Below, piece by piece: positions 1 through 64,000 of a stretch of 64,000 bases of DNA. A program made the position numbers and the translations under genes. The stretch is from Flavobacterium terrisoli. Its GTDB lineage: Bacteria; Bacteroidota; Bacteroidia; Flavobacteriales; Flavobacteriaceae. The stretch's first letter is position 1. Every line of letters starts with the position of its first letter. The notes under the pieces are model-generated. The model saw nothing but the letters and a program-made list of their open reading frames with translations. It was not told the origin of the DNA and made no database searches. The stretch is from positions 1-64,000 of the forward strand of contig NZ_JARGNA010000003.1 in assembly GCF_030167905.1 (NCBI RefSeq). Direction: 5' to 3'.

Positions 1-1513
1 CAACCATTACTGACATGGGAGTTGCCAGACCCAGAGCACAAGGACAGGCTATGATTAATACAGCAATTGCATTTATAAAACCATAGACTAAGGCCGGTTC
101 GGGACCAAATTTTGTCCAAACAAAAAAGGTTATTACTGATATGATAACCACAATTGGCACAAAGTATTTGGATATACTATCTGCTAACTTTTGAATTGGT
201 GCTCTGGAACGTGAAGCATCATTAACCATTTGCACGATTTGAGAAAGCAGGGTTTCTGAACCCACTTTTTCGGCAACCATTACAAAAGATTTGTTTCCGT
301 TTATTGTTCCGGAAATTACGTTATCGCCTTTCTTTTTATCAACCGGTATTGGCTCACCAGTAATCATGGCTTCATCTATACTGCTTTCCCCATCGGTTAT
401 TTTTCCGTCAACCGGAATTTTATCTCCGGGTTTTACCCTCAATAAATCGCCTTTTTTGATATCGTGGATAGAAATTACTTTATCGCCGCCATCAACTACT
501 AAAGTAGCTTCGGTTGGTGCGAGTTTTAATAATTCTTTAATTGCGCCGCTCGTTTGACTGTGTGCCCTTGCTTCGAGTAATTGTCCTAACAAAACTAAAG
601 TCAGAATAACTGTTGTAGCTTCGAAGTATAATAATACCGTTCCGTGTTCTGTTTTGAATTCACTTGGAAAAATATCCGGAAAAAACATTCCGACTAAACT
701 AAATAGAAAAGCCACTCCTGTACCGATTCCGATAAGGGTAAACATATTCAAATTCCAAGTGATTATTGATTTCCAGGCGCGAACAAAGAATATCCAACAG
801 GCATAAAAAACAACAGGAAGCGATAATAGTAATTGTACCCAATTCCATTTTGAAGCAGCCATTAATTGCAATAGAGGATTGTTGTGTGCCATTTCAATCA
901 TGGCAATGGCGAAAATGGGAACCGTGAACAACACTGCAATTTTCATTTTTTTTACCAAATCTTTATACGTTTTTTGGTCTTCGCTTTCGCTTGGTTCCAT
1001 TGGTACTAAATCCATTCCACAAATAGGACATGAACCCGGAGTTTCGCTGATTACTTCGGGATGCATGGGACATGTATATAGAGTTTTAGCAGTAGTTAGC
1101 TCAGGTGCTTTGACTAAATCCATTCCACAAACGGGACAATCGCCTGCTTTATCATAAACTTTTTCACCTTCGCAATGCATTGGGCAATAGTATTTCCCTT
1201 GAGCATTACCTGGTATATTAGCCTCTTTTTTATGATCATGATTATGAGAGGAACAACATGACTTTACAGCGGATTCTTTAGTTGTAGTATCTATTATTGT
1301 TTTTCCATTACTCATTTCTATGGTATATTTTCCAACGGCGGTTAGTGCTTCCTGCAACTGTGTTGTTGGAACGTGCTTTTCCATAGTTATTGTGGCTATC
1401 GGTGGATTCAATGAAACTTTTGCCTCAATACCTTCAATAGTATTCAATGCTTTTTCGACTTTAGAGCGACAACCATCGCAAGTCATTCCGGTAATGCTGT
1501 AAGTATGTATCAT
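1..1513 (-). CDS. copA: Copper-translocating P-type ATPase, N-terminal part (cut by window edge)
   Basis: P1B-type ATPase that exports Cu(I) (or Ag) across the inner membrane using ATP. About 504 codons are visible from the ATG at 1513; the frame stays open to base 1. Order: HMA domain with GMTCDGC (about residues 8-14), a Cys/His-rich linker (CCSSHNHDH), two YHS-like metal ribbons (CPMHCEGEK...CPVCGMDL and CPMHPEV...CPICGMDL), transmembrane helices, the actuator motif MITGEP, and the ion-path motif CPCALGLATP close to the edge. The phosphorylation motif DKTGT lies outside the window. It is the last visible gene of the leftward metal array, 78 bp after the AraC-type regulator. Family assignment is secure; metal specificity (Cu versus Ag) is inference. 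Confidence 0.95.
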   Translation of the reverse strand, partial: MIHTYSITGMTCDGCRSKVEKALNTIEGIEAKVSLNPPIATITMEKHVPTTQLQEALTAVGKYTIEMSNGKTIIDTTTKESAVKSCCSSHNHDHKKEANIPGNAQGKYYCPMHCEGEKVYDKAGDCPVCGMDLVKAPELTTAKTLYTCPMHPEVISETPGSCPICGMDLVPMEPSESEDQKTYKDLVKKMKIAVLFTVPIFAIAMIEMAHNNPLLQLMAASKWNWVQLLLSLPVVFYACWIFFVRAWKSIITWNLNMFTLIGIGTGVAFLFSLVGMFFPDIFPSEFKTEHGTVLLYFEATTVILTLVLLGQLLEARAHSQTSGAIKELLKLAPTEATLVVDGGDKVISIHDIKKGDLLRVKPGDKIPVDGKITDGESSIDEAMITGEPIPVDKKKGDNVISGTINGNKSFVMVAEKVGSETLLSQIVQMVNDASRSRAPIQKLADSISKYFVPIVVIISVITFFVWTKFGPEPALVYGFINAIAVLIIACPCALGLATPMSVMV

Positions 1514-1591
1514 CTTTTATATTATTTTAATACAAATTTCTATCATAACTGTTTTATGCATTTGCACAATTTTGGGTTTGATTTGCAAGAT

Positions 1592-2155
1592 TTATAGATC
1601 TTCAATTTGCTTTCGTTTGATGGTTTTTATGTTCTTGAAGTGAGTTGGTGAAAAGCCGGTCACTTTTTTGAATTGGTTACTTAAATGCGATACGCTACTA
1701 TAATTTAATGAATAGGCTATTTGACTCAGCGATAATTCATCATACATAATCAACTCTTTTACTTTTTCAATTTTTTGATTGATGAAGTATTTTTCAATTG
1801 TTGTGTTTTCTACTTCGGAAAAGAGATTGCTTAGGGTATTATAATCTTGATGAAGATGTTGGAACAGAAACTCTGACAGGTTCGTTTTTAAATCATTATT
1901 TTTATTTTGGACCAAATCAATAATCAATGTTTTAATCTTATCGATTGTTTTACTTTTCCTGTCATCAATCAAATCAAAGCCAACAGCACGAAGATTTTTT
2001 AGCAATTCGTTTTTTTGACTTTCATCAATATCATTTTTCAATTCGACTTCACCCAATTCAACTGCAATAGGATTAATGCCCATATTTTCAAATACAGATT
2101 TCACTACCATCTTGCAGCGGCTGCATACCATATTTTTAATGTGTAGCTTCATCAT
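1592..2155 (-). CDS. AraC-family regulator with N-terminal HMA-like metal-binding segment
   Basis: Small (187 aa) one-component regulator. The N-terminus resembles a heavy-metal-associated domain, with C11 and C14 in MVCSRC followed by the beta-alpha-beta-like pattern of HMA folds. The C-terminal 60 residues form an AraC/XylS helix-turn-helix (LSLSQIAYSLNYSSVSHLSN, then FKKVTGFSPTHFK). The short linker between leaves no room for a sugar-binding cupin. It sits 7 bp downstream of the nuclease-like gene and upstream of copA. I infer that Cu(I) or a similar ion is sensed directly by the CxxC and controls this array. M1 and M2 are both possible starts. Confidence 0.85.
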   Translation of the reverse strand: MMKLHIKNMVCSRCKMVVKSVFENMGINPIAVELGEVELKNDIDESQKNELLKNLRAVGFDLIDDRKSKTIDKIKTLIIDLVQNKNNDLKTNLSEFLFQHLHQDYNTLSNLFSEVENTTIEKYFINQKIEKVKELIMYDELSLSQIAYSLNYSSVSHLSNQFKKVTGFSPTHFKNIKTIKRKQIEDL

Positions 2156-2162
2156 TGAGTTA

Positions 2163-3407
2163 TTAAATTGTTTTTGCTATTTTATCCATGATCGAATGGT
2201 CTGTACCGAATTTGCAAATTGCATCACAATTGGCCCTTAATTCTGAAAAAAGGATGTACTTAATATTCATTTTTGAATTTTTTATAACAGGTCTGTTAAG
2301 TTGTTGAATAACATCTTTTTCGCGATTGTCAGGGATTATGATATAAAAAACTTCATCACCATCAGAAATACTGAAATAAAGGTCGGAAAGGCGTAAAATA
2401 CCTGAGTAAATACTGGTGCTTTTTTCAACTTCAAATGCCCCAATAATATTGTTTGTTCCTTTTTCAAACCATAATACATCTATGAGTTTAATGGTGTTTT
2501 GCGTGTCTTTATCACAGGGCAATTCAGGAAATTTATTTATAGCCATAAAAGAAAAACTTTGACCATTGAAGGCTTTGCTTTTATCATTACTTGCCGGGGT
2601 AACATCGAATCCTAATGACGCTCCAATTTTCAATAAATGGTATTGCATCTCACTATGCAGATTATCTTCCTTTTTTTCTTCTATAATTTCTTTTTGGCGT
2701 TTTACTATGTTTTTTTCAAATTTATAACGCTCTTCTTCACTCAAATAGTCATCATTTCCTATGAGCATTTTTTGAGTGCCAATTTCAAAACACAAGCCTG
2801 CGATTGCACCTAAATCATTGGACAGTTCCGATTTGAATTTGGAATTTGTTTCCAGTAATGTCTCTCTAATTTTTAAGTATTCACTCCAGCTTCCGAGTTT
2901 TTTTTTGTCCTTGAACAAGAAATTAAAACCGTTTACAATTGCCGTGTTGAAAGGCGGAAACCAGGTTGGGTGCAAGAAATACAAAATACTGGCAACGGCC
3001 GGACCAAGTCCCTTAATTTTAAGTTCGTCGAGTTTTACAATTTCCCTAAGCACCTGTTCTTCGTTTTTTGCATTAATGCAATTTTCCAAGAATTGGCCAA
3101 AAGCAATTTTATTGGTTTGATTTTCATAGATGTCAGGAATTCGGAGTTTTGGTTTCCAATAAAAAGGATGTGAAACCCCTACAAATACCTGTTTTTGCTC
3201 GGCAATACAATTGAGCACAAATTCTAAGCTGCTGTTTTTAAAATCATTTGGAAATGATTTGTTTTTTATATCTTCAACAACCTGAATAATGCCTCGACGG
3301 ATAGTTCTGAACGCTTTTAACCGTTGGTCATTATCCACAAACCAAGTATTATAAACACTTTCTGAATCGTTTTTGTATTGCTGTATTATTTGATTAAAAT
3401 TGTTCAT
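2163..3407 (-). CDS. Putative nuclease: HhH-like N-terminus plus PD-(D/E)xK-like C-terminus
   Basis: 414 aa, not assigned to a named family. Residues about 128-165 (IKGLGPAVASILYFLHPTWF and onward) look like a helix-hairpin-helix DNA-binding element as in DNA glycosylases. Residues about 245-345 look like a restriction-endonuclease fold: an acidic residue in LIDVLW (D310) and, after a strand, AFEVEKS (E326, E328, K329), an ExE variant of the usual D...ExK site. A lysine/glutamate-rich coiled stretch (225-250) joins the halves. The gene lies between the CusB adaptors and the AraC regulator with gaps of 14 and 7 bp, so co-transcription is likely. A DNA repair or restriction role is inference; no metal-related motif is visible. 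Confidence 0.6.
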   Translation of the reverse strand: MNNFNQIIQQYKNDSESVYNTWFVDNDQRLKAFRTIRRGIIQVVEDIKNKSFPNDFKNSSLEFVLNCIAEQKQVFVGVSHPFYWKPKLRIPDIYENQTNKIAFGQFLENCINAKNEEQVLREIVKLDELKIKGLGPAVASILYFLHPTWFPPFNTAIVNGFNFLFKDKKKLGSWSEYLKIRETLLETNSKFKSELSNDLGAIAGLCFEIGTQKMLIGNDDYLSEEERYKFEKNIVKRQKEIIEEKKEDNLHSEMQYHLLKIGASLGFDVTPASNDKSKAFNGQSFSFMAINKFPELPCDKDTQNTIKLIDVLWFEKGTNNIIGAFEVEKSTSIYSGILRLSDLYFSISDGDEVFYIIIPDNREKDVIQQLNRPVIKNSKMNIKYILFSELRANCDAICKFGTDHSIMDKIAKTI

Positions 3408-3421
3408 CCTTACTGTTTAAA

Positions 3422-4666
3422 TTACATTTTCATGCCTTCCATCGGGTCGCTGCCTTTGCGGAATTTATATTCGCTATTGATGGCATAGGCTCCTGTTATC
3501 ACTACTTTTTGACCATTGGCAATTTTTGTTTTGATTTCTATCAGTCCATTAGTTTCAATTCCTGTTTCTACCATTAGATTTTCATAAACTCCCGGTTTTT
3601 TTTCTACCCAGATGTAGGATGCGTTTTCTTCTCTAATTACTGCATCGGTAGGAATGTAGATTCCTTTACCGCCGGAAATCATCAATTTTGCAATGGCCTG
3701 CATTCCCGGTTTTAAGATTAGATTTTGATTTGGGACTTCAAATCGAATCAATAGTAAACGGGTTTCCGGGTTTATTTCGGGATTGATAAATGAGACTTTA
3801 GCACTTATAGATTTATCGGGAAAATCGGCAAAAGTTATGGTAGCATTTTGACCTATTTTAAGACTATTGAAATAGTTGATATTTACTTGTGTTTCGAGCC
3901 AAAGTTTACTTAAATCGGTTACTTTAATTATTGGAGTTCCTTCCATGACATAACTCCCTTCAACGGCAGTTATTTCAGAAATTGTACCACCGACAGTGCT
4001 GTAAAATGTGGTATAGGGCGAAACATCTTTGTTGCTTTTTATATTCTCAATTTGAGTGTTGGACAAACCATAGAAGAGAAGCTTTTGTTTGGCCGCATTC
4101 ATTATGCTTTTTGCATTTTTTCCAAAATCACCGGGCATCTCCAATTGTTTAAAGGCAGTATAATAGTCTTGTTTTGCTATTGCAATATCTTCACTGTACA
4201 ATTGATATATTGGCTTGTTCTTGGATAGGTAATCACCCGTTGATTTGAAATACAATTTTTCAATTCTGCCCATTGCTTTTGAAGAAATGGTTTTTGATTC
4301 TTCCTGATTGAATGTTAAAACACCGGTGTACTTTTGTTCTACATTATTTTGGGTTTGTTCGATAACCTGAGTTGTGATATTACCAAGTTTAATTTGCTGT
4401 TTGCTCAAACTTATTTGATTAACCTCATTATCATCCTGTTTTATGGGTGTTAACTCCATGTGGCAAATAGGACATTTCCCGGGTTTGTCTTCTTTTACTT
4501 GAGGATCCATAGAACAGGTATAAAAAGTTGTTTCTTTCTTATCATGTTGTGAGTGGTCTTCTTCTTTTTTACCATGCTGAGAATGGTCTTCTTTTTTAGG
4601 AGAATTACAAGCGGTAAGTACCATGACAAGCAATAAAAAGAAGCCTATTTGATTTAATTTTTTCAT
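3422..4666 (-). CDS. cusB: Efflux RND periplasmic adaptor, CusB-like lipoprotein (copy 2)
   Basis: 414 aa membrane-fusion protein linking the RND pump to the outer-membrane channel and handing periplasmic metal to it. The signal peptide ends in a lipobox (VLTAC, C20). A His-rich duplicated segment (DHSQHGKKE, DHSQHDKKE) follows, then a metal ribbon TCSMDPQV...CPICHMEL (about 50-72), then barrel-sandwich/hairpin/beta-barrel segments typical of the family (FKSTGDYLSKNKPIYQLYSE; VEGSYVMEGTPIIKVTDLSK; ILKPGMQA). It starts 2 bp after the first adaptor. The His/Met/Cys content supports a soft-metal substrate. Confidence 0.9.
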   Translation of the reverse strand: MKKLNQIGFFLLLVMVLTACNSPKKEDHSQHGKKEEDHSQHDKKETTFYTCSMDPQVKEDKPGKCPICHMELTPIKQDDNEVNQISLSKQQIKLGNITTQVIEQTQNNVEQKYTGVLTFNQEESKTISSKAMGRIEKLYFKSTGDYLSKNKPIYQLYSEDIAIAKQDYYTAFKQLEMPGDFGKNAKSIMNAAKQKLLFYGLSNTQIENIKSNKDVSPYTTFYSTVGGTISEITAVEGSYVMEGTPIIKVTDLSKLWLETQVNINYFNSLKIGQNATITFADFPDKSISAKVSFINPEINPETRLLLIRFEVPNQNLILKPGMQAIAKLMISGGKGIYIPTDAVIREENASYIWVEKKPGVYENLMVETGIETNGLIEIKTKIANGQKVVITGAYAINSEYKFRKGSDPMEGMKM

Positions 4667-4668
4667 AC

Positions 4669-5916
4669 TTACTCGGTTTTAATAAAGCTTTCGCTATCGA
4701 TTAAATATTGGGCATTTTTTGCAATGGTGTCTCTAACTGAAATACCTTCAATGATTTGAATATAGCCGTTCATTTCAAATCCTGTTTTTACCGGTATTGC
4801 TTTAAAGCCATTTTGAGATTTGATAAAAGCGATTTTTTTATTACCAGTGCTTACCAATGCGTCTTTTTGAACCCAAATGCCGCGTATAGACTGCGTTTTT
4901 ATAATACCCTGCAATCTCAATCCTATTGGCAATTTGAGTGTGCTATTGTTTAAATAAACCCTAATTCTATTGGTTTTGTCGGCGGCATTAAATTGTGTTT
5001 CAATAAAATTGATTTTGGCCTCTATTGATTCCTCCTCATTGAGTTCAGACGTTATTTTAATGGCTTGGTTAACTTTAATCAGACTGCTGCTTTCTTGTGT
5101 TATGTTGAATATTCCCCAAACTTTATCGGTATTTACTAATTTAAAGATAACTTCTCCTTTTTTGACATAGCTGCCTTCTTTTAAGTCAAGCTTTTCAGTA
5201 CTGCTGTTTATACTTTGCATCCCGGAGTTTGATGATGTATCCATTGTTTCTGTTCCCATGACAATCCCATTGGAAGGACTATAGACAGTTATTTTAGGGT
5301 TGGCCTTTTTTGAACTAACCAGAGCGCTTATTTGATTTTGAGTCATACCGTAAAGCAACAGCTTTTGTTTTGAGGCCTCAATAATTGAACGGTTATCACT
5401 ATCATTTGAAACTAAATAAATAAAGTTTTCCTGCTCTGTTAAAAGTTCAGGGCTGTATAAATCAAATAATTTTTGCCCTTTGTTAATTCGTTGGTATTTA
5501 AAATTCACATATATCTTTTCTATTCGGCCACTTATTTTTGCCGCAATATTTACAGCTGAATTTGGGTCATAAGCAACAATGCCTGGAAGATTGATTTCAC
5601 CGCTTAAAGTTGAGTCTACTGCTGTTGTAGTTTGAAACTTGCCCACGATAAAGTTATCTGTTGGTTTGATGACATTATCAATATTATGGTCTTCATTGGC
5701 ATGATTGTCTGTTATTTTTTTTACTAAAGTCATTCCGCAAATAGGGCAGTTTCCCGGTTTATCCCTAATAATTTGGGGATGCATGGAGCAGGTATAGACA
5801 ACTGCCTGATGAGAACCTGCTGAATGATCTTCATATTTAACTACAAAGAAATAAATAGCAGAACCAATTATGGCTGTTACGCCTAAAATCAAACCATATT
5901 TTATATACTTATTCAT
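4669..5916 (-). CDS. cusB: Efflux RND periplasmic adaptor, CusB-like (copy 1)
   Basis: 415 aa paralogue of the neighbouring adaptor. It has an N-terminal membrane anchor (about 7-26) rather than a lipobox, and a heavy-metal ribbon TCSMHPQIIRDKPGNCPICG (about 42-61). It then has the adaptor core with a lipoyl-like half (INKGQKLFDLYSPELLTEQE) and the returning half (EGSYVKKGEVIFKLVNTDK). The start overlaps the end of the TolC gene by 4 bp, so the two are translationally coupled. Two adaptors may form a mixed hexamer on one pump or act at different maturation steps; that is inference. Confidence 0.9.
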   Translation of the reverse strand: MNKYIKYGLILGVTAIIGSAIYFFVVKYEDHSAGSHQAVVYTCSMHPQIIRDKPGNCPICGMTLVKKITDNHANEDHNIDNVIKPTDNFIVGKFQTTTAVDSTLSGEINLPGIVAYDPNSAVNIAAKISGRIEKIYVNFKYQRINKGQKLFDLYSPELLTEQENFIYLVSNDSDNRSIIEASKQKLLLYGMTQNQISALVSSKKANPKITVYSPSNGIVMGTETMDTSSNSGMQSINSSTEKLDLKEGSYVKKGEVIFKLVNTDKVWGIFNITQESSSLIKVNQAIKITSELNEEESIEAKINFIETQFNAADKTNRIRVYLNNSTLKLPIGLRLQGIIKTQSIRGIWVQKDALVSTGNKKIAFIKSQNGFKAIPVKTGFEMNGYIQIIEGISVRDTIAKNAQYLIDSESFIKTE

Positions 5917-7172
5917 AGTTGCTTAATTTCGAGTTGTTTTTCGATTTCTACCTGAGTGCTAAGTATGGACTGCAATTTGTTGAGCGCATCCATTTGGGCC
6001 ATGTTCAAAGCTTCCCAAGCATCTAAGACCAGGAATAAATCACCGGTATTGTTTTGCCATGCCAATACTGAGGTATCATAATTTTTACGCAATGAAGGAA
6101 TAATACTTTTTTCGGAGATGGTGTATTGTTTTTTGAGGTTTGAAAGTTCTGTATTCATGCCCGAAATCATCCCAACGGTTTCATTTAAAATCATTTGTTT
6201 TTGCCAATTCAGGCTTTCGTTTTTAATTTGAAAACTACTGATGTTGGCTTTGTTCATTTTAGTTGACCAAGGCATAGGTATAGTCATCATACCCATTAGT
6301 GAGAATTGCTGTGGCTGTTGTCCAAAAGCAAACATGTGGTCATATTTAACTCCAAATTCGGGTAGAAATTTTGATTTTTCTGCATCAATTTTCAGTTGGT
6401 TTACTTCCATGGTTCTTTTGATGGCATTTATATCACTTCTGTTTTTGGAAATTGATGAGGTGTCCAATAGTTGTGAATTGTATTCCTTTAGTTCGAATGC
6501 TTCTTCAATTTCAAACACCATATTTTTATCTCTTGACATTAGAGTGTTGAGCATAATTCTTTTTTGTGAAATATCATTCTGAAGCATTATAATCATACTT
6601 TCTAACTCATTATATTGAGATTTTGCTTTATAATAAGTGGGGAGTTTATCCATATTGTACTGGTATCTTATTTCCATGCTTTTTATCATGTATTTTAAGA
6701 GTAGTAAGTTATCATTGGCCACTTTGACTTTTTTGTTTAGTACAAGCCATTGATAATAATTTGTCTTGGCTATAGCATAAAGCTGATTTAAAGTGTAATT
6801 TTTGTTTTCTTTTTCAACAGATGACATTGCGTTCATATACTTGTATTCGGCATTTTGTTTTTTTGAATTGGGAATCATTTGTGAGACTCCAATCATATAA
6901 CTGCCCATGCCAGGACTCATATCATCTGCTTTCCACATTTTGGTATTGTAGGGCGTCATAAAAAAACCGGTTTCTACTTGAGGTGCCATCCAGCTTTTAG
7001 CCCCTTTTGCAGCAGCATCCATACTTTGGATATCGGCATCATACATTTTTAGCTGCGGATTATCGGTTTTGATTGTGCTCAAGATATTATCCAGTGAAAC
7101 AATCTGTGCATTAGCAATTGTAAAGCTTAAAATCAAAAAGCTTATAACGATATAATATTTATTCTTTAACAT
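5913..7172 (-). CDS. cusC: TolC-family outer-membrane efflux protein (CusC-like)
   Basis: 419 aa with a cleavable signal peptide (cut after IANA). Two outer-membrane-efflux repeats have the long alpha-helical pattern of TolC channels (for example MDAAAKGAKSW early and VEKENKNYTLNQLYAIAKTN mid-protein). Met-rich stretches (MTPYNTKMWKADDMSPGMGS; FSLMGMMTIPMPW) fit a copper or silver pathway. The 5' end overlaps the 3' end of the CusA C-terminal ORF by 14 bp and the 3' end overlaps the first adaptor by 4 bp, showing a tightly coupled cusA-cusC-cusB-cusB set. Confidence 0.9.
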   Translation of the reverse strand: MLKNKYYIVISFLILSFTIANAQIVSLDNILSTIKTDNPQLKMYDADIQSMDAAAKGAKSWMAPQVETGFFMTPYNTKMWKADDMSPGMGSYMIGVSQMIPNSKKQNAEYKYMNAMSSVEKENKNYTLNQLYAIAKTNYYQWLVLNKKVKVANDNLLLLKYMIKSMEIRYQYNMDKLPTYYKAKSQYNELESMIIMLQNDISQKRIMLNTLMSRDKNMVFEIEEAFELKEYNSQLLDTSSISKNRSDINAIKRTMEVNQLKIDAEKSKFLPEFGVKYDHMFAFGQQPQQFSLMGMMTIPMPWSTKMNKANISSFQIKNESLNWQKQMILNETVGMISGMNTELSNLKKQYTISEKSIIPSLRKNYDTSVLAWQNNTGDLFLVLDAWEALNMAQMDALNKLQSILSTQVEIEKQLEIKQL

Positions 7173-9099
7173 CTATAAGTTCTATTTTGCCTTTAGTTTT
7201 TAATTCGTGAAGTTTCACCATTTCAAAAACAATAGGAGTTACTAATAATACATAAATTGTAGAAGTAATTGTCCCACCAATAAGCGGAACTGTGATAGGT
7301 AGCATCACATCGGCACCAGTCCCCGTTGCCCAAAGTATTGGGATAAGACCAAACAAAGAAACCGAAACCGTCATTAATTTTGGTCTTAACCTTTTGGCTG
7401 AGCCATCGACAATATATTGTTTTAATATGTCTTCAGTAATAGTTTGTGAACTGTTCCCATGTTTTTCGACCATTTTGTTCATCGATTCATTTAAATAGAT
7501 AGTCATTAACATGGCTGTTTCAATGGCCATTCCGAAGAGGGCAATAAAACCAACTGCAACTGCAACAGATAAATTAATTCCATAAAAGTAGACCATAAAA
7601 ACACCACCAATTAAAGCAAAAGGTACTGTTATCATAGTAATTAGAGATTCTTTCATGGAGTGGTAAGTAAAATATAAAATAAGGAAGATAATTATCACCA
7701 CAATTGGTAGTATGATGCTTAGCGTTTTATTGGCTCTCAACTGATTTTCCCACTGGCCACTCCATTCAATGTAATATCCTTTTGGCATTTTAGACATCAT
7801 TGAATTTAATTTTTTCTGAGCTTCTTTCACAGTACTACCTAAATCTCGATCACGTACATTAAACAGCACACTTCCCCGAAGCATGGCATTTTCGCTATTT
7901 ATCATAGGCGGCCCATCGCTTATTTTTACCTCTGCAATGGTTTCTAAAGGAATTGGGCCATATTGCATCGTTTGGACTTGCAATTTTTTCAGTGCATCAA
8001 TACTGTTTCTATATTCTTGTGCATATCTGGCATTTACAGAGAAGCGTTGTCGTCCTTCAATTGTAGTTGTCAGTTTCATTCCTCCGATAGCTGCTTCAAC
8101 AACTGCATTAATATCGTCAATTGAAAGGCCGTATCGTCCCAACATTTCCCTTTTGGCTTCAATATCGATGTATCTTCCGCCGGTAATTGGCTCTGCATAT
8201 AAATCTTTTACACCCGAAGTACCTTCGAGTGCTTTTTTGATTTTTTGAGATAGTGCATTAATAGTATCTAAACTTTCTCCGTAAACCTTAATCCCAACAT
8301 CGGTTCGGATACCGGTAGAAAGCATGTTTATTCTGTTAATGATAGGTTGTGTAAAGCCGTTGGTTACTCCAGGAATTTGAAGTTTATTGTTTATTTCGGT
8401 AATGATGTCATTCTTCGTTTTTCCTTCTCTCCATTCACTTTGAGGTTTTAATAAAATGATGGTTTCAATCATGCTGATAGGGCTGTTATCTGTAGCTGTA
8501 TTTGCTCTACCGGCTTTTCCTAACACATGGTCTACTTCGGGAATTGATTTTATGAGTTTGTCTTGAACCTGCAATATTCTTTTTACTTCCGAGTTGGAAA
8601 CATCGGGCAAAGTAACCGGCATGAAAAGTACAGAGCCTTCATCCAACGGTGGCATAAACTCGGAACCTAAGCGAGTAAACATCACTAAACCAATTAGTAA
8701 AGCGACTATATTAATTCCTAAAACCGTTTTCCTCCATTTCAAACAAAAAACTAAAATTGGAGTATATATACTTTCCAGTTTTCTGTTGATTGGATTTTTA
8801 TTCTCAGGGCGAAGTTTGCCTTTTAATAAAAAGCTTATAAGCACCGGTGTGAGTGTGATGGCTAAAAATGCATCAACGATAAGAATGAAAGATTTAGTCC
8901 AAGCCAAAGGGCTAAACAACTTTCCTTCCATACCTGTGAGTAAAAAAACCGGTAGAAAAGAAGCAATTACGATTAGTGTTGAGTAAAAAACACCCGGACC
9001 TACTAACTTTGATGACTTTTCAATTAGTTGAAGTTTTTCATCAGAGGATAAAGGGTCGTGTTCCTTTTTGAATAAATTTTTAATTTTTTCTATCATCAT
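7159..9099 (-). CDS. cusA: Heavy-metal RND transporter CusA, C-terminal part (split gene)
   Basis: 646 aa covering the CusA pump from the cytoplasmic loop after TM4 to the C-terminus. It contains the next membrane helices (GVFYSTLIVIASFLPVFLLT), the large second periplasmic porter domain, and the final TM bundle (ILPIVVIIIFLILYFTYHSM; VAVGFIALFGMAIETAMLMT). It lies in exactly the same reading frame as the upstream ORF 9106-10386. Only TAA plus two codons separate the last sense codon of one from the ATG of the other, so this is a full-length CusA (about 1,075 codons) interrupted by one nonsense codon. It may be a true pseudogene, a reinitiated two-chain pump or a read-through product. Confidence 0.85.
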   Translation of the reverse strand: MMIEKIKNLFKKEHDPLSSDEKLQLIEKSSKLVGPGVFYSTLIVIASFLPVFLLTGMEGKLFSPLAWTKSFILIVDAFLAITLTPVLISFLLKGKLRPENKNPINRKLESIYTPILVFCLKWRKTVLGINIVALLIGLVMFTRLGSEFMPPLDEGSVLFMPVTLPDVSNSEVKRILQVQDKLIKSIPEVDHVLGKAGRANTATDNSPISMIETIILLKPQSEWREGKTKNDIITEINNKLQIPGVTNGFTQPIINRINMLSTGIRTDVGIKVYGESLDTINALSQKIKKALEGTSGVKDLYAEPITGGRYIDIEAKREMLGRYGLSIDDINAVVEAAIGGMKLTTTIEGRQRFSVNARYAQEYRNSIDALKKLQVQTMQYGPIPLETIAEVKISDGPPMINSENAMLRGSVLFNVRDRDLGSTVKEAQKKLNSMMSKMPKGYYIEWSGQWENQLRANKTLSIILPIVVIIIFLILYFTYHSMKESLITMITVPFALIGGVFMVYFYGINLSVAVAVGFIALFGMAIETAMLMTIYLNESMNKMVEKHGNSSQTITEDILKQYIVDGSAKRLRPKLMTVSVSLFGLIPILWATGTGADVMLPITVPLIGGTITSTIYVLLVTPIVFEMVKLHELKTKGKIELIDVKE

Positions 9100-9105
9100 A
9101 CCAAT

Positions 9106-10386
9106 TTACTTGTTATCAATCATTTCTTCTTGTTTCTCTGAGATTGTCCTGTAGGCGTTTTCAACCATTACAATTCCATCATCCACAACAACTCCAATAG
9201 CGAGTGCAATACCGGTTAATGACATAATATTAGATGAAATACCAAATGCTTCAAGCAATATGAAGCCAATTGCTACGGATATAGGAAGTTGAATTAAGAT
9301 TATAAGGGCGCTTCTCCAATGGAACAGAAAAATTAAGATAACGAGTGAAACTGCTATCATTTCTTCTATAAGTGTTCCCTTGACAGATTCAATAGCTTTT
9401 TCGATTAACTCGCTTCTGTCATAGGAAGTTTTAAATTTCACTCCTTCGGGCAATCCTTTTTCAACTTCTTTCATCTTTGCTTTAACCGCTTTGATGACTT
9501 CATCGGCATTTTCGCCATAACGCATTACTACTATGCCACCCACTACTTCGCCGGTTCCGTTTTGGTCAAAAATACCAAGTCGTAAGTCTCCGCCCATTTG
9601 GACAGAACCTATGTCTTTTACTTTTACCGGAATAGAATTGTAATTTTTAATGGAAATATCCTCTACATCCTTACTGTTCTTTATGTAACCCAAACCTCTT
9701 ATGATATATGACATATTACTCATTTCGAACTTTCGGCCGCCTACATCATTGTTATTAGCCTTAACCGCATTCATAACTTCCATCATACTGACGTTATAAT
9801 ATTGCATTTTTAGTGGGTCTAAAACCAATTGGTATTGCTTTTCAAAACCTCCGAATGAAGCAACTTCTGCTACACCGGGAACTGTTTGCAGTGCAAATTT
9901 CACATACCAGTCCTGTAAGGCTCTTTGCTCTCCCAAGTCCATTCCATTGGCTTCTAAATGATACCAAAAAATGTGGCCTACTCCTGTACCATCAGGACCT
10001 AAGGTTGGAACAACATTTTGTGGAAGTAAACGTTGGGCATAATTTAATCGTTCCAACACACGGGTTCTTGCCCAGTAGGTATCTACATTGTCTTCAAAAA
10101 TGATATAGACAAAGCTCATCCCAAACATGGAGGCTCCCCGTATATTTTTAACTTTTGGTATCCCTTGAAGATTAGAAACCAAAGGATAAGTTACTTGCGC
10201 TTCGATTACCTGTGGGCTTCTACCCATCCACTCGGTAAATACAATAACCTGATTTTCTGATAAATCAGGGATAGCATCTATAGGATTTTGTTTCACGCTA
10301 TAGATTCCCCACACAAATAAACAAGCCGAAACCAGTAGCACAATTGCTCTGTTTCTAAGTGAGAATGTAATTAGTTTTTCTACCAT
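9106..10386 (-). CDS. cusA: Heavy-metal RND transporter CusA, N-terminal part (split gene)
   Basis: 426 aa, the N-terminal part of a CusA-type proton-driven metal exporter. It has TM1 (IVLLVSACLFVWGIYSVKQN), the first periplasmic porter domain, and TM2-TM4 (MIAVSLVILIFLFHWRSALI; GIALAIGVVVDDGIVMVENA with the conserved intramembrane Asp pair). It ends at a TAA (9106-9108) in the cytoplasmic loop after VENAYRTISEKQEEMIDNK. The loop is slightly long compared with family members, which could allow a tolerated chain break. It is the first pump gene of the array, 92 bp after the haem-binding gene. Confidence 0.88.
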   Translation of the reverse strand: MVEKLITFSLRNRAIVLLVSACLFVWGIYSVKQNPIDAIPDLSENQVIVFTEWMGRSPQVIEAQVTYPLVSNLQGIPKVKNIRGASMFGMSFVYIIFEDNVDTYWARTRVLERLNYAQRLLPQNVVPTLGPDGTGVGHIFWYHLEANGMDLGEQRALQDWYVKFALQTVPGVAEVASFGGFEKQYQLVLDPLKMQYYNVSMMEVMNAVKANNNDVGGRKFEMSNMSYIIRGLGYIKNSKDVEDISIKNYNSIPVKVKDIGSVQMGGDLRLGIFDQNGTGEVVGGIVVMRYGENADEVIKAVKAKMKEVEKGLPEGVKFKTSYDRSELIEKAIESVKGTLIEEMIAVSLVILIFLFHWRSALIILIQLPISVAIGFILLEAFGISSNIMSLTGIALAIGVVVDDGIVMVENAYRTISEKQEEMIDNK

Positions 10387-10442
10387 TTTTGTCTTTTTTC
10401 TTCCTTTTAAATAAAATTAATCAATTGAGTCCTTTTACATTA

Positions 10443-10454
10443 TGATATATATCA
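10443..10454. promoter_or_regulatory. FNR/CRP-like palindrome upstream of cusA
   Basis: A perfect 12-bp palindrome TGATATATATCA lies 57 bp before the cusA start. It matches the inner core of the FNR/CRP half-site layout (TGAT-N4-ATCA). This array encodes no matching regulator, and the short AT-rich core could occur by chance. Confidence 0.2.
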
Positions 10455-10478
10455 CATATTCAAAATATAGGAGAGCAC

Positions 10479-10952
10479 TTAATTTTCCGACAAACTGTTG
10501 TTTTCATTTATTGAATTAATCCAGGTAATTATTTCCTGTTTTTGCGCCTCATTAAGTATTGCATCATGATGTAATAGCGTGTAGGAACTTAAAGGCATAT
10601 CACCCGATTTAATTTGTTTGCTTATTGCTTCTAACTCACTTTGCTGCTTTCGATTTGAATAACTGCCAAACTCATTAAAATTTAACTCTTTTTTCCCATC
10701 AGTAATATGTGTTTCTACAAACATTCTAGCTGGTTGAATGTAATCATACCAGAGATACTGGGTGTTATTACTATGGCAATCGTAACAAGATGTCTTTATT
10801 AGTTTTGAAATATTTGTTGGTGCATCGGTCGTGACCAGAAAATCATTTGTATAATCCTGCCCTGGATTTTGATTCAGGGCAGGCTGATAGAATTGTATTG
10901 CTATCAATACCAAAAAAAGTACTATACCTACTTTCTTTAATCTTCTTTTCAT
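10479..10952 (-). CDS. Haem-binding domain protein with single CxxCH
   Basis: 157 aa, anchored by one N-terminal helix (VGIVLFLVLIAIQFY). It has one c-type haem motif C56-Y-D-C59-H60 (SCYDCHSNN) and the WYDYIQPA...H...LNFNEFGSY pattern of the small haem-binding domain family common in Bacteroidota, ending in an EIITWI helix. It acts outside the inner membrane. It starts 1 bp after the DUF3347 gene and is likely co-transcribed with it. A role in electron transfer for metal reduction or oxidation is inference. Confidence 0.85.
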   Translation of the reverse strand: MKRRLKKVGIVLFLVLIAIQFYQPALNQNPGQDYTNDFLVTTDAPTNISKLIKTSCYDCHSNNTQYLWYDYIQPARMFVETHITDGKKELNFNEFGSYSNRKQQSELEAISKQIKSGDMPLSSYTLLHHDAILNEAQKQEIITWINSINENNSLSEN

Positions 10953-10953
10953 T

Positions 10954-11679
10954 TTATAACGTTTTTTTCAAACTACCACAAGTAAGCATCTTAGAGCCAT
11001 AATATGGATTTTTGATTTCTTTGGATTCGCTGATCCAAATAGCGCCTTTACCGTCGTCATACATTGGACAATGGTCCTGATATAATTTTTTATTTGAACC
11101 CAAAAGTTTTATTAAATCATTGATGTCCTTACTTAGTATGGCAAAATGTTCTCTTTGATGGTCAATTTTACCTGCATTGTCGCCAATATGCTCTGCGTGT
11201 TCTTTAGCATCATCAGCAATGTCTAAGTACTCTTTTTTCTGATTTGCAGTAAGCGTATTGGTGTCGAATTGGTTGAATGATACCAATAATGCTTTTCCTT
11301 TATCTGCAGCACCTTTAGAATCATCGCTTACCAGTTTGTTTTTTAGGTTTATATAACTAATAATAATATCATTAACATAATCTGATGTAGCCACCGGAGA
11401 ATCAGTGTCAAGGACTCCGACTTTTTCCGATGGATTATTCTGACTTGGTTCTTGGGTATTTTTATCAGGTTTAGATTGAGCGACAGGTTCTGTTAATTCC
11501 ATACCACACTTGGAGCATTTTTCTCCTTTTTTTCCTGTTACTTCCGGATGCATTGGACAGGCGAATAATTCATTAGAACTTTCTTTGTTCTCTGTTGAGT
11601 TGGTTTCTGTTTCTTTAGCCTTGTTGTTACATGATACTATTGTTATCGCTAAAAAAGCTGTTAAAAAAAGTGTTTTCAT
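10954..11679 (-). CDS. DUF3347 lipoprotein with heavy-metal ribbon
   Basis: 241 aa lipoprotein (lipobox TIVSCNN, Cys17). It carries a YHS-like metal ribbon CPMHPEV...CSKCGMEL (about 41-64), then a DUF3347 helical domain (about 100-195) with conserved His residues (HAEHIGD, HQREHF). Its C-terminal Cys motif CPMYDDGKGAIW ... NPYYGSKMLTCG also occurs in the protein at 15382-16254. This architecture is typical of periplasmic Cu/Ag-binding helper proteins beside CusBA systems. Metal capture and delivery to the adaptors is inference. Confidence 0.85.
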   Translation of the reverse strand: MKTLFLTAFLAITIVSCNNKAKETETNSTENKESSNELFACPMHPEVTGKKGEKCSKCGMELTEPVAQSKPDKNTQEPSQNNPSEKVGVLDTDSPVATSDYVNDIIISYINLKNKLVSDDSKGAADKGKALLVSFNQFDTNTLTANQKKEYLDIADDAKEHAEHIGDNAGKIDHQREHFAILSKDINDLIKLLGSNKKLYQDHCPMYDDGKGAIWISESKEIKNPYYGSKMLTCGSLKKTL

Positions 11680-11698
11680 AATATATTATTTTTAGTTA

Positions 11699-12352
11699 TT
11701 AATTAATTTTCTCTGCTTTATAGTAAGAATAAGTGCCTATTGATGTATTGATATAGTCTACTTCCTGAACGTTTTTGAATCCTGCATCAGTAATGTATTT
11801 TATCATTAATCCATTTACATTATCAGTAGTAGTTTTGAAACCGTCTAATAATTGAACTAAGTAAAAAGAAAACCGCATCCATTTTGTTTTTGCTTTACCC
11901 CAATCTCCAATGATTAATTCTCCATTTGATTTTAGTATCCTATTGATCTCAAGCAAGCATTTTAATTTTGTAATCCTATCTAACTGATGAAAAACAAGAG
12001 AACTATAAATCTTGTCAAATGAGTTGTCTTCAAAGGGTAACTTATCTCCATCATATAAAAAAAGTGACGCTTCAATTCCTGCCTTATTTAATTTGTATTC
12101 AGCAATGGTTTTAATCTTGGGGTCGATGTCAATTCCTTGTATGTTACAATCAGGAAAGCGCTGTTTTAGAATGATGATGTTTTGCGCGGTTCCAAAACCA
12201 AACTCTAGTATTTTCTCGTTCTCTCGAGGATTGACAAAATCTACCAGCTTGTTTCTGAATTTTTTCTCAGGCATAGTTAATTTGATTGCCAAATCGTAGT
12301 AATCACTCAAAAAATCATAACCCAATGCCGGAATAAATTTTGTTGTACTCAT
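11699..12352 (-). CDS. Class I SAM-dependent methyltransferase
   Basis: 217 aa. The SAM-binding motif I is ILEFGFGTAQN (about 48-58), followed by an acidic strand end (IQGIDIDP) and the post-motif LPFEDNSFDKIYSSLVFHQL characteristic of UbiE/COQ5-like methyltransferases. The substrate is not evident. Its position inside a metal array, 7 bp after the outer-membrane protein gene, suggests either metalloid methylation or quinone modification. Neither is shown by motifs; the conserved Cys residues of ArsM arsenite methyltransferases are absent. Confidence 0.82.
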   Translation of the reverse strand: MSTTKFIPALGYDFLSDYYDLAIKLTMPEKKFRNKLVDFVNPRENEKILEFGFGTAQNIIILKQRFPDCNIQGIDIDPKIKTIAEYKLNKAGIEASLFLYDGDKLPFEDNSFDKIYSSLVFHQLDRITKLKCLLEINRILKSNGELIIGDWGKAKTKWMRFSFYLVQLLDGFKTTTDNVNGLMIKYITDAGFKNVQEVDYINTSIGTYSYYKAEKIN

Positions 12353-12359
12353 CTTGGTT

Positions 12360-13169
12360 TTATTTTGTTAAATCGAAAAAAGTATAGTACAGATTGAAAT
12401 AAAAACCGTTTGGTGCTGAACGTACCATTGAACTAATTAGTTCTTGACGGTATGCTAAATCTAATCGCGCCTGACTGTTGAAAATAAATTGTATTGCCGG
12501 CACAACGTCTAGATATGACTTCCCATTTTCATTGATAGTTTGCCCAACAAATTCCACCATTAGATTAATATTAGTTTGTTTGAAACTGGTATATTTTTTT
12601 GGATACATCAATTTGCCAAATGATAAGGTGTAATTTGTAGCATTGTCGCCCATATTATCGGGAAACGGATAATCGGGTTTGTTGTCGAAGGCTTTTTCAA
12701 AACTTACAGATGAACTTATTGCCAGTTTTTTAATCAACTTAGTGGCTACAAATCCTCCTTCAAAACCTGTGTTGTGTCCTAAGATTTCTATTTGTTCCTG
12801 GTGAATGTCAGCATTATTGAAACTATATCTTCCAAATGCTGCCATCCGGAAGTGACTGTTCAAATCATCGGAGGAATAAAAACGATACTTTGTATAAAAA
12901 CTGCCTCCCTCAGTAACGAGGTTATTACTACGGTTACTTATAAAGGCAGAAGCCCGGAACATGATGTTCTTGTTAAGTCCATAAGTTACTTCGGGCATGA
13001 AATGGTAATTATAGCCTGATTTCATTTCCTCTTTGAAAAGCGACTGCATCACATTAACTGCCAAAGAATTTGCCGGAACATTACTGGCCGGATCAGTTAC
13101 CACGAATAACTCCTGACTAGTAATGTTTTGGCTGCTTATTGCAATTAAAAATAAAATAATCTTTCTCAT
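12360..13169 (-). CDS. Putative outer-membrane beta-barrel protein of the metal array
   Basis: 269 aa with a signal peptide (cut after NITSQ). Many alternating aromatic/polar strands follow (GYNYHFMPEVTYGL, FRMAAFGRYSF, AISSSVSFEKAF) and it ends in an aromatic-rich strand (NGFYFNLYYTFFDL), all typical of a small outer-membrane barrel. It shares one base with the stop/start of the HMA gene upstream, so it is coupled to it. I do not recognise a specific family; similar barrels are common in Bacteroidota copper clusters (recollection, not searched). Confidence 0.65.
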   Translation of the reverse strand: MRKIILFLIAISSQNITSQELFVVTDPASNVPANSLAVNVMQSLFKEEMKSGYNYHFMPEVTYGLNKNIMFRASAFISNRSNNLVTEGGSFYTKYRFYSSDDLNSHFRMAAFGRYSFNNADIHQEQIEILGHNTGFEGGFVATKLIKKLAISSSVSFEKAFDNKPDYPFPDNMGDNATNYTLSFGKLMYPKKYTSFKQTNINLMVEFVGQTINENGKSYLDVVPAIQFIFNSQARLDLAYRQELISSMVRSAPNGFYFNLYYTFFDLTK

Positions 13170-13675
13170 TAATTCAGAATTTTAATGTGGAAATCATCTT
13201 CATTGTTTGAAGCATACGTTTCAACATTCTTGTATGATTTGGATAATTTTTTGAATTCCTTTTCAGTCACATAGCCTTTGTCAACTACCTGAAATTGTAT
13301 TTCGGAGCCTTTGGCTGTGCTGTCATTAACCAAGATGTAAGGACTTTGGGTTATGGTTTCAGGTTTTGCTGTTAATACCAATGTCCCGATAAAAAAACCT
13401 GCTTTTTCCACTTTCTCCTTAAATACTTTTGGGGTTAATGTATTGCCTTCAGTCAGCGTTACCGTAAACGTATTGGTGTTTAAATCGGTCTCTACTTTAA
13501 CTACTTCCGGAAGTGTTTTTAACTGTTTGTTTATGGCATTGGAGCACATAGAACAAGTTAAACCAGTAGCCCTGATTTCGGCTTTCACAATTTGGGCGTT
13601 ACTCTTTATTGAGAACATCAAAACGATTGATGCTACAATTACACGCACTTTATTTATTTTATTTATTTTATTCAT
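13169..13675 (-). CDS. Secreted HMA-domain protein
   Basis: 168 aa with a signal peptide (cut after SNA). One HMA domain has the metal loop ATGLTCSMCSN (CxxC at about 36-39) followed by the HMA pattern (LPEVVKVETDLNTNTFTV). A second, less clear alpha/beta domain fills residues 100-168. It is a periplasmic Cu(I) carrier or sensor by family. The start is set by a 9-nt tandem repeat that encodes NKINKINK right after Met1. The ATG overlaps the stop of a 30-codon ORF upstream. Confidence 0.85.
   Translation of the reverse strand: MNKINKINKVRVIVASIVLMFSIKSNAQIVKAEIRATGLTCSMCSNAINKQLKTLPEVVKVETDLNTNTFTVTLTEGNTLTPKVFKEKVEKAGFFIGTLVLTAKPETITQSPYILVNDSTAKGSEIQFQVVDKGYVTEKEFKKLSKSYKNVETYASNNEDDFHIKILN
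13649..13672 (-). repeat. 9-nt tandem repeat at the start of the HMA gene
   Basis: AATAAAATA is repeated about 2.7 times directly after the ATG, giving the residues Asn-Lys-Ile repeated. It keeps frame because the unit is 9 nt. Such a tract is prone to slippage and could vary between strains. Confidence 0.6.
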
Positions 13676-13760
13676 CTGTATTTAATATTTGTTTTTTAAT
13701 TGAAGATGGAACGCCTACTAAATCTCCTTTATATCTAAATAATGTTAATGGGCGTTTCAT
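13668..13760 (-). CDS. Possible 30-aa ORF bridging tlpA-like and HMA genes
   Basis: It opens one base after the stop of the TlpA-like gene (TAAAATG) and closes in ATGAATAA, overlapping the HMA start codon. The product is 30 aa with no recognisable domain, beginning MKRPLTLFRY and ending KKQILNTDE. The exact fit between two genes suggests translational coupling rather than chance, but the length is too small to prove coding. Confidence 0.3.
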   Translation of the reverse strand: MKRPLTLFRYKGDLVGVPSSIKKQILNTDE

Positions 13761-13761
13761 T

Positions 13762-14244
13762 TTACTCTTTTATTAATTTCATTATTTCTTCTTCTGTTGG
13801 ATTCTTCGCTATTAGGACACCTTCGGGATTAAATAGGTATTTTGACGGTAATTCATCTACTCCGAAAACTAAGGCTGCATTAGCATCAAATCCCTTTGGG
13901 TCTATCAATTGAGTGAATTTGATTTTATCTTTTTCAATTGCTTTTAGCCATTTATTGACATCTATGTCGATTGATATTCCAATTATTTCTATTTTATCAG
14001 GGCTAACCTCATTATGAAGCTTTACTAATTTTTTATTACCCAATCGGCAAGGCGCACACCAAGATGCCCAAAAATCGACAAGCACATATTTTCCTTTAAA
14101 AGATGAGGTGATTACCTCGCTGTTAGTATTGCTTTTTAGTGTAATTGATGGTATAGAATCACCCACTTTAATCTGTGCTTTCGTTGAAAACGTGAAGATT
14201 ATAAATAGTGTGATGAAGTATTTTACTTGATTTTTGATTAACAT
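13762..14244 (-). CDS. TlpA-like periplasmic thioredoxin
   Basis: 160 aa with a signal peptide (FSTKAQ). The thioredoxin-like fold has the active site WASWCAPCR (C63, C66), preceded by the strand GKYVLVDF and followed by a cis-Pro region (DELPSKYLF), as in TlpA/ResA proteins. Likely role: keeping Cys residues of the neighbouring HMA, DUF3347 and Cys-rich proteins reduced in the periplasm, or delivering copper to cuproenzymes. The role is inference from context; the family is clear. Confidence 0.9.
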   Translation of the reverse strand: MLIKNQVKYFITLFIIFTFSTKAQIKVGDSIPSITLKSNTNSEVITSSFKGKYVLVDFWASWCAPCRLGNKKLVKLHNEVSPDKIEIIGISIDIDVNKWLKAIEKDKIKFTQLIDPKGFDANAALVFGVDELPSKYLFNPEGVLIAKNPTEEEIMKLIKE

Positions 14245-14258
14245 AATAGTACCATTGT

Positions 14259-14296
14259 TTTTTATAAAACTAAGCCCTATGCCGACATAAGGCCTA
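14259..14296 (-). terminator. Stem-loop between propeller and TlpA genes
   Basis: An 11-bp stem (two G-U pairs) is formed by 14271-14281 and 14286-14296 with a 4-nt loop. On the minus strand it is followed by GTTTTATAAAA. It could attenuate transcription into the distal array. Confidence 0.4.
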
Positions 14297-14309
14297 GTCT
14301 GTTAAAGTG

Positions 14310-15365
14310 TTACATTTTTATAACAATCCCGTTTGGCTTTCTTCCAACGTTGATTGTTTTTGCTACTGAATGATTGGTGGTGTTGACTACTGAAACTGTA
14401 TTAGCCGTTTGATTAGTCACATAAGCAGTGTTACCGTCTGTTGTGAATGCTATTGCATGTGCACCGGCACCCGTATTAAAAGAACTTCCATGCATCCACA
14501 TATTCATTCCTGCATCCCAAGTCCAATAATGCACTTTTCCAGCCATTGGATCTGAAACCCATAATTCATTTTTAGGACCGTTATATGATGCTATTCCCGG
14601 CATGAAACCTAAAGTAATTGTTTCATCTACTGAGTTTGTTGCTACATCAATTACAGAAATAGTTTGTCCGTCTTCATTGTCTACATACATTTTACCATTG
14701 CTTCCAGTCCAAGCACCAACTGGGTTATCTCCAACGGCAATAGTTGTGATTATCGCTTTGGTTGCCGTGTTTATTACTGTTATGCTATCATCATCACCAT
14801 TTGCCACATAGGCTTTTGTGCCATCTGAAGAAAATGTTAGTTCAGCTGCCATCATTCCGACATCGATTGTATTTAATAGGGCATTGGTAGTAGCATCATA
14901 TACTAAGACTTTACTATTCATTTCATCCATTTGAGGCACCCAAATTTCATTTCCGTTAGGTGAATAAATAGAATTATGGTTCATTAATGGCAGGTTGATG
15001 TTCTTTACAATTGAACCATTCATAGCATCAATTACTAACAATTTTCCTGTCATCCCTGCTGTCATTAATCCTGAATGTCCTGCACTCAAATCCATTCCCG
15101 GAACACCAATAGCTAAATGATTTTGATGTGATGAAATGTGATGTGGCCACATAATCATATCTGAACCGCTTCCCATTAATTCTATGGTTCCGGTTACTTC
15201 ATTATTACTTAACTTGACTACTGAAACTGAGCCGTCTTCTCCGTTTACAATGTATGCCGCAGGATAATCGACATTTAATGTCATATCCATGTTGTCATCG
15301 TTGTTATTACAAGAGGTTAAAAATATTGCTCCAATAAATGAAGCTATCATTGATAAATTTTTCAT
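14310..15365 (-). CDS. YncE/YVTN-type beta-propeller lipoprotein
   Basis: 351 aa lipoprotein (lipobox FLTSCNN, Cys19). At least five propeller blades carry the YVTN signature, for example GTKAYVANGDDDSITVINTA, NGKMYVDNEDGQTISVID and GNTAYVTNQTANTVSVVNTT. It is Met- and His-rich in the second blade (MIMWPHHISSH, MDLSAGHSG). Such propellers occur with nitrous-oxide reductase, cytochrome and copper gene sets in Bacteroidota. A scaffold or metal-handling role is inference. It is 16 bp downstream of the HMA-DUF3347 gene. Confidence 0.85.
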   Translation of the reverse strand: MKNLSMIASFIGAIFLTSCNNNDDNMDMTLNVDYPAAYIVNGEDGSVSVVKLSNNEVTGTIELMGSGSDMIMWPHHISSHQNHLAIGVPGMDLSAGHSGLMTAGMTGKLLVIDAMNGSIVKNINLPLMNHNSIYSPNGNEIWVPQMDEMNSKVLVYDATTNALLNTIDVGMMAAELTFSSDGTKAYVANGDDDSITVINTATKAIITTIAVGDNPVGAWTGSNGKMYVDNEDGQTISVIDVATNSVDETITLGFMPGIASYNGPKNELWVSDPMAGKVHYWTWDAGMNMWMHGSSFNTGAGAHAIAFTTDGNTAYVTNQTANTVSVVNTTNHSVAKTINVGRKPNGIVIKM

Positions 15366-15381
15366 TTCTATTTTTTTTAGG

Positions 15382-16254
15382 TTATTTAATAGTTTCTACT
15401 GTTTTTCCACAGTTTAACATCATTGACCCATAGTATGGGTTCTTTACTGCATTTTCTTTGCTCAACCAATTAGCGCCTTTACCATCGTTGTACATTGGAC
15501 AGAATTGAAAGTAAACTGGTACTTCGTATTTTGCTGTTTTAATTAATGTGTATATGTCTTTTGACAATGAGGTAAAGTGATCACGTTGGTGTTTTACATC
15601 TTTTGTATCAGCTATGTGTTCTGCATCTTCTTTAATTGGGTTTACAACTTTCATCCAAACCATGTGCACTTCCATATCAAGCTTGTCCATTTTGACGTTA
15701 TTTACAGCTGTTAAAAGTTCTTTTGAAGCTGCTGCAGCTTTTGTCCCATCAGAAGTAATCAAAGCATCTTTCAATGAGAAATAATTATCAAATACTGCTT
15801 TTAATTGATTTTCATTTTGAATTACGGCAGTAGTTGTTTGAGAATGGTTCCCGTGATTGGAATGTCCATCGTTGCCGGCAGTAGTTGTGTTTTCTTCTTT
15901 TACTGGAACTTTTGCTACTCTATCGTATTGACAACAGCCGTGAAGATTGTTGTAAACCTCATCAGGGGCAAGAAATTTATCACTGTCGTAGCCTGCTAAC
16001 GCAATTCTTTTAAGTATTTCATCCTGATTTGTTACACTAGCATCATAAGTTAATGTTGCCATTTGGGTTTCCTGGTTCCAATCTACTTTAGCAATTTTTT
16101 TAATACTTCCTGCTTTTTCGATTGTAGTTTCGCACATTCCACAGTTACCATAGACTTTAACTGTTTCGGTTTTTGCATTTTTTATTTGTGCGTTGATAGA
16201 AGTTGATAGCAACATTACAGCTGCTACCATTATTTTTATAAATGAGCTTTTCAT
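15382..16254 (-). CDS. Secreted HMA plus DUF3347 protein
   Basis: 290 aa with a signal peptide (STSINAQ). The HMA domain has the metal loop YGNCGMCETT (CxxC at about 38-41). A His/Cys linker (LHGCCQYD; HSNHGNHSQ) follows, then a DUF3347 domain (about 155-245; HAEHIADT..HQRDHF). The C-terminal motif CPMYNDGKGANW...NPYYGSMMLNCG is shared with the DUF3347 lipoprotein in this array. Predicted periplasmic Cu/Ag-binding chaperone that feeds the CusCBA pump or CopA. Metal binding is supported by motifs; partner choice is inference. Confidence 0.88.
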   Translation of the reverse strand: MKSSFIKIMVAAVMLLSTSINAQIKNAKTETVKVYGNCGMCETTIEKAGSIKKIAKVDWNQETQMATLTYDASVTNQDEILKRIALAGYDSDKFLAPDEVYNNLHGCCQYDRVAKVPVKEENTTTAGNDGHSNHGNHSQTTTAVIQNENQLKAVFDNYFSLKDALITSDGTKAAAASKELLTAVNNVKMDKLDMEVHMVWMKVVNPIKEDAEHIADTKDVKHQRDHFTSLSKDIYTLIKTAKYEVPVYFQFCPMYNDGKGANWLSKENAVKNPYYGSMMLNCGKTVETIK

Positions 16255-16448
16255 TTTAAATACTGTTTAAGTAATCAAAGTAGCTTACCTTGATTGATTT
16301 GATAAAATAATTTTGAATAAATAACAGTTGTGAAAGAAATGGTATTACAACCCAAATAATGGTGTAGCAAAAGGTATTCTAAAACTGTTGTGAATTGGAT
16401 AGCAAAACGCTATGGATTTGACACACTTATGGCTGTCAAAAATTGGAT

Positions 16449-16826
16449 TTAGCTTATTTTAGGGATTAGCCAAATGGAATAAAAACCATCGGAGATTGAT
16501 GGTGTAGTATATAAAAAATTGATTTTTTCGAATAGAGGAAAGTTAAAGGCAGTCAGCTGAAAACTAATTTCGGGTACGAAGCTTACCAATGAAGTGGGGC
16601 AAGTTGATGAACAACCGCAACCGGAATGCCCGCATTTGCCGCCACAACCCTTGTTGTCTTTATCTTTTGTATTTTCATCAGCGCAACAGCTCTTTTTTTC
16701 TGCTTTATTGGATGAAATTTCTTTTTTGCAAGAACGCTTTTCTGAACCTTTACCACATGCAAAAGCATTATTAGGCATGAGGAACATGCCTAGTAAAACT
16801 ACAAGTATGATGTGGTATCTATTCAT
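16449..16826 (-). CDS. Small Cys-rich secreted protein
   Basis: 125 aa from the chosen start (ATG 16826). A signal peptide (VVLLGMFLMPNNAFA) precedes a short Cys/Lys-rich stretch (about 30-72) containing SCCADE and then CGGKCGHSGCGCSSTC, and a plain C-terminal segment. An ATG at 16847 would add seven residues, but a perfect TAnnTTTG -7 element covers 16845-16852, so that ATG would lie upstream of the transcript start. As first gene of the leftward metal array it probably binds Cu or Zn. I do not recognise the family. Confidence 0.65.
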   Translation of the reverse strand: MNRYHIILVVLLGMFLMPNNAFACGKGSEKRSCKKEISSNKAEKKSCCADENTKDKDNKGCGGKCGHSGCGCSSTCPTSLVSFVPEISFQLTAFNFPLFEKINFLYTTPSISDGFYSIWLIPKIS

Positions 16827-16844
16827 ATAAATATTAAAACAATA

Positions 16845-16852
16845 CAAAACTA
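16845..16852 (-). promoter_or_regulatory. Bacteroidota -7 element for the metal array
   Basis: TAGTTTTG on the minus strand matches TAnnTTTG exactly and lies 18 bp before the ATG at 16826. No clear TTG at -33. It decides the start of the Cys-rich gene. Confidence 0.5.
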
Positions 16853-17060
16853 ACTAAAAATTATTGCTTTATGTTAAAATTGATGTTAAAAATAGTTAAG
16901 TCAATAAGGCCATTCAACATGTGTAGAGAATTGTAGTTTATTGTATTTGAACCGAATATAGTATTTTTATTAGTATCCTCTTGATTGGTTGTCTTGAATT
17001 TAATTAGAAACTCTACAGAGTTAGAGAAGTCTGTTTGAATGATTGCAAATAGTTATTAAC

Positions 17061-17096
17061 TAAAAAAAAATGCAGTAACCAAGAAAGCTTACTGCA
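17061..17096 (-). terminator. Rho-independent terminator of the NTase-HEPN operon
   Basis: An 8-bp stem (TGCAGTAA / TTACTGCA, 10-nt loop) is followed on the minus strand by a run of nine T (17062-17070). It closes the leftward transcription unit ending with the gene at 17194. The gap 16853-17193 otherwise holds only this and the element at 17102-17180. Confidence 0.75.
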
Positions 17097-17101
17097 ATTT
17101 A

Positions 17102-17180
17102 TATAGCCCTGATGGGAGTGGCACGAAGTAGAACGGACAGCAGGAATATGGATTCCTGATATAGCCCGAGCCATTCGCTC
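17102..17180. other. Structured intergenic element (possible Flavobacterium repeat/RNA)
   Basis: A GC-richer island in AT-rich spacer. It begins TATAGCCCTGATGGGAGTGG and contains a perfect 7-bp hairpin at 17141-17158 (CAGGAAT, 4-nt loop, ATTCCTG). A second copy of ATATAGCCC lies at 17159-17167. From memory, elements starting AGCCCTGATGGGAGTGGCA recur downstream of genes in Flavobacterium genomes; I cannot verify this here. It sits just upstream of the terminator, so it would be transcribed as 3' UTR of the leftward operon. Confidence 0.4.
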
Positions 17181-17193
17181 ATAATAAAAAAAA

Positions 17194-17571
17194 CTACGCT
17201 GTAGATTGTAGAATAGTAATTGTGCTATAGTTGTATTCTGGATTAGGTTCCGGTTCTGCATCTGTGGTCAATTTTATTCTTGTAAATTCGTCGAGAAATT
17301 CAGATTCACCTTTTGGCATTAATTGTAGTGCGAGTTCTATAATGTTTGCGAAATCAATATTAGGATTACCTACTGTATCTGAAAGATAGGGTTCTTCTGT
17401 TTGCCAAGCCACACAACATAATTTCATTAGGTCTGAAACTGTAGCATATAGCGACGAGTAACTTGAAAAGTTAACCGTAATTTGCCAGATATCGTCTCGC
17501 TTAGGATGTTGCTTCATGGAATTCAACAACCAATCAGAATTTTTAAGGAGTTTTTCAAATTCAGCTTTCAT
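17194..17571 (-). CDS. Small hypothetical protein, paralogue A of the NTase-HEPN operon
   Basis: 125 aa, soluble, no signal peptide. It is clearly related to the next gene: both share a pattern RD-x-I, SxYS, D(L/I)xK, then a stretch with E and P, then L-x-L-(M/I)P-x-x-E and L-D-x-x-R. I do not recognise a family. It is the last gene of the unit, 22 bp after paralogue B and followed by a strong terminator. Confidence 0.6.
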   Translation of the reverse strand: MKAEFEKLLKNSDWLLNSMKQHPKRDDIWQITVNFSSYSSLYATVSDLMKLCCVAWQTEEPYLSDTVGNPNIDFANIIELALQLMPKGESEFLDEFTRIKLTTDAEPEPNPEYNYSTITILQSTA

Positions 17572-17593
17572 ATGTTTAGATTTTAAATTGCTA

Positions 17594-17995
17594 TTAGCAG
17601 TTTGCTAACTGTGAAGGAAGAGATAGATAAATGTTCTCCTCGATAAAATCCGATGGGATTGAACTTGCTTCCACCGGTTGTAATACTGATTCTCTAATGT
17701 AATCCAATAAATCAGCTTCTTCGTAAGGTATAAGGTCTAATATAACACCTAAGACACCTGCTATATTGGTTGAAGGTTCCGGTATGTGTGCGGTGCCTCC
17801 ATGTTCGCCAGCTTCTAAAGCTAAAATTGAAACTTTAACTATATCGGCAATAAGAAACATTACATCTGAATAGCCAGACAGGTTCAATTGAATAGTATCC
17901 CGTTTCTTTTTTACATTTTGAGATTCTAAAAGGACAAAGTACTTCGCTGCTAAATCACGCAAGTCAGGCGGCAGTGTTGAGAATTTTGTTGTCAT
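17594..17995 (-). CDS. Small hypothetical protein, paralogue B of the NTase-HEPN operon
   Basis: 133 aa, soluble. It aligns with the neighbouring 125-aa protein over about 80 residues: KKRDTIQLNLSGYSDVMFL against KRDDIWQITVNFSSYSSLYA, and LDLIPYEEADLLDYIR against LQLMPKGESEFLDEFTR. The start codon overlaps the stop of the NTase-HEPN gene by 4 bp, so expression is coupled. The function is unknown; the context suggests partners of the HEPN protein. Confidence 0.65.
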   Translation of the reverse strand: MTTKFSTLPPDLRDLAAKYFVLLESQNVKKKRDTIQLNLSGYSDVMFLIADIVKVSILALEAGEHGGTAHIPEPSTNIAGVLGVILDLIPYEEADLLDYIRESVLQPVEASSIPSDFIEENIYLSLPSQLANC

Positions 17996-18849
17996 AGTAT
18001 AATAGTTTTAGTGTTTTCTAATCGTTCAAGTTCTTGGATTGCTATAGTAGTGGCTTGTTTGTAAAAATTTTGGCAAGCATTAAGAATCCACAAAAAATCT
18101 TCTTCCTCAGCATTGAGCCGGTACCAATATCTTAGCATGGATGGTGGAGCACATAACATTTTATATCGCTTTATTTCAAGTTCAGATTGATTAGAAAAGA
18201 TTTCGGAAGGCAACTTTGTAAAATGGCCACATAATAGAAGAAGATATTTTAAACTAAACTCATTTGGCGTATATCCCATAAAAACACGGATTAACCCAAG
18301 TGCTAGTTCCTCAATAGCAATGTGAAGATTTGCAATATTGCAAAGTGCTATTTCTGGGTTGGTGGATACGGAACCTGATTGTATATAATAGTCAGCTACG
18401 GCGTTACATTTATGCCAGTAATCTCTATCTATGTTTATATCCCGATAAAGAATACCATTAGACTTAATATAAGGAGGAGCCGAAGGATCAATACAAAGGC
18501 GCTGCCCTTTTCTGAATACTTTATCAAAAAACAGTTGTTGATTTAATTGATTAGAAGCTAAAACAGCAGCCTTATGTATCAGTAGTGATACTGAAATAGT
18601 TTTTGCTGAACGTTCTGCTATTAAATTAGCTATATCATTAGCACAGTTAGGGTATGCGTTTTCTGAAATAATTACTATATCAAAATGATGATTGGCCGAA
18701 CTACCTTCTATTTGAGATTGAAGAATTGTATTAGCTGCCGTTGTACTATTTCTATAACCAAAAACAAATACTGTACAAAGATTTAGTCTTTTGGTAATTA
18801 AATCCAGGACTAACTGGATTTCGGTGGGAGGTAAAATCGTTGTTTCCAT
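17992..18849 (-). CDS. Nucleotidyltransferase-like plus HEPN-like protein
   Basis: About 285 aa from ATG 18849 (the frame also has an ATG at 18867). The N-terminal half looks like a degenerate MNT nucleotidyltransferase: VFVFGYRNSTTAAN in place of GSxARG, then FDIVIISE. The C-terminal half (about 155-280) is helical and HEPN-like: YWHKCNAVADYYIQSG, NIANLHIAIEELALGLIRVF, ending ACQNFYKQATTIAIQELERL. MNT/HEPN pairs are known toxin-antitoxin and defence modules; here both are in one chain. The RxxxxH toxin motif is not obvious, so activity is uncertain. A 23-bp inverted repeat lies directly before the internal ATG. Confidence 0.65.
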   Translation of the reverse strand: METTILPPTEIQLVLDLITKRLNLCTVFVFGYRNSTTAANTILQSQIEGSSANHHFDIVIISENAYPNCANDIANLIAERSAKTISVSLLIHKAAVLASNQLNQQLFFDKVFRKGQRLCIDPSAPPYIKSNGILYRDINIDRDYWHKCNAVADYYIQSGSVSTNPEIALCNIANLHIAIEELALGLIRVFMGYTPNEFSLKYLLLLCGHFTKLPSEIFSNQSELEIKRYKMLCAPPSMLRYWYRLNAEEEDFLWILNACQNFYKQATTIAIQELERLENTKTIIL

Positions 18850-18872
18850 CTTGCATGTAATTTTCATGCAAG
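18850..18872. promoter_or_regulatory. Inverted repeat at the start of the NTase-HEPN gene
   Basis: CTTGCATG and CATGCAAG (8-bp perfect arms, 7-nt spacer) end one base before ATG 18849 and overlap the alternative ATG 18867. It may be an operator for autoregulation or an RNA hairpin hiding the start. Confidence 0.5.
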
Positions 18873-18949
18873 TTAGTGACGCTCAAAAGGGTATTAAACA
18901 AAATAGATTTGTATATGACAAATTATAATTGTTAATTACAAAACATAAT

Positions 18950-19510
18950 TTAATGAGTTTTAAAACTATTCCATTTAGACTTTAATTTACCGGCAATATA
19001 AACTTCCATGAAATACAAATCGTAGTCTAGTTCTTCCGGGATTACAATTACTCTGTAATCTTTAATTTTCACCTGTTGAATTTTTAATAATTCAGGTGGT
19101 AATTCATTTCGTAAACCTTTATGACCTGAAAAATGTTTTGCTTTTAAATATGAAAAACTAGTTTCATTGTGTTTAGTACCCCAAGCATGTTGATATAATC
19201 TTCTAAATACTGTTCGAGAGATACCAACATAAATTGGAACTATAATATTGTTTTCCTGTAATTCACCAAATACATACAGACCTTTTAGTTCATCTAGTTT
19301 ATTACTTTTTTTACCTAGTTTAGAATTACAAGTTACTTGAAGTTTAGTTAGGAAGTCCTTTTGTTTATGACCTTTTTCGCTATGGTAAAGTTCTTTTACA
19401 GATAGACAATCTAGATTAGAAAAATGAGTATTAATGTTTTCGATTACCCTTTCACATTTCATAATTAAGTGTGCAAAATCATCAGGAAACTTCTCTTTGT
19501 TGTAATTCAT
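18950..19510 (-). CDS. GIY-YIG nuclease-like protein
   Basis: 186 aa. The GIY-YIG core is visible: GLYVFG (about 78-82), VPIYVGISR (92-99), catalytic-type Arg in FRRLYQH (103-104), and late Glu (FMEVYI, E169) and Asn (N181). A helical N-terminus (1-70) precedes it. The ATG overlaps the stop of the two-TM gene by one base (TAATG), so it is coupled to it. It is the second GIY-YIG protein of this locus; a DNA- or RNA-cleaving effector role is inference. Confidence 0.75.
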   Translation of the reverse strand: MNYNKEKFPDDFAHLIMKCERVIENINTHFSNLDCLSVKELYHSEKGHKQKDFLTKLQVTCNSKLGKKSNKLDELKGLYVFGELQENNIIVPIYVGISRTVFRRLYQHAWGTKHNETSFSYLKAKHFSGHKGLRNELPPELLKIQQVKIKDYRVIVIPEELDYDLYFMEVYIAGKLKSKWNSFKTH

Positions 19511-20580
19511 TACTCGACAATCTTAGAGTCTATTTTATTTACGATAGTATCAAAGCTTTTGAAACTTTCACTTTTTGTATCAAAATATTCAACAAAATAA
19601 TGTTTTATATTGTCTGCATACTGAATAGAATACATTTCTATTTCATATATTTTCTTTCTAATATCTGACGCTATTACAACTAAATTTTCACTACCATATT
19701 CATCAAATCCTTCTTTTTCTCTTATTACCATTGCAATTTTTAAAAATGTCAAAAAGAAATTATCTGAGAGGAATCTAAAATCTGTTTGCTTTTGTTGTGT
19801 TGCGCATTCATCTGCGTAAGTATAATAAGCGGGAACAAAGTCATTATATGCATTTGGCCAACTATGGTTTAAATAGTTATCTGGACCGAACTTACTTCTG
19901 TATTTTTCCATCAACTCCCCACCAATTTTCAAGAACTCTCTACATAATTCACTAACTTCTTTTTGCCTAGCAACTTTATCTTCAATATGGCCTTGATATT
20001 TAACTTTATGCTCATCTAACGAAGCTGAATAAAAATCAACATAATTATACATGTTGATATACATTTTCTCCCAGTCAGCATCATCTTTAAAAAAATGTTC
20101 AATTGTTTTATAGTTTATAAGACTGTCCAACTCTAAAATCCTTTTAAAACTATTATTTGCTGAAAAATAAGTAACATTAGATTGTGCAGGATTTTTAAGT
20201 TCAGCAGTGTAAAATATTTCCATGCGCTCACCTTGAAGTTTTATTTCAGCAAGCATATTGATTAAAAGACTTTTTATTAATTTTAATCTACTATTGTATT
20301 CCTGAAATGTTATTAATTTTTGTTCTTCCTTTTCATCTTTGAGTTGTTCTCTTTGATCTGCTAAACTAAAAATTACAAATAGTATTGCTAAAAAAGAAAG
20401 TAATCCACTTATTAACGTTCCATAATTTGATACTTTTTGATTATCAAAATCTATATCAAACCAAGCCCAATTTGGTTCGTCATTAATGATATCACAAGTA
20501 AATATTATCAGCAAGATTAAAGAAACAATACTTACTACTATAACAGCCCATTTTATAACTTTATACTTATCTATTACCAT
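19510..20580 (-). CDS. Two-TM membrane protein with long cytoplasmic domain (possible Abi-type)
   Basis: 356 aa. Two transmembrane helices (about 11-28 and 55-73) are followed by a charged coiled coil (QREQLKDEKEEQKLITFQEY) and a large helical soluble domain. This layout resembles putative phage abortive-infection membrane proteins (putAbiC-like), but I cannot confirm the family. It lies 28 bp after the T5orf172 gene and is joined to the GIY-YIG gene by TAATG. A membrane-associated effector or sensor in the defence unit is inference. Confidence 0.55.
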   Translation of the reverse strand: MVIDKYKVIKWAVIVVSIVSLILLIIFTCDIINDEPNWAWFDIDFDNQKVSNYGTLISGLLSFLAILFVIFSLADQREQLKDEKEEQKLITFQEYNSRLKLIKSLLINMLAEIKLQGERMEIFYTAELKNPAQSNVTYFSANNSFKRILELDSLINYKTIEHFFKDDADWEKMYINMYNYVDFYSASLDEHKVKYQGHIEDKVARQKEVSELCREFLKIGGELMEKYRSKFGPDNYLNHSWPNAYNDFVPAYYTYADECATQQKQTDFRFLSDNFFLTFLKIAMVIREKEGFDEYGSENLVVIASDIRKKIYEIEMYSIQYADNIKHYFVEYFDTKSESFKSFDTIVNKIDSKIVE

Positions 20581-20608
20581 TGCTAATACTTGTGCATTTA
20601 TATAAAAA

Positions 20609-21820
20609 TTATTTTAAAATAATATCTTGTAATTTAGAGTCATAACGATAATTTACAATCGACTCAACTATAATTAAATCAATTACTTTGTTAATAATGG
20701 GAAGCGGGACAACAAACCATTCCCGAGGTGTGATTCGTCTACCATTATCATCATGGATATCTACATTTAAACATACCTCAGCAAAAAAACGATGTAACAA
20801 TTGCTCAAATTTATGTGGATTAATGTTATAGCATTTAATTGCTGAAACAATATGTACATCTGCCATGAGATAGGTTGGCTCTTTTTTGGCATTCTTTACT
20901 CTCTCTTTGACATCTACTTTAGAGAAACCAATTTTATAGAGGTCTTTTATTGCCGCAATTTCTTTATGTGTAGACTTCGATTTAAGAATATATATCCATC
21001 CTGTTTCCGTATCGTCTTCGTTTACAATATTTGCGTTCTTGAATAATTCATTTTCTACATTGCTATCAGTTTCAGTAACAATTTTACCATTGTTCAATAG
21101 TTGTTTACCCAACGAACGGTAAAGCATATTACTTTCGGTTCCATTTTCAAAAATAATCCTTGTTCTACCATCTTTTCTAATTCTATTTCCGGATGGAATA
21201 ACTCTTTCTTTTTCTTCAATTTCAACTTTTTCAAGAAGTAACAAAATGCCGTCTAAAATATAATATTTACCTTCTTCTAAATTAGTCTCAGTACTATCAA
21301 AGGATCTTAGTTTTCTTTTTCCTTCTCTAATTTCCTGATGAACTTTTTTGAATAATGGTTCATAATTTATAAAGTCTTTTTCTTTGATTGGCTTTCTTCT
21401 CGCTACAAAGTCAGCCTCCTCTCTGTCTTTTGAACTAGGAACATTTTTGAGTTTGAATATTTCAAGAGTATCAGTCGTATCAAGTAATCCAAAATCATCA
21501 TCGTTCATTATATCTTCGATAGAATTAATTTCAACAACATTACTACCAAGTAGATTATGAATATCGTATGGTTTTAAAATTTCACTATTTTTTTTATTCG
21601 TTCTAAGTTCTTTAAGTCGCACACCTAAAGTCCTTTCAGAAACAACATATACATCCGGCTTTGGTTCTCTTTTATTTTTTTCAAAAAAGGCATTGATTTC
21701 CTGAAATGAATCGATTAAACGATCATCCTCAGACTTGATGTTTGATACTTTAGGTTTTGAATCTAAAATACCAAATTCATCATCGTTAAAAATGTCCTCT
21801 AATGTTTTCTTCTTATTCAT
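20609..21820 (-). CDS. T5orf172-domain (GIY-YIG superfamily) nuclease
   Basis: 403 aa. The C-terminal domain (about 272-385) matches T5orf172/Mug113-type GIY-YIG: GWIYILKS (274-281), YKIGFSK (295-301), conserved Arg in VKERVKNA (R307), HKFEQLLHRFF (336-346, His/Glu), and REWFVVPL (366-373). The N-terminal 150 residues carry a duplicated short motif, DDEFGILD (13-20) and DDDFGLLD (107-114), possibly a docking peptide. The start overlaps the helicase stop by 8 bp. Likely the nuclease of the methyltransferase/helicase cassette. Confidence 0.8.
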   Translation of the reverse strand: MNKKKTLEDIFNDDEFGILDSKPKVSNIKSEDDRLIDSFQEINAFFEKNKREPKPDVYVVSERTLGVRLKELRTNKKNSEILKPYDIHNLLGSNVVEINSIEDIMNDDDFGLLDTTDTLEIFKLKNVPSSKDREEADFVARRKPIKEKDFINYEPLFKKVHQEIREGKRKLRSFDSTETNLEEGKYYILDGILLLLEKVEIEEKERVIPSGNRIRKDGRTRIIFENGTESNMLYRSLGKQLLNNGKIVTETDSNVENELFKNANIVNEDDTETGWIYILKSKSTHKEIAAIKDLYKIGFSKVDVKERVKNAKKEPTYLMADVHIVSAIKCYNINPHKFEQLLHRFFAEVCLNVDIHDDNGRRITPREWFVVPLPIINKVIDLIIVESIVNYRYDSKLQDIILK

Positions 21821-23741
21821 TTGCCATTGCTTTACGCTTTTGCTCTCGTAAAAATATAATTGCTTCTGCTAACCTTTTTTCTTGTGGGTCAAATGACTGT
21901 AAACTTGGTTCGACACCCGTTCTAATTTTCCAGTTCTTAATTTTAGGCCATAAAAGAATTGCTTCTTCTTCCGTCATTTGAATGCGGGTGGCATCTATAG
22001 TTTCTTGAATTGCTTTGAACACTGATGCAGTAACTGATTTAGATAATATTTCAAAAGCCTTTTGGAAAGGATTAATTGTATCTATCAAATCAATATTTAT
22101 ATCATCAATATTTACAAAACTGTCAGCCATTCTGATAAATCGCTTATCACCCTGCGTTTCAATATGACCATTCTTTATTACGGAATCCACAACTACATGC
22201 TGACGAACTTCTTCAACTTCCTCTTCTGTTAAGTCAGGATAGGTTTCTCTAATGATTTTAGGAATAAGTACTTTGTTTATTACTTCCGGGTCCACATTAC
22301 CGGGTAAAGCTTTTATCATTACATCATCCTGTAAGATATTAGCTTTTAAGTCATTGATGTCGGATTCAATTATATCCTTAACTCTTGTTGATGATGGTTT
22401 TTTGAATCCATTAATTCGAATGGTATTTTCATCATCTTCACTATCATCCTCTGGAAATTTAGGTTTGAATTTGAAGTTTGGCGCTAATACTTGTTCCATT
22501 AACAATGAAGCTGTAATAGCTTTTAGCATATTGTTTACTGATAATTTAACTTCACCATCTTCGGCATCAGGTTGGGCAATTAAGTTTGTAAATTGCGCAT
22601 GTGTTTTATTTTCACTATCCCTAGTACAACGTCCAATGATTTGAATAATTTCGGTTAGTGAGCCACGATAACCAACCGTTAATGCATGTTCACAATATGG
22701 CCAATCAAATCCTTCTTTAGCCATACCTAATGCAATTATAATATCAATATCGTCTGGATTATTTGAAACTCTTAAATACTCTTGAATTCTATCTCTATCC
22801 TTTTGATTGTCATGAACTAAATCGGCAACTTTTAAAAGATTACCAGTTTTTTTACTTCGAACGAATAGTACACCGGTATCAGGGTCTTGATATTCTAATT
22901 CTCCTAAACTGTCAATAATTTTGTTGACTTCTTCGTATTTTTCTTTGGTAGATTCTCCTGAATTTACACTTGGAATATGGACAATAGTTTTCTTGGTTTC
23001 ATCTAAAATTTCGTCAATTGCTGAGGTATATCTTCCTTGATAAAAATGATAACCAATACCTAATGATTTTAAGTGTTCGTAACCATTTAACTGCTCGTAA
23101 TAATTGTAAGTTACTTTAATAAATTGTTGTTCTGATTCAGGTAATAATACCGGTACACTATCACCTCTGAAATAGGAACCTGTCATAGCTACTATGTGTG
23201 CAGTAGATTTTGCCATAATTGACCTTAGCACTTCACCCAATCTATTGTTTCCATCTGCAGAAACATGATGGAATTCATCGATAGCAATAACCACTTCATT
23301 AAATGCTTTTTCATCAATTCCTTCACATGCAAAGCGTAAAGTGGCATGTGTACATATTAAGAGCTTTTCATCATTAGCCAAGAAATTATTAAATGCTTTT
23401 ACCTTACTTGAATCTCCTCCTGGTGTACATAAATTGTAAATTGGATTAGGTTCCCAATCAGCAAAAAAACCATACTTGGTAAGTGCTGTTTTCCCAAAAG
23501 AACTTCCGATAGAACGTTCCGGGACTGCAACAATAACTTTTTTTAATCCTTGATTGATTAATTTATCTAAACCAATAAACATTAAAGCACGAGATTTACC
23601 GGATGCCGGAGGTGCTTTAATTAGTAAATACTGAGCCGAACGAGCCTCAAAAGCACGTTCCTGCATTTCTCTCATGCCTAACTCGTTAGTACTTTTACTT
23701 TTGCCGGTTTGACCGTACTCTACGTGGACTATATCTGGCAT
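21813..23741 (-). CDS. SF2 DEAD/DEAH-type helicase
   Basis: 642 aa. Walker A is KAPPASGKSRA (42-52), motif II IDEFHH (154-159), motif III AMTGSY (185-190), and motif VI QIIGRCTR (367-374), so both RecA-like lobes are complete. The region after 430 is helical and charged and ends in a Lys-rich tail. The layout fits restriction- and defence-type translocases that use ATP to move on duplex DNA. It is 89 bp after the AlbA ATPase and overlaps the nuclease by 8 bp. It could supply translocation for a cleavage complex with the T5orf172 protein. Confidence 0.88.
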   Translation of the reverse strand: MPDIVHVEYGQTGKSKSTNELGMREMQERAFEARSAQYLLIKAPPASGKSRALMFIGLDKLINQGLKKVIVAVPERSIGSSFGKTALTKYGFFADWEPNPIYNLCTPGGDSSKVKAFNNFLANDEKLLICTHATLRFACEGIDEKAFNEVVIAIDEFHHVSADGNNRLGEVLRSIMAKSTAHIVAMTGSYFRGDSVPVLLPESEQQFIKVTYNYYEQLNGYEHLKSLGIGYHFYQGRYTSAIDEILDETKKTIVHIPSVNSGESTKEKYEEVNKIIDSLGELEYQDPDTGVLFVRSKKTGNLLKVADLVHDNQKDRDRIQEYLRVSNNPDDIDIIIALGMAKEGFDWPYCEHALTVGYRGSLTEIIQIIGRCTRDSENKTHAQFTNLIAQPDAEDGEVKLSVNNMLKAITASLLMEQVLAPNFKFKPKFPEDDSEDDENTIRINGFKKPSSTRVKDIIESDINDLKANILQDDVMIKALPGNVDPEVINKVLIPKIIRETYPDLTEEEVEEVRQHVVVDSVIKNGHIETQGDKRFIRMADSFVNIDDINIDLIDTINPFQKAFEILSKSVTASVFKAIQETIDATRIQMTEEEAILLWPKIKNWKIRTGVEPSLQSFDPQEKRLAEAIIFLREQKRKAMANE

Positions 23742-23830
23742 ACTTTATTTTAATTTATTTTAAACCAAAAAAATAAAAAACACTTATAAACAAAGGGATT
23801 ACATCTTTTATTTCTCGTTTTATTTTTAAT

Positions 23831-25480
23831 TTATTTTTTTTTAGAAATCATATAAGTTCTATTCTTTTTTGCACCCTCAGGAATGATATCATTATTATTG
23901 ACCATTTTGTAAATCAACTTTTTTATATCTTCTTTTGGGACTTCTGGCAATCTTTTCTGAATATCAGATAATTTACATCTGCCATTATGCCTTAAATCTT
24001 CCATGATTAGCAATTCTAATTTATATGGTTCTAATGTTTTTAATGAAGGCTTAATCCCTAATTTAGCTTGAGAAAACAGTTCAGGGTTTAACAAAAATTC
24101 TCTAGCTTTTTTTTCCCCTCTAGTTATTAATATTTCTCTTTCAACTAATGTTCCAATCCATGACGCTGTTTTATCTTCTTGGCTTAATTGCAATTTTAGG
24201 GCTAATTGAGTTGATAAGATTTTCTTTTCAGAGGCTACAATTCCTAAAGTGATATATTCTTTTTGCGTTAGTTGAAAATGATTGTCAATGTAATCTAAAA
24301 TAGAAATCACTTCTTCATCAACAGCTCCCGAGAAAACAGTAACTGATACTTTTGTAAAATCATTATTGATTACCGGGAGCGGTTTAGCATCGCGAACTAG
24401 TTTCTCATAAATCAAATCAAACCCAGAACCTTCGCCTTCCATCAATTTTAAATCACTTAAGGTTTGTATCAAATGAGGGTTGCGTCTGTGTCTTTCATGT
24501 AAAATATTATCTTTTGTTATGCCTAGAGGTAAACTACCAGGATTAGTAATTACCATTCTGTCTACAAAAACTTCAATAAAAATATCTCCTGAAATTGTAT
24601 ATTTTTTATGTGCTACAGCATTAATTAATAATTCCCTTATCACTTCTCTAGGATATTGCCTAACTGTTTTTCTGAACAAACCATCGGGTAACTCTGTGCT
24701 GTATGTTAGCTCAACAGCTTCTTTTTCTATATCTTGAACTAACTCTTTTGGACTTTGTAAATGAAAATGCCATTCCTTTTTTCGAATTTTTTCTTCTCGC
24801 TCATTATAAACTATATATTGAACGGTTATAGGATAGCTTAATCTAGCCCTTTGTGCAGGTGTTCCGAGCCAAAGAACACCCAAATTAGTTAAATAGTTTT
24901 CTGGACTTATCATTTGATAAAATGACAATATTTCTATATCATCACGCTGTTTTATAAATTCAGATACTTTGTCTGACTTCTTTATGTCCTCAATAAATTG
25001 AATTACTTGTTTTGTGTCTGCTTGCTCTAAAGTAATCTTTTGTGGAGCAATTATTTCCCATTGAAAAGCAGTTTTTTCAGCTGCTAGATTAGTTAACTCT
25101 GTACTGTCAACAGGAAAGCAATTATCTGAAATTCTTATCAATACTTTACCAGATGAAGTAGTTGCAATAACTCTTGTAGATGGCAGCACTCTTACTATAA
25201 AATACTCACCTCCATTTTCATGAGTAATAATTTCAGGATTAACTAAACCCACACCATCAGTTAAGCTTCGGAGTCTTTTTACGACTTCATTCATGTCCGT
25301 AACAGAAACTTTTTGGGTAGTAGGAGGTAATTTATCTTTATCTTCAATTCCAATTATTAATTGTCCTCCCTGAGCATTTGCAAAGCAAACGCAAGTTTCA
25401 GCTAATGACGCTAAATCAGATTTTGAACCAATAGCTTTTTTTAAACTTTTGTAATCTTTATTTTTATCTTCGACATTCAT
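23831..25480 (-). CDS. AlbA_2/Schlafen-type ATP-binding protein
   Basis: 549 aa. The N-terminal AlbA_2 (divergent AAA_4) domain at about 10-130 has ETCVCFANAQGGQLIIGIED. A HATPase_c_4 (GHKL-like) module at about 275-365 has REVIRELLINAVAHKKYTIS, ITNPGSLPLGI and EGEGSGFDLIYEKL. The C-terminal 170 residues contain winged-helix-like segments (LTQKEYITLGIVASEKKILS; LSDIQKRLPEVPKEDIKKLI). It begins 2 bp after the methyltransferase. In the family these are regulators or components of defence loci. Confidence 0.85.
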   Translation of the reverse strand: MNVEDKNKDYKSLKKAIGSKSDLASLAETCVCFANAQGGQLIIGIEDKDKLPPTTQKVSVTDMNEVVKRLRSLTDGVGLVNPEIITHENGGEYFIVRVLPSTRVIATTSSGKVLIRISDNCFPVDSTELTNLAAEKTAFQWEIIAPQKITLEQADTKQVIQFIEDIKKSDKVSEFIKQRDDIEILSFYQMISPENYLTNLGVLWLGTPAQRARLSYPITVQYIVYNEREEKIRKKEWHFHLQSPKELVQDIEKEAVELTYSTELPDGLFRKTVRQYPREVIRELLINAVAHKKYTISGDIFIEVFVDRMVITNPGSLPLGITKDNILHERHRRNPHLIQTLSDLKLMEGEGSGFDLIYEKLVRDAKPLPVINNDFTKVSVTVFSGAVDEEVISILDYIDNHFQLTQKEYITLGIVASEKKILSTQLALKLQLSQEDKTASWIGTLVEREILITRGEKKAREFLLNPELFSQAKLGIKPSLKTLEPYKLELLIMEDLRHNGRCKLSDIQKRLPEVPKEDIKKLIYKMVNNNDIIPEGAKKNRTYMISKKK

Positions 25481-25482
25481 TT

Positions 25483-28203
25483 TTAGCTATTTTTATTTTT
25501 TGCTTTCTTTTCCTTTTGAAACAAATTATTTTTTACGGTCATTTCTTCGTACATCTTAAATAAATACTCTAATCTCTCTGTATCGCTTTCAAAAGGCTTT
25601 AAACGGTAACATCTTTCAATAGCTAAATCTAACTGGTGATGTGCTTCTTTCAATCCTTTTGGCATTTTATCAGGATCATATAATTGTGCTAAAGTTTTTT
25701 CAGGATATTTTGCTCTTTCATCTAATACTTCAAACACATGTAAAGTAATTTGCTCTTTTTGTTTATCAGTTATTTTTGGGAAAGGAAATGTATTGTAACA
25801 CAAACCAGCAGAATATCTATAATCAGTTTTTAATTTACCACCTACGGCACTAACCCAAACCATATGTATTGCAGAGGAAATTACGCCAAATATCCATGGA
25901 TGAACATTATAAATTGCAAGAGCTGAATCAGATATAATATAATTTTCATCAAGAAAGTCAACTGGTATATATTTTCTGTTTTCAGATGATACCCTCGGTA
26001 CTATTATTGAATTTGTTTCTTGATGTCTTATTTCAGCAAATTTATGAGGAATTGATGCTAATTCACGCGTTGACTCTCTCTTACTTTTATTCCTAATATT
26101 AAAAGTTTCATTGATGCGTTTTTTTATATCGGGAATAGAATAAGCTAGTTCTTTGTTATCATCTGTTATCCAAAGGCAATATCTTTCTTTTCCTCTTATT
26201 AATTCTAATGATCCAATAAGGTTTTTAATCAAAGGTAAAGCTTCAGGATTTTTTAATATAATTTTCTCTCTATCCTCTTTTGATAAAATCAAATAACCAC
26301 CATCATTTGCCATGCTACCAAAATTTATCTCAGGTAAATTTGAAATACTTTTACTTTTTTTGGAGATAATTAATGGATTTCCTTCAACAAGATATGGGCT
26401 AATATTATCAACTTTCTTTTCAAAATTATCTATATAAATATACTTCTGTTTATTTGATACATTTCTAAGACAAACTATAATAACATATACACCTGCATTA
26501 CCTTTTGCATTATTAGTCCATTTAAATGATTGAACAGCGAATCCAATTTCAATAGTTTCGGATATAATGTTTGGCCATATTAAGGCAACTTGTTCACCTT
26601 GACAAATTGAGTTGGTAGAAACGAATGCACATTTAGCATTATTACCATCTATAAACTTCTTTCCTAGATAAAACCAACAGGCAATGTAGTCCATGTTGTT
26701 GTAGCCATTTATATTGTTAAAAACAATACTCATGTCTTTCTTTTGCTCTTCATCTTGAAGTCTTGCCCCGAGGTAAGGTGGATTTCCCAAAATGTAAATC
26801 TCATCATTACTATCCTTCACTGGGCAAACCAAATTCCAGTCTACTCTTGTAGCATTACCTTGTTTGATATGTCCAGCTTCCTTAAGTGGTAGAATCGGTC
26901 TAGCTCTACCAAAATCAAATAATTCATCAATAAATACCTTATTCATTTGATGCTCAGCTAACCAAAGCGACAAAATTGCCATTTCATGGGCAAAATCATC
27001 TAACTCAATACCATAGAATTGAGAAAGTTTTATTTCGGTGTAAACTGTTTCTGTTTGATACGGAAGTTTACTTTCTTGTTTCAGTAAATCAATCTGTTTC
27101 CAAATTTCAATCTCAAGTTTACGTAACTCTTTGTATGCAATAATTAAAAAATTACCGCTACCACATGCCGGGTCAAATATCTTTATTTTAGATAGTCTAA
27201 AAATTAGTTTTCTTAGTTTATTGGAATTGTCTTTGCTTTTTTCGAACTCTTCATATAAATCATTTAGAAACAATGGCTCGATAACTTTCATAATATTTGG
27301 CACTGAGGTGTAGTGCATTCCTAATCCGCTGCGGTATTCTTCGTTTACAACAGCTTGTATCATGGAACCAAAAATATCCGGATTGATTTCACTCCAGTTT
27401 AAATTACCACATTCCAATATAATCTTACGTGCTTTAGAGGAAAATTTTGGAGAATGAATAGTATCACGGAATAAGCCACCGTTAACATAAGGGAAAGCTT
27501 TTAAATAATCAGGTTCCGAACTATTATCTTTAGTATTTAATATTTTGAAAAGTCTGTCTAAGAAAGTATGTACATCACTGCCATCTAATTTTGTATGCTG
27601 TGCCAATGTATTAGTGAAGATTCCTTCTTCTTCAAAAATTCCAGTATCCTCGGCAAAAAAGCAAAATAAAATTCTGGATAAAAAGATATTTAGATTGTGA
27701 CCTCCATCATCGTAGATATTTGGATTTTCATGAACCAATATATCATATAATTTGGCCATTTCATATGAAGCATCTCTGTCAGCTTGATTGTCATTTTTTT
27801 GTAGATACTTTTCTTGTCCCGCCCATGGCAAAAAGAAATCGAACCTTTTATTGATTTCTGTTATCTGCGTGTCAAGGGTAAAACCTGTCCTAGTATCTTT
27901 TGCTAATAAAGTTTTATAATCGGTCACTATTACAAAACGAGGGTTGTGTTTTAAATCCTCTTCGCTTTTAGATAAATAATCAATAGTAGTAAGTAATTTA
28001 TCTGAGGCAACTTCTTTGAAAAGCACCTTCTTTTTGTATAATACCTCGCCTTCTTTTTTAGAAAAATTAAAATCACCTTTTTTTAATCGTGTAATAGAAG
28101 TTTTTGATATTCCATATGCCATTAAAAGATCATAGATAAAATTCTCTTTATCAATTGATTTTACAAGTTCATTGAGGTTTTTTTCTATTTCAGAAGTCTT
28201 CAT
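25483..28203 (-). CDS. Class I SAM-dependent DNA methyltransferase (type IIG/MmeI-like architecture)
   Basis: 906 aa adenine-type DNA methyltransferase. The N-terminal region (1-165) has the MmeI/YeeA-like pattern PRFVIVTDYKTLLAKDTRTG and NKRFDFFLPWAGQEKY. A helical linker with LNIFLSRILFCFFAEDTGIF follows, then motif I FDPACGSGNF (343-352) and motif IV NPPYLGA (474-480). A target-recognition-like region extends to about 830. I see no clear D...ExK in the N-terminal domain, so it may lack its own nuclease and rely on the T5orf172 protein. First gene of the leftward cassette; modification of host N6-adenine is the expected self-marking step. Confidence 0.88.
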   Translation of the reverse strand: MKTSEIEKNLNELVKSIDKENFIYDLLMAYGISKTSITRLKKGDFNFSKKEGEVLYKKKVLFKEVASDKLLTTIDYLSKSEEDLKHNPRFVIVTDYKTLLAKDTRTGFTLDTQITEINKRFDFFLPWAGQEKYLQKNDNQADRDASYEMAKLYDILVHENPNIYDDGGHNLNIFLSRILFCFFAEDTGIFEEEGIFTNTLAQHTKLDGSDVHTFLDRLFKILNTKDNSSEPDYLKAFPYVNGGLFRDTIHSPKFSSKARKIILECGNLNWSEINPDIFGSMIQAVVNEEYRSGLGMHYTSVPNIMKVIEPLFLNDLYEEFEKSKDNSNKLRKLIFRLSKIKIFDPACGSGNFLIIAYKELRKLEIEIWKQIDLLKQESKLPYQTETVYTEIKLSQFYGIELDDFAHEMAILSLWLAEHQMNKVFIDELFDFGRARPILPLKEAGHIKQGNATRVDWNLVCPVKDSNDEIYILGNPPYLGARLQDEEQKKDMSIVFNNINGYNNMDYIACWFYLGKKFIDGNNAKCAFVSTNSICQGEQVALIWPNIISETIEIGFAVQSFKWTNNAKGNAGVYVIIVCLRNVSNKQKYIYIDNFEKKVDNISPYLVEGNPLIISKKSKSISNLPEINFGSMANDGGYLILSKEDREKIILKNPEALPLIKNLIGSLELIRGKERYCLWITDDNKELAYSIPDIKKRINETFNIRNKSKRESTRELASIPHKFAEIRHQETNSIIVPRVSSENRKYIPVDFLDENYIISDSALAIYNVHPWIFGVISSAIHMVWVSAVGGKLKTDYRYSAGLCYNTFPFPKITDKQKEQITLHVFEVLDERAKYPEKTLAQLYDPDKMPKGLKEAHHQLDLAIERCYRLKPFESDTERLEYLFKMYEEMTVKNNLFQKEKKAKNKNS

Positions 28204-28225
28204 TTTTTATCAAAATCAAATTTCT

Positions 28226-28233
28226 CAAACTTA
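28226..28233 (-). promoter_or_regulatory. Candidate -7 element for the defence cassette
   Basis: TAAGTTTG on the minus strand fits TAnnTTTG and lies 22 bp before the methyltransferase ATG. No TTG at the usual spacing (the nearest is 12 bp upstream), so the match is partial. Confidence 0.35.
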
Positions 28234-28316
28234 GTAATAATCTTCCAAATAGGCATTCATTATTATGGCAATTTTGATTAAATGAGTATAAAATTAAATA
28301 GACTAGTAATTAATAA

Positions 28317-28342
28317 AAAAACCTCCGTTATAGGAGGTTTTT
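28317..28342. terminator. Bidirectional terminator downstream of the XRE gene
   Basis: AAAAACCTCC and GGAGGTTTTT flank a 6-nt loop, a perfect 10-bp stem with A/T tracts on both sides. It separates the XRE gene from the methyltransferase operon. Confidence 0.85.
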
Positions 28343-28373
28343 ATACAAACTGATAAAAATTTAATTGTGGTAT

Positions 28374-28790
28374 CTATTTGTTATTCAGTAGTTTTTCTAG
28401 ATAGGCAACTTTATCTTTTTCTGCCTGGAGCAAGCGCTCATAAAGTTGTTTGTTTTCTTCGTAGGATTCTATTAGTTTATCCAACGGATTGAAAGTACAA
28501 TTATTGTTTATACTAGGTCCAGAATTTATGACTGCTCCTTCATAGTTATTTTGAATGTTATTAAAAACAGCTTCATCACTATAATTTTTAATAGCTTCGA
28601 CACTAACACCCAACTCTTTTGCAATTAAATTCAATCTTTCTTCATCAACTGTTTCACTTCCTTCTAAATTTGAGATTGTTTGCTGAGTAACACCAATAGC
28701 AATAGCTAAAGCTTCTTGTTTCATGCCACGAAGCTCGCGGATTCTACTGATGTTGCGTCCTATATGTTTTGGTTTTGTTGTAGTATTCAT
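28374..28790 (-). CDS. XRE-family HTH regulator
   Basis: 138 aa. The N-terminal helix-turn-helix (about 10-66) has the Cro/C1 pattern: ISRIRELRGMKQEALAIAIG then VTQQTISNLEGSETVDEERL. A middle Asn-rich linker (NNIQNNYEGAVINSGPSINN) leads to a C-terminal coiled coil (YEENKQLYERLLQAEKDKVA). It lies upstream of the methyltransferase cassette, in the same direction but insulated by a terminator. It may act as the controller of that cassette; this is inference from position. Confidence 0.85.
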   Translation of the reverse strand: MNTTTKPKHIGRNISRIRELRGMKQEALAIAIGVTQQTISNLEGSETVDEERLNLIAKELGVSVEAIKNYSDEAVFNNIQNNYEGAVINSGPSINNNCTFNPLDKLIESYEENKQLYERLLQAEKDKVAYLEKLLNNK

Positions 28791-28794
28791 ATTT

Positions 28795-28802
28795 CAAAAG
28801 TA
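28795..28802 (-). promoter_or_regulatory. -7 element immediately before the XRE gene
   Basis: TACTTTTG on the minus strand fits TAnnTTTG and ends 4 bp before the ATG; a TTG lies 15 bp further upstream. If used, the mRNA would be leaderless or nearly so. Confidence 0.35.
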
Positions 28803-28884
28803 GTAAATTTTTATATACAATGTATTTGTAAAGTACCGGTTGATTAATAAATGTGCTGCATGGAATAGGATATCTAAATTTTAG

Positions 28885-29397
28885 TTACTGATTTCGATTT
28901 ATAATGTCAAAATTTAATTGTCTCCTAGTAACATTTGGATCAACTGTTGATTTAATAGTTTCCAGTTGATTTATATAATCTAGAGGCAACTGTTCTTTAA
29001 TTGCACCGGTTAAGATGAATTCGCGATACCAATCATAGGGGAGTAATTGATTGTTGAGATATTTATCATCAGTTGCTATGTATACATGAGCATTATGCGA
29101 ATGACCTGTAGTGTCAACAAAAGTAAGTACCTTTTCATCATAACCTTTTCCGAGTCCTTCTAGTTTGTCTAAATCGGTTTTCTGTAAATCATCAATTACA
29201 AATAACACACCCCAAACAATATCATCATCAGTACCTGTTTCAATTATATTTGCTTTGGCAGACCCATCTTTACTACTTATTTTATTGCAAATTAGTTGAT
29301 ACCCTTTCAAAAAGGCTGTGGATAATTTTGATGCGGATGGAACCCTCTCCTGTAATCTGTTTATGTTCATATTTGAACCATATGCGAATATTAGCAT
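28885..29397 (-). CDS. Gamma-glutamylcyclotransferase-like (GGCT/AIG2) protein
   Basis: 170 aa. It starts with the family signature MLIFAYGSNMNINRLQERVP (YGSN forms the substrate loop). GVLFVIDDLQKTDLDKLEG follows, with the catalytic-type Glu in KLEGLGKGYDEK, and a C-terminal tail. GGCT-like enzymes cleave gamma-glutamyl amides to 5-oxoproline. The exact substrate is unknown and many bacterial members are uncharacterised. It stands alone between the XRE gene and the RNA locus. Confidence 0.8.
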   Translation of the reverse strand: MLIFAYGSNMNINRLQERVPSASKLSTAFLKGYQLICNKISSKDGSAKANIIETGTDDDIVWGVLFVIDDLQKTDLDKLEGLGKGYDEKVLTFVDTTGHSHNAHVYIATDDKYLNNQLLPYDWYREFILTGAIKEQLPLDYINQLETIKSTVDPNVTRRQLNFDIINRNQ

Positions 29398-29436
29398 TTC
29401 ATTTTTTTGATTAATAATTATGTGACCATAAATATA

Positions 29437-29463
29437 TTGGATTTATTTTAATGATTATATTTG
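29437..29463 (+). promoter_or_regulatory. Promoter reading into the predicted RNA
   Basis: TTG (29437-29439) and TATATTTG (29456-29463) are separated by 16 bp, a good fit to the Bacteroidota promoter on the plus strand. Expected transcript start is about 29470. Confidence 0.5.
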
Positions 29464-29469
29464 TACTTC

Positions 29470-29804
29470 CCTTGAAATTAAAATTCAGGTTGTTTGGGTT
29501 CTTATGAATCACTGCATTTGCATGAAGTGCTTGTTGTTCTTCTGTCAGAAATCGTTTTTAGTAACCTTATTAAATCAGAGAGTATGAAAGAGTTCACTTT
29601 AAAAGTCACTATACACTTATTTTTGTCGTTTATTTTAACACAATTAGAATGTTTAGCCTTTCTCGTTGTCGGACAGACCATCACCATCGACAGATTCTTG
29701 TGCAACTTGGTATAAATGCTGTAGTAAAACAAATGGCCACTCTGGGATGGCGGGGTTCGAATCCCTGGTCTGTCACAAAAACCGCATTAATGCGGTTTTT
29801 TTTT
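29470..29804 (+). ncRNA. Predicted non-coding RNA with tRNA-like 3' end
   Basis: About 335 nt between a plus-strand promoter and an intrinsic terminator. The overlapping short ORFs on both strands look unlike real proteins. Near the 3' end a 9-bp perfect pairing GACAGACCA (29672-29680) with TGGTCTGTC (29766-29774) encloses a tRNA-like T-arm: CGGGG, TTCGAAT, CCCTG (29751-29767), the last bases shared with the long stem. A small stem GCCA/TGGC precedes it. The distance between the acceptor-like arms (103 nt) is too long for a tRNA, and no tag reading frame like that of tmRNA is seen. Its identity is open: a tRNA-like regulatory RNA, a diverged tmRNA-type end, or a decayed integration site. Confidence 0.45.
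29780..29804 (+). terminator. Strong terminator after the predicted RNA
   Basis: The palindrome CCGCATTAATGCGG (29782-29795), extended by AA/TT pairs, is followed by nine T. It lies directly after the tRNA-like end and at the 3' end of the convergent gene at 29803. Confidence 0.85.
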
Positions 29805-30447
29805 ATTTATTGCGAGAGCTTTCATTATTAATTTCATCTAAGTATAACTGCAAATCATACAAGTAAATCAATTCATCATCTTCTTGTTCTGGCAGTTGCG
29901 CTAACTCTACAAAGTTGATGTTCTGATGTAATAGTTTTTCACCAATTATATCTTGCATGATGATGTAAATCACTTGAAGTAAATTTTGATTGTGGGATAG
30001 GACGGTAAAGTTTTTTAGGTATACAATCATGTCGATTTTAATTTCATTTTCATATTGGAATGGCATGAATTTGAGTTCGCTAGCTTTGAGTGTGATGTCC
30101 TTGAAAACATAAGGTTTGTCTAGTCCGGCTTCCATTTCCTCGATGTTTTCCGAAGGTTGGATAAAAGCAATGAATTTCCACTTTTTTAATGTTGGAGCTG
30201 CTTCAACTAAAGTGGTTACTTTATTAAAATATTCCGGGTCGCCATTGGCAGAAATAACGAGCTGCACAGGTTCGTTTTCATTAACCGGAAACATCAGAAT
30301 GCTTTCTAGATTTTCGCAGTAGTTATGTAAATGTCTGTCGAGCCAAAAAAGAAACATCTTTTGGACTTTAGGTTTTTCGTTTCTTAGGTTCCTTAATGTT
30401 TGTTCGTTGTATTGGATCCATTCCCAAAATAAAGTTATTCTTCTCAT
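29803..30447 (-). CDS. Hypothetical protein, last gene of the replication-type operon
   Basis: About 214 aa from ATG 30447 (the frame is open to 30486). That start gives a 10-bp gap to the ATPase gene and begins MRRITLFWEWIQYNEQTLRN. Soluble alpha/beta protein: PVQLVISANGDPEYFNKVTT and LKKWKFIAFIQPSE in the middle, acidic C-terminus. It resembles a group of Bacteroidota hypothetical proteins that begin with FWxWFxxNE (recollection). No function is assigned. Confidence 0.65.
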   Translation of the reverse strand: MRRITLFWEWIQYNEQTLRNLRNEKPKVQKMFLFWLDRHLHNYCENLESILMFPVNENEPVQLVISANGDPEYFNKVTTLVEAAPTLKKWKFIAFIQPSENIEEMEAGLDKPYVFKDITLKASELKFMPFQYENEIKIDMIVYLKNFTVLSHNQNLLQVIYIIMQDIIGEKLLHQNINFVELAQLPEQEDDELIYLYDLQLYLDEINNESSRNK

Positions 30448-30457
30448 GATGTAATTA

Positions 30458-31120
30458 TTAGCGTTTATCAATAGTGTTTTTGTCATAGGTGATTAAGTTG
30501 ACCATTTGACGGAGTCGGCTTCTTACGCGTAAACCGTAATGGGTTTCGATTTCAGAAGCCGAAAGATTTGTTGTTAAGTGTGTTGGGATTCTCTTGCTGA
30601 TGAAAATATCATAACGACTCAGTAATATTTCTGCCATCACGTTACATTCATTGCCAAAATACTTGAGGTTGTTTTCGGTACCTAAATCGTCAAAGCATAT
30701 TATTTTAGGGTCTGCATGATATAATTTGCCATTGCTGTATTTATGAATGGTTTGATATCCATCCTGGATAAATTCGAAACTAATATCGCGACATGGTTTT
30801 ACATAGTATTTGTGTTCTGTTTTTGAAATGAACTTCATTAAATTCATTATTGCTGTTTTACCACAACCAATAGGACCGGAAAGCAAAATACCTTTATTGA
30901 TATCAACCCCAAAGTTTGAGCATGCTTGTTCGTCTCGGAGGTAATAGGCAATTAGCTTATAAATCACCGGATAGTCTATTTCATGAATTTTGAAATTGGA
31001 CCAATATATTTCGCGACCTTTTATTTCTAACCAATTGATTACTTCTTCATAACTATAAAGGCTCTGAATAGTCTTTTCCTGCGGTGGTGTCGAATTGTTT
31101 TGTACTGTCGGCTCTTCCAT
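30458..31120 (-). CDS. DnaC/IstB-like AAA+ ATPase
   Basis: 220 aa. Walker A is LSGPIGCGKTAIMNLMK, Walker B KIICFDDLGTE, and the sensor/arginine-finger region is THLTTNLSASEIETHYGLRV then RSRLRQM, as in DnaC helicase loaders. It overlaps the upstream HTH gene by 68 bp in another frame. In mobile elements such pairs recruit the replicative helicase to the element's origin, so this is probably part of an element replication module. Confidence 0.8.
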   Translation of the reverse strand: MEEPTVQNNSTPPQEKTIQSLYSYEEVINWLEIKGREIYWSNFKIHEIDYPVIYKLIAYYLRDEQACSNFGVDINKGILLSGPIGCGKTAIMNLMKFISKTEHKYYVKPCRDISFEFIQDGYQTIHKYSNGKLYHADPKIICFDDLGTENNLKYFGNECNVMAEILLSRYDIFISKRIPTHLTTNLSASEIETHYGLRVRSRLRQMVNLITYDKNTIDKR

Positions 31121-31880
31121 GGGTTATGAATTTAGGTGCGTTTAACATCCAGTTTTTTGCTGCAGCTTGCCAATCAGCCATTGGAGTTTTACCGCCAATT
31201 AACCAACCGTTGCTTTTGAAATAGTTGTAAAACTTATTTGCTTCGAGTTCCGGAAAACTATGCTCTGAAAAAAAGGATATAATTTCTTCAAGTTGTGGAA
31301 TCTTTTCTTTTTCTTTTTTCGCGGAACTTTTTTCTTTTTCTTCTTCAAAATCACTTTTAAAAAAATGAATTTTATTTTCATTTTTTTCTGTGAGCTCGCT
31401 CAAGTTTTCACTGTTTAAATCGTCTTTATTGTTTATACTGTTTGTATTGTTTATATAAGGTACTAATGCTATTTCATTAACCTGTTCATTACCTGTTTCA
31501 GAACCAGTATGAGACTTGTTTAGTACTTGTTCATTAGCTTGATTAAAAATTGGTTTTGTTTTAGCTTCCTTAGGCGTTGGTTTTAGGTCGTCTGAAAAAT
31601 TAAATAAGTACACATGACTGCCTTTATACGGATTAAAGGAAGGCTCATATTTTATGTAGCCAAGGGCATGTAAATTCTTTAGGCATTTATGGTAAGTGGC
31701 CATAGAACTGATTTTGCTGATACGCATTATTTCGTCTCTGGAAATGCTTATTGGATTTCGGAACCGGTTTATGTTCCAAAACTGGAACAAAGCGATGTAC
31801 AAACTTACATGCGTTGGATTGAGCATTTTATCCTTGGCCACTTTATCAAAGAAGCCAGTGAGGTGTTTGATGTAATTCAT
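31053..31880 (-). CDS. Winged-helix replication-type protein of the mobile element
   Basis: 275 aa. The N-terminal winged helix (LNPTHVSLYIALFQFWNINR; ISRDEIMRISKISSMATYHK; CLKNLHALGYIKYEPSF) is of the kind found in primosomal and replication-initiation proteins (DnaD/Rep-like). A long polar Lys/Glu linker leads to a C-terminal motif (FYNYFKSNGWLIGGKTPMAD, then WQAAAKNWM). It overlaps the DnaC-like gene by 68 bp, a partner expected for a loader. Function is inference from layout. Confidence 0.7.
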   Translation of the reverse strand: MNYIKHLTGFFDKVAKDKMLNPTHVSLYIALFQFWNINRFRNPISISRDEIMRISKISSMATYHKCLKNLHALGYIKYEPSFNPYKGSHVYLFNFSDDLKPTPKEAKTKPIFNQANEQVLNKSHTGSETGNEQVNEIALVPYINNTNSINNKDDLNSENLSELTEKNENKIHFFKSDFEEEKEKSSAKKEKEKIPQLEEIISFFSEHSFPELEANKFYNYFKSNGWLIGGKTPMADWQAAAKNWMLNAPKFITHGRADSTKQFDTTAGKDYSEPL

Positions 31881-31888
31881 GATGCGAA

Positions 31889-32182
31889 TTACTTGGCATT
31901 AAACAAATTTTGCTCGGAGTTGACCTTGTTTCTTTCTAACACTTTTTCTATATCCTGAAAGGCATAGTAAATAGTGCCTCCAATTTTGGTATAGGAGAGT
32001 GTTTTGTTGATTCGCAATGTTTGTAAAGTGCCGGGAGAAATGTTCAGTAGTTTTCTAACCTCTGCAGATTTTAACCATTGTTTGGTTTGCTGAGGTTTTA
32101 ATAACAACACTTCTTTAAGTTCTTTAAGCAATAAAACTCTGAACTCATTAAGATCATCTTTTGTAATAACTTCAATAGCCAT
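31889..32182 (-). CDS. Excisionase-like HTH protein
   Basis: 97 aa from ATG 32182 (the frame reaches 32212). HTH_17/MerR-type DNA-binding segment: QQTKQWLKSAEVRKLLNISP then GTLQTLRINKTLSYTKIGGT and IYYAFQDIEKVL. Proteins of this size and type beside Bacteroidota integrases act as excisionase or recombination-directionality factors. It starts the leftward replication-type operon, 8 bp before the winged-helix gene. Confidence 0.75.
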   Translation of the reverse strand: MAIEVITKDDLNEFRVLLLKELKEVLLLKPQQTKQWLKSAEVRKLLNISPGTLQTLRINKTLSYTKIGGTIYYAFQDIEKVLERNKVNSEQNLFNAK

Positions 32183-32288
32183 AATGTGAGGTTTTAAATT
32201 GTTATGGCACAAAATTGTTGCTATTGACTTACTTTATTACAGAAGTTGAATTGAAGTTCAGGATTATTTTTTTTGAAAAAGGAACAAT

Positions 32289-33980
32289 TTACTGTTTGGA
32301 ATCCTGCTTTTTTAATTCCTTGATAAAGTACAAAGGTGTTAAGTCTGTTGCCTTAGTAAAGGCTTCTTTAAATTTTTGAGGTGATTTGAAACCGGCTTCC
32401 TCAGTTAATGCTTTGATAGTATAGTTTCTGTACTTAGAATCATTTTTCAACTTCTCAATGATAAACTCAATTCGTAAATCATCAACATATTCAATATACT
32501 TTTTATTCCGGGTTTCGGATATTATCCTTGATGTATAACGTGTATTGCAATCCACAAAGGCTGCCATTTTACTGAGATTAAAATCTTTGTCGAGATAGAG
32601 ATTACTTTCTTCAAATTTTTCTAATTTTTTGGAGACTGCAGAGATAATTTCGGGCTTGATAATTTGTTCCCCATCAATGATTTTGTCTTTAACTTCAATG
32701 GATTTATTCCTCTTTTCTTTTTGTGCAATCAGTTTCTTAAAACGCTGTTTTCGCAATTTACGGCGCTGGTATTGTTTGCAAAAGATGTATGTAAATATTG
32801 CAGTAATTAAAAGAAATATGATGCCGAAAATTATATCCATTTTATTTCTAAAGAAAAGGTGGCTTTTTAATTCTTCGGTTTCATCAGCAATTTTTTTGAG
32901 GTCATAATCCCTGTACATGTTTTTAGAAAGGTATCTGTAGTTTTTACTAACAAAAGTCTCGGCTTCTAAAAGACCGTGTAAATATTTAAGTTGCTCAGTT
33001 GTATCTCCTCTAGATTCGTAATACTGAGCCAATAGGTAATAAGCTTCAATCAAATCTTCTTTCATGAACTTATCTTTTTTGAAAGTTTCATCCACCTTCT
33101 TGAAGTATGGTACAGCTTTTTCTTTATTGCCTAATTCCCAATAACTTCGACCTAAATACAAGTTTGTAGTTGAGGTATTTGCTATATCATTACTTTGAAT
33201 GAAATGAGGTAATGATTTATTTAATTTGGAGATTGCATTTTTATAGTTTTTCTTGAAAAATTCGTTTCTTCCCTCGGCATTAGTAAAATATGGGATAATA
33301 GTTAGTTCGTCAAGGTTAATGGCTTCACGGTACCCTAAGTCAATTGTAGCTGCAGCCAAGTTGTATTGTTTGGTTTTTATATAACATAAGCTAAGTAAAT
33401 GGAGTGAAAGTAACCTTGGATTACAAGGTTCATGAACCCTAAAATATTCTTCGCATTCTTTTAATAGAGAAATAGATTCATCGTAGAAACCGAGATAATA
33501 TTTTATTGAGGCAATAGAATATTTGGTTTTGTGAATCAAATATTGATTGTGAGTTTTAGAAATGAATTGGTCCGCAAGGATGTAATTATCCAAAGCTTTT
33601 GATTCCTGCTTGAAATGATAGTAAACAATACCCTTTGTTAAATAGGCTGAACCAATTAGTTCGTTATTCCTTGATTTTACAGCTACTGACATTATACTGT
33701 CACAGTAATTTAACCACGTCTTCTTATTAGATTTATACATTACAATTTTGTATGCTTCAATCACTTTTTCCGGATTATTATCGGCTTTAGCTTTTGACAA
33801 TATCGAATGACCATAAATTGAATCCAATTTCTGAGAATCACTATCATTTGAAAGGCGCTCTTTTAAATACTCAATATTTTTACTTTTAAGTGAATCCGGG
33901 ATAATGAATTGATTTTTTTGAGCAAAACATTTACTAGTTAAAAAGAATACTACTGCAACTGTAATTTGTAAGATTTTCAT
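32289..33980 (-). CDS. TPR-containing membrane regulator with AraC HTH
   Basis: 563 aa. A signal sequence (VAVVFFLTSKCFAQ) starts it, then a series of TPR-like helical pairs (about 40-350), one TM helix (about 380-402: MDIIFGIIFLLITAIFTYIF), and a cytoplasmic C-terminal AraC HTH (FNLSKMAAFVDCNTRYTSRI; YTIKALTEEAGFKSPQKFKE). The topology places TPRs outside and DNA-binding inside. The same layout occurs at 43055-44602. Divergent from rteC with a 325-bp spacer. Confidence 0.85.
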   Translation of the reverse strand: MKILQITVAVVFFLTSKCFAQKNQFIIPDSLKSKNIEYLKERLSNDSDSQKLDSIYGHSILSKAKADNNPEKVIEAYKIVMYKSNKKTWLNYCDSIMSVAVKSRNNELIGSAYLTKGIVYYHFKQESKALDNYILADQFISKTHNQYLIHKTKYSIASIKYYLGFYDESISLLKECEEYFRVHEPCNPRLLSLHLLSLCYIKTKQYNLAAATIDLGYREAINLDELTIIPYFTNAEGRNEFFKKNYKNAISKLNKSLPHFIQSNDIANTSTTNLYLGRSYWELGNKEKAVPYFKKVDETFKKDKFMKEDLIEAYYLLAQYYESRGDTTEQLKYLHGLLEAETFVSKNYRYLSKNMYRDYDLKKIADETEELKSHLFFRNKMDIIFGIIFLLITAIFTYIFCKQYQRRKLRKQRFKKLIAQKEKRNKSIEVKDKIIDGEQIIKPEIISAVSKKLEKFEESNLYLDKDFNLSKMAAFVDCNTRYTSRIISETRNKKYIEYVDDLRIEFIIEKLKNDSKYRNYTIKALTEEAGFKSPQKFKEAFTKATDLTPLYFIKELKKQDSKQ

Positions 33981-34305
33981 TTTTAGTTATGTAGGTTAGT
34001 AGCTGATTAAAATGAGTGAATATTAAGCATTGTTTATTGAGATTAGAAAAATAGCAAATTAAAGACGAGTGTCAAATAGAAAAATAACCCTACAATGTTA
34101 AATGTTTAGATTTCAAGCGTAAGAGATTTAACAACAGTGATTTGTGTACGTTTTTGTAATGAATGATTAATTAATCCTTTCGTTGTTTATCATTTAACAT
34201 TGTTGAATGGTTGTAACATAGAGTTGGAAATCAGAAGTTCTGATTTTAGATTTGGTTTGAACAAATTGGATTAAATTATTAACCGCTATTAATGACAATA
34301 CCCGG
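33981..34305. other. Divergent spacer between the TPR-AraC gene and rteC
   Basis: 325 bp without a gene. It holds the rteC promoter (34224-34254). I find no perfect TAnnTTTG for the leftward gene, no long inverted repeats and no RNA signature. The minus ORF across 34194-34523 is antisense to rteC and spurious. Confidence 0.6.
34224..34254 (+). promoter_or_regulatory. rteC promoter
   Basis: TTG (34224-34226), 20-bp spacer, TAGATTTG (34247-34254): full match to TTG-N17-23-TAnnTTTG, 51 bp before the rteC ATG. Confidence 0.7.
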
Positions 34306-35142
34306 ATGAAGGAAACTGCTCTAAGATTACTGGAAGATTTAGAAATCCAATTAAAAGAAATAGAATTGGCCAAAAAAGAAACTATTGAGCATGTTGAGGA
34401 TTCAATCCGCAAAACTATAAGTGTACTTGAAACTTTAAAAACCAATTTTGTAAAGTATAAGTTTGAAAGTAAGAAAGATGAAATTTCCTTTTTCAGGGAC
34501 ATTAAGCCACAGTTTGTATGCAAGTTGATCTATTACAACGAGATTTATAATATCATAACTAATAAACCCTTTGGCGGTAACAAGGCACTAAAAAAATACT
34601 ATACCGGTGAACTTGCTAAACTGAAAAGCTTTTACACTGAAAATGTGGAGTTTTTTAAATATTACCGGAATGGAAACACTTATCTTGACAATAAATACTT
34701 TGTCCGGGGTAGGTATGATATCAAGTTAACCTTGGATAGTTTTTATTTTCAAGCTGACAGCAGGTTCTCAACTTCCCACGATTTTAAAGTGGCCAAGATA
34801 ATGGCGAATGATTTAATACAAAATTATTTGGAAAGTGAAATTGCCAAAATAGAAAACAAGGCTCCGTTATTTAATCTAACTGAACGGCAAGTACAGAAAT
34901 GGACCGGAACAAAAATTGCGCTTATTGAGTTAGTATATGCGCTGCATGCCGAAGGCGTTTTTAATAATGGCGCCAGCGACTTGAAAGAAACGGCAAAATT
35001 CTTTGAAGAAGTTTTTGATGTTGATTTGGGACAGTTTCACAGAACCTTCTTCGAAATGAGAGCACGTAAGGCTGATAGGACTAAGTTTTTGAATTCACTT
35101 CGCGATACATTGGTGCGGAGGATGGATGAGGTGGATGAATAA
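34306..35142 (+). CDS. rteC: RteC-domain protein
   Basis: 278 aa, full-length RteC family. It has the helical N-terminus (LRLLEDLEIQLKEIELAKKE), core KPQFVCKLIYYNEIYNI, and C-terminal winged-helix-like part (WTGTKIALIELVYALHAEGV; ATIRELA-like region DLKETAKFFEEVFDVDLGQF; EMRARKADRTKFLNSLRD). In CTnDOT, RteC activates the excision operon (established for that element). Here it lies next to and converges with the integrase. The only rightward gene in the element. Confidence 0.88.
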   Translation: MKETALRLLEDLEIQLKEIELAKKETIEHVEDSIRKTISVLETLKTNFVKYKFESKKDEISFFRDIKPQFVCKLIYYNEIYNIITNKPFGGNKALKKYYTGELAKLKSFYTENVEFFKYYRNGNTYLDNKYFVRGRYDIKLTLDSFYFQADSRFSTSHDFKVAKIMANDLIQNYLESEIAKIENKAPLFNLTERQVQKWTGTKIALIELVYALHAEGVFNNGASDLKETAKFFEEVFDVDLGQFHRTFFEMRARKADRTKFLNSLRDTLVRRMDEVDE

Positions 35143-35145
35143 TAA

Positions 35146-35177
35146 AAGTTGGCTGCATTATGCAGCCAACTTATTTT
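35146..35177. terminator. Shared terminator between rteC and integrase
   Basis: A perfect 13-bp inverted repeat around one central T (35146-35172), followed by ATTTTT. It sits between the convergent rteC and integrase genes and can act both ways. Confidence 0.85.
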
Positions 35178-35190
35178 TAAAATCAAAATA

Positions 35191-36432
35191 TTAGCTATTT
35201 GCTTGAAGCAGGGTTGAAGGTTGAGAAAATTTGAGCCTTAATACTTGCATATCCTCACTTACTTTCTTGTCTAGAACTCTAGCGTAATGCTGTGTTGTTT
35301 GGATGTTTTTGTGGCCTAGCATTTTGCTTACGCTTTCAATTGGAACTCCATTAGATAAAGTTACGGATGTTGCGAATGTGTGTCTGGCCATGTGGAAAGT
35401 TATTTCTTTTGTAATTTCACACAAGTCGCCAATTTCTTTTAAGTATCCGTTCATTTTTTGATTACTAAGAACCGGTAATACACTTTCTTCATTCAAACAT
35501 TTGGGATTGTTTGCATACTTCTTAATTATCTCCTCGGCAATCGGTAGTAAAGGTATCTTAGATTTTGTATCAGTCTTTTGACGATTTTTGAAAATCCATT
35601 TTTGGCCATCGATGCCAATGCCAATATGATCATGTTTCAATCCTTTTACATCTACATAAGCTAATCCGGTAAAACAGCAGAAGATGAATATGTCTCGAAC
35701 TAATTCTAATCTCTGCGTTCTGAATACTTTGTTATAGATACTTTGAATTTCTTCCTCAGTTAAGAATTCTGTTTCTACTTCTTTCATTTTACCATCATAT
35801 TTTACGAAAGGGTCTTTTTCGAGCCAGTCATTACTTAGACAGATCTTAATAATCTTCCGGAAATTACGAACATATTTTACTGCAGTATTGTTGCTGCAGT
35901 TTTTTACACTTCTCAGGTAAAATTCAAAATCAGTAATCAAAGCAAAGTCGACTCTGTCAATAGCAATATCCTTAACTCCAAGTTTCCAAACTAGAAACTC
36001 TTCTAGATGTTTCAATGAAATTTTAAAACGCTCTAAAGTGCCGAAAGCATATCCATTGCCTAAAAGACTTTCAATTCTATTGTTATGGTCTTTATAAATA
36101 GGAATCAACATTCTTTGACTGTCGTTTTCTCCAAATAAGCGTTTTCTGAAACTCGCTATATTGATAGGTTCTTTTTTATGAGCAAGAGATAATTGTATGT
36201 CAATAATATCAGATTTTACAGAATCCAGATAGTTATTAATTGAACGGGCTTCCTCTGAGTTGCCTTTCATTTTGGATAGATCATCGGACCATTTTGATTT
36301 TTCGATAAACTTTTTAGAGCTATATTCTAAACGTTCACCATTTATGGTAAGTCGAATATACAATGGTAATAGTCCGGTGGAAATGGCTTTTTTACTTCTC
36401 AAGTAAAAATGCAAAGTGATTTTTTCTTTCAT
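35191..36432 (-). CDS. int: Tyrosine site-specific integrase (CTnDOT type)
   Basis: 413 aa from ATG 36432, which begins MKEKITLHFYLRSKK as in Bacteroidota integrases (the frame is open to 36495). Order: arm-binding domain (1-85), SAM-like core-binding domain (about 115-215), catalytic domain. His-x-x-Arg is FHMARHTFA (H347, R350), the second His MLGHKNIQTT (H374), nucleophile HYARV (Y383). The first catalytic Arg position reads FTGLAYVDVK, with Ala258 where most tyrosine recombinases have Arg, a feature shared with IntDOT-like enzymes. It is 276 bp from tRNA-Val and probably integrates there. Confidence 0.93.
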   Translation of the reverse strand: MKEKITLHFYLRSKKAISTGLLPLYIRLTINGERLEYSSKKFIEKSKWSDDLSKMKGNSEEARSINNYLDSVKSDIIDIQLSLAHKKEPINIASFRKRLFGENDSQRMLIPIYKDHNNRIESLLGNGYAFGTLERFKISLKHLEEFLVWKLGVKDIAIDRVDFALITDFEFYLRSVKNCSNNTAVKYVRNFRKIIKICLSNDWLEKDPFVKYDGKMKEVETEFLTEEEIQSIYNKVFRTQRLELVRDIFIFCCFTGLAYVDVKGLKHDHIGIGIDGQKWIFKNRQKTDTKSKIPLLPIAEEIIKKYANNPKCLNEESVLPVLSNQKMNGYLKEIGDLCEITKEITFHMARHTFATSVTLSNGVPIESVSKMLGHKNIQTTQHYARVLDKKVSEDMQVLRLKFSQPSTLLQANS

Positions 36433-36558
36433 GGTGGTGACCTTTAAATTATTATTCAATTTATAATTCTCAACAAAGTCAAACAAGATGTACAAAATTT
36501 AATCAAGCTATTGAATAGGTTGTTAGTACGGTCTGTTTGCGCGGTCTTATGAAATTTT

Positions 36559-36595
36559 GCGATGCCCTTTTTCTTGATTTTTAGCAGGGCATCGC
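36559..36595. promoter_or_regulatory. Inverted repeat between integrase and tRNA-Val
   Basis: GCGATGCCC and GGGCATCGC (9-bp perfect arms, 19-nt spacer) followed by TTTTG. It lies in the 276-bp spacer that should contain the element end. It could bind integrase or excisionase, or be a terminator on the plus strand. Confidence 0.4.
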
Positions 36596-36652
36596 TTTTG
36601 TTTCCTAAGATTTGAGATTGAATGAATAATTTGGTACACGTATAAAAGCAAG

Positions 36653-36682
36653 AAACCCACAAATCCTGAGATTTGTGGGTTT
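36653..36682. terminator. Terminator downstream of tRNA-Val
   Basis: AAACCCACAAATC / GATTTGTGGGTTT, a 13-bp stem with a 4-nt loop, 22 bp beyond the tRNA 3' end. Confidence 0.75.
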
Positions 36683-36704
36683 TTAAAACTGATTGTAATC
36701 AATT

Positions 36705-36782
36705 TGGTGGGCGATGAGGGATTCGAACCCCCGACCCTCTCGGTGTAAACGAGATGCTCTGAACCAACTGAGCTAATCGCCC
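36705..36782 (-). tRNA. tRNA-Val (anticodon TAC)
   Basis: Full cloverleaf on the minus strand. Acceptor is GGGCGAT/ATCGCCC, D-arm AGCTCAGTTGGTTCAGAGC, anticodon loop TTTACAC between TCTCG and CGAGA (TAC reads GTA and other Val codons), T-arm GGGGGTTCGAATCCC, and an encoded ACCA end. The 3' end faces the integrase, the usual orientation for tRNA-targeting elements. Confidence 0.97.
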
Positions 36783-36804
36783 GTCTTGCGCTTGATTGCG
36801 AGTG

Positions 36805-36834
36805 CAAATATAGACCGTTTTTTTGATTCTGCAA
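36805..36834 (-). promoter_or_regulatory. tRNA-Val promoter
   Basis: TTG (complement of 36832-36834), 19-bp spacer, TATATTTG (complement of 36805-36812): complete Bacteroidota promoter, 22 bp before the tRNA. Confidence 0.75.
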
Positions 36835-36851
36835 ATTAAAATGAAAAAAAA

Positions 36852-38072
36852 TTACAAAATTTCTGCAACGACAAAAGTACTTCCGCCTACGTAAATGAAG
36901 TCTTTCGACGCTGCATTTTTTGTAGCAGTCGCATAAGCATTTGAAACAGAATTATATATTTGACCATTAAGTCCGAACTGAGCGGCTTTTTCCTTTAGAA
37001 TTTCAGCCTCCAATCCGCGTGGGATATTGGGTTTGCAAAAATAATATTTGGCGTTTTTTGGAAACAATGGCAGGATTTCCTCCAAATTTTTGTCATTTAC
37101 AACTCCCAAAACAATATGAAGATTATCAAATTTTTCCTTTTTCAACTGATTTAGGACAATCGATAAGCCATGCGCATTGTGAGCGGTGTCACAAATTATT
37201 TTTGGAGATGAACCTAATTGCTGCCAACGACCTTGAAGATTGGTGTTTGTAACCACATTCAAAAAACCTCTTTTGATAGCATCCTCAGAAACGGAAAGCA
37301 GTTGTTTTTCCTGCAATACTTTTAAGGTTTGTAAAACGGTTTTTTTATTATGAAACTGATAATCTCCCAGCAAGGCTGATGGATAATCTTCCTGAACCAA
37401 ATCTGAGGCAAAATAAATTTCAGAATGAGTTTCCCGGGCTTTGGCTTCAAAAACCGGTTTGGTTTCGGCTACATATTCGCCAATCACTACCGGAATATTG
37501 GGCTTGATGATGCCGGCTTTTTCAAAAGCAATGGCTCCCAGAGTTTCTCCTAAGAACTGTGTATGGTCTAAACCTATATTGGTAATCACGGAAATCAATG
37601 GCGTGATGATGTTGGTGGAATCCAATCTTCCGCCCATCCCAACTTCAATGATATTAATATCAGTCTTTTCTCTGACAAAATAGTCAAAAGCCAATCCGAC
37701 ACTCATTTCAAAAAAACTCAACTGATTCTCTTCGAAAAAAGGTTTGTTCTTGTTGATAAAGTCACAAACATACGCTTCCGATATGGGTTTTCCATTGATG
37801 CTGATTCGTTCGCGATAATCTTTTAGATGAGGCGAAGTGTACAACCCAACTGTATAACCCGCTTCCTGTAAAACCGAAGCAAGAAGGTGAGAAGTTGAAC
37901 CTTTTCCGTTGGTTCCCGCGACATGGATGCATTTTAAATGCTTTTCGGGATTGCCTAAATGATTGGCTAACAAAACCGTATTGGTGATGTCTTTTCGGTA
38001 AGCCGTGGCACCTTGCGTTTGGTACATTGGCAATTTGTTAAACATCCAATCCAGCGTTTCTTTGTAGTTCAT
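36852..38072 (-). CDS. folC: Folylpolyglutamate synthase / dihydrofolate synthase
   Basis: 406 aa Mur-ligase-fold enzyme that adds glutamate to dihydropteroate and tetrahydrofolate using ATP. P-loop HVAGTNGKGSTSHLL (about 49-63), the folate-ligase signature VGMGGRLDSTNII, HTQFLGETLGAIAFEKAGII, and a C-terminal Mur-ligase domain with CDTAHNAHG. Single gene between the tRNA and the divergent exbB. Length and all motifs are standard; it marks the start of normal chromosome. Confidence 0.96.
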   Translation of the reverse strand: MNYKETLDWMFNKLPMYQTQGATAYRKDITNTVLLANHLGNPEKHLKCIHVAGTNGKGSTSHLLASVLQEAGYTVGLYTSPHLKDYRERISINGKPISEAYVCDFINKNKPFFEENQLSFFEMSVGLAFDYFVREKTDINIIEVGMGGRLDSTNIITPLISVITNIGLDHTQFLGETLGAIAFEKAGIIKPNIPVVIGEYVAETKPVFEAKARETHSEIYFASDLVQEDYPSALLGDYQFHNKKTVLQTLKVLQEKQLLSVSEDAIKRGFLNVVTNTNLQGRWQQLGSSPKIICDTAHNAHGLSIVLNQLKKEKFDNLHIVLGVVNDKNLEEILPLFPKNAKYYFCKPNIPRGLEAEILKEKAAQFGLNGQIYNSVSNAYATATKNAASKDFIYVGGSTFVVAEIL

Positions 38073-38199
38073 AATTTTAGGAAAAAATAAGTTTTGATAT
38101 ACTTTTTTAATTTTTTTTTCGTTGTATATTGTGATGCCTATTAGGTCAATACAAATTTGAAATTATTTTCAGAATTAATAGCCCAAAAAATTAATAAAT

Positions 38200-38919
38200 A
38201 TGATTAGTACATTTTTACAGTTACAAGCTGATACCTTAGCGCAAGCTATTCCAACCGCCGACACGGCCAATGCAGCTTTAACCAATGAAGTTTCTGTTTT
38301 AGAGTTTATTTTTAAAGGAGGACTTTTTTTAATACCAATTGCCATTTTGCTTTTTTATACTTTATACCTCATTTTTGAGCGCTATCTGTATATTCATAAA
38401 GCAGCTAAAATTGACAATCGCCTGATGTCTGATGTACGCAATCATTTGAACAATGCGAATATTGACATGGCAGTAATGGCAGCGGAAAGACCAGGAACAT
38501 CACAAGGTAATATTTTAAAAGAAGGTGTGCTTACCATAGGAAGACACATCAACGAGATAGAATCGAATATGGAACGCGCAGCCAATATCGAAATTGGTTA
38601 TATGGAGAAAAAGTTAGGTCAACTGGGATTGATTGCCGGTATTGCACCAACACTCGGATTTATCGGAACGATTTCTGGGGTAATTAAAATTTTCTACAGC
38701 ATTTCTGTAACCGAAGACATCAGTATCGGGAATATATCCGGAGGTTTATATGAAAAAATGATCAGTAGTGGTGCCGGACTTATTGTTGGTATTATTGCTT
38801 ATAGTGCCTATCACTTGTTCAATGGGAAAATTGATAACTTCTCCTTGAATATCCAAAAACAAGTATTAGAATTTGTAAATATCATTCAAAGACCAAGTCA
38901 TGGCAATAAAGCGAAATAA
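38200..38919 (+). CDS. exbB: MotA/TolQ/ExbB proton channel protein
   Basis: 239 aa inner-membrane protein with three TM helices: about 32-56 (FIFKGGLFLIPIAILLFYTL), about 144-166 (LIAGIAPTLGFIGTISGVIK) and about 188-210. The family signature is GLIAGIAPTLGFIGTISGVI. ExbB forms a pentameric channel with ExbD that converts the proton motive force into TonB movement for outer-membrane uptake. Its stop overlaps the exbD start by 20 bp. Confidence 0.94.
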   Translation: MISTFLQLQADTLAQAIPTADTANAALTNEVSVLEFIFKGGLFLIPIAILLFYTLYLIFERYLYIHKAAKIDNRLMSDVRNHLNNANIDMAVMAAERPGTSQGNILKEGVLTIGRHINEIESNMERAANIEIGYMEKKLGQLGLIAGIAPTLGFIGTISGVIKIFYSISVTEDISIGNISGGLYEKMISSGAGLIVGIIAYSAYHLFNGKIDNFSLNIQKQVLEFVNIIQRPSHGNKAK

Positions 38920-39295
38920 ACGATTTCATGCAGAAGTCGCCACTTCCTCTTTGAGCGACATTATGTTTTTCTTATTGTTGTTTTTCTTAATCATCTCGAC
39001 TTTGGCGAATCCCAATGTTATCCGAATGACATTGCCGAAATCCAAGACGAATGAAAAGACCAACAAGCAATTGATCACGCTTTCCGTGACCGAAGACAAA
39101 CGCTTCTTTGTAGATAAGGAAGAAGTTGATTTTGGGCAGTTGGAAGACCGATTATTGTCACAAATTGACCCTACAAAGCAACAAACCGTTGTGATTAGAA
39201 TTCCGTTTAACTTACAAGTCCAGGACTTAGTCGATGTATTGCAAATAGGCGTAAAGAACAAACTTAAGTTCGTTATCGCCACGAGTCCCAAGTAA
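38900..39295 (+). CDS. exbD: ExbD biopolymer transport protein
   Basis: 131 aa. One TM helix near the N-terminus (about 18-38) carries the essential Asp in SLSDIMFFLLLFFLI, followed by a periplasmic domain (LITLSVTEDKRFFVDKEEVD; VVIRIPFNLQVQDLVDVLQI). It partners with ExbB and TonB; tonB itself lies nearby on the opposite strand. Confidence 0.94.
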   Translation: MAIKRNKRFHAEVATSSLSDIMFFLLLFFLIISTLANPNVIRMTLPKSKTNEKTNKQLITLSVTEDKRFFVDKEEVDFGQLEDRLLSQIDPTKQQTVVIRIPFNLQVQDLVDVLQIGVKNKLKFVIATSPK

Positions 39296-39312
39296 AAATT
39301 AAATGATTTAAA

Positions 39313-39849
39313 ATGAAAGCAAAAGCGTTACTGTTGATGGCATTTATATCAGCCTCAACATTTGCCCAAGACACCCAATTCAAGTTTTCCAAAGAAGGTT
39401 TAACCGACTATATCGTTACGACCTATGAAGGTTCGGCTAAGGATACCTATAATTTGGCATTAGCATGGGTAAAAGAAAATAGCAAAAAAGGTTATAAAAT
39501 CGTTTCTTCAGTAGAAGGAGAAAAAATGACCGTTGAAGGCGGAAAAGAAAATTTCCTTTGTAGTAAAGCCGGTGGAACAAATGTTTGTACCTATGGTACT
39601 TTTACCATTGAAATTAGTTTTAAGGAAGGCAAATTCAAGTTTGAAGCTGTTGGTTTGAGCGAGAAGCCAAACAATGCAACAACCGTTGTAACTCACGACC
39701 TAAATGACTTTTCCGAATATTATAACAAAGACGGAAGTTTGAAAAAATACAAAGACGATGTTCCTGCTGCTTATGAAACACTGTTTAATGAGCTAAACAA
39801 AAGTTTGGTGACTTTTATGGATAAGAAAAAGAAAGCAGACGGTTGGTAA
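39313..39849 (+). CDS. Secreted DUF4468-like protein
   Basis: 178 aa with a signal peptide (STFAQ). The mature part fits DUF4468-type proteins (TBP-like fold) of Bacteroidota: LTDYIVTTYEGSAKDTYNLA, WVKENSKKGYKIVSSVEGEK, then TFTIEISFKEGKFKFEAVGL. Function unknown. 17 bp after exbD, likely co-transcribed, ending at a terminator. Confidence 0.75.
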   Translation: MKAKALLLMAFISASTFAQDTQFKFSKEGLTDYIVTTYEGSAKDTYNLALAWVKENSKKGYKIVSSVEGEKMTVEGGKENFLCSKAGGTNVCTYGTFTIEISFKEGKFKFEAVGLSEKPNNATTVVTHDLNDFSEYYNKDGSLKKYKDDVPAAYETLFNELNKSLVTFMDKKKKADGW

Positions 39850-39869
39850 AATCATTAACAGCATAAAAT

Positions 39870-39902
39870 AAAAAATCCCATTCATTCGAATGGGATTTTT
39901 TT
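39870..39902. terminator. Bidirectional terminator between DUF4468-like and tonB genes
   Basis: AAAAATCCCATTC / GAATGGGATTTTT stem around a short loop with A and T tracts at both sides, between convergent genes. Confidence 0.88.
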
Positions 39903-39906
39903 ATGT

Positions 39907-40803
39907 TTAGTTCAAACTGAAAGTATAAATAATCTTTCCGACTTGTTTTTCAGGCGCATTACTGTCTGCTTGCCATTTGGTGTTTTGGGCTGCAATCCTG
40001 GCCTGGTCGAGTAAACATTTGGCTGTATTGGTTGTGCCCTGAACTCCTGCGGTTACGCTTACGGTATTTCCATTTCGGTCAACCGTAACCTGAACAGCCA
40101 CTCTTCCTTGTTCCTGGCAGGTATAATCCGGTTGTGGTTTGCTCAAAGCTTTTCGGTTTCCTAAAGAATAACCCGAACCACTTCCGTTGCCACCACCGCT
40201 TCCGCTTCCTGATCCGCCACCGGTTCCCGAACCTGAACCAATTCCGGTTCCTGATCCGTTTCCGCCGCCGGTACCTGTTCCGCTTCCGCTTCCATAGTAA
40301 CCACCGGAATTTAAATTCCCGTTAGGTCCGCCTTTATTACCTCCTTTTTTATCATCACCATCGCCACCTTTGTTTCCTAAGATACTTGACAAAGCGTCAT
40401 TGGCATTTTTAGAAACTTTTGGTTTTTCCGGAGCCGGTTTTGGTGGGTCTTTTTTCGGAATTACCGGAGTTGGTGTTTTTTTGATGTCTTTCTTCGGGAT
40501 AGCCACATTGGTTTCGTCATCGTCATTGTCATCCGAAATCACATTGTCTTCAGGAGTAGAAGCTGTAGGTGCTACTTTGGCTTGGTCCTTTACATTCAGG
40601 ACTTCACTTTTGTAATTGTCACCCATACCATAATCGCTGTCGCCAAAGTTCATTTCGATGCCGCCACCACCGCCGCCGCCCATGATTTTCATGTCATGCG
40701 GAGGCCAAAAACGCAATAAGAAAAGTAAAAGAATCAGCAAAGCATACACTACAGTAGTGATGCCTAAAGATTTTTTGTCGTCATCTGATAGTTCAAAACT
40801 CAT
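39907..40803 (-). CDS. tonB: Energy transducer TonB-like protein
   Basis: 298 aa. A cytoplasmic tip and one TM helix (about 14-33, TTVVYALLILLLFLLRFWPP) are followed by a Pro/Lys/Asp linker (KKTPTPVIPKKDPPKPAPEK), a Gly/Ser-rich tract (about 145-215) and a short C-terminal domain (GRVAVQVTVDRNGNTVSVTA...IIYTFSLN). The C-terminal part is close to TonB, though with two Cys (C231, C263) that could pair. It is convergent with the exbB-exbD unit. Confidence 0.85.
   Translation of the reverse strand: MSFELSDDDKKSLGITTVVYALLILLLFLLRFWPPHDMKIMGGGGGGGIEMNFGDSDYGMGDNYKSEVLNVKDQAKVAPTASTPEDNVISDDNDDDETNVAIPKKDIKKTPTPVIPKKDPPKPAPEKPKVSKNANDALSSILGNKGGDGDDKKGGNKGGPNGNLNSGGYYGSGSGTGTGGGNGSGTGIGSGSGTGGGSGSGSGGGNGSGSGYSLGNRKALSKPQPDYTCQEQGRVAVQVTVDRNGNTVSVTAGVQGTTNTAKCLLDQARIAAQNTKWQADSNAPEKQVGKIIYTFSLN
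40160..40330 (-). repeat. Imperfect Gly/Ser-coding repeats inside tonB
   Basis: Tandem imperfect units of the GGA-AGC-GGA type encode GSGSGTGTGGGNGSGTGIGS and related runs. Likely length-variable between strains; the low-complexity linker spans the periplasm. Confidence 0.6.
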
Positions 40804-40880
40804 AACTATTCTTTTGTTCGTTTAACTTTATAACGCTTAAAAGTAATAAATATTGTGTAAACCCGGCTGTTAATTATTTA

Positions 40881-42107
40881 CTAAACTAATTGTTTCAGAG
40901 CAATTTCAAAGGCTGTAGCGCTAATATTCTTCTTGTCAGAATGCAAAGCGTGTGCTTTATCCAATGCTTTTTTAATGGTTTCCGAAATATCATAGAAGAT
41001 CGCTTCGTCTGTCATTTGCACTTTTTTCTCCATGAAATAAGCAAATACTCTTGCCATACCACAATTCGAAATAAAATCCGGAATCAAACTTACTTTACTG
41101 TCTGTCTCCTCCATAATCGAGCCAAAAAATATTTCCTTGTCGGCAAACGGTACATTCGCACCACAAGAAATCACATCCAGTCCGTTAGCAATTAAGTTGT
41201 CGATTTGGTCTTTGGTTACCAATCTTGAAGCCGCACATGGTGCAAAAATATCAGCACCTAAGGTCCAGATTCTTTCGTTGATTTCGGCAAACGGAATCAT
41301 GTTTTGGGCCACTAATTTGTTGCCGTCTTTATTTAAAAATAATCTTCTGATTTCGTCAAAAGAAAAACCTTCTTCATTAATCACACCACCATCGCGGTCA
41401 ATAATACCAACCACTTTGGCGCCCATTTCTGCCAAATAAAAAGCAGCAGCTGAACCTACATTTCCAAATCCCTGAACAATGGCTTTTTTGCCAACCACAT
41501 CGCCACCATAAATATTATAGTAATGACGCACGGCTTCGGCAACACCAAAACCGGTAATCATATCGGCAACGGTATATTTGCGCAATACATCCGGAGAGAA
41601 TTTAGGGTTTTCGATTACTTTGATAACACCTTGGCGCAATTGCCCAATTCTGTTGATTTTATCGGCTTCTGTCGGTTTGAAATGTCCGTTGAAAACACCT
41701 TCCTGCGGATGCCAAACACCACATTCTTCCGTAAACGGGATTACTTCATGGATTTCGTCGACATTCAAATCGCCACCAGTGCCGTAATAACTTTTTAATA
41801 AAGGAGAAACCGCTTTGTACCAACGTTGCAAAACACCTTTTTTGCGTGGATCATTTGGGTCAAAGTTGATTCCTGATTTGGCACCACCGATTGCCGGACC
41901 GGAAACAGAGAATTTTACTTCCATCGTTTTGGCCAAAGACAATACTTCATTCATGTCTAATCCTTTTCTCATTCGGGTTCCACCACCGGCAGCACCGCCG
42001 CGAAGTGAATTAATTACTGTCCATCCTTCAGCATCAGTTTCGTTATCTTTCCAGTGAAATACGATTTCAGGTTGTTTGTTTTCGAATTTTTTTAATAAGT
42101 CTTTCAT
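40881..42107 (-). CDS. gdhA: Glu/Leu/Phe/Val dehydrogenase (glutamate dehydrogenase type)
   Basis: 408 aa. The N-terminal domain has the catalytic Lys region SGPAIGGAKSGINFDPND and GGGTRMRKGLD. The Rossmann domain has VQGFGNVGSAAAFYLAEMGA and VVGIIDRDGG. It interconverts an amino acid (glutamate most likely) and its 2-oxo acid with NAD(P). Single gene with its own promoter and a striking palindrome in the 5' UTR. The substrate cannot be fixed from motifs alone. Confidence 0.9.
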   Translation of the reverse strand: MKDLLKKFENKQPEIVFHWKDNETDAEGWTVINSLRGGAAGGGTRMRKGLDMNEVLSLAKTMEVKFSVSGPAIGGAKSGINFDPNDPRKKGVLQRWYKAVSPLLKSYYGTGGDLNVDEIHEVIPFTEECGVWHPQEGVFNGHFKPTEADKINRIGQLRQGVIKVIENPKFSPDVLRKYTVADMITGFGVAEAVRHYYNIYGGDVVGKKAIVQGFGNVGSAAAFYLAEMGAKVVGIIDRDGGVINEEGFSFDEIRRLFLNKDGNKLVAQNMIPFAEINERIWTLGADIFAPCAASRLVTKDQIDNLIANGLDVISCGANVPFADKEIFFGSIMEETDSKVSLIPDFISNCGMARVFAYFMEKKVQMTDEAIFYDISETIKKALDKAHALHSDKKNISATAFEIALKQLV

Positions 42108-42123
42108 TGTTTTGTTTAATCTG

Positions 42124-42139
42124 TTCCGAACGTTCGGAA
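42124..42139. promoter_or_regulatory. 16-bp perfect palindrome upstream of gdhA
   Basis: TTCCGAACGTTCGGAA, 16 bp before the ATG and downstream of the -7 element, so it lies in the 5' UTR. It looks like a repressor operator; the GC-rich core stands out from the AT-rich spacer. Confidence 0.55.
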
Positions 42140-42184
42140 TATTTCAGATTCTGTTTTAGTTAGATTCTATTTTAGTTTGTGGTG

Positions 42185-42192
42185 CAAATATA
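42185..42192 (-). promoter_or_regulatory. gdhA -7 element
   Basis: TATATTTG on the minus strand (exact TAnnTTTG), 77 bp before the ATG. No good TTG at -33. Confidence 0.5.
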
Positions 42193-42313
42193 GTAATTAT
42201 GAACTATGAGTTAGAAGTTATGAGTTGGGAATTATTCATAAAAACGTACAAAGGATTGTTTAATCAACCAGATATAAAAATGTGTAAGTTTGTTATTCAT
42301 CAAATAAATTTAA

Positions 42314-42940
42314 ATGGATTTAAAAATCGACATAAAACTGTTAATCTATTTGATACTGGGATTTATTTTGGCCACTGTCATCGGTACTGTTTCCCATGAG
42401 TACGGTCATTATTTTGTTGCCAAAGCTTATGGATTGGATGCTGAGATTCATTATGGTTATGCGACTTGGCACAGACCCGAATCGATGCCGCCTTTGACTA
42501 CTGTAAAGCGTTTTTGGATTGTCTTTGGCGGTCCGTTGCAGACAATTCTGGTTGGAATTATAGGTTTGTTTTTGATTTATAAATTAAGAGCCTCATTTCA
42601 AAATGCGACTTCACTTACCTTAAAACAATGGGTTGTGATTTTTCTTTCGTTGTTTTGGCTACGGTTTTCGTTCAATTTTCTACAATCCGTTCCGCGTTGG
42701 ATTCAAAAAGGGAAATTAACCGGAAGAAGTGATGAAATCAGAATGGCCCGATTTTTAGAGTGGCCGACTTGGTCGGTGACTTTATTTTTTGCCACCATAG
42801 GATTCTTGGTTTTAGCATTTGTAATTTACCGGATTGTTCCTAAAAAGCAAAGGCTCACTTTTATACTCTCGGGTTTAATCGGAGGCATTTCAGGATTTAT
42901 TTTTTGGTTGGATTGGTTTGGCAAAATTGTGATGCCTTAG
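42314..42940 (+). CDS. Putative M50-like membrane metallopeptidase
   Basis: 208 aa with about five TM helices. The first is followed at once by VSHEYGHYFVAKAYGLDAEI, an HExxH zinc motif inside or at the edge of the membrane as in site-2 proteases. FGGPLQTILVGIIG follows (N/GGP-like motif). The third zinc ligand (usually Asp in a later helix) is not clear. Probably an intramembrane protease or an inactive relative. It has no close operon partner. Confidence 0.65.
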   Translation: MDLKIDIKLLIYLILGFILATVIGTVSHEYGHYFVAKAYGLDAEIHYGYATWHRPESMPPLTTVKRFWIVFGGPLQTILVGIIGLFLIYKLRASFQNATSLTLKQWVVIFLSLFWLRFSFNFLQSVPRWIQKGKLTGRSDEIRMARFLEWPTWSVTLFFATIGFLVLAFVIYRIVPKKQRLTFILSGLIGGISGFIFWLDWFGKIVMP

Positions 42941-43054
42941 TCATATCAGGTTGTAATGATTGTCTTTACAAATTCGCGAAATCGTGTATCAAGAAAGTGA
43001 TTTGCGTTCGGTGAATTGGTTTAAATGCTTTATTTTTGTTACTTATCCCGTATT

Positions 43055-44602
43055 ATGCAAAAGCTTTCAGTTTTTATTATGGTTTTTCTACTCAGTTCAA
43101 CCCTTTTGTTTTCACAAAAAGGGGAAGAAACTAATGAATTGATTCAGAAGGCAAAAAAGGAATTATTTGTAAATCCGGAACAGAGCTTAAAAATTACAGA
43201 ATACATTCTTCGCAATTATAATTCCAATGCGGTTTTGGTTCAATCCAATTCGATATTGGCTAACTATTACTTCATTACAGGAAAGTACCCGCAAGCTGTC
43301 GATAATATTATGCTCGCCATAAAACGGTTACCACAAATTGAAGACAAAACCATTCAGGTTGAAACATTACTCCAGGCTGTTGAGATTTTTAATTTTTTAA
43401 ATTTATATGAAGCTTCCCGTGAATATCTCAACATGGCTAAAAGAGCCGCTATAGGCAATATGGGATTGGAAAATAAACTTAAAAATCACGAACTTCTATA
43501 TTCGAAAAAAACTCCGGACTTTGACAACTTCAGAAGGATATTAAAAGAAATCGCTCCAAATAAACTAAGCGAATATGCGTCCTTAACAAAAGGAACCGTA
43601 GCCACCCAAATGACCCAGAAATTTCTTGATGAGGAAGTGTTGGACTCAGCTTCTTTTTATGCTGCTAAAAATATCTCCGATCTTGAACATAATGATTCTG
43701 GTGTTTATTGGCGAATGATTGCCGAAATACAATATGCTGAAATCTATTTTAAAAACAAGGATTATCAGAATGCCACTAAAATATTGGATATTGCACTCGA
43801 AAAAGAAAATCTATTTAAAAGCGCTTATTTTCAAGGAATAATTTACGAAAGGCTGGCCAGGAATCATCTGGTGCTTAAAAACAAGGAAAAGTACCGTGAG
43901 TTCAGCCAAATGTCTTCAGCTGCCGCTAATGTATTAAACATTGAAAAAACCTTAGCGGTCAATAGTGCTTTTGACAAATTTCAAAATCAGAAAACTTCAA
44001 CTGTAACAGCATTACAGGAAAAAGAAAATCGTTTGCTGTGGATTTTGGGAATCGTGGCTTTGGCAATAGCCGGGATAGGGTTGTTTGTCAGATGGTACTA
44101 CAATACGCGAATTGAATATGCTTCTAACATTGTCAATTATATTAAGCTGATTAAAAAAGCAGAGCTTAAACCGGAAACGCCGGCCAAACTTATTTTAAAA
44201 AGTAATCAGAGACCTAAAGAAACTGACGAATTGCTGCTGAGTAAATTGGCCGAATTTGAAAACGGGAATACCTATTTAAGCAACGATATTTCGTTGGCAC
44301 AATTGGCGTTCCAATTGGATACCAATACCAAATACCTTTCGGAAGTCATCAACCAATATAAAGAGAAGAATTTCAATGTTTATATCAACGAATTGCGTAT
44401 TCATTACATTGTAAACAAACTCAAAACAGATCCAATTTATCTTTCCTATAAAGTGAGTTATCTGGCGGAAGAATGTGGTTTTTCAACACACAGTAGCTTT
44501 TCGGCAGTATTCAAAAACATTACCGGAATCACCCCAAATGTCTTTATTCAGTTTTTGACAAAGGACAAAATTGAAGAGGAAAATCTCATGAGCCTAAATT
44601 AA
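43055..44602 (+). CDS. TPR membrane regulator with AraC HTH
   Basis: 515 aa from ATG 43055, chosen because it begins a good signal/anchor (MQKLSVFIMVFLLSSTLLFS); the frame opens 10 codons earlier. TPR-like helices fill about 20-320, a TM helix lies at about 328-350 (LLWILGIVALAIAGIGLFV), and a C-terminal AraC HTH follows (ISLAQLAFQLDTNTKYLSEV; YKVSYLAEECGFSTHSSFSA). Same architecture as 32289-33980. It is followed 5 bp later by a TPR-only relative. Confidence 0.87.
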   Translation: MQKLSVFIMVFLLSSTLLFSQKGEETNELIQKAKKELFVNPEQSLKITEYILRNYNSNAVLVQSNSILANYYFITGKYPQAVDNIMLAIKRLPQIEDKTIQVETLLQAVEIFNFLNLYEASREYLNMAKRAAIGNMGLENKLKNHELLYSKKTPDFDNFRRILKEIAPNKLSEYASLTKGTVATQMTQKFLDEEVLDSASFYAAKNISDLEHNDSGVYWRMIAEIQYAEIYFKNKDYQNATKILDIALEKENLFKSAYFQGIIYERLARNHLVLKNKEKYREFSQMSSAAANVLNIEKTLAVNSAFDKFQNQKTSTVTALQEKENRLLWILGIVALAIAGIGLFVRWYYNTRIEYASNIVNYIKLIKKAELKPETPAKLILKSNQRPKETDELLLSKLAEFENGNTYLSNDISLAQLAFQLDTNTKYLSEVINQYKEKNFNVYINELRIHYIVNKLKTDPIYLSYKVSYLAEECGFSTHSSFSAVFKNITGITPNVFIQFLTKDKIEEENLMSLN

Positions 44603-44607
44603 GCGAT

Positions 44608-45744
44608 ATGAAAAGTAAAATAAATAACCATCTTCTTTTCTTGCTGATATTTTTTAGCCTGTCCGGTCATGCCCAGAAGGAAATTGACAGCCTGTTGGAA
44701 ATAGTTACCTATGACTTATATAGAAACCCTGACAAAGTTATAACCCAGTCAGAGAAAATTATCCAACGTGACAATATTACCATAGAGAACAAAATACAAT
44801 TCTCAATACTGATTTCTACGGCCTATTCCTCAAAAAGGAATTATACCAAATCACTCTATTATGCTACCGATGCATTGAAATTACTGCCTAAAGTAAAAGA
44901 TGATTTCTTTAAGATAAGGATATATAATCGCGTCGGTTTGCAGTACCAACAACTAAAATTATATGATAAGTCATTGACTTATCTCGATAAAGGATTGCAA
45001 ATCGCTACCAAATCCAAACAAAAGAAATCCTTTGATAAATTACTCGGATTCAATTATGCCTCAAGGGCTTTTATTTATCGGGAGCAAATGAGTTGTGATA
45101 TTGCGCAGGATTATTTCAATAAGGCGCTTTATTATTATAAGAAAACACAGGATGATCCTTTAATTAATGCCAATCTGAGTGTCATCTGTAGCAATAAGGC
45201 CAATTGTTTTGCCAATTCCGCTCAGTTGGATTCCGCAAGAATATGTTACAATCAAGCTATTACGTATGGTAAAATAATTGACGCCAAAACCTGTATAGCC
45301 TATGCCTATAAAGGACTGGCCGAAGTCAATATACTCGAAGGCAACTATGATGCTTCCATCGCTCAACTGAATGAAGCTTTGAAAACTTCCGCCAATAGCA
45401 ATGACCTGTTTTTGAATCAGGGCATTTATCAGGGATTGTCCGATATTTATTTGGCACAAAACAACAGTGAAAAGCATAGTTTGTATACGGCCAAATATCA
45501 GGAAACGAGTAACGCCATTAAGACAAACGAGAGTCAATCGGTAAATAATTTGCTTTCCCAAATCAAAAAAGATGAAGAGACGGCAATGGATCAAATAATG
45601 AAAAAGGCAATTTATTATAAAATTGCATTTATAGGACTCATATTATTGCTTCTTTCAGTCCTGTTTTTTAAAACCAGAACCCTTCATTTTAAACTCAGAA
45701 AACTCAAAATTGAGAAGAAAGAGCTGGAGCATATTGAGGAGTAA
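44608..45744 (+). CDS. TPR membrane protein lacking the HTH
   Basis: 378 aa. A signal peptide (FFSLSGHAQ), TPR-like repeats (LYYATDALKLLPKVKDDFFK; SLTYLDKGLQIATKSKQKKS; SIAQLNEALKTSANSNDLFL) and a TM helix near the C-terminus (IAFIGLILLLLSVLFF). It stops soon after in a charged helix (LRKLKIEKKELEHIEE). It resembles the neighbour without its DNA-binding end. It may form hetero-complexes with it or be a truncated copy; it begins 5 bp after the neighbour and is co-transcribed. Confidence 0.8.
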   Translation: MKSKINNHLLFLLIFFSLSGHAQKEIDSLLEIVTYDLYRNPDKVITQSEKIIQRDNITIENKIQFSILISTAYSSKRNYTKSLYYATDALKLLPKVKDDFFKIRIYNRVGLQYQQLKLYDKSLTYLDKGLQIATKSKQKKSFDKLLGFNYASRAFIYREQMSCDIAQDYFNKALYYYKKTQDDPLINANLSVICSNKANCFANSAQLDSARICYNQAITYGKIIDAKTCIAYAYKGLAEVNILEGNYDASIAQLNEALKTSANSNDLFLNQGIYQGLSDIYLAQNNSEKHSLYTAKYQETSNAIKTNESQSVNNLLSQIKKDEETAMDQIMKKAIYYKIAFIGLILLLLSVLFFKTRTLHFKLRKLKIEKKELEHIEE

Positions 45745-45867
45745 TCTCTTTTTCTTAAAATCAGAGAATCAATTAATAGTTTGATTTTAAGGCTCTACCA
45801 TTTTTTTATACTGTCGGATTTCGTGAATTTGAACAGACTTGCCCTTTTTTTGAAGTGTTATATAAGA

Positions 45868-45875
45868 TAAGTTTG
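45868..45875 (+). promoter_or_regulatory. -7 element for the BNR-type T9SS gene
   Basis: TAAGTTTG (exact TAnnTTTG) 27 bp before ATG 45903. The nearest TTG is 15 bp upstream. It argues against the earlier ATG at 45855. Confidence 0.5.
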
Positions 45876-45902
45876 TGGCACAAATTTACCATTAACACAA
45901 CC

Positions 45903-47129
45903 ATGAAAAAAATTACTTTTATTACCCTTTTAGGTGCTTTCCTTTTCACCAATTGTTTGTCTGCCCAATGGCAGAGAAATGTCTTATCCAGTTATCAATA
46001 TATCTTTAGAGGTATGGCTTTTCCAGATAACCAAAACCTGATTGGATTTGCTGCCGGTGAACAATATACTTATAACGGAAACGGTATTGTCCTCAAAACT
46101 GTTGACGGTGGAACTACCTGGACGCAGATTTGGTCAGACACTACGCACAGAGGCATTGAAGCGATGAGTTTTGTCAATTCTGCTACAGGTTATGTTTGTG
46201 GCTGGAATCAGTATTGTGCCAAAACCACCGATGCGGGCGTGACCTGGACTACTTTGGATCCGGGAGGCAATAATCCCGTTTACATTTACACCAGCATAGA
46301 TTTTATAGACGAAAACCACGGAGTGGTTGGCGCGCAGTTAGATGAGACTACAGCGATTTATGTAACAGCCGATGGCGGAGCAACATGGACTGCCGCCACA
46401 GGAGTAACAGATATTCCATATAAAATTACCCACACTGCAAATGGTATGTATTATGCGATTTCAAATGGTGGAAAAATCATGAAATCAACTGATGCTGGAT
46501 TGACATGGACAACCATTTATAACAGTCCGGCTAATTTATTGGTAGGCATCAATTTTTATGATAACATGACGGGTATTGTAACCTGTGAAACCAATATCCT
46601 TAAAACAACTGACGGTGGTGTAACATGGACATCATCAAGTGTATCGCCAGTCGCTGAAGGCGCTATTTGGAGAGATGTTGTTTGGACATCTGCCAACAAT
46701 CTTGTGATTGTAGGTACGCCCGATTTAATATTTGAATCAAATGATGGCGGTGCAACCTGGAGTTGGGGCAATGAATCACTATTTAACGGAGAACCTGCAT
46801 TGTATGATGCAGTAGTTGCTGGTTCAAAAATCCATGTTTGTGGTTCTCAGGGTAATTTTTATACAAAAACAATTGCGTTAGGCATAAACAATCCTACAGC
46901 AGCACAGGTCAATGTGTATCCAAATCCTGTTCAGGATATTTTAAACTTGTCTTCTGTTGAACCAATTATTTCGGTCGCGGTTTATGCGATAAGTGGTCAG
47001 TTGGTTTTTACTGAAAAATCAGAAAACATTCAACAAATAGATATGTCAACATTAAGCAGTGGTGTTTATTTTGTAAAAGCATCGACTGCAGATGGAGATA
47101 AGACAATAAAGTTAGTAAAGGGTGATTAA
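45903..47129 (+). CDS. BNR/YCF48-type propeller protein with T9SS sorting domain
   Basis: 408 aa from ATG 45903 (the frame opens at 45855, but that start would precede the likely transcript start). Signal peptide NCLSAQ, then at least six Asp-box-like repeats (VDGGTTWTQI, TTDAGVTWTTL, TADGGATWTAA, STDAGLTWTTI, TTDGGVTWTSS, SNDGGATWSWG). The C-terminal type A sorting domain reads VNVYPNPVQDILNL, LSSGVYFVKA, KTIKLVKGD. Secreted through the type IX system; the ligand is unknown. Confidence 0.9.
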   Translation: MKKITFITLLGAFLFTNCLSAQWQRNVLSSYQYIFRGMAFPDNQNLIGFAAGEQYTYNGNGIVLKTVDGGTTWTQIWSDTTHRGIEAMSFVNSATGYVCGWNQYCAKTTDAGVTWTTLDPGGNNPVYIYTSIDFIDENHGVVGAQLDETTAIYVTADGGATWTAATGVTDIPYKITHTANGMYYAISNGGKIMKSTDAGLTWTTIYNSPANLLVGINFYDNMTGIVTCETNILKTTDGGVTWTSSSVSPVAEGAIWRDVVWTSANNLVIVGTPDLIFESNDGGATWSWGNESLFNGEPALYDAVVAGSKIHVCGSQGNFYTKTIALGINNPTAAQVNVYPNPVQDILNLSSVEPIISVAVYAISGQLVFTEKSENIQQIDMSTLSSGVYFVKASTADGDKTIKLVKGD

Positions 47130-47152
47130 GATTGGATTTTTTTTAAGATTGG

Positions 47153-47188
47153 GAACTCTGAAGTTATGCTTCGGAGTTCTCTTTTTTT
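47153..47188 (+). terminator. Terminator after the BNR-type T9SS gene
   Basis: GAACTCTGAAG / CTTCGGAGTTC stem (one G-U pair) with a 5-nt loop and a run of seven T. Confidence 0.85.
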
Positions 47189-47208
47189 AAGCGAAACCCA
47201 AAACAAAT

Positions 47209-47370
47209 TTAATTTGACTTGCGAAAATGTTTTGCAACCGCCCAAATAAAGAAACTTACGCCCAGAACCAATGTGGTGTAATATAATGGTGTATTCTTTT
47301 CGACAGTAGTTGAAATGCCACTGAAGATGCCTGAGATGATGTACAAATAAACGGGTTTGATGTTTTTCAT
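47209..47370 (-). CDS. Small two-helix membrane protein (53 aa)
   Basis: 53 aa: MKNIKPVYLYIISGIFSGIS, a Thr/Glu/Lys turn, then a second helix (YYTTLVLGVSFFIWAVAKHF) and RKSN. It starts 16 bp after the anmK stop in the same direction. The hydrophobic pattern and tight spacing support a real gene. No family is recognised. Confidence 0.6.
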   Translation of the reverse strand: MKNIKPVYLYIISGIFSGISTTVEKNTPLYYTTLVLGVSFFIWAVAKHFRKSN

Positions 47371-47386
47371 ATTTGGTTTTGTTGAA

Positions 47387-48454
47387 TTAAATGTTGAATA
47401 TCACTCCTGAAGAATGGTCTTTTTTGGCACCGGTAACACTACTCAATACATTGATTTCCTTGCGCAATTTTAATACGCCAAGCAAGGCGAAAATCAACGC
47501 TTCCTTGTATTCCAGCGTTTTGGCATCTGGAACCACAAGTGATAGCTCGGGTAAATAATTCTGCATGCTTTCCAGTAAAAAAGTATTATAGGCACCGCCG
47601 CCGGTCACAAGCATATCGCCTCGTCTGTCGGGTAATGCAAAAGCTGTTTGCTTCGCAATGTGTTTGATAAAAGTGTGCATTTTGTCTTCAATACTGAGGT
47701 CATAGCTTTCCATCAACGGCAGGACAACGGTTTTGACAAATTCAAAGCCTAAAGATTTTGGATAGGGTTTTTGATAATAAGACAAGCTGTCCAATTCTTC
47801 CAATAAAGTCATATCAGTTTCGCCCGAGCGAGCGATATTGCCTTTGTCGTCATAAGCTAGGCCCAATTTGTTAGCATAAAAATTCAAAACGGTGTTCACC
47901 GGCGAAATGTCAAACGCAATTCGTTTGCCTTCGTGCTCAAATGACACATTCGAAAAGCCACCCAGATTCAAGCAGTAATCATAATCGGAAAACAGGATTC
48001 GGTCGCCAATCGGTACCAATGGAGCGCCTTGACCGCCATACTTCACATCCTGAACCCGAAAATCACAAACGATGGTTTCGCCAACAATGGTAGCAATTTC
48101 CTTCAGGTTTCCAATCTGCAACGTAAAACCGTTTTGCGGTTGGTGTAAAATCGTATGGCCATGGCTGCAAACGGCATCCAGTTTTTTGATTTTGTGTTTT
48201 TTGATAAAGGTTTTGATGATATTGCCCAAAAGAGCCGTATAGTCTTTATTGAGTTGGGTCAATTCTGCCTTCGAAAAATCAACCGCTGTTTGCAATTTGT
48301 TTAACCAATCGGCGTTATAAGAAACAGTCTCACTTTCAAGGATTTCGTATTGCCATTTGCCTTCAATTACCCTAAAATGAATATGTGCCAAATCAACGCC
48401 GTCCAACGATGTGCCCGACATGACGCCGATAACGGTATAACTTTCTTTCAACAT
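47387..48454 (-). CDS. anmK: Anhydro-N-acetylmuramic acid kinase
   Basis: 355 aa. The ATP-binding motif GVMSGTSLDGVDLAHI lies at the N-terminus. CSHGHTILHQPQNGFTLQIG, CDFRVQDVKYGGQGAPLVPI with NLGGFSNVSF, and a C-terminal phosphate-binding VTGGGAYN follow. It phosphorylates and opens 1,6-anhydro-MurNAc released from peptidoglycan, for cell-wall recycling. Divergent from the acyl-CoA dehydrogenase. Confidence 0.95.
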   Translation of the reverse strand: MLKESYTVIGVMSGTSLDGVDLAHIHFRVIEGKWQYEILESETVSYNADWLNKLQTAVDFSKAELTQLNKDYTALLGNIIKTFIKKHKIKKLDAVCSHGHTILHQPQNGFTLQIGNLKEIATIVGETIVCDFRVQDVKYGGQGAPLVPIGDRILFSDYDYCLNLGGFSNVSFEHEGKRIAFDISPVNTVLNFYANKLGLAYDDKGNIARSGETDMTLLEELDSLSYYQKPYPKSLGFEFVKTVVLPLMESYDLSIEDKMHTFIKHIAKQTAFALPDRRGDMLVTGGGAYNTFLLESMQNYLPELSLVVPDAKTLEYKEALIFALLGVLKLRKEINVLSSVTGAKKDHSSGVIFNI

Positions 48455-48475
48455 TGGCTAAATTTACGAAAACGT

Positions 48476-48506
48476 TTGAAATTTTAACTTTTAAATCCTA
48501 TTTTTG
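48476..48506 (+). promoter_or_regulatory. Acyl-CoA dehydrogenase promoter
   Basis: TTG (48476-48478), 20-bp spacer, TATTTTTG (48499-48506): complete Bacteroidota promoter 43 bp before the ATG. Confidence 0.75.
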
Positions 48507-48549
48507 CACACCAAAATTAAAGAAACAACAAACATAATCGTTACAATTT

Positions 48550-49689
48550 ATGGATTTTAATTTAACCGAAGAACAGTTAATGATTCAACAAGCAGCGAGA
48601 GATTTTGCTCAAGCGGAATTGTTGCCTGGCGTAATAGAAAGAGACGAACACTCAAAGTTTCCAACCGAGCAAGTCAAAATGATGGCGGAATTGGGATTCT
48701 TGGGAATGATGGTAGATCCAAAATATGGTGGCGCCGGATTAGACAGTGTTTCTTATGTTTTGGCGATGACCGAAATCGCAAAAGTTGACGCGTCTGCAGC
48801 GGTAATCATGTCAGTGAACAACTCACTAGTGTGTGCCGGAATGGAAAAATACTGTTCGGAAGAACAAAAAATGAAATATTTAGTGCCTTTGGCCAAAGGT
48901 GAAGTGATCGGTGCTTTCTGTTTGTCAGAACCGGAAGCCGGAAGTGATGCTTCTTCGCAAAAAACAACTGCCAAAGACATGGGCGATTACTATTTGTTAA
49001 ACGGTACTAAAAACTGGATCACCAATGGTGGAACCGCTTCAACTTATCTTGTAATGGCACAAACCGATGTGGAAAAAGGACACAAAGGCATCAATGCTTT
49101 TATTGTGGAAAAAGGTTGGGCTGGTTTTGAAATCGGGCCAAAAGAAAAGAAAATGGGCATCCGCGGAAGCGATACACATTCGTTGATGTTTAGCGATGTA
49201 AAGGTTCCAAAAGAAAACAGAATCGGCGCTGACGGTTTCGGATTCAACTTTGCGATGAACGTTTTGAACGGCGGAAGAATCGGGATTGCGTCTCAGGCTT
49301 TGGGAATTGCCACCGGTGCTTACGAATTGGCGTTGAAATATTCACACGACCGTAAAGCTTTTGGCAAAGAAATCTTCAAACACCAGGCGATTGCGTTCAA
49401 ATTGGCCGATATGTTTGTGAAAATCACGGCAGCCAAATTGTTAATCATGAAAGCTGCTGCTGAAAAAGACGAAGGAAAAGACATTGCGCATTCTGGTGCC
49501 ATGGCCAAATTATATGCTTCCGAAATCGCTTTGGAAGTGGCCAATGAAGCAGTTCAAATCCACGGTGGAAACGGTTATGTAGCCGAATACCATGTAGAAC
49601 GTATGATGCGTGATTCAAAAATCACCCAGATTTACGAAGGAACTTCAGAAATCCAACGAATTGTAATTTCAAGAGGTTTGGTTTCATAG
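48550..49689 (+). CDS. Acyl-CoA dehydrogenase
   Basis: 379 aa FAD enzyme of fatty-acid or branched-chain acyl-CoA oxidation. N-terminal DFNLTEEQLMIQQAARDFAQ, FAD-binding CLSEPEAGSDASSQ and WITNGGTAS, then a C-terminal domain with ALGIATGAYELALKYSHDRK, IHGGNGYVAEYHVERMMRD and the catalytic-Glu segment IYEGTSEIQRIVISRGL. Short-chain type by length and motifs; the exact substrate is not fixed. Own promoter and terminator. Confidence 0.95.
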   Translation: MDFNLTEEQLMIQQAARDFAQAELLPGVIERDEHSKFPTEQVKMMAELGFLGMMVDPKYGGAGLDSVSYVLAMTEIAKVDASAAVIMSVNNSLVCAGMEKYCSEEQKMKYLVPLAKGEVIGAFCLSEPEAGSDASSQKTTAKDMGDYYLLNGTKNWITNGGTASTYLVMAQTDVEKGHKGINAFIVEKGWAGFEIGPKEKKMGIRGSDTHSLMFSDVKVPKENRIGADGFGFNFAMNVLNGGRIGIASQALGIATGAYELALKYSHDRKAFGKEIFKHQAIAFKLADMFVKITAAKLLIMKAAAEKDEGKDIAHSGAMAKLYASEIALEVANEAVQIHGGNGYVAEYHVERMMRDSKITQIYEGTSEIQRIVISRGLVS

Positions 49690-49752
49690 AAATGCATCGT
49701 CACTTCGAGTGTCACGATCTAATCGGGATGTATAGAGAAGTCGTTTATAACC

Positions 49753-49786
49753 AAAAAGCCCTTTCAGCAACGAAAGGGTTTTTTAT
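49753..49786 (+). terminator. Terminator after the acyl-CoA dehydrogenase
   Basis: AAAAAGCCCTTTC / GAAAGGGTTTTTT stem with a 6-nt loop. Confidence 0.88.
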
Positions 49787-49811
49787 TGGATAAAATGTAT
49801 ACTTTTACAAT

Positions 49812-50489
49812 ATGTATGAAGAATTAAAATATTGGTACCTACGCGATCACAAGTTGTTTTGGACATTGAGCATGAACCAAATCAAGCAGTTGTGTATCAT
49901 CACTGGTTTTAAGAAAGCCAAAAAAGGCGACATCATTTATTTTTCTTCTTCAGATTTACCACGTGTTTTTTTACTCAAAAAAGGGAATATCAAGATTGTC
50001 TCAGTCGATGAAGAAGGTAACGAAACCATCAAGGACATTATCGAAAAAGGTGATTTGTTTGGCGAACTCGAACTCGACAGTGACCGAAATTCCAATGAAT
50101 ATGCCAAAGCCTTAACCGATGACATCATCATCTGCAGTTTTCTCTTATCCGATTTTGAGGATTTGTTGTTGCGCAATCCAAGCCTGGCGCTGTCCTATAC
50201 CAAGTTTGTCGGGCTCAAATTAAAGCGCATCAAAAACAATTATGCCAACCTGGTTTCCAAAGATGCCAAGACTCGATTGCTCACGTTTATCAAGGATTGG
50301 GCAGCACGTGATGGTAAAAGGGAAGGCAACAGGGTTACCATTCAAAACTACCTGACGCAAAACGACATTGCCCAAATCATCTGTACCTCACGCCAAACCG
50401 CTACGGTTTTACTCAATGAACTGGAAGAAAACGGCCTGATGTATTATGGCAGGAAAGAGATTATTATTGAGGATATTTCGAAGCTTTAG
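49812..50489 (+). CDS. Crp/Fnr-family transcription regulator
   Basis: 225 aa. The cyclic-nucleotide-binding fold (about 20-145) has GDIIYFSSSDLPRVFLLKKG and KGDLFGELELDSDRN. The C-terminal HTH_Crp has YLTQNDIAQIICTSRQTATV then LLNELEENG. No Cys cluster for an FeS centre, so it is not a classical FNR. Flavobacterial members often lack clear cAMP ligands. Single gene; the YHS gene follows 97 bp later with its own -7 element. Confidence 0.92.
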   Translation: MYEELKYWYLRDHKLFWTLSMNQIKQLCIITGFKKAKKGDIIYFSSSDLPRVFLLKKGNIKIVSVDEEGNETIKDIIEKGDLFGELELDSDRNSNEYAKALTDDIIICSFLLSDFEDLLLRNPSLALSYTKFVGLKLKRIKNNYANLVSKDAKTRLLTFIKDWAARDGKREGNRVTIQNYLTQNDIAQIICTSRQTATVLLNELEENGLMYYGRKEIIIEDISKL

Positions 50490-50543
50490 AATTATTTCAC
50501 CCCAATTGTAAACTACCCGACAAAACTACTTTTCATTGCGCTT

Positions 50544-50551
50544 TACTTTTG
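50544..50551 (+). promoter_or_regulatory. -7 element for the YHS gene
   Basis: TACTTTTG (exact TAnnTTTG), 35 bp before the ATG; no TTG at the usual distance. Confidence 0.45.
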
Positions 50552-50586
50552 CTTTATCAAATCAGATAATTTAAAAACTAAACATC

Positions 50587-51045
50587 ATGAACAAGCAAAT
50601 TTTAATCCTGTTAATCGCTTTTATTTCAGCAACAGGTTTCGCTCAAACTTCAAGAGCAGCTCATTTCAATCTGGACAAAAAAGTAGCCATTCAGGGTTAT
50701 GATCCTGTGGCCTATTTTACGCAGAAAAAAGCTGTAAAAGGCAAAAAAGAAATTGCGTCAACCTATGAAGGCGTAACCTATTATTTTTCTTCTCAAGCCA
50801 ACAAAGATGCTTTTGCCAAAAATCCTTTGGGCTACGAACCACAATATGGAGGTTGGTGTGCTTATGCCATGGGCGCCAACGGCGAAAAAGTAGAAATCAA
50901 CCCGGAAACGTTCAAAGTTTTAGACGGCAAACTCTATTTGTTTTACAACGCCTATTTCAACAATACCTTGAAAAGTTGGAACAAAGACGAATCCAATCTG
51001 AAGAAAAAAGCCGATGCCAACTGGAAGAAAATCAGCGCAAAGTAA
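50587..51045 (+). CDS. Secreted YHS-domain protein
   Basis: 152 aa with a signal peptide (ATGFAQ). The YHS domain follows: KVAIQGYDPVAYFTQKKAVK, STYEGVTYYFSSQANKDAFA, QYGGWCAYAMGANGEKVEIN, and an aromatic end (LYLFYNAYFNNTLKSW). YHS domains bind metals; one Cys and several aromatic residues are present. Function in the periplasm is unknown. Probably co-transcribed with the DoxX-type gene. Confidence 0.85.
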   Translation: MNKQILILLIAFISATGFAQTSRAAHFNLDKKVAIQGYDPVAYFTQKKAVKGKKEIASTYEGVTYYFSSQANKDAFAKNPLGYEPQYGGWCAYAMGANGEKVEINPETFKVLDGKLYLFYNAYFNNTLKSWNKDESNLKKKADANWKKISAK

Positions 51046-51080
51046 TTATTCCAAGAAGTCTAACGATCTAAAAATCTAGA

Positions 51081-51470
51081 ATGAAAAACCCAATTATACT
51101 CTGGATTGTCAAGCTGGTAGCTGTGGTAATCCTAGTCCAAACTTTATATTTCAAATTCACCGGTGCCGAGGAAAGTGTGTATATTTTCCAAACTTTAGGC
51201 ATTGAACCTTTTGGCCGAATTGGCTCAGGCGTGGTCGAATTAATCGCTTCCATTTTGATTTTAATTCCGAGAACAACACTGCTTGGCGCACTTTTAGGAA
51301 TGGGTACGATGTTAGGTGCGATTTTTTCTCATATATTTGTGTTAGGAATCGAAGTGCAAAATGATGGTGGAACGTTATTTATTTTGGCTGTAATCACTTT
51401 GGCAAGCTGTTTGCTGCTGGTGTTTGCGGAACGAAATAGAATTCCGGATTTATTGCGATTTAAACTGTAG
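51081..51470 (+). CDS. DoxX-family membrane protein
   Basis: 129 aa with four TM helices (IILWIVKLVAVVILVQTLYF; IGSGVVELIASILILIPRTT; LGALLGMGTMLGAIFSHIFV; GTLFILAVITLASCLLLVFA), the DoxX/DoxD layout. The family is linked to redox-stress handling and quinone-related enzymes in a few members; the specific role here is unknown. It follows the YHS gene by 35 bp. Confidence 0.85.
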   Translation: MKNPIILWIVKLVAVVILVQTLYFKFTGAEESVYIFQTLGIEPFGRIGSGVVELIASILILIPRTTLLGALLGMGTMLGAIFSHIFVLGIEVQNDGGTLFILAVITLASCLLLVFAERNRIPDLLRFKL

Positions 51471-51525
51471 AAAACTGTTTTCTGGCAGAAATCGTAACTA
51501 TAACAATAAACAAACAGAACTATAT

Positions 51526-52014
51526 ATGCTCATTCCGGCCATTCACAAAACCCTCAACGAGTTATCCGATTTAGTATCGAAACTCTCCGATGACGACTAT
51601 TGTTGTCCCTGTCACGACTTGAGTAATGCCACTATCGGCGAACATACCCGACACATTATTGAGATGTTTCAATGTCTCGAAAATCAGTATGAAAATGGCG
51701 TGGTCAATTATGACAACCGCAAACGGGATTATGCGATTCAGACCAATACGGCTTTCGCCAAAGAATGTATCGATACCATCATGAGCCAGGTAGACAAACC
51801 CAATAAAAATCTGCAATTGCAACAAATTGTCGATGGCGAAGAATTGCTGATTGAAAGCAATTACCACCGTGAGTTGTTGTACAATCTGGAACATTGCATC
51901 CACCATCAGGCGTTGATCAAAGTGGCGATTATCCAATCCAAAACGATTGATGTTGATGCCGATTTTGGCGTGGCGCGTTCTACCATAGAATACCGAAAAC
52001 AATGTGCACAGTAA
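51526..52014 (+). CDS. DinB-like family protein
   Basis: 162 aa from ATG 51526; the open frame reaches back to 51424 but would overlap the DoxX gene by 47 bp and lacks family similarity. The four-helix DinB fold is indicated by LIPAIHKTLNELSDLVSKLS, ATIGEHTRHIIEMFQCLE and ELLYNLEHCIHHQALIKVAI. The three His (in GEHTRH and EHCIHH) fit a metal site. Such enzymes include thiol-dependent transferases. Its end overlaps the NRDE gene by 13 bp. Confidence 0.82.
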   Translation: MLIPAIHKTLNELSDLVSKLSDDDYCCPCHDLSNATIGEHTRHIIEMFQCLENQYENGVVNYDNRKRDYAIQTNTAFAKECIDTIMSQVDKPNKNLQLQQIVDGEELLIESNYHRELLYNLEHCIHHQALIKVAIIQSKTIDVDADFGVARSTIEYRKQCAQ

Positions 52015-52712
52015 GTTTTGTCAATGCCAATGGTAAAATCATCATTACGTCCAATCGTGATGAAAAGATTTTAAGACCTAATGCTATTGAGCCTAAAAAT
52101 TATCTCATCAATAACAAGAAAGTCATTTTTCCCAAAGACAACAAAGCCGGTGGCACTTGGTATGCCATCGACGAACATTCCAATGTTTTAGTCTTATTAA
52201 ATGGTGCCGAAGAAAAACATGTCTTAAAAGACGGTTACCGAAAAAGCCGCGGTTTGATTGTGCTTGATTTAATCAGCAGCGAATCACCATTTCAGGCTTG
52301 GCAGGAAACTGATTTAAGCGATATCGAACCGTTTACTTTAGTGTTATTCGAAAACCAAAAACTCTATCAGCTGCGCTGGAATGAATTGGAGAAAAGTACT
52401 TTGGAATTGAATACCAATGAAAGTCATATTTGGTCGTCATCGACTTTATATCCGGCGGCAATCAGAGAAAAAAGAGCCAACTGGTTTTATACTTTTCTCG
52501 ATACCAAGCCCGAAGTCAATGAAGAAGAATTGTTCAATTTTCACCGCTATACCGAAGAAGGCAACACCGAACATGGTTTGGTTATCAACCGAAATGATAT
52601 TTTAAAAACACTGAGTATCACGCAAACGGTCATCGAAATGAATAAAGTTACCATTCATTACAATGATTTGATTGCCGAACGGGATTTTTCCAATATCTTT
52701 ATTTCGGTATAA
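52002..52712 (+). CDS. NRDE-family (TANGO2-like) protein
   Basis: 236 aa. It begins MCTVSFVNANGKIIITSNRD with the NRDE signature (SNRDE) and an N-terminal Cys2 that is typical of Ntn-hydrolase-like folds after Met removal. GGTWYAIDEHSNVLVLLNGA follows. TANGO2-like proteins are linked to haem trafficking in eukaryotes and remain poorly defined in bacteria. It overlaps the DinB-like gene by 13 bp. Confidence 0.85.
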   Translation: MCTVSFVNANGKIIITSNRDEKILRPNAIEPKNYLINNKKVIFPKDNKAGGTWYAIDEHSNVLVLLNGAEEKHVLKDGYRKSRGLIVLDLISSESPFQAWQETDLSDIEPFTLVLFENQKLYQLRWNELEKSTLELNTNESHIWSSSTLYPAAIREKRANWFYTFLDTKPEVNEEELFNFHRYTEEGNTEHGLVINRNDILKTLSITQTVIEMNKVTIHYNDLIAERDFSNIFISV

Positions 52713-52732
52713 CAACTTTTAACTCATCATTC

Positions 52733-53767
52733 TTGAGACTATTTTTCCACAAATTATTCCACTGGGAATATTGGCCATTCCAGATTGTATATATTCCTAT
52801 TTATTTCCTGTGGGCGTATTATGCGTTGAAAGCAAGAACGATTTTCTTTTTCAATGCCTGTAATCCAACGATGCGCAACGGCGGATTCATCATGGACAGC
52901 AAAATTGAAATCTATGATTTGATTCCGCAGCATTTTTATCCCAAAACCAAATTTGTCAAAGAGAAACAGCCTTTTGAAGAGGTTGAAAATATACTCAATA
53001 ATTCTAAAATCGATTTTCCGTTTATCGCGAAGCCCGATATCGGCCTGCGTGGTTCGGCAGTCAAAAAAATCAATAATCTTGACGATTTAAAAAGCTATCA
53101 CAGCAAAGCCAATTTCGATTATTTAGTGCAGGATTTGATTCCGTTTCCCAATGAAGTCGGGATTTTTTATGTGCGTTATCCTCATGAAAAGCACGGCAGG
53201 ATTACCGGAATTGTAGCCAAAGAATTCCTGATTGTTGAAGGCGATGGTTGTTCAACTGTTGAGGAATTATTGAAGGCCAATCCGCGTTATGAGTTTCAGT
53301 TGAAAGCGTTGCAAAGAGAATATGGTAATAAGCTCAAGGATATTTTAGCCAAAGGCGAAAAACGCAATTTGGTTCCCTATGGCAATCATGCGCGTGGCGC
53401 CAAATTTTTGGATTACAGCCATTTGATTTCGCCACAATTGACCAAAATCATTGACGATATGTGCTTGCAAATCGATGAGTTTTATTTTGGGAGAATGGAT
53501 TTGATGTACAATACCTGGGAAGAATTGGAACAAGGGAAAAACTTCTCGGTTGTTGAATTGAATGGTGCAGCGAGTGAACCAACGCACATTTACGATCCAA
53601 AACATTCACTCTTTTTTGCGTGGAAGGAATTGGCACGGCATATTACTTATATGTTCGAAATCAGTGTGGCCAACCACAAACGCGGATTTGCTTATTTGCC
53701 ACATAAAATCGGGATGGAACAATACAACCTGCATTTGGAGCAATCCAACAAAATAGTCCACTTTTGA
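52733..53767 (+). CDS. ATP-grasp-like protein
   Basis: 344 aa, starting at a TTG (no in-frame ATG before the conserved part FHWEYWPFQIVYIPIYFLWA). After an N-terminal hydrophobic segment, the ATP-grasp fold shows PFIAKPDIGLRGSAVKKINN, LVQDLIPFPNEVGIFYVRYP and YFGRMDLMYNTWEELEQGKN with a catalytic metal site near VVELNGAASEPTHIYDP. It would ligate a carboxylate and an amine or thiol using ATP; substrates are unknown. Its stop overlaps the next ATG (TGATG). Confidence 0.8.
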   Translation: MRLFFHKLFHWEYWPFQIVYIPIYFLWAYYALKARTIFFFNACNPTMRNGGFIMDSKIEIYDLIPQHFYPKTKFVKEKQPFEEVENILNNSKIDFPFIAKPDIGLRGSAVKKINNLDDLKSYHSKANFDYLVQDLIPFPNEVGIFYVRYPHEKHGRITGIVAKEFLIVEGDGCSTVEELLKANPRYEFQLKALQREYGNKLKDILAKGEKRNLVPYGNHARGAKFLDYSHLISPQLTKIIDDMCLQIDEFYFGRMDLMYNTWEELEQGKNFSVVELNGAASEPTHIYDPKHSLFFAWKELARHITYMFEISVANHKRGFAYLPHKIGMEQYNLHLEQSNKIVHF

Positions 53768-54393
53768 TGCAAAATCTCAAAAACATAGTCGTTGGTTTTC
53801 TGGTGAGTTTCATCGGGTCGATTCCTTTGGGCTATTTGAATGTCGTTGGTTTTCAGGTGTATCAAAAGTCGGGTTTAATGCCCACGATGTTGTATTTATT
53901 GGGCGTTATCCTCATTGAGTTTTTTGTGATTTATTTCACCTTGATTTTTGCCAATAAACTGGCGGCCAATGTAAAACTGACCAAGTACATCGAAGGTTTT
54001 TCCATTGTGTTTATGTTTTTGTTGGCGTATGTTTTTTATTCGAGTGCCAAATCCAAAAGTGATTTTACCACTTCATTTGATTATGTACCATTTGTTTTGG
54101 GAATCGTATTGAGCTGCCTCAATTTTATCCAGATTCCGTTTTGGACCGGTTGGAATCTGTATTTGCTGAATGGAAAACACATAGAGATTTCAGGCGCGAG
54201 AAAATATGTTTTTGTCGTTGGAACCATAGCCGGTACTTTTTGTGGCATGCTGACGCTGATTTTGGCATTGCATTATTTCTCCTCGAATGTTGATTTTTTG
54301 GCCAAATATTTAATGCAAATCATTATTCCGCTGGTGTTTGTGGGATTTGGAATTCTGCAATCGATAAAGTTTTACCGAAAGCATATCAACTGA
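53767..54393 (+). CDS. LysE-like membrane protein
   Basis: 208 aa from ATG 53767; a TTG at 53764 would add one codon. About six TM helices, beginning IVVGFLVSFIGSIPLGYLNV with the PxGxxN pattern of LysE/RhtB exporters. Amino-acid export is the family's known role; here the substrate is unknown. It is coupled to the ATP-grasp gene by TGATG and could export its product; that is inference. Confidence 0.75.
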   Translation: MQNLKNIVVGFLVSFIGSIPLGYLNVVGFQVYQKSGLMPTMLYLLGVILIEFFVIYFTLIFANKLAANVKLTKYIEGFSIVFMFLLAYVFYSSAKSKSDFTTSFDYVPFVLGIVLSCLNFIQIPFWTGWNLYLLNGKHIEISGARKYVFVVGTIAGTFCGMLTLILALHYFSSNVDFLAKYLMQIIIPLVFVGFGILQSIKFYRKHIN

Positions 54394-54438
54394 TTTCATT
54401 TCCTAAGTTTTGCTATATTTACCATATAAAAACACACA

Positions 54439-55116
54439 ATGAAGAACATTATTATTACTGGAACTTCAAGAGGAATTGGTTACGAATTGGCGTTGCAATT
54501 TGCCAAAGCCGGACACCAAGTCTTAGCCATTTCCAGAAAAACACCTCAAGCCCTAATTGAAAACGAAAACATCACTTGTCTTTCCGTTGATTTGGGTAAA
54601 GAAGAAGAATTAGCCGAAGTCGAAAAATTTCTTTCCAGTGCTTGGAAACATGTCGATATCATCATTCACAACGCCGGAAGTTTGGTGAACAGACCTTTTT
54701 CGCAAACTTCACAATCTGATTTTGAAAGTGTTTACCGGGTTAATGTTTTTGGTGTGGCCAATTTGACGCGTGTTTGCTTGCCGTATTTGGAAAAAGGGAG
54801 CCATGTGGTTTCCATCAGTTCGATGGGCGGCATTCAGGGCAGCATGAAATTCGCCGGATTGGCAGCGTACAGTTCGAGCAAAGGTGCCGTGATTACGCTT
54901 TCAGAATTGTTGGCGGAAGAATACAAAGAGCAAGGCATTGCGTTTAATGTTTTGGCACTAGGCGCGGTAAATACCGAAATGCTTCAGGAAGCTTTTCCGG
55001 GATATGAAGCCCAGATTTCGGCAGCAGAAATGGCCGATTATATTTTTAATTTTGCTCTGACAGGAAACAAATACCACAATGGGAAAGTAATCCAAGTTTC
55101 ATCATCAACGCCATAA
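54439..55116 (+). CDS. SDR-family oxidoreductase
   Basis: 225 aa. The Rossmann motif GTSRGIGYELALQFAKAG (TGxxxGIG) lies near the N-terminus, then NAG in IIHNAGSLVN, a catalytic Ser in VSISSMGGIQG and YSSSKGAVITLSELLAEEY (YxxxK). Classical short-chain dehydrogenase, NAD(P)-dependent. Substrate unknown. A short tandem of ATAACTCATAAT-like words follows the stop. Confidence 0.93.
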   Translation: MKNIIITGTSRGIGYELALQFAKAGHQVLAISRKTPQALIENENITCLSVDLGKEEELAEVEKFLSSAWKHVDIIIHNAGSLVNRPFSQTSQSDFESVYRVNVFGVANLTRVCLPYLEKGSHVVSISSMGGIQGSMKFAGLAAYSSSKGAVITLSELLAEEYKEQGIAFNVLALGAVNTEMLQEAFPGYEAQISAAEMADYIFNFALTGNKYHNGKVIQVSSSTP

Positions 55117-55141
55117 CTCATAATTTATAACTCATAATTCT

Positions 55142-55744
55142 TTGAGCGAAGTCCTTCAAAAATACCTTCCCGAACATTCTGTTCAGCCTTGCTTTGAGTT
55201 AATCAAAAGCAACAATGTGCATTTGAAAATCGTCAACGAGCGCCAAACGCGTCATGGTGATTATCGCAGAGCCGTAGGAGGAAAGCATGAAATTACGGTG
55301 AATGCCAATTTGAATAAATACCGATTTTTAATCACATTGGTACACGAAATTGCCCATTTGGTAGCGTATGAAAAATTCGGAAGATTGATCAAACCGCATG
55401 GCAATGAATGGAAGCATACGTTTCAAAAATTGATGCTGCCGTTTATTCGGCCGGAGATTTTTCCACATTCGGTGTTGCCTTTGGTAGCCAATCATTTTAG
55501 GAATCCAACGGCGAGTAGTGATACCGATGCCCGATTGGCTTTTGCCCTAAAACAATTTGACGAGCGCAAACCCGATATCCATTTTGTACACGAAGTGCCC
55601 AGCGGTAGCTATTTCCGAATCAAAAATGGCAGGATTTTCCAGAAAAAAGGCTTGCGTGTTAAGCGCTATGAATGCTTGGAAGTCAAAACCGGAAGACTGT
55701 ATTTGTTTAATGCCAACGCTGAAGTTGAACTCATTCCGGGATAA
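55142..55744 (+). CDS. SprT-like zinc metallopeptidase domain protein
   Basis: 200 aa, starting at TTG. The active site is LVHEIAHLVAYEKFG (HExxH) with a third ligand in HGNEWKHTFQKLML. The C-terminal part (RIFQKKGLRVKRYECLEVKT) resembles the zinc-ribbon-like end of SprT proteins but lacks a full set of Cys. The eukaryotic relative Spartan repairs DNA-protein crosslinks; the bacterial role is largely unknown. Confidence 0.87.
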   Translation: MSEVLQKYLPEHSVQPCFELIKSNNVHLKIVNERQTRHGDYRRAVGGKHEITVNANLNKYRFLITLVHEIAHLVAYEKFGRLIKPHGNEWKHTFQKLMLPFIRPEIFPHSVLPLVANHFRNPTASSDTDARLAFALKQFDERKPDIHFVHEVPSGSYFRIKNGRIFQKKGLRVKRYECLEVKTGRLYLFNANAEVELIPG

Positions 55745-55745
55745 T

Positions 55746-56210
55746 ATGATCAAGAGAAAGCCTTATTTGCTGTTGTTTACAGAAGTATTAGTATTGTTGA
55801 GTTATTTTATTGTCGGTAATAATGATGATGATAATTTTGCTGTAAATGTTCATGATACTTATTTTGTAATGTCAAAAAATGACATGATTTTGTTTTTGAT
55901 TGTTCTTTTATCCTTTTCGGGGATTATTTATTGGATGATGACCAAATTTAAAGTTGCAGTCAATATGGTTTTAGCTAACAGTCATATTTTCGGAACACTT
56001 TTTTTGACTGCATTACTATTCTATTTTAACTATCAGGATTCATTACAATTGTTTACTAATGTGAATAATATTGATGATTTGTTGAATCCTACAGATTATA
56101 ATTTCTATATCATTATAACATTGATGTTGATTGCATTGCTTCAAGTCTTGTTTATTATAAATATATTTGTAGCCATAATCAAAAAACTTTGCAACTCTGC
56201 TACTAAGTAA
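55746..56210 (+). CDS. Small four-TM membrane protein with cytochrome-oxidase-I-like motif
   Basis: 154 aa from ATG 55746 (the frame is open to 55557, over the SprT gene). Four TM segments: PYLLLFTEVLVLLSYFIVGN, MILFLIVLLSFSGIIYWMMT, SHIFGTLFLTALLFYFNY and YFYIIITLMLIALLQVLFII-like end. Between the first two, FAVNVHDTYFVMSKND recalls the DTYYVVAHFHY segment of cytochrome c oxidase subunit I, but the haem His ligands are missing. Function unknown. Confidence 0.65.
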   Translation: MIKRKPYLLLFTEVLVLLSYFIVGNNDDDNFAVNVHDTYFVMSKNDMILFLIVLLSFSGIIYWMMTKFKVAVNMVLANSHIFGTLFLTALLFYFNYQDSLQLFTNVNNIDDLLNPTDYNFYIIITLMLIALLQVLFIINIFVAIIKKLCNSATK

Positions 56211-56228
56211 CTTTGCAACTCAAAAGAA

Positions 56229-57290
56229 ATGAACAACAATTATTACGCAATATTAATGGCCGGCGGTGTTGGTTCCCGATTTTGGCCGGTAAGTACCACT
56301 GATTTTCCAAAACAGTTTCACGACATGTTGGGCTCGGGAGAAACCTTGATTCAAAAAACCTTTAGTCGTTTGTCGAAGTTGATTCCGGTGGAAAATATAC
56401 TTATTCTAACCAACGAGCGCTACAATGATTTGGTTTTGGAACAATTGCCTATGGTAAAACAGGAGCAGGTTTTATTGGAACCAGCCATGCGTAATACGGC
56501 GCCGTGTATTTTATATGCTTCGCTAAAAATTCAAAAACAAAATCCCAATGCGGTAATGGTAGTCGCGCCAAGCGATCACTGGATAGAAGATGAAGATGAG
56601 TTTGCCAATAATCTACAGCAGTGTTTTGATTTTTGCCAAAAAGAAAATGCCTTGATGACTTTGGGAATCCAACCGACCTTCCCGAATACCGGTTTTGGTT
56701 ATATAGAATTTGATAAAAATGACAATAACCCAATCAAAAAAGTAAACCAGTTCCGTGAAAAACCCGATTATGAAACTGCGAAAGCATTTTTGGAAGCCGG
56801 AAATTTCCTTTGGAATGGTGGTATTTTTATCTGGAGCGTCAAGTCGGTGACCGAAGCTTTTGAAAAATTCCAGCCACAGATGAATGCTTTGTTCCAACAA
56901 GGTTTAGAAAGCTATAATACTTCAGGCGAAAATGAATTCATTCATGACAATTATGCAAAAGCGGAAAATATTTCCATCGATTATGCTGTGATGGAAAAAG
57001 CCAATAACGTTTATGTTTTGCCGGCTACTTTTGATTGGAACGATTTAGGAACCTGGGGTTCGCTTCACGAGAAACTCGATAAAGATGATCAGAACAATGC
57101 GGTAGTCAATGCCACTGTGATTTTGGAAAATGCTTCCAATAATATCATTCGCTCTGATGCTAAAAAACTAGTGGTCATTGATGGTTTAGATGATTACATC
57201 ATTGTAGATAATGAGAATGTACTGATGATTTATCCTAAAAGTAAGGAGCAGGACATCAAGAAAATTACAGAGCAGGCCAACAAATTATAG
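56229..57290 (+). CDS. manC: Mannose-1-phosphate guanylyltransferase
   Basis: 353 aa. Signature MAGGVGSRFWPVSTTDFPKQ at the N-terminus, substrate loops VVAPSDHWIEDEDEFANNLQ and FREKPDYETAKAFLEAGNFL, then WNGGIFIWSV and a C-terminal DWNDLGTWGSLHEKLDKDDQ. It makes GDP-mannose from mannose-1-phosphate and GTP for polysaccharide and glycoprotein synthesis. There is no fused isomerase domain (about 350 aa rather than 470). Confidence 0.93.
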   Translation: MNNNYYAILMAGGVGSRFWPVSTTDFPKQFHDMLGSGETLIQKTFSRLSKLIPVENILILTNERYNDLVLEQLPMVKQEQVLLEPAMRNTAPCILYASLKIQKQNPNAVMVVAPSDHWIEDEDEFANNLQQCFDFCQKENALMTLGIQPTFPNTGFGYIEFDKNDNNPIKKVNQFREKPDYETAKAFLEAGNFLWNGGIFIWSVKSVTEAFEKFQPQMNALFQQGLESYNTSGENEFIHDNYAKAENISIDYAVMEKANNVYVLPATFDWNDLGTWGSLHEKLDKDDQNNAVVNATVILENASNNIIRSDAKKLVVIDGLDDYIIVDNENVLMIYPKSKEQDIKKITEQANKL

Positions 57291-57299
57291 TTGAAAAGT

Positions 57300-57333
57300 A
57301 TCGTTTACTCATTCAAAAGCATCGTTTACTCAT
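57300..57333. repeat. 13-bp direct repeat upstream of the large T9SS gene
   Basis: ATCGTTTACTCAT at 57300-57312 and 57321-57333, period 21 bp (two helical turns). It may be a paired regulator site on one face of the helix, or a duplication. Confidence 0.35.
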
Positions 57334-57422
57334 CTTTCAAAATCAGAAACTAAGAATTTACGCAACCTATGGCATTTTGTCGTATCTTCCGCTTAAGAAT
57401 TTAAGTTTAAGATAAGATATAG

Positions 57423-60400
57423 ATGGACCATGTAAAGTTGAAGTTTACCTTTGTTTTGTTGCTTTTCACCCAGTTGATTTTTAGTCAATTATCGAATTTC
57501 ACCCTAACAGTTACCAGAACCAATGAAACCTGTACGGCCAACGGAACGCTGACATTTAATGTGTCTAACACAACAACAGGCTCAACGATTTTATACTCCA
57601 TTTACCGACTTCCCAATCTGGCTACGCCAATTTCGGTGCAATCAACCAATACTTTGACCGGATTGATTGCTGGAACTTATCGTGTGATAGCCACACAATC
57701 ATTAGGTGCCGACAGCGGAACCCAGCAACAGGATATTGTTATAGATGATTTGGTTGTACCATTGACCTATCAGGTGAGCGGCATTCGTGAAATTTGTGGC
57801 AATGATGGTGTGATAACGATTAATGTGTTGACAGGAACTGCTGTGAATTATGAAATTTTTTCCGGTCCGATGATTCGACCATTGCAGGCCTCTAATATTT
57901 TTACCGGCATGACGGCCGGCGTATATCAGATAAGGGTTTTTGACAATTGTGGTGAAGGTGTAGTGCAAACCTTTACTTTACTGGAGTCCGATCCCGCTTT
58001 GACTTTTGAATTAAATCCTCCGGCATTGGCCAGTTGTACTACCGTTAGCATTGGCGCTGATTTTGAATCTGTTTTGGCTCCGCCAAACGGGGTTGTAAAA
58101 TATCCGTTGCAGGTTGTGACAACCCTTTATCCGCCAACAGGACCACCAGTTACTTATACGCAAACCGTAACCAACTTTTTTTCCTTTTCACAAATTGTTC
58201 CTTTGTATCCGGGACAAACTTATAATTACACCTTTGCCATTACGGATGGATGTGGTGTGGTTTATACGTTAAATGGAGTTATTGATAATCTGGATGTTTC
58301 GGCCTCATATATGGTATTGCCTCAGGATTGTACCCATCAGCAAATCACTTTCTTTAATGTGAGTGCTGTCACTCTGGTTTCAGCACCTTCAGGTTTTACG
58401 ACTTCGCTGCCACAGAGTTATACCGGGCAAATCAATAATAATTCGGTAACGATTGGTGGTTTAATTGAAGGAACTTATGTGTTTAACACCATAGATGTTT
58501 GTGGAAACCCGGAAACTTTTACAGTTGATATAATCATTCCCGAAGTAGCACCGCCATTTGTTTTTATATACAATGTGAATTGTGTTACCGGTTCAGTAAT
58601 CATCAATGGAATTTTGGGACTGGTATTGATTTCTGCTCCACCGGCGTATGATGATTTTCCTTTGCCGCATGATTATACCAGTTTGATAAATTCTGCCAAT
58701 TACATCACTTTCGAGAATATACCGGTTGGAACGTATACATTTGATGCGCTTGATTTATGTGGTCAACCGCAACCTGTTGTAGTGGTCATTGCGCCAGCGC
58801 CACAGATTCCGGTTTTGACTGTGTCAGAAGGATGTCAGGATGGTTTTGGTTCATTTAAGCTGGCAGGACAATTTAATATGATAACCATGACATCTGCTCC
58901 GGCAGCTTATGGAGCTACTTTGCCACTTAATCTGACTGGGAGTTTGGTTGCAAACGGAGCAACCATGGCACTGGTTTTAGATATGCTTCCTCCAGGAACT
59001 TATGTGATACAATCTTTGGATCTTTGTAATAATATCTATAACACTACTGTGACGATACAAGGTCATCAGGATAATACCAATGTTATCATTACGCCAAATT
59101 GTGGTTCGTTTAATCTGGATTTAAACAATACGAGTAACAGTACTATAGAAACTACTTCTTATTGGTTGCAAAAACTCGACACCCTAACCAACACTTGGGG
59201 TCATCCCTTAACCGGTGTGGTTTATATTAACGGAACATATCCGAGTCCGCTCAATTCAGTGCCGTTGAACAATAACAGCATCAATTATAATTTAGCCTAC
59301 CAAGGACATTTCAGGATATTAAAGGTATTCGAGAGTTTTGAGGCGAACAATCCTGTTCTTGTCGATTGTTTTAAAACCATTCACGAATTTGACTTTAACG
59401 GACTGCCGCGTATTAATGATGTGTATTCTGTTTCCTGTGGCACTACCTTTGAAGTGATTGTTCTGGCAGAAGGGTTTAACCCGTTGTTGTATAGAATTAC
59501 CACCAGAAACGGAGATCCTTTTTTAGTTGAAAACGGGAATTCAAATATTTTTACCGGTTTGCAACCTGCGACATACAACTTTCAGGTTGAAGATGCCTGT
59601 GGGAATTTACTAAACAGCGCTTTTGAGATTTTGAGCCCTAATCCATTGGCAATCCAGGCGAATGCGATAACCTGTGATGGAGAAAACCTGACTTTAACCG
59701 TACCCGATTTTGCCTTTTTTCAATATGAATGGTGGAAAGACAATAATACAACGACTATCCTGAGTACTTCAAGTTCCCTGACGTTCACACCTTTTAATTC
59801 GGTGGTTCATAACGGAACTTACCATGTTAGGATAACCTATATCAATAATCCGGGTTCTTGTTTGAATCAAGTGTTGGATTATACCATTAACATCAGTAAT
59901 ATACCTCCTAATGCCGGAAACGGGGGTTCTTTTGACTATTGCGGAAGCCAGGGTAACATTAATTTATTTACGCTTTTACAAGGCAGCTATGATACGGATG
60001 GAACTTGGTCTGAAATGACATCTAGCGGAACGCTCAGCAATAATATTTGGAATTCAACGACAGTGCCTTACGGTAGTTATGAATTCAGATACCATGTTGA
60101 TGGCACTTGTGGTGTTTTTGAAGAATCCTTTATTAATATTACGATTAATGAGATACCGCAAATTCCAACTGCGACCGCAGGAGCTTTGGCTTGTGAAGGC
60201 GCAAGTTTAAACCTTTATGCAACCAATATTCCCAATGCAACCTACCAATGGACTGGTCCGAATGGATTTACTTCATCCGATCAAAACCCTTTAATCAATA
60301 ATCTGACGGTGGCGAATAACGGAACGTATTCGGTTACGGCAACGCAAAACAGCTGTTTGTCGGGAAGTTCAAGTGTTGAAGTTTTCGTAAATCCTTTGCC

Positions 60401-60890
60401 GGAATTTGAATTGAGCCAGGATTGTATAGAAAATGAGTATGTGGTTACGGCGACGCCAATTAACAACTCGTTTGATGCTTTAACGGCCAATTATGCCTGG
60501 ACAGGACCTAATAATTTTACCGATAACCAAAATCCGATTTTAATTACCGGAGAAGAAACCGGTTTGTACAATCTGACGATTACCGTTGACGGATGTTCGG
60601 CAACCCAATCGATTGATGTGGTGCGAACCATTTGTTATATTCCGAATGTGATTACGCCGAATGATGATGCGACCAATGACAGTTTTAACCTCTCAGGTTT
60701 TGAAGTCGACCGAATTGAAATCTACAACCGCTGGGGCAGAAAAGTATACGAGAAAAACAACTACATTGATGAGTGGCATGGCCAAAACATGAAAGGCGAA
60801 AGATTGCCCGATTCGACTTATTACTACATTCTCAGTTTAAGAACCGGAGAAAATAAAGTAGGCTGGGTTTTTGTCAGTGATAATCGATAA
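57423..60890 (+). CDS. Large T9SS protein with gliding-motility-associated C-terminal domain
   Basis: 1,155 aa with a signal peptide (LLFTQLIFSQ). A long beta-rich stalk is made of repeated SprB-like and Ig-like units, each with a Cys pair and GxY-type turns (GLIAGTYRVIATQS, GMTAGVYQIRVFDNCGEGVV, GLIEGTYVFNTIDVCGNPET, NIPVGTYTFDALDLCGQPQP, MLPPGTYVIQSLDLCNNIYN). The gliding-type CTD reads CYIPNVITPNDDATNDSFNL, IEIYNRWGRKVYEKNNY, WDG-like WHGQNMKGERLPDSTYYYIL. Exported by type IX secretion and attached to the surface, probably a PorP/SprF-dependent adhesin; no sprF-like gene follows. Confidence 0.93.
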   Translation: MDHVKLKFTFVLLLFTQLIFSQLSNFTLTVTRTNETCTANGTLTFNVSNTTTGSTILYSIYRLPNLATPISVQSTNTLTGLIAGTYRVIATQSLGADSGTQQQDIVIDDLVVPLTYQVSGIREICGNDGVITINVLTGTAVNYEIFSGPMIRPLQASNIFTGMTAGVYQIRVFDNCGEGVVQTFTLLESDPALTFELNPPALASCTTVSIGADFESVLAPPNGVVKYPLQVVTTLYPPTGPPVTYTQTVTNFFSFSQIVPLYPGQTYNYTFAITDGCGVVYTLNGVIDNLDVSASYMVLPQDCTHQQITFFNVSAVTLVSAPSGFTTSLPQSYTGQINNNSVTIGGLIEGTYVFNTIDVCGNPETFTVDIIIPEVAPPFVFIYNVNCVTGSVIINGILGLVLISAPPAYDDFPLPHDYTSLINSANYITFENIPVGTYTFDALDLCGQPQPVVVVIAPAPQIPVLTVSEGCQDGFGSFKLAGQFNMITMTSAPAAYGATLPLNLTGSLVANGATMALVLDMLPPGTYVIQSLDLCNNIYNTTVTIQGHQDNTNVIITPNCGSFNLDLNNTSNSTIETTSYWLQKLDTLTNTWGHPLTGVVYINGTYPSPLNSVPLNNNSINYNLAYQGHFRILKVFESFEANNPVLVDCFKTIHEFDFNGLPRINDVYSVSCGTTFEVIVLAEGFNPLLYRITTRNGDPFLVENGNSNIFTGLQPATYNFQVEDACGNLLNSAFEILSPNPLAIQANAITCDGENLTLTVPDFAFFQYEWWKDNNTTTILSTSSSLTFTPFNSVVHNGTYHVRITYINNPGSCLNQVLDYTINISNIPPNAGNGGSFDYCGSQGNINLFTLLQGSYDTDGTWSEMTSSGTLSNNIWNSTTVPYGSYEFRYHVDGTCGVFEESFINITINEIPQIPTATAGALACEGASLNLYATNIPNATYQWTGPNGFTSSDQNPLINNLTVANNGTYSVTATQNSCLSGSSSVEVFVNPLPEFELSQDCIENEYVVTATPINNSFDALTANYAWTGPNNFTDNQNPILITGEETGLYNLTITVDGCSATQSIDVVRTICYIPNVITPNDDATNDSFNLSGFEVDRIEIYNRWGRKVYEKNNYIDEWHGQNMKGERLPDSTYYYILSLRTGENKVGWVFVSDNR

Positions 60891-60891
60891 C

Positions 60892-61659
60892 TTATAAATC
60901 TTCCCTGTTCTGTGCCTTTCTGATTTTCTTGAAAAGATTGGAAGAATACACAAAATCGGTAATGGCTTCATTATCGGTTTTGAAGATTTCTTTTTTGGTT
61001 CCTTCCCAGGCCAAAACACCTTCTTTGAGGAAAATAATCTTATCACCGATTTCCATCACCGAGTTCATATCGTGCGTATTGATGACAGTCGTGATGTTGT
61101 ATTCCAAGGTGATTTCGTGAATCAAATTATCAATAACTATAGCTGTTTTTGGATCAAGTCCCGAGTTTGGTTCGTCACAAAAAAGATACTTTGGATTGTT
61201 TACAATAGCTCTGGCAATCGCCACACGTTTTTGCATACCGCCCGAAATTTCAGAAGGTTTTTTATGATTGGCATTAATCAAATTCACACGGTTGATAACA
61301 AAATCCACGCGCTCCTTGATTTCAGCAGCCGTTTTATTGGTAAACATTTTCAATGGAAAACCTACATTTTCTTCCACCGTCATACTGTCAAAAAGCGCAC
61401 TTCCCTGAAATACCATTCCAATTTCGGTACGCAAAGTTCTCTTTTCATCCGGCGTTAAATCAGAATAAATCCTGCCGTCAAAAGCAATCGTGCCTTTATC
61501 AGGTGAATGAATTCCAAGCAAACTCTTGAGCAATACTGTTTTTCCCGAGCCACTTTGGCCAATGATCAAATTGGTTTTTCCGGTATCAAAAACGGTCGAA
61601 ATCCCTTTTAATACCTTGCTGTCTCCAAATGACTTTTCGATGTTTTTTACTTCTATCAT
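60892..61659 (-). CDS. mlaF: ABC transporter ATP-binding protein, MlaF type
   Basis: 255 aa from ATG 61659, which begins MIEVKNIEKSFGDSKVLKGI; the longer frame to 61719 would overlap mlaE. Walker A is IIGQSGSGKTVLLKSL, signature ISGGMQKRVAIARAI, Walker B LFCDEPNSGLDP, and the H-loop INTHDMNSV. It powers phospholipid or sterol-like lipid movement between membranes with MlaE. Its start overlaps the mlaE stop by one base (TAATG). Confidence 0.92.
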   Translation of the reverse strand: MIEVKNIEKSFGDSKVLKGISTVFDTGKTNLIIGQSGSGKTVLLKSLLGIHSPDKGTIAFDGRIYSDLTPDEKRTLRTEIGMVFQGSALFDSMTVEENVGFPLKMFTNKTAAEIKERVDFVINRVNLINANHKKPSEISGGMQKRVAIARAIVNNPKYLFCDEPNSGLDPKTAIVIDNLIHEITLEYNITTVINTHDMNSVMEIGDKIIFLKEGVLAWEGTKKEIFKTDNEAITDFVYSSNLFKKIRKAQNREDL

Positions 61660-62405
61660 TAGGTCAAAAGTAATTGCGTTAATATATAATTGGCCAAAAT
61701 AATAGTCACTGAGGTCCATACAAAGGAAACCGTACTGGCTTTACCAACTTCCAGAGCGCCGCCTTTCATATAATAGCCGTGAAACGATGGAATCGTGGCC
61801 AATATCATAGCAAAGACAAAGGTTTTGATAAAGGCATAGGCAATATGAAACGGAATAAATTCCTGTTGTATTCCGGTAACGAATTCATTACTCGAAGCAA
61901 ATCCGCCATAAACACAGGCAATCCAACCGCCGAAAACGCCGAGGAACATTGCAATTCCAATCACAAACGGATAGAGTAACAGCGCTATTATTTTGGGGAA
62001 AACCAAATAGTTTAGTGAATTCACACCCATTACTTCCAAAGCGTCAATTTGCTCCGTAACTCGCATTGTTCCTATGCTTGAGGTGATAAATGAACCCATT
62101 TTTCCCGCCATAATGATGGAAATGAATGTTGGGGCAAATTCTAAGATTACCGATTGTCTGGTTGCAAAACCGATGAGGTATTTCGGAATTAACGGATTGG
62201 TTAGGTTCAATGCCGTCTGGATGGAAACTACGCCACCAACAAAGAACGAAATGAAACAAACAATCCCAAGCGAATCAATGATTAAATCATCAATTTCCTT
62301 AAAAATTAATTGCCTCATGGCCGACCATTTCGTGGGTTTGTTGAATACTTCTTTCAACATCAAGAAATATTTTCCTATTTGCGACAAATAGCGGACTAAC
62401 ATCAT
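61659..62405 (-). CDS. mlaE: ABC transporter permease, MlaE type
   Basis: 248 aa, about five TM helices. Family signature region LEFAPTFISIIMAGKMGSFI then TSSIGTMRVTEQIDALEVMG (the coupling helix facing MlaF). Partner of MlaF in maintaining outer-membrane lipid asymmetry. An MCE-domain partner (MlaD) is not in the window. Confidence 0.92.
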   Translation of the reverse strand: MMLVRYLSQIGKYFLMLKEVFNKPTKWSAMRQLIFKEIDDLIIDSLGIVCFISFFVGGVVSIQTALNLTNPLIPKYLIGFATRQSVILEFAPTFISIIMAGKMGSFITSSIGTMRVTEQIDALEVMGVNSLNYLVFPKIIALLLYPFVIGIAMFLGVFGGWIACVYGGFASSNEFVTGIQQEFIPFHIAYAFIKTFVFAMILATIPSFHGYYMKGGALEVGKASTVSFVWTSVTIILANYILTQLLLT

Positions 62406-62449
62406 AGAATTAAAATATTGTCAAAAATAGTGATAATTAATTTGAAAAT

Positions 62450-62523
62450 GTACCAATTTGAAAATTTGAAAATCCTTTCACTTCAAGATTACTCGATTTT
62501 CAAATCTTCAAATCTTCAAATCC
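62450..62523. repeat. Short AT-rich repeats between mlaE and the glycosyltransferase
   Basis: Runs of TTTGAAAAT and of TCAAATCTTCAAATCTTCAA in inverse sense. They can form an imperfect long hairpin and probably end both transcripts. Not a CRISPR: no unique spacers and units under 10 bp. Confidence 0.4.
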
Positions 62524-63372
62524 TCAAATCAACTTTTCTTTCATCTTTTTCCAACGATAACTGCGGATGAATTGCGCTTGTTCTTTGGTCACCAATAACG
62601 GTTTATTAGCCGATTTGGCTTTCCAAAACCCCTTGATATAATCTAAGAACAATAATGGTTTTCCTTTTCGCATCGCGAGTTTGAGTGAGGCAATGGATGT
62701 AATGACAAATCCATAACCCAAAGAATAAAAAGCTTCACCTTGTTTGTAACGCGCTGTTTTATTGTAATTGGCTCCGGTAGGTTTGAGGTGTTTTACTTTT
62801 AAGGTTTCATCGGTTACGACTTTCCAGTCGTAGAATTTGCAGAGGAGTTCGTCAACGGTGTCCCAACCCATGGCCGGTTTTAATCCGCCGATTTGCTCGA
62901 AAGTTTCCTTTCGATAGGCTTTAAATGCACCGCGGATGTGGTCTTTGTCGGTTAGGTTTTCAAGTATCCAGTCGCCATTTTTTTCGATGTAGGCAAAGCC
63001 GCCAACCATTCCGATTTTGTCATCTGATTGGAAATGTTTGATAATCGTTTCAAAATAGTTTGGAGGAAAAATCAAATCGGCATCAGCTTTGACAATCAAA
63101 TCATAATTGTTATCTAAAGTTTCCAATCCTTTTTGAAACGCCTGAATCACTTTGCTTCCGGGCAAATGGATCGTGTCGGAAGTTTTATTGACCAAAGAAA
63201 TCCACGGCTGTTTTTCGGCGAAAGCCAAAACAATTTCAGCAGTTTTATCAGTAGAATTATCATTCACAATCACGGCTTTGGCTGGCAAAACAGTTTGTTC
63301 CACCAATGACTGCAAAGTCAAAGCCATAAAAGCTTCTTCGTTGTGCGCCGGAATGACAATGTAGTAGTTCAT
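62524..63372 (-). CDS. Glycosyltransferase family 2
   Basis: 282 aa. It begins MNYYIVIPAHNEEAFMALTL, then AVIVNDNSTDKTAEIVLAFA and the DxD-type metal site VKADADLIFPPNYFE (about 93-107), VGGFAYIEKNGDW, and an acceptor-side WDTVDELLCKFYDW. It uses a nucleotide-sugar donor; the acceptor is unknown. Its start overlaps the methyltransferase stop by one base, so both act in the same surface-polysaccharide unit. Confidence 0.92.
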   Translation of the reverse strand: MNYYIVIPAHNEEAFMALTLQSLVEQTVLPAKAVIVNDNSTDKTAEIVLAFAEKQPWISLVNKTSDTIHLPGSKVIQAFQKGLETLDNNYDLIVKADADLIFPPNYFETIIKHFQSDDKIGMVGGFAYIEKNGDWILENLTDKDHIRGAFKAYRKETFEQIGGLKPAMGWDTVDELLCKFYDWKVVTDETLKVKHLKPTGANYNKTARYKQGEAFYSLGYGFVITSIASLKLAMRKGKPLLFLDYIKGFWKAKSANKPLLVTKEQAQFIRSYRWKKMKEKLI

Positions 63373-63896
63373 TATTTTTCCTTTTCAGCGTAAACCAAAT
63401 AATACCTTGGCGTAATCCATCGTAGTAATGGACGGAAACCCAATTTCTTCACCGGATGGGTGAACTTCACGCGGTCCACAATTTTAAAACCAGCCTTTTC
63501 CAAAAGCCAGTCGAGCTGCCAATCTTCAAATTCGTGGTAATGCCTGTCCCACATGTCGGTTTTGCTTCGGTAAGCCGGAGAAAACCACAAGCGTAACGGA
63601 ATCGAGATAAGAACTTTGTCGGCTTTTACGTTTTGTAAAACGGTATAGGGATTGAGTAAATGTTCGAAGATTTCAAATGCGGTAAACACTTCGTAGCTTT
63701 CACTTTGCAACGCCGATTGGTCATTGTCAACATCTTCGCCTTTGGTATTTTTAACGGTATAGCCATTGTCTTCCATGATTTTGGAAAACGGATTGGGCAC
63801 ACCTAAATCCAAAATAGTTTCAGAAGTAGTGATGTGTTTTTTTAAAAACTGTAAGGTAATGTTAAAGCGCTTACTCGGGTATGTCTTCTCGTACAT
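63372..63896 (-). CDS. Class I SAM-dependent methyltransferase
   Basis: 174 aa. The N-terminal motif ETILDLGVPNPFSKIMEDN is an altered glycine-rich motif I. A partner motif in VFTAFEIFEHLLNPYTVLQN (HL-P as in UbiG-like enzymes) follows, then VLISIPLRLWFSPAYRSKTD, and a C-terminal WITPRYYLVYAEKEK. It probably methylates a lipid- or sugar-linked intermediate, coupled to the glycosyltransferase by one-base overlap. Confidence 0.82.
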   Translation of the reverse strand: MYEKTYPSKRFNITLQFLKKHITTSETILDLGVPNPFSKIMEDNGYTVKNTKGEDVDNDQSALQSESYEVFTAFEIFEHLLNPYTVLQNVKADKVLISIPLRLWFSPAYRSKTDMWDRHYHEFEDWQLDWLLEKAGFKIVDRVKFTHPVKKLGFRPLLRWITPRYYLVYAEKEK

Positions 63897-63941
63897 TGGT
63901 TAGGTTTGCAAAGTTTATGGTTGCAAAGTTAACAAAGTTAA

Positions 63942-64000
63942 TTACATTCTGTAGACTATCGCATTCACATTCATTCCCGCGCCAACCGAAGCAAAAAGTA
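63942..64000 (-). CDS. Ketoacyl-ACP synthase III-like protein, 3' end only
   Basis: The last 18 codons plus stop are visible: LFASVGAGMNVNAIVYRM. The AGMN pattern near a hydrophobic end matches 3-oxoacyl-ACP synthase III (FabH-like) enzymes. The body lies beyond the right edge of the window. Confidence 0.6.
   Translation of the reverse strand, partial: LFASVGAGMNVNAIVYRM

Follow-up and report, generated by a model that had tools for sequence, protein, structure and literature searches.

A predicted RNA gene of Flavobacteriaceae in which a small open reading frame runs into a tRNA-like 3′ domain

Does the RNA locus at 29437-29804 on the plus strand of the stretch analysed here give a non-coding RNA that imitates a tRNA, or a message whose 3′ end can fold like one? 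This stretch, hereafter the window, comprises 64,000 nucleotides from Flavobacterium terrisoli. The initial annotation listed a promoter-like TTG-N16-TATATTTG, a perfect 9-bp pairing that closes a 103-nt segment, a T-arm and a terminator. All of these signals of the predicted RNA unit are present on direct reading of the sequence (Table 1). We take TTG-N16-TATATTTG to be a putative Bacteroidota −33/−7 promoter; a sigma-70 scan of the region addresses another consensus. By eye, a TANNNTT box is seen at the aligned place in the homologous loci L068, L074 and L105 (described below). The long pairing joins GACAGACCA (29672-29680) to TGGTCTGTC (29766-29774) in nine of nine positions, and the T-arm is built from CGGGG, the loop and CCCTG, with one G-U pair. 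A scan of the segment 29300-29900 gave two terminator-like sites, of which one is 29777-29800 and the other lies on the minus strand; the figure for shuffled sequences was 0.2.

Table 1 Features of the RNA locus in the window
Feature	Position	Strand	Basis
Putative Bacteroidota-type promoter TTG-N16-TATATTTG (TTG, 29437-29439; 16-nt spacer; TATATTTG, 29456-29463)	29437..29463	+	Sequence match to motif
Leader hairpin GGTTC-TTAT-GAATC	29497..29510	+	Predicted fold
PL5′, leader strand of long-range helix	29511..29537	+	Native pairing best of 5040 permutations
TTCTGTC	29540..29546	+	Kept in type A (four loci); can pair with GACAGA of c1/c2
Small ORF, 43 aa, one hydrophobic segment	29584..29715	+	Counterpart in 7/7 intact loci
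c1, first candidate acceptor 5′ strand, within ORF	29672..29678	+	A3 pairing in 48/49 cells, seven loci
P2 5′ strand CCATC, weakly supported	29684..29688	+	Complementary to 29746-29750
c2, second candidate acceptor 5′ strand, within ORF	29689..29695	+	A3 pairing in 49/49 cells
PL3′, linker strand of long-range helix	29702..29725	+	Permutation and shuffle tests
TAAAACAA	29725..29732	+	TAAAAYAA in window, L068 and L074
P2 3′ strand GATGG, weakly supported	29746..29750	+	Complementary to 29684-29688
T-arm, 5-bp stem, loop TTCGAAT	29751..29767	+	Loop TTCGANT in 7/7 loci
A3, acceptor 3′ strand GTCTGTC	29768..29774	+	Pairing and covariation, seven loci
Discriminator-like A, then C, no encoded CCA	29775..29776	+	Purine-C and no encoded CCA after A3 in 7/7 loci
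Intrinsic terminator	29777..29804	+	Terminator scan; stem 29777-29800, then T tail

In the Rfam and ARAGORN checks proposed in the initial annotation, no Rfam family reached its gathering score in the stretch, and ARAGORN returned no gene. Below threshold, the top bit score belonged to SpF41 (26.4 bits against a cut-off of 52, E 0.047) and the lowest E-value to isrK (0.0041; 23.7 bits against 50). Identity with tRNA (RF00005) was rejected, with no cloverleaf above the Rfam cut-off and no ARAGORN tRNA; the 46 matches to the tRNA model that were listed for its genome, up to E 10, did not include the locus.

Homologues were found in other genomes. In a blastn search of 150 relatives with the window stretch, five genomes matched, namely the own genome and four with matches shorter than 40 nt. 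The exact 23-base T-arm/acceptor pattern occurred in one genome of the GTDB collection, Flavobacterium sp. WG47 (L068). With the L068 locus as query, blastn at E 0.001 matched 27 of 397 genomes of the family. These were the own genome, a genome of another genus (G412, L074, 4.6e-20), and 25 genomes whose matches were short, with E-values no better than 4e-5. Three sequences were used to build a covariance model for the 3′ domain, and it matched 4 of 398 genus genomes, which were the own genome, G796 (the WG47 sequence again), G028 (L104) and G191 (L105). The five-sequence model matched 5 of 249 genus genomes and gave new loci in G258 (L168) and G232 (L169). A second copy in G028 (L158), which came from the model searches, is decayed: by eye, it has TTG in place of ATG, its middle part is in another frame, the hydrophobic segment is replaced and c1 is changed, while six of seven c2:A3 pairs and the T-arm still fit. 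Because the G028 assembly is listed with 7% contamination, its copies may stem from two strains. The model R2 matched 18 of 349 family genomes (two members, in the own genome and G412; 14 tRNA genes by ARAGORN; two others), 6 of 158 order genomes (the own genome and five tRNA genes) and 6 of 40 genomes in another set (G028 with two copies, and five with tRNA genes). Two weak R2 matches, L111 and L113, were neither tRNA nor family members. There was no homologue among viral contigs, plasmids or phage records. Among 36 pattern loci, L143 and L151 formally match the signature described below; they lie in tRNA arrays and were not counted as members, and the other pattern loci showed tRNA-like spacings or nothing.

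Thus, seven intact, diverged loci (window, L068, L074, L104, L105, L168 and L169) and one decayed locus are at hand, so far only in the bacterial family of the window. Their absence elsewhere is not firm, because the genome sets overlap and the large sets were scored with stricter filters and few candidates each. In each intact locus the same parts follow in the same order: a leader, an ORF of 38-55 codons, a tRNA-like 3′ domain and a terminator. The proposal of a discrete, gene-like RNA unit is supported. By eye, the leader hairpin can be drawn at a similar place in L074 and L105, and a hairpin stands at the terminator position in the other six loci, with a weak T tract in L104. By their peptides, the window, L068, L074 and L105 are called type A, and L104, L168 and L169 type B.

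Across the loci, the tRNA-like domain has a 7-bp acceptor stem, a 4-5-bp T-stem and a TTCGANT loop. The acceptor 5′ strand lies within the end of the ORF and occurs in two copies, c1 and c2, 17 nt apart, both of which match the one A3. The gap between c1 and c2 is 10 nt in 7/7 loci, and the segment that begins with c2 and closes with A3 measures 86-90 nt. In the seven-sequence alignment, all 77 cells of c2:A3 plus the inner T-stem are paired, and 5 of the 11 pairs (12 cells) are changed on both sides; because the sequences are related and most double changes divide type B from type A, these represent few independent covariation events, L105 being the supplier of double changes of its own. In c2:A3 by itself, three of seven pairs are changed on both sides. 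When c1:A3 is combined with the T-stem, 76/77 cells (98.7%) are paired, with four pairs changed on both sides. The inner four pairs of the T-stem are formed in 28/28 cells, and two of these four pairs are changed on both sides. The covariation score or the paired percentage was reached by none of 500 shuffles in either the c2:A3 or the c1:A3 test; the number of doubly changed pairs was reached by 15 and 5 of 500, and the number of pair types by 500 and 469 of 500, respectively. When the partners were slid by 1-3 columns, 37.7-54.5% of the cells were paired (51.9% at most for c2:A3). Thus, the tRNA-like 3′ domain claimed at the outset is borne out by the homologue search with covariance analysis that had been proposed for it, since both acceptor stem and T-stem covary.

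The fifth T-stem pair is absent in L105, L168 and L169. The stack in the c2 register, which resembles an RNase P substrate of about 12 bp plus T-loop, has 7+5 bp in the window, L068, L074 and L104, and 7+4 bp in these three loci. A signature was formulated after the homologues had been seen: a T-arm and an acceptor strand for which two matching copies, 17 nt apart, lie upstream. It occurs once in the window and 3 times per 100 dinucleotide shuffles of one strand. The stem P2 shows one compensatory change in three sequences; 72% of its cells are paired over five loci and 552 of 5040 permutations were as good, so that P2 is retained as a weak element only. We also considered whether the 86-nt c2 segment could be a class II tRNA, with TTGT/ATAA as the D-arm in the window, and discarded this view, since the linker is paired to the leader and the D-arm sequence is not conserved.

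The initial annotation found no credible protein in this region and called the RNA non-coding. This part has to be revised: the 43-codon ORF at 29584-29715, translated MKEFTLKVTIHLFLSFILTQLECLAFLVVGQTITIDRFLCNLV, has a counterpart in 7/7 intact loci and runs into the tRNA-like domain. The distances from ATG to c1 are 88, 88, 88, 91, 85, 85 and 85 nt, with a single phase in all seven loci; insertions and deletions between ATG and c1 are multiples of 3 nt only, and the frame is kept. A hydrophobic 19-aa segment (mean 1.73-2.50) is present in each of the seven. The type A peptides are clear relatives, with identities to the window peptide of 87% in L068 and 58% in L074. The type B peptide is a different hydrophobic peptide, which has QT[IF]PSSRLVQ[NT]EISC near its end and shares little with type A beyond the codons fixed by c1-c2. 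Differences at the first, second and third codon positions were 4/1/5, 9/9/16, 12/7/17, 11/9/15, 12/8/18 and 11/9/12 in the six type A pairs, and 8/6/6, 5/5/6 and 7/7/4 in the type B pairs; between the types, first positions lead in most pairs. The changed codons are mostly non-synonymous throughout (for example, 14/18 between the window and L074). When the same base changes were placed at random, the observed similarity was reached by 14, 1, 0, 6, 0 and 0 of 2000 placements for type A, and by 160, 558 and 500 of 2000 for type B. Constraint on the peptide is therefore evident for type A. For type B, in which the similarity does not exceed that of random placement, the open frame and the hydrophobic segment suggest that the ORF may be coding. 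No Pfam or NCBIfam family matched the three type A peptides searched, and the window peptide had no match in PHROGs.

The ORF also appears to be enclosed by a long-range helix. We compared the 32 nt before TTCTGTC (29508-29539 in the window) with the 36 nt after c2 (29696-29731). These leader and linker strands differ strongly among the loci, yet they fit each other: in the seven intact loci, with decayed L158 excluded, the mean pairing energy was −18.5 kcal/mol for native and −12.2 kcal/mol for swapped partners, and none of the 5040 permutations surpassed the native set. When the two strands were shuffled for comparison, z was −2.2 to −4.3 per locus, and 0-34 of 1000 shuffles did as well. The helix predicted for the window has 20 pairs, its strands being 29511-29537 and 29702-29725. 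The TTCTGTC that follows the leader strand is not whole in type B, and the start codon sits in an A/T-rich stretch. Since the order is leader, c1/c2, linker and A3, the helix crosses the acceptor stem, and both together would form a pseudoknot. Folding energy does not stand out, with z at −1.11 in the 106-nt domain and −0.48 in the transcript, so the case is built on comparison. For 29465-29805, the tRNA-like domain is missing from the minimum-energy fold and present in the centroid; a 343-nt version contains the domain in the c1 register, and the transcripts of L068 and L074 have, at minimum energy, the long-range helix and no acceptor stem. Sequence comparison supports the ORF, the T-arm, both acceptor pairings and the long-range helix as parts of this RNA.

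Our preferred reading, to which we assign a probability of about 0.4, is a small structured mRNA with two states, which combines an ORF for a membrane peptide, a fold-back like that of hok and AapA mRNAs, and a tRNA-like tail for processing or stability. In the folded state, the leader would pair with the linker behind the ORF over about 20 bp, so that a ring encloses the ORF, and a tRNA-like stack of acceptor stem and T-arm would form at the 3′ end. During translation, by contrast, a ribosome that has reached the last codons would have to unfold c1 or c2 together with the beginning of the long-range helix. Both c1 and c2 consist of codons, so a ribosome at this place and the folded acceptor stem are mutually exclusive. 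The product would be a short membrane peptide, most likely harming or signalling to its own cell, as type I toxins do, and by analogy with hok and AapA the fold-back may keep the full-length mRNA silent. The tail would most likely recruit tRNA-processing enzymes, with RNase P cleavage 5′ of c2 or c1, 3′ trimming and CCA addition. Such cleavage would cost the message its stop codon, and the two copies of the acceptor strand would allow the tail to form in either of two registers. We infer in this way that the peptide is produced and has an effect, that the RNA is processed and that it switches. If the peptide is toxic, this would be a small-peptide toxin mRNA under the control of tRNA enzymes. 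Because the acceptor strand consists of codons, competition between the ribosome and a tRNA-processing enzyme is testable by a few point mutations.

A more far-reaching form of this dual-state mRNA, which we consider rather unlikely, is a class of bacterial mRNA in which a tRNA mimic made from the message's own last codons serves as a translation sensor and ties the peptide to the state of tRNA processing and translation. Ribosomes reaching the stop codon would keep the mimic open and untranslated RNA would fold it; RNase P would then take the folded RNA in one of two registers and leave a stop-less RNA. This link could act during phage attack. If this is true, SpF41 of phages would be an unrelated second case.

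Among known RNAs, tmRNA (ssrA, RF00023) joins an ORF and a tRNA-like domain in one RNA, and its ORF lies in a ring closed by a long-range helix. Our RNA shares both traits, with an acceptor/T-arm domain as its tRNA-like part. In contrast to tmRNA, the 5′ strand of the acceptor stem does not stand at the 5′ end of the RNA but internally, and in 7/7 loci it falls within the 3′ part of the ORF; the ORF starts at ATG and has 38-55 codons; and G3-U70 is missing, the third acceptor pair being C-G in 7/7 loci with c1 as well as c2. Identity with tmRNA was rejected, given the different topology, no match to RF00023 or by ARAGORN, and a separate tmRNA in the genome at C11:234-631. A tmRNA search of the genome returned this gene, and the RNA locus was not among the matches. 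The term tmRNA-like in the initial annotation is therefore kept as an analogy only, since topology and the tested identity features differ. To our knowledge, no described bacterial RNA besides tmRNA joins an ORF to a tRNA-like domain. The RNA family is not described in the literature searched, which included the accessible parts of PMC6064168, PMC6733600 and PMC5521070 and covered few subscription papers.

The nearest parallel to an ORF that ends in a tRNA-like acceptor strand is SpF41 sRNA (RF02435). Like our RNA, SpF41 has an anticodon-less T-arm and acceptor stem with a terminator directly after it, and in 5/5 phages read the acceptor 5′ strand consists of the final codons of the preceding CDS, with the stop codon directly after it (frames checked in L182, L184 and L185, and taken from annotation in L189 and L192). 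It differs in that the overlapping CDS encodes a longer hypothetical protein, and in 4/4 satellites read there is no overlapping annotated CDS; the overlap may be chance in a compact genome. Membership in SpF41 was rejected by the score in the window, which is about half of the gathering score. The SpF41 model found nothing at E 0.1 in six homologue loci, and R2 gave 13.9 bits on the SpF41 locus L182. By score, SpF41 is an analogue and not a relative. SpF41 is filed as a Streptococcus sRNA, and we observed it as an anticodon-less tRNA-like RNA in Streptococcus phages and satellites. Its 58-nt 3′ part matched 15 of 50,697 phage records at E 0.1; there was none in plasmids, and the pattern was found in none of the viral contigs. 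Five of its loci scored 94.7-116.9 bits and had no ARAGORN gene. Its acceptor stem varies yet stays complementary (L181-L185, about 1157-1265; L189-L192), and in the five phage records read SpF41 lies in a gap before the terminase genes.

The RNAs of plant viruses (TYMV, BMV) also carry tRNA-like structures at their 3′ ends, that is, a tRNA mimic at the end of a message; our RNA differs in being bacterial and in having the acceptor strand within coding sequence. The pseudo-tRNA tRNAOther of Bacillus cereus resembles it as a tRNA-like RNA by a genomic island and outside translation; in the portion of the source that was available, tRNAOther is described as a predicted pseudo-tRNA and no peptide-coding part is mentioned (PMC3399842). 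In the type I toxin mRNAs hok and AapA1/AapA3, a short hydrophobic peptide, a long-distance 5′-3′ interaction and a compact transcript recur. Full-length AapA3 mRNA is silent through the 5′-3′ interaction and is activated by 3′ truncation, according to the accessible part of PMC6733600. The long-distance 5′-3′ interaction, which marks the hok/AapA subgroup of type I toxin-antitoxin systems by the definition given there, is found here as well. A small hydrophobic peptide ORF, another type I feature, is also found, with strong coding support in type A. Unlike in those mRNAs, the tRNA-like 3′ end overlaps the ORF, and no antisense RNA was identified with a loose promoter pattern.

The strongest competitor of the dual-state mRNA is an RNA that is itself the product, a tRNA-mimic sRNA that would serve as a decoy, diverting RNase P, enzymes that modify tRNA or the tRNA nucleases of phages; the small ORF would then be regulatory or incidental, for example a leader that times RNA folding. 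This is consistent with the little that type A and type B peptides share outside the c1-c2 codons, with the lack of excess similarity in type B and with SpF41, whose anticodon-less tRNA-like RNAs occur in satellites without an overlapping annotated CDS. However, ATG, phase and hydrophobic segment are kept in all seven loci despite the 3-nt indels, and type A similarity exceeds random placement. We regard this reading as doubtful.

A classical type I toxin-antitoxin pair, in which the mRNA of a toxic peptide is controlled by an antisense RNA and the tail merely stabilises the 3′ end, would agree with the size and hydrophobicity of the peptide, the long 5′-3′ pairing, the patchy presence and the restriction system nearby in the window. 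We consider it unlikely. A scan with a loose promoter pattern on the opposite strand, which fits in 2/7 loci, gave no antisense gene, and both acceptor copies stay complementary to A3, beyond what a stabiliser needs. Even less probable is a leader-peptide attenuator, in which translation of the ORF would select c1:A3 or c2:A3 and so control read-through into a downstream gene. Two mutually exclusive registers do overlap the ORF end directly before a terminator, and the next ORFs are co-directional in L168 and L169. However, the next gene is convergent in 5/7 loci (window, L068, L074, L104 and L105), and no common downstream gene was seen. A decayed tRNA or att remnant, which the initial annotation had named among the outcomes that would overturn its reading, is hardly credible, and so is chance pairing, because, against a tRNA-like T-arm and an integrase and tRNA-Val 5.4-7 kb away, there stand compensatory changes in seven diverged loci, including the native helix pairing, the absence of the locus from the ARAGORN and listed tRNA-model results, and a tRNA-Val 3′ end that is single in the genome.

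The assignment to a mobile element stood in part. In the window, the RNA gene sits between a GGACT-family gene and a convergent replication module, which consists of a 227-aa protein (29803-30486, convergent with the RNA locus, no Pfam family), a DnaC-like loader and an HTH_17 protein. An integrase-like gene (35191-36495, from ORF reading) adjoins tRNA-Val (36705-36782); a far att site was not found, as the 26-nt tRNA-Val 3′ end occurs only once. In favour of the assignment are this integrase/tRNA-Val locus beside the window copy and a homologue of the 227-aa gene on the L168 contig. In contrast, by ORF reading without family calls, L105 lies at the end of a type I restriction operon and L104 next to ssb, and by ORF reading L068/L180 lies between an S24-type regulator and copper genes, near DinB/DnaE-like mutasome genes. 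L168 stands between a GHKL-like ATPase and XRE/ImmA-like genes (ORF reading). On looking over the neighbours of the loci, no recurrent partner gene was seen. Moreover, R2 found no copy within about 1.5 kb on either side of 27 (of 29) other homologues of the 227-aa gene, so that the RNA gene behaves as cargo.

Homologues of the 227-aa protein itself were matched in 80 of 249 genus genomes, with at least 10 in one genome, some with internal stop codons. Upstream in the window, 20609-28203 holds a minus-strand cluster of four genes, encoding a type IIG (MmeI-like) restriction enzyme-methyltransferase, a Schlafen AlbA_2 protein, a DEAD helicase and a T5orf172 protein, which are perhaps one composite defence system. 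On contig C14 of genome G000 (43127-44037, L069), a tRNA cluster with intact genes also includes partial matches to tRNA that stay below threshold (24.4, 18.6 and 14.3 bits) and are perhaps decayed tRNAs.
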